Made by a program: the position numbers and the translations under genes
Source: Saccoglossus kowalevskii
Lineage: Eukaryota > Hemichordata > Enteropneusta > Harrimaniidae
NCBI RefSeq assembly: GCF_000003605.2
Contig: NW_003124913.1
Coordinates: forward strand, 289,866 to 326,616
Direction of reading: 5' to 3'
Length of the DNA stretch: 36,751 bases
Part shown: positions 1-36,751 of the stretch, one piece after another
Numbering within the stretch: the stretch's first letter is position 1
How the letters are laid out: the number at the start of each line of letters is the position of its first letter
The notes under the pieces: generated by a model
Told to the model about the DNA's origin: nothing
Databases searched by the model: none
Seen by the model: the letters and a program-made list of their open reading frames with translations, nothing else

Positions 1-190
1 ATATCATAGATATCATCTGGCTATACTACATGCAATGCATCAATTTACCCATATTTCATAGATATCATCCGGCTATACTACATGCAATTCTTTAATTTAC
101 CCATATCATATATATCATCTGGCTATACTACATGCAATGCATTAATTTACCCATATATCATAGATATCATCTAGCTATACTATATGCAAT
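1..190. repeat. Tandem repeat, unit about 50 bp, cut by window edge
   Basis: Nearly four copies of a 50-52 bp unit lie head to tail. Each contains GGCTATACTACATGCAAT (TAGCTATACTATATGCAAT in the last) and the first three end in AATTTACCC. Copies start near 1, 51, 103 and 153 and differ by a few substitutions and small indels. The array probably continues to the left of the window. A short reading frame that crosses it (132-392) is not credible as a protein. Confidence 0.85.
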
Positions 191-788
191 TTATTTCACA
201 TCTTCTTCCCTGGGACTAGATGCATATTATGTAAATGTAGTGTTATTTTCATATAAAATATTACATTTTGGAATAATTGATATACGACTCACTCCAGATG
301 GCAAATTAGAAAAAAACTATATTCAATTTGGTAGAGTCACTGTAACTGTATTGATGTTTTATTTATGTGGTCTTAAATGCTCAAATGGGTAAAAATTGTG
401 GTAAACATTCAATTTTCTTAAATATTAACCGTGATTTTTTATTGATTCGTCTTGCGAATATTGGGGAATTAAAACATTTTCACAATATCTTAAGTAGGAA
501 AAGATGAGAAGGTTGCCCAACTTTAGGGGGTTATTTCAATATATTGAAACAAACGTGTGTTCCAGAAGCCTAAACAAATGTGCGTATGTTTAAGGCTCGG
601 TTGGGCACGGGTATTGTACACGAATTGTTAAAAAATAGCTAAGATATGAACTGGAAACACTGCTTGAATAGATTGAATTATGTAATTCACTAAATAAAAA
701 CTCTTTTAAAATGAAAATGCTACTTGAATAGGTCAGATTATGTCGATCAAATGGGCGTGCTGATATACATGAACACCCCCGAGCTTGA
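191..788. other. Flank upstream of the opsin start, no gene seen
   Basis: AT-rich sequence with no coding signal I can support. It should contain the 5' untranslated region and promoter of the opsin, but I see no convincing TATA box or initiator. A TGA stop lies at 786-788, in frame with and touching the opsin ATG, so the reading frame cannot extend further left without an upstream splice. Confidence 0.5.
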
Positions 789-957
789 ATGGAATATTCA
801 TCGAATTCGAATTGTATATATGACGCACCGAGTCGCACTGGAACGGTTGGTGACTACATTCATGCGAAGTCAACAACAGGAACAATGACGTTGAATCGCC
901 CATCTGGCCTTAGCTCTATTGCGGACATAGCTGTGTGCACTTACCTGGTAATAATGT
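789..957 (+). CDS. Opsin exon 1: extracellular N-terminus and start of helix 1
   Basis: Encodes residues 1-56 plus the first base of codon 57. ATG at 789 directly follows an in-frame TGA, which favours this start. Met33 is the only later in-frame alternative before helix 1. About 43 polar residues precede the hydrophobic run that starts at SIADIAVCTYLVIM. There is no N-x-S/T glycosylation site in this tail, which is unusual for an opsin. The donor TGT/gtaagt at 957/958 leaves a single T. It joins GT of exon 2 to make Cys57 and completes a continuous helix 1. This phase match is the main evidence for the exon, which is far (3.4 kb) from the next one. Confidence 0.8.
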
Positions 958-3900
958 GTAAGTTCAGAATTTAGCTGTTCTTAACTAACGGTTTGGTTTG
1001 CACATGCATGTAATCAGCCGGGAACGAGCTGTTTTTTTAACGTTCATATTTCTATTGCATGTACTGTTCGACCTGTACAATGCACATTTTTATTAGCTAA
1101 GGCACTGAGAAAACGTCTGGAACTCAAGTTGTGTCAGGAACAAAATAGACTACAACCAAAAAAGACCATGCCCATGCCATTCAGAATTGGTGATCTTGCT
1201 GAGCAAGGGTTTAGTATATTTTTCTTTTTCAATAGACGTCAAAATTAAAATTAGGCTTTTTAAAACTCAAAAATCTTATGTTTTATGCATCACGAAATCC
1301 GCGGACGTTTAATAAGAATATGTGTTACCATGGTCACAGTGTTTAAAAATCTGTCTTGTTGTGATAACATATTTTATTGACAAGTATCCAAGTTTCATTT
1401 AATGATATACTAAATATAAATGGCATGCTCACAGTGTTTTAAAAATGTCGGGGTATTGACCTTGTGGGAACATATTTTTTTGACAATTGACATGCTGGAT
1501 TTATGAAAACCCGTGCTCCATTGATGATACTTCCAAGGATCTCGCCTCATATTTTTATTTCAGTTAAATAGAATCTACCAATTTAATAAATAAATAAATA
1601 ATATACAAAGACAAAAGACTGTTTGCACAATAATTATTTTGGTGTGAAGAGATAACATTAATATGTCCGATTTCAGAAAACACGGAATTATTCAGCTTTA
1701 TCGCAGCGATGTGGGTTTTTTCGTACGTATCTTGGTTCAATAAATTGAAATCAACATTTAACTAAACGTTGTACGTAAACGTAATTTGGGAATACATTGT
1801 ATTATTTTTGATACACACAAAACAATGTTGCGATGAGTGCTGAAGGAATAAGAGATCCGTATTCGTGACAGTAGTATTAATGATATATGTTTCACAAATA
1901 TCTTGAATAAAATTCTGTCATGTGACTTTTTATGCTCTATAAATAGCATCAAATATCGTAAAGTCGCAACTACATGCACTGCTGGCTAATTAGACGGACA
2001 TTGTGCATCTATTTAGCATGCACATTCAAGATGTTTTCTGGAGTAGATCACAAGGTTTGGCGGCGATGCAAGCAAAAGTTCCATTTCTTGTGGTCTTGTG
2101 GTTTTTTGTAGTCATGTTAGCTAGTCATGTGAGATCATTAATTATTCACAACTATAATTCTCAGAGATTATTATATATACATATTGGCTAGTGAAAGGTT
2201 TTTGTGCACATCGGTGAAGAGATTTACATGAACTATTAGATGGTCGTGTAATCTCATTAATTATGCAAATCATAATCTCCTACAAATTGGAAATTGTATT
2301 CTGATAAATGTTAATGTTAATTATACACATACATATTTCTCAGAGTTTTTTTATAGATACACATTTACTACAAACTGAACCATTAACCACACCAATCAGC
2401 AATTTGGTTTCAACGTGTGTACAAGTATATTAAAGTTTGAGAATCAGATAAACGATTAACACTTTCCATTTTCGACAATGTGAAATTCTTTCGTTTTTAT
2501 GCAAAAGATACAGTATTTTTTAACAAGTAAAACCATATAATCAAGTTATTGTTCATACATGAGTTGTTGAACACACTACATAGTGTGCAATTATATTCAG
2601 CTTCTTTTAGTCATATTTCATGACAAATAAAATGCAAACATATAAAGAATATAGCTAATTATCGTTTTTTTCTGTAATATTGTTGGGTAGTCGGTAATTA
2701 TGAAAATTATTTATGGTTGCATAGGGAATACATTTCTTTATGAATTACTCTTAATAAAAATCATTTATTTCAGGGTTTGTCCTCCCAACAAACGGAAGAT
2801 TTTTTACAATGTCAAAAACGGAAAGTCTTTATCGCAGTGTTGATTGATGAAATTATAAAACGTGGACTTCTTTGACGCACAAATTAACATTTGCGTTGGT
2901 ATATTCAATAAATTGACATACGTGAACTGGGGCAATGTTTTTCTTTTTTTGCGTTCAAATATAAATAATTCAAGCGTAAGAAAGTCACTTCTTGTGTCAG
3001 TGTTATTTTGTGAACTGCTCGTTGTTACGATGGTTTCGGGCACGTGAATTGATTTGCATATAGATACCTTCGTCACACATGCAGTGTTTGCGCACATATC
3101 CCTTTTATTTGCATACAAAATATAGATAGATATGCAAAATACATAGTTGTTCGTCTTATATGTTATTCAATTATGATAGTCAATATGAAGTTATTTCCTA
3201 ATCACACATAAACGCTCATAACAATCATAGCAGTCCATAGCAAGTGGTTTAATATTTTGTAATTTAATATTTGGATAGTTAATTTAATTTGGCATCAAGA
3301 TTACAATACTATAACCACTATGTAAGTATTCAGTATATCAGCCAAACCCTTATGTTGGGAGAAAGGGGGTGTCATTAGACAGTTTCATTTCAATCTAAGT
3401 GAGTACAAGGAATTCAACTGTAACATGTAAGTTATCTGTATTGAGACCAACAACCGAATAAGTATGCAATCGTAATATTATTACTCTTATAATGTTAGCA
3501 GTAGTAAATGCACATTTAATGGCACTGGCGATATATCTCGAATCACAACAACACTAATGAAATATTATGAGCATGCAGTTCCCTAGATCACGTTTAGTCA
3601 ATCGTACGCTAGACTATGATGATTTCATTTGATTGCCAAACTTGCTTGCAAATACTAAACGATAGATAGGCATTTTATTTTAATTATCAATGCAACCCAA
3701 TAATCAATATACAATATACTATGTTGCATTCATCCATTGATATCACAATGGCCGATACTAACTTAAGTATTAATAACATTATAATAAGTAAATACTTAAA
3801 TCGGTATACATTTAACACAATAATATTTCTAGTATAATGTGTGAAAAAAATCACAACACAAGCTCTGTATCACCATCACGGATTCACAACATAGCCTTGA

Positions 3901-6900
3901 ATGACACCGTTGGGATCCCCTACTGCTACTGCATTGTAATATGTAGTAATTAAATAAAAACATGACTCTTCATTTAATGTCGCCATTTCAAGCAGCTTGG
4001 ATACCACGATGTAGATCATTTCGCCACAATTTCAACTAGCCTACTAGGTCGACCTAGAGCAATTATAATTACAATTTTGGCGATCATTGTGTCAACTAAA
4101 ATAAATATTCTGCCTGTAAAACTAACCGAACAACAGCCACTATTTACAACTCACAAAAAACGCAACATTGTAAGGCAAACATTAACATGTGCTCAAACAA
4201 GTGTGCAAATACCCAATGCACCCCTAGCCTAGTACGAATGCTCAATATTGATGTGTGGTTCAAAGTATTACATAAATTCAATACACTTCTAATACGAATG
4301 CTTAATATTGATATGTGGTTCAAAGTATTAAATATATTTCATGTGTTATTTCAGGTACATTGTCACTTTTAGGCAATATAACTGTTCTAGCTGTGAAAAT
4401 AAAAAACAGAAAACAGCTAAGAACACATGACTATTTAATTGTGAACATCGCCATTGCCGATATTGGTGCCGTTACAACTGGTTATGTTTTTGCAGCAGTT
4501 TCAGCCTATAAGCATATGGTATGTAAATCAATCTAATTGACCTTTTTTTTCGTAGTTCAATTTATGCTTTACCATTCCATATACAATCGTATATAACATA
4601 AGGATGTAGACTATTATTCACATACAATAAATTGTTTACATTGTATACCTTACCCAACTAATTACCCCCACAGCTCAATTAAAAAAATGGTATTTCTACA
4701 GGCTTTAGTAGAGATAAAATTGGAACCACAAATGTAAATATTTAACATATTTTTTACAGCGTTTTACAACAACAACAACAACCTAAACTTATTCATGTTT
4801 CAGTTATATAAACACCAACATATCATTGATCAATGCAGCCTTAAAATCGAAAAAAATATGCACGATGCCGAGAGAAAAGGAAATATTACTTGAAAAAAAC
4901 AGATCTCGACAGTCATTAGCGTTTGGAGTATCGGCGAATGCAGTCTCCTCAATGTAATCAGCAGCATGATTATCGAATAACCTTGGGCAATATTGCAATT
5001 GAAGTAGTTTTGGATCATCGAAAATATCATTTACCAAAGCAGTACACAGTCAAACTATCTTCTTTTCTGCACTGGTCTTCCCAGTAACGACTACACGATT
5101 GATGATGTGATGCACAATAATGAATGAACTTTTTAATTATTCGAATAAACAGATTTCATACATGAAAATACTACTTCGTAATGTTGTTTATATTTTACCA
5201 GAAAGTCAAGTAACGTATCCATGTCATATATATGTTATGAAGAGGTAAACACGCGTTATAACAAGGTTTCTTTTTTTTATATTTTAAGTGGTATTTTGGT
5301 TCCATTGGATGTTCGTTGGTTGGATTTTCTGGTTGGTTTTTTAACTGTGTCAGTATGGTATCATTGTCTGTCATCGCTATCGTGCGCTATTTATTAGTGA
5401 TTGGCCATCAAGGTAAGTACTATCATCCCACGTGTTTCCTAATAATAATGACTGCCAAGAACTTCAAACACAAACAATGGATCGTCGTAGCTAGCTGCCA
5501 AACATTTTAGTACTGTTTCGAATGTATAAGAATCTCACTGATATGTGGTTCTTCATACAGAAAACGCAATTATTTCGTTTCGTATATACATATATACGAG
5601 GCTACAACAATATACACTGAATACATTTATATATGAAAATATGTGTTATTTCTTTCATTTAGTTGTTTTTTTTTCATTTCCTATCATTTTATGTTTATGT
5701 GTTTGTAAATGTGTCTGTAGTTTAGATTACAACTAAGACAAAATATGTGCTTCCCTTTATAATATAAATTGGTTAACGCTGTAAACATACAATCTCAGAC
5801 ATCTAAAGATTTTACTGTATATTAGAAACTGGATCACGCTGTTCAATTCCAGCCTTGCACGTGTAGGCGTTTTATTAAAGGTACTCAACTATTAACTGCG
5901 TGGTGAATTGATCGTGCATTGCATATATATGTATGACTGACTACATTACGACTGACCGGACGAACGAGCCAGTGAATGAGCATACGCACACACACAAACA
6001 AATAATCGACAGAATTTTAATCTATTGCACAGTATGGCATTCGAATTATATTTGAATTGGCCTCGGCTGCAAATGTTCATAAAGTTGGGGAAATTATTTC
6101 TGAGAAACACTTTATCTCTTAACTTTGTTGTACATTTAAATCGGGGGAGTCGTCACCTGCGCATGCGGCAGACGGCCATAGACTGTCGTTGTTTACAAAC
6201 AGGCGTCTACCCATAAACCTTTGCGCTTTTAACTTGCGTTGTTATCTTCGCTTGGGACTCAATTATCGCGCATGCGGAGGTGACGATCCCTCTGATTTAA
6301 CACAGTGTGTACCAGTAAAAATATTACTATAGTAAAGCCATGTAATTAATCATACTCTGACTCATGTATTAGTTTAAACTATCAATATAAATTAACATAA
6401 ATATGAAAATCTCTTAGAATCGATGGACGATATCACAGTCAACTGGCACACGCGTTATACTAAAATAAATACGATGTTTACTATATGGGGGCCGCCATTT
6501 TTAAATGTATCTAAGAATGTGTATACAATAATACATGAACGGTTTCATGTCCTACTTCTCACGTAAAACACTCTAGATTACAATATTTCTAAACAAATTA
6601 ATTAATAGTAAATTGTTTAGAAAGAATATAATTAAATAAAATTATAAAGAATAATAGGCGGTTTCTGTTTTTTTTTCAAACTAGTCTAGTCTGTGATCCT
6701 GCCATACTGTATAATTTCAGTGGAATGTGTGTCTACGTACAACAGTTATGTGTTAATCTAAACTTCAAAACTAAACGCAAAATTTCCAGTGTTATAATCC
6801 CGCGGATTTAAAGTTATGTTAGTTGTGTGTAAGATGTGTCCTTGTCACATGGCGAGGTTGGTAACTGTGGAGAATAAGTGGGAAATAATCCAAAACTTGC

Positions 6901-7863
6901 CGTGAAAAACGGTCATTCTTGAGGTCACAAAATAAAAACGACGTGTGAAATTTACAGAGATAATCAACATTTTTTTAGTTTAAAAATTGGAAGATTTTGA
7001 GAACATAAATTACTCGGACGATCGTGGAAAATCATTTCCCCAGATTTCTATACAATGGCTTAGATGGGGTAAGATTAAACTATTATACTCCATAAGTAGG
7101 ATTGGTTTATCAATGCTCAGTCAATTAGTGAACCAAACACAAAAATATTTTCTCCGTTTTCACAATCCTTTGTGAGGGTTCATTTCTATATAGTTTGAAA
7201 GTCACTGTTAAATACTATTGTAACGAATTGGTGGCGACTGGTGGCAACCCTCTGCATGTTTCTAGTGAAAAGCCTATGTTTAGTGTTAATGGATTTTATC
7301 ACAGCTTTGGTTATCTATGGTTTATTAATTGAATAAGGACGCCAGCGAGTTGATTTTATTTAACGTACTTCGAAACGAAAGTCGATGAAAGACATTATAA
7401 AAGACCGAGTAGGCAACACTTTGGTCAACCGTATCGCATGGAGTGCCACCGAACTGTAAACTGTATTAGAAAAGTCAATATGTGAAACAATTTGTATCAT
7501 AACCGAATTCATTGAAAAATAAGATATTATATTATGTCTTAATAAATGTAGCTACAAATAAAGTGTATTTTGTTTGAGATTATTGCATAGAGCGTTCATT
7601 ATCAGATCAGTCAAATACATTATATAAACATTTAGCATGCACAAAGCTATGTAATTTACATAATAAACTAAATATACAAAATCAATCAAAAAGATAACTT
7701 TGCTGGCTAATAACATAATGTAATAAATTTATATCAAAATAATTGTAAGTTCTCACTGAATTATTTTAAATTATAAAAAATTCTCTCCGAGTAATATAAA
7801 TCATTATAAACACCACCCGAATTGGGAATATCGAGTTCTTCAGCATTTAAATTCACAACCGAT

Positions 7864-7959
<96 letters not shown>

Positions 7960-10900
7960 TTATAATATGGGATGACCAGTTTTTTCTATGGCCCTTGGAT
8001 GTTTTCCATTCAGAAATGCATAAATTTTTGTGAGGAGAGGAACGTGGGTTTGGAAGATAGGTCTGAACATTTCACTTAAATACAAAGGCACCAAACCGTT
8101 GGTTGCCATATACATAATTATACCTAAAAAATATGAAATTCTGTAATCAATAGCAAGATACTATGATTTTTGAGCAACTAAAACGACGATTAGCTAAAGT
8201 TATCAGAGGTTCATCAAATACACAACTTGCTTTCTGTCAGATAAATAAGAATGAAACCATATAAGGGCGATTGGAGAAATGCCATAAGTTGAGAGCTTAT
8301 TCAATAATATGTGTTTATCTACTACATCAAACGCCTGGTCAAGGAAAGGCAAACCATACAATAAGCCATCATCCATATTGCTAAGCAATGCATCACACAG
8401 CTTAATCATAACTGTATGGCAAAAATGTGATTTTTGAAAACCAAACTGCGTTTTAGAAATTAAATCATGACTATTCAAATTATGGCCTAAGTGATTAAGC
8501 ACGTGTTTTTTCAACGATTTTTAAGATTATTGGCAGCAACGAAATAGGACGATAATTACACGATAAGTCATAGGACCCACCCCTTTGTAATAGAATAACT
8601 TTGGCATGCTTAAACATGTCAGGCGAAATACCTGATAAAATACTGAGGTTGAATAAATAAACAATATTTTCACAAATGAACGAGCGGAAATACGCAAAAG
8701 TCTAGATGATGTATTGCCAAGATCAGCAGACTTAGAACTCTATAGCGAGAACAGTTGGTCTTTCACGGACTGGTATAACAAATGATCGAGTATTGGTCAA
8801 TTTGGGTTCAATAAATAAATATGAGTCTCCCACTGAAACATTGGGTCTTAACTTGTCGGCAACCTCATGCGAACTGTGTATTAAAATTATTAACATTTTT
8901 TCGAGGTTATTGCTAACTGAACAATGATTTTTGAGAGAGTTAGACTTACCATCACTGATACAATCGTTCGGATTTTCCACACTAGTGATCTATTGATTTT
9001 AATCAGATGAATATAATCATTTGTCTTAGCGGCCTTGATTAAATTAACTACCACATTACGTTATATTGGTTTAGAACAGTAACATCGCCAAAATGCGTGC
9101 AAGCCTCCGAAGATTGTCTCTTTCTCTATTTTTAAGTAGAATGTCGTATTCAGCCAACCACACGTCTACAAACAAATTGGGCATGCGAATCGCAAATAAT
9201 ATTGAAAATAGAATACCATTTCTCAAATGCTAAAAATATTGTGTACAGAAAGTAGAAGCGCGTTCAAAAAGTCAGCCACTTAAAGACTCGACGAACACTT
9301 TGTAATGTCTATAGCAAATAAAAACATGGTCATTTGATTGAGGGAAGGAGCGGAGTTTACGAACCACGAAAATAGGGTTAATGGTCCGACATTTCCAAAT
9401 TATTAATGAGAACCAAATTAACATTTTCATTACAATTAACATAAACATGGTCCAGACAATTACCGGACGCAGGCCTCGTAAAATCATTTATGATTTGAGT
9501 AAAGCCTAAATCAACTAAAACAATAAACAAGCAGTGAGTACAATTAGATTGAACATCATATTAAAATCACCAAAAATATATATATATATTTCTTTTCCTT
9601 CTAGGTAAGTTTTTTTTCAATGTTATGAGCTAACATCACATCTATGCTATGAACAGTACTTGGAGGTCTATAAACGCCACCAAGTAAAATAGAAGTTCAC
9701 CTTGGTAGAGTTAATTTTCAATCCACATAATTTCATATTAGGTCAAGTATACAACAGAAAACAAAATCAGAGATGATGAAAGCCACAAGACCACCGATAA
9801 ATTGAAACCATTGATATAAAACTCATTGTCATGATCAGACGAACAAAAAACGCGTCGACTTGTTTTTTACAATCAGCAGTAATTATCAAATTAAGCTCGT
9901 CAATTTTGTCATTAATAATATTAATAAACCCACGCCTCAGACCATTCTGGAGGTTTGAATTATTCGCGAAATTGCAATTGCCGAAACATCTGGAGTAGCT
10001 AGAAACGGCCGTCACATCATGGCCGGATACCTAAATGTTACAGTATTTCTGCTTGTGATCCGTTTTCTCACAACTCCAACATGGAATACCTTTATTTGAC
10101 GACATACGCGAACATTATGGCCTGCCTCGCCGCAGTTGTAACCCCTTACGTCGCTACTGCTGTGCTGCTATTACGTCGGTGTGAACACTTGATGGATCGA
10201 GTGATAGGACACATGGCGTTAAAATTTCCCATCATTCTATCTGTACCCCTGGCATTCAAATGAACCTTATCACAGTATAAATTAGTTACGTAATATTGTG
10301 CCATTGTCAATAACAGATGCACAATTGTTTTCCGCCACGAGTCGAAGTGATCGGTTTCATGAATTCACAGCACAGCACAGTAAATGGTCGTCTCTTAGAC
10401 ACATACTGGAAATGAAAATCGTGATTGCTGGATTAATAGCTTTAACCTTGTTTACGGATGATGAACATTTGGTAAAGATGTCATGTTCAGAAATGAAATT
10501 ATTAACATCATTAGTTCCACAATGAATGATAACCGAGTCGTTCTTTGCAATCAATTCAGACATATTGTCAATACACCTTGGAAAATCAGCCCCTGACATG
10601 GCAATAACTTCGGTTTTGTGTAATCTACTTGATTCAATATCACGGAGAAGTGAATCTCCAAAAATAATTGAATTAAGCCTATCTGATTCAGATTTATTTG
10701 GCGGAGCATGCGGTGGAGAATGAGTGACTTCACAGTGCTCTTCAGAAATACCAGATGGTACATTTTCCATACAGCCATCGTTAGAACTAATCTTGGATTT
10801 CCAAATCTAGTATACATTTGTTTTACTGCACAATTATGTTACCAAAAGCTTCCAATTGCTTTAGTAGAGCATCGATTATAACTGGGGGTACAGGTGGTGT

Positions 10901-13900
10901 AGCATCTCCGTGGCCAACGACAGCGGCAGTTCAGATGCTATTGGTAAGAATGGTGGTCGCCATGGGTGAGGTACTTTCAGAAAGGACACCTAATCTAGGC
11001 TGATTGCAAGATATACATAGTAGATAATCAGCTTTGCTCAATTTAACTAACCTTGGGTCATCATTACTACAGTCATTACACTTTATTATGCGATGATACG
11101 ACTACACTGGTTGAACACAAACAAGAAGGATTTCTCAGCACGCAACATTCAAAGCCTATCCATCTATAGTTAGTAAACTGTGCAATAAATACTCATAGAA
11201 AAGCTCTCTATGATATGATCTTCAAAGGGCATGGTAATTACCAATTAAACCGCACTCATATTTTGCACTACTGATTTGTCGGAATACCACCAAACATGAC
11301 TGGAACACTTGATTCCGAGTAATTCCCCCAGTACGTGTTGTACCAACAGCTGTCCCCTTACAGTGCAACATCCTCCATAACTTGATGACTCAGTCAACAC
11401 ATAGAATTTGTCTCTCTGACTGACTGAGCTAAGCAGCTCATGGGGGTTTAGCCTAGAAGATTATGAATATAATGCATATATCAGTTGTACTGTGTCATCC
11501 ACATCCAGGACCTTTGTGTTTGTTCATCACTCCTGTGGCCACCTAAATAAAAATGTACATAACACAATTATGTAGCAAACACCACACAATTTAAACAGCT
11601 AGTACCGATATAGGTCTGGGATTTATTGAAAGCTATATATATTGTCTCTTTCGTAGGTAAAGAAACATAAATAAATAAGCAGGAATAATTTAAAATATTG
11701 GTTTTATATACATCCCAAGCTATACAAAGTTTCTAGAATTACAAACAGGAAAATAGCAGTATGAAATTGTAGCTCTGAATCTCAGGAATCAGAAAATCTA
11801 GAAAGGTTAAAATAGTGAGGCGAAACAACACACCTAACTACAGATATCTAAGTTGTACGGATAAATTCAGTCTAAAAACACTATCGAAAATACTGACTAT
11901 TTAGTTTGGACCATTTCATAAACAATACAATAATTTACTCTTCAAAATCCTCAGTTAACAACACTTTACCAGAATAATAATTTGACCGAGTAATTGTTTT
12001 GTCTTGGATGCCACTATTTTTATGTTTTTTCAAACATGTTGATTGTTCGTACTGGACGCATGGTTGACTAATTTAAAACAGGTAATATTGAGGGATAGTG
12101 TTAGACATTGTGGGAGATTCATGCAAAATGTTTTAGCATAATTTTAACCTTGAAAATTATATCAACTTGGCATTATGTTATAATTGATAAGATTGCCAAG
12201 TTTGTAAATAATTAATATATTGATATGGGGATATGTAAGATGTTAAGTGACATTTCACCTATATTTTGAAAAATGTACATACAACACATGCCAGAATTTA
12301 ACTTAATCCCACAACCTTGTGAAACTTTTCATTTTTTATACCATTTGTAGTTTTAGTTTGGCTTCTTTATATCAATGCTAGTGATACATAAACACTTTAG
12401 AAGAAAACATTTAGTAGAAAAGTGTTTTAGTTATTCTCATGAACACAAATGTGCCTTATACATTAATAATTTGCGAAACATCTATAGTCTGTTTTTTGGG
12501 TTGAAACACGATTGGTAAATTTGCTTTCTGAAGTGTTTCAAACAGTTTCAGCGAAAAATGTTTAAATCAAATGTTAAATATGTGATTCGAACTACAATTA
12601 CCGTTCACCAAATGCGAAGTATCAAAATACGTTAGACCATGAGATTACTCAATTCACCACGTTTCTCGATTTCTAGTTTAACGTAAGACAATATAGGTTG
12701 GTACGACAGCGTACATACAATCAATTATTCTAAAACCTAATGATTGTCATTGTGATTGTCTAGTTAGCATATATACCATAATGTTTACTTACGAGTCTAC
12801 AGACATTTCACTTGATTTTAGTAATACTGCTTGCATAAAGTTGTATGCATTATTCCATAAATGTTCCATTCATGACAGATTTATGTCGCCACAAAGCATT
12901 GTGTATTTTTGCGTGTTTACAATGTGCTTAATTTCCATAAAAAGTGTTTAAATAAGTAGAACACTACTGTTTTGACAGAAATTACAGGTTTTTTATTATA
13001 AAGTACACATGTTCATAATTACAACAGTGTGATTTCAATTCAAACGGTGTGTTTTAATTAAAGCATGAAAATGCTTCCAAGATTTACTGTATACTAATGA
13101 TTGACTGTGAAGTTAGTGCATAGGTATATGATTTATATACAGTATGCTTCAGTCAATTTATACATTTTATACTTGACAGTAAATTCAAAACTCTACACTT
13201 AAATATCAATTGATTGATAGGATTATGCAATTATTTTATATGAATAACATGTGATTGTTATTTGTGTATTTTACTATAAGAAAATATGATGGATCTGTAA
13301 ATACTAAACGCAAACGAATGATAACCAGTTGCATTGTACCTATTATTACACATTAATTGAGGCTATGTCAAGCTGTCATATCAGGGCAGTGCATCATAGC
13401 GTGACAGGAAGAGTGTTTGCTTACATCGGCTTTGAGTTCGAAACTCGTGTTTTGTGTATACCTGTAATTTATATTGCAACCTTAGCCCATTGACTAATTG
13501 GAATGTTTTGCTTCAAACACATATAATACAACTGTGACAAGTGCTAATATTATTATGCATGATTTATTAACAAACACATTGCAGAATTAAACTATTCATT
13601 TTTATATAACCGTTTTGGTTAGACTCACAGCATCAGACAATCATTGTTACGCAATGAAATTCGTAGATATCCACGGCTATAACATCAAATTCACAATAGC
13701 TAAAACTATAAATTTACAGCATGAGGTAATCACTGTTACACAGTGAAAAACATAGATGGCCAAAGCTATAACAATAAATTCATGGATGACTAAGGACGTA
13801 GATTCAAAACATGAGGCAATCACTGTAACACAGTGAAACTCATAGATGGCCAAGTTGTGCATGTACCATGTGCGATAATCTCTAATTAGTATTGAATTAT

Positions 13901-15402
13901 ACTGATTTAGACTGTAGCACGCCGATTGATGTTTTGATTATATTGCAATACTTATAATTCATAATTATAATCGATTTAGAATATTTTATACTAATCTTGT
14001 CTTAGTATTGTGATATAGATTATACTATTTAGACATAGTTTCAACATTTTGGCTTAGTTTGTAGCATACTATTTTCGTTATCGTAGTATATTGATTTTAA
14101 TTTTAGTCTTCCCATTCTCTTTGAATAAGTCGAAGTCGGCTTAATCAGCTCCAGTGATTTTCAGCTGTAGTAGAAATGTTGTGTTTTTGTTAAAGTACAT
14201 CTCCCTATTATTCAGGCGTGTATCATTAAATAGGGTGCTGAAATGTTATTGTGAGTGTGATATGGTTAATGTAATAGTTATACAATTATTTTCAGGAACT
14301 TACGTAAAAACGAAGACGCTAGCTGTTATAATTGCCATAATATGGTTGTATTCAGCATTTTGGGCTACCGTACCTCTGCTAGGATGGGACAGGTTTGCAT
14401 CTTTTTGGTTCGCATTATATTTTTGTGCAGTAAAATGTATATTTTGCAAAAAACAGGAAACACTATAAGTCACCCAAATAGGCTGGTTGACAACAATCTA
14501 TCGTTTGTTTTCATAAATAAAATAACCAATGGGCAACGTCTTCACAGCAGATCTCGAGCTGAAGCTGATCAGGGACCGATATTTGTACATCTGCATTCTG
14601 GTTGGTTGGTAAAATGTAATTACTATTATCTGAAATAAAATTGTGTGATCGAACGGATATAATATTGCTTCTGGTGACGTTCAAACAATTGTTTCATTAA
14701 TACAGATATGTCCCAGAACCTCACCTGACATCGTGCACGTTAGACTGGACAAGTAACCAACCAGCTGATATCGCATACATTGTCTGTATATTCGTTCTGT
14801 GCTTTGGATTTTGCTTGATAGCAATCATATACAGCTATGGCGGCATTATCAAAAAGGTCAAACAAATACAACGCCAATTACACCCAGATGGTCAACAATC
14901 TGAGATGAAAAAAGAAGGAAAAACAACCAAGGTATCGCAAAATATTTCATATATGTATGACAACTGATAAAATTTACCCTTGTTTTCCCGTGATTATTAA
15001 CTACCTTATATGGCCTGGTGTTTATTAGTCGGCAAAATGCTAATCGTTGTCAGAATAACATTTCACCATTTACCTCTGCTTCTTGTTTGCAGCTTCTAAA
15101 TCACAGTTTCTGATGTTGTTTTGGTTTATTTTCAGATGCTTGCCATCACCACAACGTTTTACCTTGTATCTTGGTCTCCATATGCAGTGTTGTCATTATA
15201 TACCGTCATACAAGGTAGCGCAGATGATATTCCCGTCGCAGTGACGACTTTACCAGTTTTGTGTGCCAAGTTTGCATGCGTGTACAGCCCTCTTATATAT
15301 TATATCACTGATGGGGCGTTTCGGAAATCAGTCGGTACACTTTTTCACAGTATTCGCGCACTGTGTTGTGTTAATCGAGTGACACCGAATGCGGTAATAT
15401 AA
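789..15402 (+). CDS. Opsin, peropsin/neuropsin-like (group 4), six coding exons
   Basis: Join of 789-957, 4355-4518, 5289-5412, 14296-14392, 14706-14931 and 15136-15402 gives 348 residues, a normal opsin length. The product is a retinal-binding seven-helix G-protein-coupled receptor of the plasma membrane. Visible landmarks: GN in helix 1 (N64), NIAIAD in helix 2 (D92), C119 and C195 for the conserved disulfide, E189 at the bovine Glu181 position, SWSP in helix 6 and CAKFACVYSPLIYY in helix 7 with K305 as the Schiff-base lysine. All five introns are GT-AG and every split codon closes. The loop 2 stretch PEPHLTSCTLDW resembles neuropsin (PEPFGTSCTLDW), and the helix 1-2 and helix 3 regions resemble peropsin/neuropsin. 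Oddities: VRY (143-145) replaces D/ERY, V122 sits at the Glu113 position, and SPxxY replaces NPxxY. The exact subfamily is inferred from remembered motifs. The opsin identity is firm. Confidence 0.93.
1331..1486 (+). repeat. Diverged tandem duplication in intron 1
   Basis: Two segments, about 1331-1383 and 1428-1486, share TCACAGTGTTT(T)AAAAAT, then a TTGTG and AACATATTTT block, and end in TTGACAA. The spacing is about 97 bp. The second copy carries several substitutions and small insertions, so the duplication is old. Confidence 0.55.
4231..4330 (+). repeat. 60-bp direct duplication next to the exon 2 acceptor
   Basis: GAATGCTCAATATTGATGTG at 4236 recurs as GAATGCTTAATATTGATATG at 4296. Both copies run on to GGTTCAAAGTATTA. 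The period is 60 bp. The second copy ends only about 25 bp before the exon 2 splice acceptor, so it occupies the region where the branch point would lie. Confidence 0.85.
4355..4518 (+). CDS. Opsin exon 2: helices 1-2
   Basis: Residues 57-111, entering in phase 1 after tttcag and leaving on a codon boundary at ATG/gtatgt. It carries the GN of helix 1 (G63-N64), a basic first intracellular loop (KIKNRKQLRTHDY) and NIAIAD of helix 2 (D92, the sodium-site aspartate). It ends at HM just before the WYFG of exon 3, matching the HRW-FG junction of neuropsins. Confidence 0.95.
4519..5288 (+). other. Opsin intron 2 (770 bp)
   Basis: Donor gtatgt and acceptor ttttaag, which uses AAG rather than CAG. 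No element or gene is recognised. Overlapping minus-strand reading frames at 4804-5037 have no recognisable content. Confidence 0.85.
5289..5412 (+). CDS. Opsin exon 3: helix 3 with VRY motif
   Basis: Residues 112-152 plus one base of codon 153. WYFGSIGC places C119 at the disulfide position (bovine Cys110). Three residues on, V122 occupies the bovine Glu113 site, where group 4 opsins usually have Tyr. SVIAIVRYLLV aligns to the AxxxDRY region with Val143 replacing the acidic residue. The reading is open and the donor is a good AAG/gtaagt, so the Val is not a product of a bad boundary. Confidence 0.95.
6137..6302. mobile_element. MITE-like element with about 30-bp inverted ends and TTAA flanks
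   Basis: The left end reads TTAAATC then GGGGGAGTCGTCACCTGCG and CATGCGG. The reverse complement of the right end reads TTAAATCAGAGGGATCGTCA then CCTCCGCATGCG. The two match over about 30 bp with a few changes. TTAA at both borders is what a piggyBac-like transposase would leave as target duplication, an inference from the family. The interior is about 100 bp and non-coding, with a subterminal AGACGGCC/GGCGTCT pair. A related half copy lies at 30337-30400. Confidence 0.7.
7866..7962. repeat. (ATTT)n microsatellite, LINE tail
   Basis: About 24 nearly perfect TTTA/ATTT repeats. On the minus strand this is an AAAT tract lying immediately 3' of the CR1-like LINE. It is therefore probably the short tandem tail that CR1/L2-type elements carry in place of poly(A), later expanded. 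Confidence 0.95.
7985..8130 (-). pseudogene. LINE ORF2 C-terminal end
   Basis: The minus-strand peptide containing NGLVPLYLSEMFRPIFQTHV matches the usual end of CR1-type ORF2 proteins (G-xxP-x-YL-xxxF...H). It lies only about 70 bp after the last reverse-transcriptase block, far closer than in an intact element, so the YxDD box and thumb are missing. Confidence 0.6.
8203..8565 (-). pseudogene. LINE reverse transcriptase, partial and frameshifted
   Basis: NYRPISLLPIILKIVEKT (about 8565-8510, minus) is the classic non-LTR reverse-transcriptase block. After a frameshift come QFGFQKSH and FLDQAFDVVDKHILLNKL, equivalent to the LDLSKAFDxVDH block with the first catalytic aspartate, but two residues shorter than usual. 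WFHSYLSDRKQVVYL follows. The upstream minus-strand frame at 8980-8732 fits the linker before the reverse transcriptase. Confidence 0.85.
9272..10015 (-). pseudogene. LINE AP-like endonuclease, decayed
   Basis: The start reads KIDELNLIITADC then DAFF, the usual N-terminal NKIDEL...ITE block with a frameshift afterwards. Near 9470-9380 another frame reads NCLDHVYVN and then SDH followed by a stop and PYF. SDHxPI is the catalytic-histidine motif of these endonucleases. The segment between is broken in several frames, so no active enzyme is possible. Confidence 0.7.
10215..10770 (-). pseudogene. LINE ORF1 SGNH/GDSL esterase domain
   Basis: The open minus-strand frame 10770-10357 contains IIFGDSLLRDI (catalytic Ser block), then IIHCGTNDVNNF (GxND block). 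After a frameshift, DKVHLNARGTDRM (about 10280-10240) supplies the Asp-x-x-His block. All three catalytic blocks of an SGNH hydrolase can therefore still be read in order. In CR1-type LINEs this domain belongs to ORF1. Several plus-strand reading frames here (10298-10723) are only its antisense. Confidence 0.8.
10805..11090 (-). pseudogene. LINE ORF1 zinc-finger remnant
   Basis: The minus-strand frame reads KCNDCSNDDP, 17 residues after the second Cys, then LLCISCNQPRLG, giving C-x2-C-x17-C-x2-C, followed by a low-complexity linker with one stop and a short hydrophobic end. A PHD-like finger before the esterase is the expected CR1 ORF1 layout. A stop lies just upstream of the finger. Confidence 0.6.
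11105..12410. other. No gene recognised
   Basis: AT-rich, no long reading frame and no repeat I could pair. The part next to 11100 may be the 5' untranslated region of the LINE, but no motif proves it. Confidence 0.5.
12415..12665 (-). repeat. Dispersed repeat, copy A (inverted relative to 22145-22385)
   Basis: The reverse complement contains TTTTGATACTTCGCATTTGG, TAAGGCACATTTGTGTTCAT and GATTTAAACATTTTTCG. All have near-identical counterparts in the same order at 22145-22385 on the plus strand. Similarity runs for about 230-250 bp with small indels. No terminal inverted repeats or coding content are apparent, so this is an unnamed interspersed family, possibly a MITE or SINE. Confidence 0.8.
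13385..13450 (+). mobile_element. tRNA-derived SINE head or tRNA pseudogene
   Basis: TAGCGTGACAGG (13397-13408) resembles the polymerase III A box. AGTTCGAAACT (13435-13445), inside GAGTTCGAAACTC with a perfect 5-bp stem, resembles the B box. The spacing is about tRNA-like. The acceptor stem does not close, so it is not a working tRNA. Confidence 0.45.
13630..13858 (+). repeat. Tandem repeat, unit about 90 bp, 2.5 copies
   Basis: GCATGAGGTAATCACTGTTA (second copy, 13719) recurs as CATGAGGCAATCACTGTAAC at 13810. A more diverged first copy starts at 13630. Each unit includes a small palindrome of the form CACTGT-TAC-ACAGTG and a CATAGATGGCCAAAG-like segment. A minus-strand frame through it is periodic because of the repeat, not because it is a gene. 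Confidence 0.85.
14296..14392 (+). CDS. Opsin exon 4: helix 4
   Basis: Residues 153-184 plus two bases of Arg185. GTYVKTKTLAVIIAIIWLYS gives the end of loop 2 and helix 4 with W169, and ATVPLLGW leads to the second extracellular loop. The donor GACAG/gtttgc is weaker than the others but the phase closes with A of exon 5 to give Arg185. Confidence 0.93.
14393..14705 (+). other. Opsin intron 4 (313 bp)
   Basis: Begins gtttgc and ends atacag. Reading frames that run through it from exon 4 have no opsin similarity. Confidence 0.85.
14706..14931 (+). CDS. Opsin exon 5: extracellular loop 2, helix 5, loop 3
   Basis: Residues 186-260. YVPEPHLTSCTLDW holds E189, six residues before disulfide C195, the spacing of bovine Glu181-Cys187. 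DIAYIVCIFVLCFGFCLIAI is helix 5 and IIYSYGGIIKKVKQI its cytoplasmic end. A lysine-rich loop 3 follows, with E255 at the position of bovine Glu247. Ends on a codon boundary at AAG/gtatcg. Confidence 0.95.
14932..15135 (+). other. Opsin intron 5 (204 bp)
   Basis: Donor gtatcg, acceptor ttttcag after a T-rich tract. Phase 0 on both sides. Confidence 0.85.
15136..15402 (+). CDS. Opsin exon 6: helices 6-7 and C-tail
   Basis: Residues 261-348 and TAA. LVSWSPYAV is helix 6 (CWxP version SWSP). LCAKFACVYSPLIYY contains retinal lysine K305 and, six residues later, the SPLIY form of NPxxY. The next tripeptide is DGA where bovine has NKQ. The tail is short (about 30 residues) with CC at 337-338, candidates for palmitoylation, and few Ser/Thr for arrestin control. 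Confidence 0.95.
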   Translation: MLAITTTFYLVSWSPYAVLSLYTVIQGSADDIPVAVTTLPVLCAKFACVYSPLIYYITDGAFRKSVGTLFHSIRALCCVNRVTPNAVI

Positions 15403-15870
15403 GAACGGACTCATTACGAGCATTTAGATACACAACATTGGATTTCAACTCACGTGCACGGCAATGCGCCTTGTCGTTACGCTACTCCAAACCTGAAATG
15501 ATGGCTTGGAATGGCGTATACTTATTGCTGTCAAGGGAAGTTCGGTACTACCGAAGTGGAACTAATAAGGCATTGTGGGATATCAAACCTTCACCATGGA
15601 TGCACATCATATTTATTCACTCACACCTCTGTCCCATACTTATACACTGACATCAGCTGCTAATTTCTTTTTGAGAAAAAAGACTAAATTGAGTCTTCAA
15701 TACATTTGTTCACATTTGTAGACAACGGCCTTATTAGACATACGTGCAAACCATTTAAAAGTCACTTTTATGAAAAATAAAATAACATGGTTTATGTTTG
15801 AGTTACAGGTAGAAAAAAATTAGCATAATAACCAAATCATATAAATAAAAAAATTATTATTATTAACACA
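15403..15870 (+). terminator. Opsin 3' untranslated region with candidate poly(A) signals
   Basis: AATAAA occurs at 15776-15781 and again at 15844-15849, 370-450 bp after the stop codon. Either could direct cleavage. A 70-codon frame at 15438-15650 lies in this stretch and has no recognisable content. Confidence 0.5.
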
Positions 15871-16946
15871 CTATATTCATTACTGTAATATTATATTAAT
15901 TACCCATAATAATGTCAGGTGTAGCCCATGAAGACGGGCCTTTTATTCCGTAAGAAACTTTGCAGAATTTGCATTTTCTTAAATGCACAATTACAAGCAT
16001 CTCATTCATTTACATTTAAATTACCGATATTGAGGTGTGACGTCATGATACAAAAAAAAGTCTACAAATTTCAAAAGTGTGAATATTGATAACTTAGGCC
16101 AACTTGGGCATTCGATAATGTAGGACAATACAAACATCGTTTTTCCGACAATACGTATTACCTCTAAAATCTAAACAATAAGAGAAAATGTAGTAGTATA
16201 TGTACTACAACAAACTACCCAAAAAGTCGTAAAATAGACAAAGATGGGTAAAGTGGCCGAAAACTATATATATTTGATAAAAGGCTTTCAAACATACTGG
16301 CGTAAGGAAACCCGGTGAATGTATTTTTTGTATAGTAACTAATATTATAACATATGATCTATTTATTTTAAATTTATTTAGTCATCGGTTATTTGTTTAC
16401 CCGTCTCAGGAAAAAAGAGTGTTTTTTTTGTAGTAGAGTTTGTGACAAGGAAATACAAATGCGTTAGTACTCGAGACACCGCTTCTCAGCGTCATAAATA
16501 TAAATAGAATATACTGCGCCAAATTTACCAAATAATATGGTTATTTATGTTACTATAGGCAGACGACAACGATATAGAGAATAAGGCTTAAATACCATGA
16601 CGATGTCGTAAATTCAAATGCCGTCTTGCATGTTTATAAGTTGTTTCAGTCGTCAATTATAATTTGTAAGTGTTCTATATATATAGAAAACTTTCGTGCC
16701 TAAGTAAAATGCAGTAAATCAACTCTAGCATGGCCAAAACCAGATTATTGTACGCTTTTCACCAATTTACCCTCTCTGCAAACATATGTGTATCTGCACC
16801 TTGATTCTGTGGCAGAGACGTTAATTTACTGGTATTTATAGCACATTGTGAAACTCGACAGGAACAATAAATGAAAGTTGTAACACTGCGCCTCGCTGAC
16901 TGTTTTCATTGCGACACAATCATACAGCTGTGTTGAAGATTACACT
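15871..16946. other. No gene recognised
   Basis: AT-rich intergenic sequence without long reading frames or a repeat that I can pair within the window. Confidence 0.5.
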
Positions 16947-17430
16947 GGTAATTGTCGGTTCTCAAGAGGCCAGGATTATAATCAAAGCAAAATACTTTTG
17001 ACATTTCATCTGAACTGGTTGCTAATGAGTACTATCAGATCGTGCACTATATAATTGTCGTCCGCGAATTCCATTTACAAATTACTAAAAAAAATGTTTG
17101 TTGTTATTCGTTATTATTATAGTATGTTTTCAAACAAGTCAACTAGCAACTTCATTTCCCTATATTTCTTGATTGCCATTGTCAGGTAATTGTCAGTTCT
17201 CAACAGTGGGTGATCTACATAAGGTCAGGATTACAATCAAAGCAAAATACTTTTGACATTTCATCTGAACTGGTTTCTAATAAGTACTATCAGATCGTGC
17301 ACCATATCATTGTCGTCCGAGAATTCCATTTACAAATTACTAAAAAAAAATGTTTGTTGTTATTATTATAGTATGTTTTCAAACAAGTCAACTAGCAACT
17401 TCGTTTCCCTATATTTCTTGATTGCCATTT
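16947..17430 (+). repeat. Tandem duplication, two copies of about 238-246 bp
   Basis: Copy 1 runs 16947-17184 and copy 2 runs 17185-17430. Both begin GGTAATTGTC, share CAAAGCAAAATACTTTTGAC and CATTTACAAATTACTAAAAA, and end TTCTTGATTGCCATT. They differ by a few substitutions, an insertion near the start of copy 2, and a short deletion in the TTATT run. High identity suggests a fairly recent event. Confidence 0.93.
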
Positions 17431-19388
17431 TGTTGTCAACATTTATGTCAACAATACAGTGTATGATTATTCTAGTAGTAAGATGTCTGCTTCAGCCGAA
17501 TACTGAAAAATGACATTAATGGGTTGTTGAAACTAGTGTCAGTCTATACACCATGAATTGATGCCTTGAGCAAAGTACGTGTGTACTGTTTATTAAATTT
17601 ATATGAAGCATCCATGCATTACCAGTACAGATTAAAAGGATAGCTTAGTTAGTTTGTGGGGTGGGGGTATAGTTGCAGAGCAAGAATTTTGCTTGTGATA
17701 GAACCGCAGGCTAAATGCAACGTGTCAGTGAACTCACCATTATGTGTTACCGGCATAGCGACAGTATATTAAATGTAACGTTCACGATACAAATAATACT
17801 GTTATAGACTGTGATGTTATTTTATAACTGGCTGCTTGTGTCCCTGTAACATTTTTAATGATTGTTGATCAAATTATAGATGACTTTACCTTTTAATTGT
17901 TACGGCTGAACTTATATACAGACATGGTGACTGTGTTGTGACATTGTGCACTCTCGTATGAAATCGGAAGACATCGGTATCCCCGGGCTACCTGCCACGA
18001 TGATTTATTTTAGAGCTGCAGGGTAAGACGTGAAAATAAGCCAGAAAACGCTGTAGGCAATTCCTGTTTATAATTATTATATACTATATAATTAAACTAC
18101 AAGTGCATGTACAGAACACGATATTAATGAGATATCTAATCTTTCATAGCGCACCTGACATTACAAGACTTATCTTCTCTCAAGTGACTCGTGTGTTGTT
18201 AAAATAACAATCCTTGAGCACATCACTGTTTTATTGCACTGTGTAGCATTTTATGTGTACACACAATCTTTACTCAAACGTTGTTATTTCACAAGAGTAA
18301 GTGAATCACCGGACGTAATAAAAGACGTCATCCAACGGAATATAATATAACACAAATAACGATGCAGCAAAGTACACCATAAAATTAATTAATACATAAT
18401 TCATCAGGATTACATGACATATTTATAGCTCCTTTCAATAAGAATGTCATATTTCTAATAGGTGTTTGTACAAACTGTAATATGATTCGATGATTGTGTC
18501 TGAAAATGACGTCAGAGTATATAACATTACACGCAGACGTACACGTCAACTTGTGTTACAAATGAGAAAGTTTACTGTAAATTGTGTTCATCACCATTCT
18601 TATTTGATTAACAAAACTGTCACGATATATCGCCTACCTACGCAGACGGGCAATGTCAATGTTCAACAATTATAGTTTTAAACTATACTACTATTACTAT
18701 CTTAGTAAAAAAAAACGCGCATTTTGTGTAACAATTACGCAAATATCGATATTTAGAATACGAAATGTCTAACCATCTACTAATTGAACATATATTGTTG
18801 AAAAGGTTGTCAACTTTCAAATGTATTCAAATTGAACAGTAATCAACGACTGTTGAAGTCTGTGGGAAAAGCTCTCGCTTTCTATCGATTTCAACATAAT
18901 TAGTGTTCATTCTGGGACTCATTCAAACTTCCTTTCACTATTATGCTAACAAAACATAACACAGTCCGATTTATTATGAATGAGTTATGTCATTAACCTT
19001 GCTTGTCAACATAGCAAATATGAATGTAACATGTTATCTTTCAACTGTATAATACTACACCTACACAACCAATCTATTATACATTAATTAGTGTTTACAA
19101 TTACTGATAAATACTGAATACTATCAAATACTATGCTATCAAACATATCCTGTAAATACGCCCTGAGACTTTTATAAAACAAATGTTCACATTCGTGATT
19201 TGGGTGGGATCTTGGAATAACAGAGTGCATATGATAGTTTCTGTCACTGTATGTGCAAATGTTGTCATGCACTTCAATCCTCTTGTTTTGTTTCATATTG
19301 GGTTACATCTTATTTTCGTCGATTGTAGATGACAAATATATTACACAGATGCACTACAGCTCGATAATATATTTAAACGAATTTTTTC
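17431..19388. other. No gene recognised
   Basis: The reading frames at 18490-18675 (plus) and 19084-19296 (minus) are short, begin without context and match no family I know. Nothing else stands out. Confidence 0.5.
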
Positions 19389-19494
19389 CCTGTGTACATT
19401 TTCTGAATCACACCATGTGTACACTTTCTGAATCACCCCTTGTTTACATTTTCTGAATCATAACTTGCATACATTGCCTGAATCGCCGGTTGTA
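19389..19494 (-). repeat. 25-bp minisatellite, four units, inverted orientation
   Basis: Four degenerate units of the form TACATTTTCTGAATCACnCC. Their reverse complement is the unit of the much longer arrays at 20855-21425 and 21545-21810. So the same satellite sits in both orientations about 1.4 kb apart. Confidence 0.88.
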
Positions 19495-20854
19495 TAAAGA
19501 TTACATTTCTGATACTAAACTTCTTCATTTAACGTGCTCGTATTTAATGACATACATGACTTTTTGGTAGTGATACACATCTGTTTAGTATGTGAACAGA
19601 TATATTTTAAGTGTGACAGAATTTGGCTTCAATGCCACCATGTATGTGTTGTATTCATTCACCAACAACCTAAGTCTTTTGAAAAATCGTACGAGTAATG
19701 TTGAACAAATAGCATTCTAACAAACGCATTATTCAATTTACACTATACAACATCGAATTAATTTACTTGCCACTCAGACAGACACTATCTATCTAGATGA
19801 TTGCAAAGTGTTAAATTTACACAAAGAACCATAATACTTGGTTGGTTGGGCTCGTTTCACCCATTAACCTTTGCATTTTCAAGGCGCAGTTGTACTAACA
19901 AAACGTGCCAAAACGTAATACTGCCTTTTGTTGTTTTCCGTTAGTTAATGAGAAGGAGTAGTCAGGGCACGATCATCAAAAGAGGTCAATAGTCTGTCGC
20001 TCAACGGCTACGCAAATAGAAACGAATGACGACGTTAAGGGAAAATAAAGTTGTTTTTGTGTGGTTTCAATTTATGTATAACATAAATACATGTCAGTAA
20101 TATGCACGAATTTCAGGTGATTAAAAAAGGGAAATTTACGTTTTTTACTAGAAATAGAATGAAAGTTCCATTTACAGTACAAAATAGGTTTCTACATTTT
20201 ACAGTTAAAGCAAATTATATTTTGCATTTTTATAATATATTTGATAATTTGTGTTTAAGAATCAAAATTTGAATTTACGTACGAATTTCGACATTTAATG
20301 TGGGAAATGCTTTATACGCTTATAAAAAATAAGATCTTTGTACAAATTACAGACGAATACAATAGCTGATTACATTTCTCACCTTACCCATGTCTTCGAA
20401 TTTATATTTTTATTTAAATTACATCATCAGGAAAATAAAAACAATTGATTAGAGGTTACGAAAATACCCTTTGCCGACCCTCATACACACACGCGGGAGT
20501 CACAAATCGAAATATTTTGCCAAATCTGATGTCATTGCACAATTAAGGTAGCCGTATTGTAGTGTAATTACATAATAAACATGGGTTATGTTGTACTATT
20601 GATCATACCTAAAGTTTCAGAGAGGTAGTTTCTGATTATACTAGAAATCAAGAGTGCAAGAGTACAAGAATGGGAATAATTGTCAATTATTGCTAAAATA
20701 CTAGTCTGAGTTTAATTAGCAGCATGTTGACATGACAGAACAGCTTAAATATCGGTTCAATTTCTCACCTCAATGTTTTCATAATAAGCACAATTTTAAA
20801 AACTGCCATGCAATACAAGCTAGCGCATTTGCTTACAATATAGCCATATTGCAC
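19495..20854. other. Spacer between oppositely oriented minisatellite blocks
   Basis: No gene or pairable repeat found. A short ACCCATTAACCTTTGCATTT segment near 19859 faintly resembles the interior of the MITE (ACCCATAAACCTTTGCGCTT near 6209), too short to call. Confidence 0.4.
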
Positions 20855-21425
20855 GGGGTGATTCAGAAAATGTACACACGGGGCGATTCAGAAATTGTAC
20901 ACATGGGGCGATTCAGAAATTGTACACATGGGGCGATTCAGAAATTGTACACATGGGGTGATTCAAAAAATGTACAGACGGGAGGATTCAGAAAATGTAC
21001 ACACGGGGTGATTCAGAAATGTACACACGGGGCAATTCAATAAATGTAACATGGGGCGATTCAGAAATTGTACACATGGGCTGATTCAAAAAATGTACAG
21101 ACGGGAGGATTCAGAAAATGTATACACGGGGTGATTCAGAAATGTACACACGGGGCAATTCAATAAATGTAACACGGAGTGATTCAGAAAATGTATACAC
21201 AGAGTGATTCAGAAAATGTACACATTGGGCGATTCAGAAAATGTACACACGGGGTGATTCATAAAATGTACACACATGATGATTCAGAAGATGTACACAC
21301 AGGGTGATTCAAAAAATGTACATACGGGGCGATTTAGCAAATGTACACATGTGGTGATTCAGAAAATGTATACACGGAGTGATTCAGAAAATACACACGG
21401 GGCGATTCTGAAAATGTATTGAGCA
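20855..21425 (+). repeat. 25-bp minisatellite array, about 23 units
   Basis: The unit is close to GATTCAGAAAATGTACACAC followed by GGGGC. Units are 24-25 bp and vary mainly at the A run and at CACACGGGG/CACATGGGG. Blocks of several units also recur as higher-order copies: the block near 20940-21030 is repeated near 21060-21170. The open frame at 20732-21043 is made mostly of the repeat. Confidence 0.95.
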
Positions 21426-21544
21426 CATTGTAAAAACATAAAAATACACTATATACACGCGATGAATCGAAGCCTAAAAGATGTGATTACGAGAGTGTGC
21501 ACAAATAATGATTAAATTGGATTTAGAGGATACAATAGATGAGT

Positions 21545-21810
21545 AAGAATGTATACAAGGGATGATTCAAGAAATTTATACACAGGGTGATTCTGGAAAT
21601 GTATACACGTGGTGATTCTGGGAATGTACACACAGAGTGATTCAGAAATTGTACACATGGGCAGATTCAGAAAATGTATACACGGGGTGATTCAGAAATG
21701 TACACACGAGGCGATTCAGAAAATGTACACACGGGGCGATTCAGAAAATTTACATATAGGGCGATTCAGAAAATTTACACATGGGACGATTCAAAAAATG
21801 TACACACGGG
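21545..21810 (+). repeat. Second block of the 25-bp minisatellite, about 11 units
   Basis: Same unit as the preceding array. Both blocks end in the same non-satellite flank, GCACATTGTAAAAACATAAA then A/G-TACACT (21423-21450 and 21810-21837). The block plus its right flank was therefore duplicated as one piece. Confidence 0.93.
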
Positions 21811-21982
21811 CACATTGTAAAAACATAAAAGTACACTTGTTCAAGTTGTATGCGAACATAAATGTGTCATTGAAGTGTTATTAGGTATTGATAGGACAAT
21901 TATGAGCTAATGCATCCAATATTATGCAAGCAGATTACAGAATTGAGTGAAAAGTCCGGGGACTTGTAAGTGAACATTATGG

Positions 21983-22002
21983 TATATATATATATATATA
22001 TG
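21983..22002. repeat. (TA)n microsatellite
   Basis: About ten TA dinucleotides in a row. Confidence 0.9.
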
Positions 22003-22144
22003 TGCAAACTAGACAATAACCAAAGCTGACGTATTTCAATGCATATTGAGATGATCATGATTAAATAGTTTTATGTCAAGCGATAGATTATGGATAATTA
22101 ATTGTATTTACGCTTATTTGGACTTACAGCCTCTAGTACAACTG

Positions 22145-22385
22145 TAGTGAATTATGTACTTCGTGGCCTAATGGATTTTGATACTCCGCATTTGGTGAAT
22201 GATTATTGTAGTTCCAATCACATTATGTGGTTTAAACATTTTTTTCGAAAACTGTTCTATTTGAAACACTTTGGAAGGCAAAATCGCCGACGATGTTTCA
22301 ACACAAAACACCAGACTATAAACCTTTCGTTGTTGTATAAGGCACATTTGTGTTCATGCGAGTAACGAAAACACTTTTTTCCAAA
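22145..22385 (+). repeat. Dispersed repeat, copy B
   Basis: Plus-strand partner of 12415-12665. Shared blocks include TTTTGATACTCCGCATTTGG, GTTTAAACATTTTTTTCG and ATAAGGCACATTTGTGTTCA, in the same order. The 87-codon frame here (22102-22365) is carried by the repeat and is not open in the other copy, so it is not treated as a gene. A shorter echo, CAATGTTTCAACCTGAA, follows near 22430. Confidence 0.8.
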
Positions 22386-25300
22386 CTGTTATATTATGAA
22401 ATATTTTAATAAAAAACAAACACGCACGCAATGTTTCAACCTGAATCTCCTGGCTATACACACGACATCTTTGTATGTTGTCAACGGCATGCATCTATAA
22501 TAGACGCAATATTTATTTTCGACTGTAGAAGTAAACAATGCCCACACACGTCATCATTGTCAACCGACATAGTGTGCATGTAGCGAAAGATTTATTGATT
22601 TCAGTATTTTCAATACGAAGCCTAAATGTTGAATTCCATCGAATAAGGTGAATACCACACACTTTTGCAAATTTGCTTTCAATTTGAACGAGCTCCTGTA
22701 AGTCTCTAACAGTATATAACATTTAACTGTTGTTTAGAAATTTCATTAGTACAATAAATACAACAATTTTTGAACAATAATTTGCTACTTATTTGCTACT
22801 TATTTGCAAACATTTTGAAATACCTTTTGTAAACGAAGGTTTTCATGATGAACACTATTATTTATTGCGTGTTCAAGTAATTGTTGTGCGCATGCTAATC
22901 CAACGATTGAATTATACTATCGGGAGTATGTGGACTGGTGGCATATTCGTTAAAGCAGCAACGACTTGGACCGGAGGTTATCCTAAATAAACCCGAAGGT
23001 ATGATGATATTGTTACTTCGTTACGAAACGTATAACAAGTTTAATTAGTAGAGCCAGCTCAAACTCAAATTCATGCATTTACAGGACCAGAGAATATCAT
23101 ACTGCTTAACTTCCCCAGAGACAAAATCTGAGTTACCAAATGAAATCATAGAAATGTTAATGGTTTGTGGTCATCTTTTTGTTTTCACATTACATGTCCA
23201 CGTTACTTTATACAAATATTACACATCACGTGTTTCTGTTTCAAATATCGCATTGCTTGGAATAATAGTGGTAATTAACTAAACATTACTCACTGGATTT
23301 TGAAATATACGTTTCAGATTTGTTAATTTTGTTTGGTGAATATAATTTTAAAATACTACTATTCCTTTAAGTTAAAATTCCTTCAAAAGCCACAAACTTA
23401 CGTCATAGACATTTTCTCAACTACTCTCTAACACAGATAACTAAATAACATGATCTATTAAGAGAGACAGTATATCACTTCACATTAACGTTTTCGGAAA
23501 TCTCTTTTGATTAACTTGATAAAAACACGAAAAAGGCATATATGCAAGTCTAGGTTAAAATTGAGATACCGAAAACATATGAGTAGGTTATTTTATCGTT
23601 CACATTATTAATAGAATTTTATAATTATTTTTCGAAATTTGCTTTTGTACGAGTAATTTTACGACGATTTTTTATATTGCCAATTTTCATTTTGCTTGGC
23701 ATCAGCACTATCGAAGTTATGATTCGTTGACTGTGAATATTTATTGAGGAGAACATCGAAAGTGTCATTGGATTATGAATAGATCTATTGAATAGTGTAA
23801 TAATATGCACGTAATGCATAACTGCTACCACTACGCCTAAACGGCTTGAACACAGAAGGATAACTTGCCGAAGTTAATAATTGCTTCACATAAGGTGTCA
23901 CTAAACTACGAATAAGTAATATCAAATGATTTTCTCTTCGAATGAGAAGGGCGGAACGGAAATGATATTAAAGGACATATGTTTAATATATACTAATAAA
24001 GGACAACAAAACATGAAAGAAATGATCAGAAATGAAGACCACGGTGTCCAGTGTAATGGCCTGCATAAATGCAACAGTGAATGAATTGTTAACGAAAGTT
24101 CTGTCGGAATGTGTTCTTCCAAATTATGGCCTCTAGTTTCACTGAATTATTAATGTTGACATTCAAGATAAGAAAGTACCATAATTGTGCAACCAATATA
24201 ATGAACTATAGACATACGCATGACCTAATTTATACTTTTCACTCATGACCTCTAATCCTTCACTTTGCTGCTATTGATAGCTTGTCATTATCTGAATCCG
24301 AATTCAGTATGACATAAACAGAGTAGCCCGACATCCCACTGTTATGGGGTGCCGCTATTTTAAATTTATCATTTGTATTATCATATTTCTTATAGGAGAT
24401 TATTTATGTTGAAATAAATTAGTATTATCACATCCCATGCAAGGGATTACCTCTACAAGACTATTATGAGTATCATATTAGGTAATATTGTCAAATTAGA
24501 TGCAGGAGATTATCATTTATAGAATATCATTTGTTTGTCTAAGTCTAATGCTAAAGATTAACCCCAGAGATTATCATTTGCTGCTTTACCAGACATGTGA
24601 GCATTTGTCCCAGTAATCACATGCTGGCCATAATTTTCATCAGTGTATTGTTCAATTTTATAAACACTATTGTCAGTTTTCTCGTTATAGCTGTGTACAT
24701 TACTCAATTTCCTAGCTGTACATTGCTTATAATACTCATTATCCTTCAATGACATTATTATCATTATAATCATTACACTGACTGGTAAATTGTTCATATC
24801 ATATAAAGTCAACTTCTATTTATTATTCCACTCCCATCTCACGAGATGCTTTATATATTATTCTAAATACTGCTTGTCTTGCCAAGAGCAGTTCATATTC
24901 AAAAGCTTAGAAAGTATTTTTTTTCAATTTAAAAACGACTCACAAACATATTGAAAAACACATACTGTAGTTGTTGTAATTTCTTTTCTGAAATTTAAAC
25001 TAAACGTTAGCAGTGCTGTAAACCCTAACTCGGTGATCCCCCAATAAACATTCCTAAATCTCCCTAAATACGAGTTATGCTTCAACATCCAATCATTAGG
25101 TGGCATGAAATTTTAAAATCGCATCCCAAGGATAAACATGCTCCACTTTCCATATGTCTAGCTTAAAGCTTACGTCGCCATTTTTGACAATACCATTAAG
25201 CGATTATTGATAGTGATCAGTGCAGTATTCAACATATCACTCAACGTAAAGCTTACCGCAGACGTCCCTCTTAGTGTTTATTTAGCGTTAGCATTAAACG

Positions 25301-26060
25301 TTCAAATTTTACAAGCTGGATTAAAGCACCAAATTTGGCAGACATGATATAGGAGTATGGTTGATTTTATTTAGGTGTGTCCGATTTGGGTCACTTAGGT
25401 CAACGTCAGATTTGATTTTGTTTCATATATGATGCTATTTGGATATTGGATTGGTATGATTAGTATTTCTATTTTAGTATATATTATACAAGCTGTTTTG
25501 CTGTATCCCATAAGTTATATTGTGTTTTATAAATATTGAAATGTAAATGAAATATAGGTTAATGCTGTTATAATTATATTTTCACATACAAATACGAGAT
25601 TTGTCTCATATGTCAAAAAAACGTGGGTAATATAACTCTCACATCAAAACCGGGATACTTATCTGCAACTCATGATCACTCGAAGTAATGTTTGATAATC
25701 ATAGCAAATCCCGAGAAAATTACTACGAGCACATGAGAATTTATTTCACTCATATACAACTATTTACTGAGATAAATATATTGATCATACGTAGTATAAC
25801 GCTCATTACGGGAAAATAACGTTATGATGAGTTCAAATTGCAAGGAATATGATATGGTAATCATATTCATTTACATAGATTTCCAATGTGCCTGACTAAT
25901 ATCTTTGTTTTCTTGTGTCATGTGTTACGTTCAGTGGTACGAAAATAAAACAGGTATGAACATGTCATGTGAATCGTCTTATTATCAGGTAGGGAAATTC
26001 AGTTCCCGTTAGTTAAAATTTAAGATATATTGTTTTGTTTGTTTACAGTAATATAGTTTA
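22386..26060. other. No gene recognised (3.7 kb)
   Basis: AT-rich. Several frames of 60-84 codons exist on both strands, but none has a domain, splice context or compositional signal that I can support. A loose AGGAGATTAT / CAGAGATTATCATTTG motif recurs between 24390 and 24580. Confidence 0.5.
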
Positions 26061-26144
26061 AACATAAATATGTCAGATATATAGATCCAAAAGCTGATGT
26101 TTGATTATGTTGAGTTGTTAAGATTAAAATAACTGAAATTCAGT

Positions 26145-26365
26145 CATCTTGAATCCGATCGTCAAACAAGTGCTTGTCTATATTGGGAGTTTAAAACAAA
26201 ATGGCCACCTGTCAAACGAATACATCTGTAGTATATCCATGACATGATGTATAATGAGTATATAAAATATTAACATAATCAATCAAAGCATGTCGGAGAT
26301 ATGGTTCTAGAACTACATTCATTAAAGCAAAATGGCCGCCTGTCACTCATTTTGAATCCGATCCC
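26145..26365. repeat. Diverged repeat with AAAATGGCCGCC and GAATCCGATC blocks
   Basis: ACAAAATGGCCACCTGTCA (26196) and GCAAAATGGCCGCCTGTCA (26327) are near-identical, and TTGAATCCGATC occurs at 26149 and 26352. The spacing differs (131 and 203 bp), so this looks like pieces of overlapping interspersed elements rather than a clean tandem array. ATGGCCGCC resembles the YY1 core but here is more likely part of the repeat. Confidence 0.5.
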
Positions 26366-26503
26366 CAAAAATGACCTTTGACATTCGACCATCGTGAATC
26401 AGATTGATGTGCATATGTATAATAGTATGTGTGATGTTTGAATGTTATTACTCCAGGAAAGTCTAAGATACAGATCCGGACGCACACAAGGAAGCTCGTA
26501 AGT

Positions 26504-26530
26504 CCCGTTTTGGACTGCATCCAATACGGG
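26504..26530. repeat. Short hairpin
   Basis: CCCGTTTTGGA and TCCAATACGGG form an 11-bp stem with one mismatch around a 5-nt loop, CTGCA. Confidence 0.55.
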
Positions 26531-26778
26531 AAGTAAAAAGCAATAGCAACGCCTTTGAACGCCAGTCAGTCTTCGTTTATAAAAACATGTTTTCTGGATA
26601 CGTCTACTGATTAATTTGAACAGTAGCGTCGCCAGCGCTGCATCACTAGTAAATATATGTTAGTCACCTAAAAAGTCCTTCCACTGGTATGTAGACGATC
26701 ACTGAAGCACGCATACGTAAATGGCTAAGCATGAATGCTTTGTAACATATAATAAAAATCTACCATGCGGTACTTTCA

Positions 26779-26847
26779 TGATTACCGCCAACATATCATC
26801 AATCCTCCCTTGCGGTGCAGATTGATGCTAAACTCTTGCGGTAATCA
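26779..26847. repeat. Nested two-tier stem-loop, 69 nt
   Basis: Outer arms TGATTACCGC (26779-26788) and GCGGTAATCA (26838-26847) are perfect complements. Inside them CATCAATC (26797-26804) and GATTGATG (26820-26827) are also perfect. Internal loops of 8 and 10 nt separate the stems, and the apical loop is 15 nt. The arms are GC-richer than the surroundings. It could be a foldback mobile element or a structured RNA. Confidence 0.65.
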
Positions 26848-27715
26848 CTCGTGTTCGCTGACGTCAACCTAAGGGGAAAATATCACGGGAATATAAATGA
26901 ATATTTCATACGATTTTGTAGCCACAAACATTAAACAAGATGTAAAAATTGCAAAAGTCATAAAATGTAATTTTACACATAAGTATACTAAAAGTGATCC
27001 TTGCTTTACAGTATTGTAACATTATTTTTGTATTTAGAATTCTATAGTGTTTCTAAATAATTGAAAAAGTGCTCATTTCATTTTTGTGCAAGTTTTTATA
27101 AAACTTCACCTCAAATACTGTGGTTATGTCTTTGACAATGACATATAGCATTGTTCTTTTATCAGTTACTCTGATGTAAAATAATTTAGAACAGTAGATA
27201 TTTGTTGGTGGATCTTTCTATTATATATGTTTCACATTGCCCCAAGCAGATTAATTGCGTGTTTATTCTCAAAATGTTTACTGCTGTTTTTACTGTAGAT
27301 AGCCTTGTTCTCTCCATCAATGATAAATAATTTAGTGAGAAGTTTTTGACGTTACAACTATTTTGCTGCAAGAATGGTTTTGTTCGTGAAAGTCACCGGG
27401 ATCTGAACAACCCGCATAGGAACTCTCGTTCCAGTCTCACAAGTTAAGAGAAAAACAGCAGGCAATCAAATTCGTTGTAACATGTGCAAGATTACGTGAG
27501 TGTAATTGTTTTTGTTATGGTAGCCATTTTGTTTTTCGTCAGCGTGAAGATTTCGGAGTTGTTTTTGGTAAATATATTATGTATGTATTTATAGATTTGT
27601 TTCTTGGTAAAAAAAACAAACAAAAAAACGACAGATAACTTTAGACAACTGACAGTGTATGTATGATATTATATTGTGAAAATTGAAGCAACTTTGTTTG
27701 TATTCATTCGTAATG
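26848..27715. other. No gene recognised
   Basis: AT-rich. The minus-strand frame at 27186-27371 has no recognisable content. Apparent T-arm-like GGTTGTTCAGATCC (minus, about 27390-27410) is too weak to call a tRNA relic. Confidence 0.45.
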
Positions 27716-27734
27716 ATGAATCTCAATTAATCAC

Positions 27735-28020
27735 TTTTTGTTATTGGCGTCGGAGGTTAGCTGCATTTCTGTAGCTCGCTTGGTTTCGCCGTCGGGTATT
27801 TCGTTCGTAGTTGAGTTATTTTACCGACCTGGAATCAGGTCGGGCCGTAACAGCAGTTTTTTTCATTATTTTCGCCTCAAGTTTCTACTGTCGATGGGTT
27901 CCGAAACTTTTTCATCAATTATTTTGAGGACGATAGTCGAAGTCGATTTCAGGGCGAACACCGCGGAAAACTACAGCGAAATCCCACCGCCATCTTGAAT
28001 AAGTTATCGTGACGTGACGT
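27735..28020. promoter_or_regulatory. CpG-richer block with YY1-like site, possible promoter
   Basis: This block has many more CG dinucleotides than its surroundings. It contains CCGCCATCTT (27987-27996, minus strand AAGATGGCGG, the YY1 consensus often found just at transcription starts) and TGACGTGACGTGA just after it. A perfect 8-bp hairpin CCGACCTG-GAAT-CAGGTCGG lies at 27824-27843. The open frame 27738-27998 spans the block, but GC content alone can explain it. No downstream exon could be tied to it in either direction. Confidence 0.35.
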
Positions 28021-28380
28021 GAATAGAAGCTGTAAATACAAGTGAACTAATAATTAATTTTGTTTCTTTTAGTTTGAGATTGTTTCTGTTTGCTAGCTAC
28101 TATGTCTTATGTAGTTTTGATTTTAAAAAGGAGTTTTTGAATAAAGCTGAGAACCTTGACAGTGGATAAAACCAGAAAGAAGATTGTCCGGATTACAGAT
28201 GAAATTATTTTTATGAAATTATTGTCCAACTTGTAAATTGTGACAATGTGATCAATTCTCGTTTACCACTGAATAACATTATGAAAATGCTTATTCTTCA
28301 AATGTTTTTAATCCAATGACAATAAAATACAAAGCCAATCTGATTATACCAACTTCACACTGTTATTATCAATGGCACAT

Positions 28381-28677
28381 TCAGTTCTCTGTACCAATGC
28401 TTGATGAGCTATTCTCAATTATTGCATCAGACTTTATACTGTCACTGCTAACACTATCACTATCTGTATCAGCACAGTAATGAATAAGATGTCTTTCAAT
28501 ACAACTACTCTCATCTTTGCAATGTCCACATGAACACTTAGACGTATAAATATCACAACAACTGTGATATAATATTTTGTCTTTCAATTGAATCATTTCC
28601 AGACTTGAAGCAAAATCTTCATAAACTTTCACCCGTCTGCAAACATTTGTGTTTTTTATGGTAGAGATGCAGTTTAC
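28381..28677 (-). pseudogene. RecQ-like helicase zinc-binding segment and C-terminus
   Basis: After a possible acceptor (cctgtcag) the frame reads IKNTNVCRRVKVYEDF, the CRR-xx-L-xxxF start of the RecQ zinc-binding subdomain, then LYHSCCDIYTSKCSCGHC, the Cys cluster. The tail is rich in Asp and Ser (DTDSDSVSSDS) and ends at TGA. This segment itself is open for over 80 codons, the best preserved part of the copy. Confidence 0.7.
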
Positions 28678-29538
28678 CTGACAGGTATTTTAATTAGTTA
28701 ATTAGGAAACCAAGATGACCTCCCTTGTCCACAAAGCTATATATTTTCGGAAAGCTTATTGTATGAATTTTAAAATTTTGTTAGTACTTTTTTTATCGAC
28801 ACTGTAGTTTGAAATATGCACAACAATGTGCTTTTTTGGTCAAAAGTGATTTAAAAAAAATAGTTTCTAAACCATGCTTATGTTTCCTGTCAAAATTGGT
28901 TTACGGATACATCTGTTTATTATGAAGAAAGTGCCGTCTTGAAAACTGTCTACCAGTTGGTAATTTTGCAGGGCAGCAACTCAAATTTCACTACTTCAAG
29001 TTTATGAATAAATTAACAGCTAGTTGTCTGTAAGATTGTTGTAACACTGCCACGACGGCGTTTTGAAGATAAACACATTGTCTATCATTTGTGAAAATGT
29101 CAAAACAAAAGGTCAAAGCGTCTAGGAGCTATTTTTTGGGATGTGCACTAAAAAGAGCTGAGATAATTGCTAATTTGCATAAAAATTCACTCAGTAAGAA
29201 GTTTGCTAATGCTCATAATTAAAATGGCTGTAACAGTTCCAAATTTAAATTTAATATCATTATGTAAAAAGTTAAATATAGTGCATAATATAGAGATCCC
29301 GTCATTTCTTTTTTTATCATGCTTCTTTTTTATTATTTATGTACAGCCTTGCTAAATCTTGCTGAGCATTCAAAAGAAAGAATGTTTGCACCTTTTATCT
29401 ATATTTTCAAAAATCGTCTTTTGAGTATGTTCCACTATTCACAATTCTACAAAATGTTAACAGTCTATAGCCAAGACTGTTTGGATAATAACAAGCAAAA
29501 AAAATCACTCCCAAGTGCCCACGAACCTGCATCTCTAC

Positions 29539-30136
29539 CTTAAGTATGATACAAAATAACGGAGTTAGATGGTTTGTCATCTCTTCCAACTCTCCAGCAG
29601 ATTCCTGTGCATACGACTATATATCAAATGAAGGACCATATTGAATAACATGATGACAATTGTTCATATCAATTAATACCCATTCTAAGAGCTGTTGTAC
29701 AAAAAATAATATGCAACTCTGAATGCGACACTTTTTTAATTTCTTTAAAGTGAGACTCTTATACCACAGAATCAGTTTCGCTGTGGTACATTCCAATGTA
29801 AGAAATTGAGGCAGGATATTCCCCTTTAAAGTAATCATATAATCTAGATGTATTATCAAGTGATGAACATTAGACAAGTGTATGTGGAAACTGGTCAGTT
29901 TCCTCTCTGAACTTATCAACCATCCAGTAAAGGGGAGGGGATATCACGCACAATTTTCAAAACACCATATCTAACATTAGCCTTATTGGGACACACATTT
30001 ATATTTTTACTGTCTGAAATTGAGCGACTGTCCTTGATCTGTGACTGTAACAATTTGGATGGAAAAAATACTCTCTAGTGAACATTCCTGCTCTTTGCGG
30101 CTGCCTTTGTCACTTTGAGCAATAGTTGGCTTTCCC
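29539..30136 (-). pseudogene. RecQ-like helicase, second RecA domain (motifs IV-VI)
   Basis: Starts after a good acceptor (gctctttacag). Successive pieces in shifting frames read NVCPNKANVRYGVLKIVRDI, WMVDKFREETDQFPHTLV, DNTSRLYDYFKGEY, YIGMYHSETDSVV, HSELHIIFCTTALRMGIN (motif V), HHVIQYGPSFDI, SYAQESAGE and then GRDDKPSNSVILYHT (motif VI, QESGRxGRDD in intact members). At least three frame changes and several stops are present. Confidence 0.78.
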
Positions 30137-30336
30137 CTGTAAAGAGCAAAAATGAAGATACTCAACGTGTGTAACTTATTTTAATATAGATAATTCATTT
30201 TTCCTCTGTCTTAGAGGCTTGAGGATTTGAAACTTGGAAGGAGTGTGAAAAAATTGTTGTAAAGCATTATTTAAGTAATTTGTACCATGGCTGTCACAAA
30301 TTGGGCAGTTTCGGCAAATCAAATTGTTATACGTGT

Positions 30337-30400
30337 AGTTTAAAGTAGAGAGTCATTACCTGCGCATGGCAGATGGGCATCTACCCATGAACTACATCAA
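30337..30400 (+). mobile_element. Half copy of the TTAA-bounded MITE
   Basis: GAGTCATTACCTGCGCATGG followed by CAGATGGGCATCTACCCATGAAC matches the left end and interior of the element at 6137-6302 (GAGTCGTCACCTGCGCATGC, GCGTCTACCCATAAAC). About 20 bp of the interior is missing, leaving the small palindrome AGATGGGCATCT. The right inverted end is not seen. It lies within the helicase pseudogene. Confidence 0.6.
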
Positions 30401-30774
30401 CCACTAAAAAAATGATCTTGTTACTATGTTTTCGCTTTAATATTTCAATATTTTGTGAATTTTTTAAGTAACTCTTTGGCGACCAAAAATATATTTTGGC
30501 AGGTCAATATAAAGATTTAATTATGTTATTGTTGCTGCTGACAAACCCACAATTTCTGCTGAAAAATATCTAAAGAAAAAAAGGAGCACATTAAAATTAA
30601 TTTGTTTTCATCATCAGATACAAACTTCATTAATTACAATACAAACATTATTAATCAATTGAATTATTTTTTTGGAGGGAGAAGTAAAGTAGAATTCTAC
30701 TAAAATCATTTTATTAGGTACATACATGGTCTTTTATCAGGGACACCAAAGGTGATACAATTATGATTGCTCCA

Positions 30775-30924
30775 TCAATTGGTGATTATAACATTGAAAA
30801 CATTTCCCATGTCCAGTTGGCAGAATGCAAGTACATCATTTTTACCTAAATGATACATGTACTTTATAGCCAATTTGTGTTCTTCTTTAAACTGTGTGGG
30901 ATTGACACCGAACTTCTCACAGAG
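30775..30924 (-). pseudogene. RecQ-like helicase, Q-motif/Walker A region
   Basis: Follows a possible acceptor (aattttaag). LCEKFGVNPTQFKEEHKLAI then KYMYHLGKNDVLAF matches the FG...FK-xEQ-xxAI...GkDVLa block of RecQ helicases, with His where Gln is normal. The Walker A loop PTGxGKS is degraded to QLDMGNV, so nucleotide binding would be lost. Confidence 0.65.
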
Positions 30925-30966
30925 CTTAAAATTAAATAGTAGCAAAATAACATAGGTAACAGTCAT

Positions 30967-32889
30967 GTATAAGTAGTACCACCCGAGCGGTGTATTACCA
31001 GGTTTTTAATAAGACAATAACACGAATCGAAAGATAACTCTGACTACTATGGAACAGATGAGCATTGGTCAGATGCGTTTGTTTGGGGGCTTAACTTTTT
31101 AATCAAATAAACTGATGTGACTATAGCATAAGGGGTTACTAGGTAGTGGGAGATGTACACAGGGACATAGTCCCTCTACCCCTGGTCTGGAAATGAGGAT
31201 AGAGGAATTGTGACAGGGAGTAGTACCGTATTAGTTGGATTCTAGTTTATTTTCTTTTTTTCTTGGTTAAAGATTAACAGTACTGGTAAACACTAGCCAT
31301 TGTTAGATGCAGCAATACAAAATACTAGTAATTTTCGACTTGTGTATATTCAAAAACATCAAAAACTGGGAGGAAAGGTGTGAGACCTTGAGTTTGTTTA
31401 TGTTTGATCTAATGTAGCTTGTAATAAAAAAAACAGGGTTTAGTCTAACCTGGATTTTACCCATCAAGTTTTGCAAAATTTTAGTTTTTGTCTTGTAATT
31501 CAGGGTTACGTAGATAATCAAATTTACCTAATTTTAAATATTTTAAATACTAATATTCCATCTGACTGATGCAACTACTTATATAATTTTCCAAATTCAG
31601 ATAGTGAACATAAAGATGTTGCACATCACGCGAAGAGTTGCATGGTAAGATGATGTTCAATGTGATGTTTGTGGTAATAGCGACCAATTATCGGTGATCT
31701 GCCTATTGTGTAACTCAGCCACATTTGCTTTCAGTAATCAATGTATTTCCGGATGTTTGCATCATAATCTATTATTAATAATTACCATTCAGTGAAAACA
31801 CTAAACCTCGGGGCGAAATGTTTTCAAGAACAGTACTTGACAAAGAGTGGCTTTGTTAATACTTCATGGAAATGTTGTGGTAAACAGATAATGTATATAC
31901 TTTTATATATTACCCTTTACTGGAAAGTGATACATAAAGTGCCAGAGTAAATTTACAAAATAAATGAAATAATTATGTATGTTATACATTTATTTTAATT
32001 TTATTAGATTATCTTAAATTTATTTATTATTTAGATATCTCGAGGTAATTCATGATCATGGTTTGGTCCATAAGCGGCATACTCAGTCATAATTTTCATT
32101 TTCAAATGGTCAGTGATGGAGTCTGATTTTGGAAGCTTTGGCAAAAAAGGAGCAAACAAGTTGTTCTACATTAGTAACTCAGTGCCCTAGGACAACTCAC
32201 CCAATTTTCATAAGTCGTGACAGTGTAGGTCTACCACTACAAGTGCACAGTTTTCAGTCAAGATGGAGTCAGATATGTTAAAATTGAAAGATTTCACATG
32301 TTTAAAAATGTTGTAGTCGGACATGTAGTCATTTAAATGTGTGGTAGTGGCAGACTCCCTCCAACTTGTTGTAAAACTTTCATCCAATGAGAAGGCAGGA
32401 TTCAGTTACGTGACGCATTATATAAGATGGTGCAATTTTAAAAGAACGAGAAATAAGGCAGACTAGACGAAATGTCAGCAAACTATTCCGTTTATAATTA
32501 AAAAAAATATAATAGTATTATTTTGCTTGATAAACCATTGATGTAACTTGTGATGCTTAACGTTACTCTTTTTCACATACTAGCTCGATGGTAATTCTAA
32601 GAACAGCTTGAAAGCATTGACGACTATTAATAGCTGATCGATCTGTCTGATTCTAGGATATCACAGTAATATGAGACATTTAAACAAACAATCGTATTCG
32701 GTGCAGAGAAGATGCTGAACTGAATGACGATTTACTTCCGGGTCATATCTGCCAGTCAAAGGTTGGCTGTGTCGATTTTCAGGTAGCAGACCCATTTCTT
32801 TTCACGTAGTTGATCAATTTTCATTAAGTGGACTGATTGTATATGTGAGCCACTGTATAATTCAAAACAACTGTGTATTTATAGGTGGA
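30967..32889. other. No gene recognised
   Basis: A minus-strand frame at 31303-31521 has no recognisable content. Earlier exons of the helicase, if any, would lie here on the minus strand, but none could be identified. Confidence 0.45.
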
Positions 32890-33091
32890 TGTTTTATTGG
32901 GTATTTATCGGTGAGACTCATTTCAATAAACATTTAAAAGTTCAATGGTTTTCATCCGCAAGCAAGTTAATGGCGTGTACATACTCAACGGGTGGGCTAG
33001 TCTTTTTATCGTCAATAACATTGTTTTCTCTATCGATGATACTGATTTCAATGAGACTTATTTTTATATAAAATATAAAACAGAGTATCAT
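32890..33091 (-). pseudogene. Unrecognised decayed reading frame
   Basis: From ATG at 33091 the minus strand reads 49 codons with protein-like composition, including IDRENNVIDDKKTSPPVEYV and HAINLLADENH. It stops at TGA (32942-32944). Beyond the stop the same frame reads TFKCLLK, TGA, VSPINTQ, then TAA. Both TGA codons sit where Trp (TGG) would read naturally, which suggests an old coding exon that has decayed. I cannot assign a family. The plus-strand frame 32889-33071 is its antisense. Confidence 0.25.
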
Positions 33092-33155
33092 TTTAAAACA
33101 CGTCATGGCGCGCTAACATGAATATTATATCACCCTGTAACAAACTGACGGTGTT

Positions 33156-33503
33156 CGCGCCAATCAATGGTCGACGATATCGACTCTCAAGGACGACATC
33201 GGTTCAACACTAACAAAAATCTCGCTCGGACGAATACAAGTAACCAGTGCACCTCCATCCGTCGAGGAATGGTAACGGGGACGAAATCAATGAAAACACA
33301 CGCACCATTCAAGAATAAAACATCAAAGAACTGTATTCTTCATCGTACGGCTTCTAAACTACAACACACGCTCACTAAAGCTAAACGAATAATAAAGATG
33401 ACCTCATAATTCGATCACGTGACTTCAAAGTCAGTACCTAATAGGCTAAGAGAAATTATACACGTACTTTTCTCATATATGGATTGCAATATTCCCGCGA
33501 AAA
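33156..33503. promoter_or_regulatory. Possible promoter with CCAAT and E2F-like sites
   Basis: CCAAT at 33160-33164 overlaps CGCGCCAA (33156-33163, minus strand TTGGCGCG, an E2F-like site). TTCCCGCGAAAA at 33492-33503 is a second, strong E2F-like match on the right. The sites flank a short basic reading frame (33167-33409). Short motifs occur by chance, and no transcript evidence is available. Confidence 0.3.
33167..33409 (+). CDS. Hypothetical 80-residue basic protein, doubtful
   Basis: ATG at 33167 opens an 80-codon frame rich in Lys, Arg, Thr and Asn, less AT-rich than most chance frames nearby. It ends at TAA. No domain, signal peptide or known family is recognised. The E2F-like and CCAAT motifs at both ends are the only reason to list it. 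It could equally be a first exon or chance. Confidence 0.2.
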   Translation: MVDDIDSQGRHRFNTNKNLARTNTSNQCTSIRRGMVTGTKSMKTHAPFKNKTSKNCILHRTASKLQHTLTKAKRIIKMTS

Positions 33504-34031
33504 GTAAGTTCCCAGGGCAAGAGACGTTTCTCGAATATACACGAAATTAAACGAATGTCCGAGTAACTAAATAGTTTTATGACATTATTGTCTATACTTG
33601 TTTACACTTTATCAGTGAGACTGATAGTAAAATATAGGAAGTCAATGTGTATTATGTCAATGTATTGCAGTTACTGTGTCTTTGTATATGTGTGTGTATC
33701 TGTATGAATAGTTATTCTACGTATACCTCAAAAATTGCTGGTCGGATTTCAAAGACACTCAGTACATAGTGTACTAGCTAATTAGCATAACAATGCACTT
33801 TGCACTCTGATTTTTATTCCACTAAACATAAAAAAGGAACTGCAGACCGCACATGATTATATATTTGAATGCGCTAGTCATGTCTTACACATACAAAAAT
33901 ACACATTTATTTATGTTATAATATTTTCATTTAATTCTTTAAAACTAATTTGCTATATAATTTGTATAGCAAATAGTGAATTAAAACACTCAATGTGCAT
34001 AGTTGCACCCATTAAGGCGTGGACCTGTAAT

Positions 34032-34140
34032 GATGACATTAAATATGCCTCAATCTATACAGATGATATAAGGGTCCTAGCAATGACACTAAATATGTCT
34101 CAATCTATACAGATGATATAAAGGTCATAGCGATGACATT
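34032..34140 (+). repeat. Tandem repeat, 50 bp, 2.2 copies
   Basis: ATGACATTAAATATGCCTCA (34033) recurs as ATGACACTAAATATGTCTCA (34083), followed in each by ATCTATACAGATGATATAA. A third copy starts GATGACATTGAAAA at 34132 and is cut short. Confidence 0.93.
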
Positions 34141-35395
34141 GAAAACCAAAATGTTGTCCACCTATCTTGTTGTTTCAGTACTTGGAATAACAATGTTATT
34201 ACCTATTTTTTTCGAATTTGTGTGTTCTGTGTTTGTCGGTAAAATTCCACCAAATAACAATTATCTGTTCTATTTGCAGAATTATCTAAGACGAATTTAG
34301 GGCCAGACAATATCAATATTTTTGGATTATGTTCAATATATAGTGTATAATTTCATATGACCCATCGCTTCATGTGAACCTCCTATTCTACTCATTATTA
34401 ATACACGGGTGATATTTGAAGTCAGGAATACATTTAATCATTTATGGCTTAAACACACGTTATTAGCGTGTTTATACTCAGTATGCTTTCTGGCTATTAT
34501 TGTTCAATTCTATTTGTGTATATCATCATGGGATACGTCCTGTTCTCTTTATGTAAAACCATGGCTAATATACAACCCTTTTAAACATACATGGCCGCCA
34601 TCATTCTCGCAGAATATATCAATGGTTGCATGAATTCCGAGTTTAAAAACATCTTTGAGTTCGTCTAGTATACGTCGCAAGCTGTCTGACACGGGGAAAC
34701 ACGCATGATTCAGTCATACATTAAGAAACAATTTGTATTCAATTGTATTTCATTGAAATAAATTAAATAGAAAACCCTATATAGAGTTTCAATTGAGTTT
34801 AATTATAGTCGCAACCTAAATATTCTATACGATTCCTATGGAACTTGTCCAATAAGATATAAAAACATTGTTCTATCGGTATCTTTCACTATAAGACCAT
34901 GCATGATATTTCAGTAGTAACATTAGTAACATATAACAGTAGTAACATATGGATACAGATATAATCCGAATTCAGACAGACAATGGGAAAAATACAAAAA
35001 AAAATGAAACTTAAGAAACAAGAAACTTGAATAATAAATACATTGAATACATTTTTTGTATTTTCATTATTTGTTAATCTATATATATATAATAATAAAA
35101 CGGGAAAACTATAAGTACACTCATTGCACGCACTCATTTTGACAAACAAAATTTCAGTTTAAAAATAATATCTCATTGCTTTCGTTATATTCACAGCATT
35201 TACAAACATTCTATAATTTACTTAAACAAAATAAATAATAAATAAAGGTGATTGTAAACTGTTATCAAACTGTTGGATTATGTAATGAACGACAGTACAG
35301 GACTTGATGTTTGATTTTAATCACATTTGTCCCTAATGTTTATAGTAATATTATTTCGAGTACTTGATTAACTTATTAGTAACGATTTTACTCAG
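34141..35395. other. No gene recognised
   Basis: AT-rich. Frames at 34409-34633 (plus) and 34889-35149 (minus) have no recognisable content. The AGTAGTAACAT motif repeats three times near 34914-34950. Confidence 0.45.
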
Positions 35396-35399
35396 ATCA

Positions 35400-35760
35400 A
35401 GAGCTTTTTCACGTTATATTGCACACTATGTTGTCCATAGAATAAAACATACATTGACACCTTAGATCGAGTGCAACGCATGTTTGTGAAATATTTGTGC
35501 TAAAAATCAAATATTCAGTATGGTAGTGAAGAATATTTTTCTCTATGTTCTAACTTTAGAATTCAGAATTTGTGCCAACACCGCAATTGCTTAGAAATGA
35601 CCTTCTTGTACAAGTGTGCAAACAGTATCAATGATTTGAACTATATTCTCTTTTCTCGAAAACAGTGATTCGCTGTAATCTTCGGAAATTGGGATTTTTA
35701 TTACAACTATCATTTTTAATTTTGGTGTCAGAACGGCATTTTTTAATATTTGATCTTCAG
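35400..35760 (+). pseudogene. LINE reverse-transcriptase C-terminal fragment
   Basis: In one frame, 35441-35668 reads NKTYIDTLDRVQRMFVKYL, a stop after one more residue (Cys), then YGSEEYF, FRIQNLCQHRNCLEMTFLYK and CANSINDLNYILFSRK before TGA. LxRVQRxFxKYL followed by RRxxxLxxLYK is the hallmark of the region behind the reverse transcriptase in Jockey/CR1-type LINEs. The fragment is 5' truncated, and its orientation is opposite to the LINE in intron 3. Confidence 0.8.
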
Positions 35761-36048
35761 TACTTTTAATGTAAGTTGTTTAATTATTCATTTTATTTAG
35801 GATTTTATTGTTTGTATGTACCCTGTAAATAGGCCTTGTGTCCGTTAATTATTTAATGTTACCAATCATTCATTATATGTGTACAGTCACAATGCATGAT
35901 ATTTATTATTTTTTCTGACGCTAAAAATCACATTAATCGCCAAGATGTACTATAATATTGTTATTCAAATAACATACTATAAATGATCCAGTGAATAGCT
36001 GCAATGTGGTCTGGTTATCCACCTTCTGTGATTATGACAGCATGTTCA

Positions 36049-36153
36049 CACTTCCTGTGACAAACTATTGGTAACGTTGACCTGTAGTTTATGATTGGTA
36101 AATCACTCTGAGTGGGGCTACCTGTAGTGCCTCTTCTGTGGTAACAGGAAGTG
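36049..36153. repeat. Inverted repeat with ETS-like arms
   Basis: CACTTCCTGTGAC (36049-36061) and GTAACAGGAAGTG (36141-36153) are inverted with one mismatch over 13 bp. The 79-bp interior contains two direct ACCTGTAGT copies. It could be a small foldback element or paired ETS-type sites. Confidence 0.45.
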
Positions 36154-36751
36154 TCGGTATATCACATCTTAATTGTCATCCATACAATATGCCTGATATA
36201 CCTGGCGTTCTATTTACTCCCTATAACGATAGTCTAGGTTGTCGACTTCAACTTCAAATCAATTTCTAGTTGTCAAACGAGGGCGCTAGAACACTGTGTC
36301 AAAAAACTACAATGTTTCAATCCACTGTTGAAAAAAAATCAGCTTTGGTTTATCTTCCTATTTTGGTACATATACATCATTGTTACTGTAGAAATTAGTC
36401 TCCCCCCAAATAAGGTGCTAGATTTCAGTGCTTTTTAAATATGTAAGGATAATGCTTTAATTACAGGCGTGCAACCTCAGTAACGATTCTTAATAATTTA
36501 ACGTTTTTTTTAAATCCAAAAAATTAATTGTTTATTATTGAAGTAAACCGAATTTGTATTCTACAAACAAATGATAAATGGAATAACTAAAAAAAAACTA
36601 TAAACTATCTGTAGACTTGATAGAAGATTTACCATAAAGTTCAAAGGAGCAGAAAATCATGGTTTCACAAAACATTTCAAAAATTTTATAAGAAAATTAT
36701 TTTTCAGACTTATAATAGACTATTGTACTCAGAGTAAATTTTACTTTTTTT
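36154..36751. other. No gene recognised
   Basis: AT-rich sequence to the window edge, without a frame or repeat that I can support. Confidence 0.5.

Follow-up and report, generated by a model that had tools for sequence, protein, structure and literature searches.

Two chicken members of the Opn5 group signal through G proteins although they lack the acidic residue of the E/DRY motif. In Opn5L2 the motif reads IRF, and the receptor activates a Gi-type G protein; its authors expect some agonist-independent activity, and mutation of the acid in rhodopsin-family receptors leads to constitutive activity (PMC3279408). Chicken Opn5L1, with VCC at the same place, is active in the dark with all-trans retinal and is inactivated by light (PMC12579811, PMC5871776). 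In Opn5m, Thr 188 supports bistability, and the T188C mutation results in exclusive all-trans binding and photocycling (PMC8766551). Residue 188 is described as generally Thr or Ser in bistable opsins, and as Thr or Ser in Opn5L2. Peropsin, RGR and retinochrome are grouped with the neuropsins in the tetraopsins (PMC9368030), and derived NPxxY motifs are found there, namely NAxxY in RGR and VPxxY or YPxxY in retinochromes (PMC9368030; PMC8628405). Chimeric spider peropsins are dark-active, and the native form is described as causing no considerable second-messenger change.

Departures from DRY are also known from other opsins and other class A receptors, where Asp 3.49 occurs in 66% of receptors (PMC3414077; PMC12462484). 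In the brittle star Amphiura filiformis, 6 of 13 opsins carry derived DRY-like motifs (PMC4289182), and scallop r-opsins have DRY, DRF or DRC (PMC10733189). The D3.49V mutation makes CXCR2 constitutively active (PMC3414077), and HHV8 ORF74, a natural combination of VRY and VPxxY, shows high basal signalling (PMC12462484). Restoring Asp at 3.49 of ORF74 changes little, and conversion of NRY to DRY increases constitutive signalling in M33 and leaves it unchanged in R33 (PMC3414077). Such variation among receptors (ORF74, M33, R33) counts against a simple DRY-lock rule. In keyword searches of an open-access library we found no opsin with VRY, which is weak evidence of absence; the VRY described there is that of the viral receptor (PMC3414077).

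The window analysed here, a stretch of 36,751 nt from Saccoglossus kowalevskii, contains one convincing gene, an intact six-exon opsin on the + strand (789/885-15402; Table 1). All of its introns are GT-AG and the frame is open through the stop at 15400-15402; the exon borders were placed at AG/GT sites that restore the frame, and the open frame is thus partly a matter of border choice. Translation from ATG 885 gives 316 aa; the in-frame ATG at 789, directly 3' of a stop at 786, gives a form longer by 32 residues (348 aa). Among 15 listed candidates for exon 1, the one at 789-957 shares the most hydrophobic end with one other and has the better donor of the two. The spliced product matches the 7tm_1 model (PF00001) with 144.7 bits and an E-value of 4.7e-42 (cut-off 30.5), the single Pfam family at E <=0.001, and among proteins of solved structure it scores best against bovine rhodopsin (E 6.6e-35, residues 18-296). 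No match to Rfam families and no tRNA was found in the window. The minus-strand open frames within intron 3 are perhaps remnants of a decayed LINE.

Table 1. Features of the window opsin gene and other elements of the 36,751-nt window
Feature	Position	Strand	Description
Exon 1	789..957	+	N-terminus and start of TM1; ATG 789 or 885; donor T/GTAAGT; phase matches exon 2
Exon 2	4355..4518	+	TM1-TM2, GN1.50, D2.50; 164 bases, as in the paralog
Exon 3	5289..5412	+	Cys3.25, TM3 with IVRY; in frame, ag/gt flanks; 34/41 residues identical to the paralog; WYFGSIGCSLVGFSGWFFNCVSMVSLSVIAIVRYLLVIGHQ
Val 3.49 codon GTG	5382..5384	+	In place of Asp/Glu; identical GTG in the paralog
Intron 3	5413..14295	+	8883 bases (1550 in the paralog)
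TTAT array	7865..7961		97 bases, inside intron 3
Open frame in intron 3	8203..8520	-	Sub-threshold match to reverse transcriptase (E 0.041)
Open frame in intron 3	10357..10806	-	Sub-threshold match to GDSL lipase (E 0.011)
Exon 4	14296..14392	+	TM4; 97 bases in both copies
Exon 5	14706..14931	+	ECL2 with PEPHLTSCTLDW (E181 counterion position, C187, T188), TM5, ICL3
Exon 6	15136..15402	+	TM6-TM7, SWSPY, Lys7.43 codon AAG at 15268, SPLIY, TDGAF, short C-tail, stop
Direct duplication	~16970-17130 and ~17225-17440		Downstream of the opsin gene; near-identical; found by eye, limits approximate
Tandem array	19391..19484		Period 25, TGTGTACATTTTCTGAATCACACCT; looks like the 20852-21810 repeat unit on the opposite strand
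Tandem repeat	20852..21810		25-base unit, ~38 copies, consensus CACGGGGTGATTCAGAAAATGTACA

Residues were assigned by alignment to the bovine rhodopsin sequence, most of which is also contained in the structure match. Position 3.49 is Val within IVRY (residue 111 in the form starting at ATG 885 and 143 in the form starting at ATG 789), and the acid of D/ERY is absent. The NPxxY region reads SPLIY (residue 279 in the 316-aa numbering), with Ser at 7.49, and the NKQ region (bovine positions 310-312) reads DGA within TDGAF (residue 286). Other switch and scaffold residues are kept (N1.50, D2.50, R3.50, Y3.51, Y5.58, W6.48, P6.50, P7.50 and Y7.53), as are the retinal Lys 7.43, aligned to K296, and both Cys of the disulfide pair (C3.25 and C187). 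Of the counterion positions, 181 is Glu and 113 is Val, and the counterion is presumably E181. Position 188 is Thr (TSCTLDW), as in the Opn5m/L2 type; Thr also occupies this position in the RGR, RRH, OPN3 and retinochrome references and is therefore not Opn5-specific. At 6.30, aligned to E247, the window copy has Glu, which could hold R3.50 despite Val 3.49. The human OPN5 reference has DYK in the NKQ region. Since, in addition, the NxQ triad has been described as c-opsin type (PMC4289182), the lack of NKQ is unremarkable for such an opsin.

A paralog lies on the same contig at C1748:219679-223479, ~67 kb upstream of the window gene (the window being C1748:289866-326616). It is the one relative found in the readable part of the 12 contig stretches searched, bases 1-199865 lying outside them; stretches L013-L018 consist of N entirely, L012 and L010 contain 6928/10000 and 4902/10000 N, and L009 and L019 contain 1752 and 1510. 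Further copies could be present in the N-rich stretches, in bases 1-199865 of C1748 or elsewhere in the genome. Five exons of the paralog were found (164, 124, 97, 226 and 267 bases), corresponding to window exons 2-6 and having AG/GT borders, which were set with the window gene model as a guide. None of the candidates for its exon 1 was convincing, and L010, which together with L011 holds the paralog, is the stretch with nearly half of its bases N.

Over 291 codons the two copies share 207/291 residues and 78.9% of bases, and their differences fall 56/37/91 on the first, second and third codon positions. The NG86 method gives dN 0.167, dS 0.595 and dN/dS 0.28 (200 bootstraps: median 0.287, 5th value 0.188, 196th value 0.425), and YN00 gives 0.181, 0.479 and 0.38. 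Purifying selection has thus acted, on average, between the two copies; the ratio is a gene-wide average over the joint history of the pair, which neither tests site 3.49 nor isolates the window copy. The 3.49 codon is GTG in both copies, and the adjacent Arg codon differs silently (CGC and CGT). Because both have the same Val codon, V3.49 probably predates the duplication and has been kept in each. The paralog has NPVVY and DET where the window copy has SPLIY and DGA (paralog TM7: NPVVYYITDETF), and Gln at 6.30. Ser 7.49, found in the window copy only of the two, was probably gained there after the duplication, a direction of change that we infer.

These data confirm what the first-pass annotation had read from the window, namely Val143 in place of the D/ERY acid, the retinal-binding hallmarks, and SPxxY and DGA; the one related gene found has Val, and not Asp or Glu, at 3.49. 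Its picture of a cytoplasmic face altered at three sites holds for the window copy, while V3.49 alone of the three is common to the paralog. Its implied rarity was overstated: because the Opn5 group already has members without the acid, in Opn5L2 (IRF) and Opn5L1 (VCC), which still activate G protein, the finding is less unusual than was suggested, and 6 of 13 brittle-star opsins, as described in the source cited above, also have derived motifs.

Placement in the Opn5 (neuropsin) group is a lead from sequence comparison. Against an uncurated set of seven reference sequences without a Go-opsin, an invertebrate neuropsin or an Opn5L, the window opsin scores 183 bits with OPN5, 144 with RRH, 133 with OPN4, 129 with bovine rhodopsin, 124 with OPN3, 96 with squid retinochrome and 92 with RGR; identity to the human OPN5 reference is 36.7% over 289 positions. 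In a maximum likelihood tree of nine rows built with the same references, the window gene and its paralog join OPN5 at 90/95, below the star level (95 and 80); half of the inner branches (three of six) are open, and the tree carries a warning for long branches.

PF00001 was also run against the 572-Mb assembly (4830 contigs) with introns ignored, giving 713 first-look candidates, of which 147 were scored, and 149 listed matches. The eight best of these 149, selected by score and not a random sample, have DRY (8/8) and NPxxY (8/8), with Tyr, not Lys, in the 7.43 column. Contig C593 holds 5 of the 149 listed matches, three of which are interrupted by one or two stops, and is perhaps a receptor cluster with pseudogenes. 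Pattern scans of prokaryotic and viral contig collections (26 and 4 stretches) yielded no relative.

We favor, at somewhat better than even confidence, the reading of the window gene as a bistable, probably Gi-type-coupled signalling receptor of the Opn5 group with raised basal activity, and not as a photoisomerase. The chromophore, bistability, coupling and basal activity are what we infer from the conserved residues and from described relatives. Retinal would be bound at Lys7.43, E181 would serve as the counterion, and Thr at 188 would probably make the pigment bistable. Coupling would proceed via the intact R3.50, Y5.58 and Y7.53, probably to a Gi-type protein by analogy with Opn5L2. Loss of the 3.49 acid may free R3.50 and bring the receptor nearer to the active state, with raised basal or all-trans-retinal-dependent activity as the predicted outcome. 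Val 3.49 would have been fixed before the local duplication and retained in both copies, and Ser 7.49 in the window copy may be a later adjustment of the TM7 switch. The suggestion of unusual coupling or higher basal activity made in the first-pass annotation is plausible by analogy with acid mutants of rhodopsin-family receptors (PMC3279408) and with D3.49V in CXCR2 (PMC3414077).

A receptor of the Opn5L1 kind, active in the dark with all-trans retinal, would account for the same Val, as Opn5L1, which all-trans retinal activates, likewise has Val 3.49 (VCC), and the dark activity of chimeric spider peropsins points the same way. We consider this unlikely, however: the window opsin has Thr at 188 and not the Cys of Opn5L1, the residue that in Opn5m T188C leads to exclusive all-trans binding, and the native spider peropsin is described as lacking a considerable second-messenger change.

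The photoisomerase-like role proposed in the first-pass annotation would make the gene an RGR- or retinochrome-like opsin that no longer signals through a G protein, with relaxed cytoplasmic motifs. Derived NPxxY motifs in RGR and retinochromes, the Gly at 3.49 of the human RGR reference, and SPxxY in the window copy are in keeping with it. We nevertheless hold it to be quite improbable. RGR, at 92 bits, and retinochrome, at 96, score lowest of the seven references (OPN5, 183), neither the SPLIY of the window copy nor the NPVVY of the paralog is the NAxxY of RGR, SPLIY is not the VPxxY or YPxxY of retinochromes, and the switch residues R3.50, Y5.58, W6.48, P7.50 and Y7.53 are intact. The similarity scores and the tree, both of which favor OPN5 with these references, led us to put aside a photoisomerase by family.

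Alternatively, the window copy might be a decaying duplicate, in which V3.49 was inherited and Ser 7.49 drifted in after loss of function. Its intron 3 of 8883 bases, compared with 1550 in the paralog, the sub-threshold transposon-type frames and the restriction of Ser 7.49 to this copy would fit such decay, but the gene has no stop or frameshift, its splice sites are canonical, its retinal-site residues are kept and dN/dS between the copies is ~0.28 (over their joint history), so that we regard decay as very unlikely. A simple pseudogene was rejected, as was a sequencing error, on the intact frame and the shared codon. The Val codon does come from a single assembly, but an assembly or sequencing error is scarcely credible because the codon recurs in the paralog, which lies outside the window and shares 79% of its coding bases.

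With V3.49 in both copies and S7.49 in the window copy only, the locus allows the effects of the two changes to be told apart. Loss of the acid in the Opn5 group was already known; what is new is VRY, in which RY is intact, and a sister gene that has this change on its own. Hydrophobic residues at 3.49 occur in several Opn5-type opsins (IRF, VCC and, if the placement holds, VRY), and if such changes are recurrent in signalling lineages, the group would be a natural test of how far the DRY lock is dispensable. It is a speculative and rather doubtful extension that a duplicated neuropsin-like pair fixed Val 3.49 with RY intact and that one copy then lost Asn 7.49, arriving at VRY plus SPxxY with strong dark or basal signalling, convergent with the highly active viral VRY plus VPxxY receptor; the sister gene on the same contig, altered only at 3.49, would then be a built-in control.

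Compared with known systems, the window opsin resembles HHV8 ORF74 in combining Val 3.49 with a non-Asn residue at 7.49; ORF74 is a chemokine-receptor homologue with Cys 6.48 and Ser 2.50, and the likeness is a functional analogy only. Derived residues at 3.49 or 7.49-7.50 also occur in peropsin (RRH), RGR and retinochrome, with which the window opsin has lower scores (144, 92 and 96 bits) than with the OPN5 reference (183 bits). With Opn5m it shares Thr at 188. Its closest likeness is to the vertebrate Opn5 group, in particular to Opn5L2 and Opn5L1 in the hydrophobic residue at 3.49; overall similarity, among the seven references, is best to OPN5. Compared by motif description and not by sequence, it differs from Opn5L1 (VCC) and Opn5L2 (IRF) in keeping both R3.50 and Y3.51 and, in the window copy, in SPxxY.
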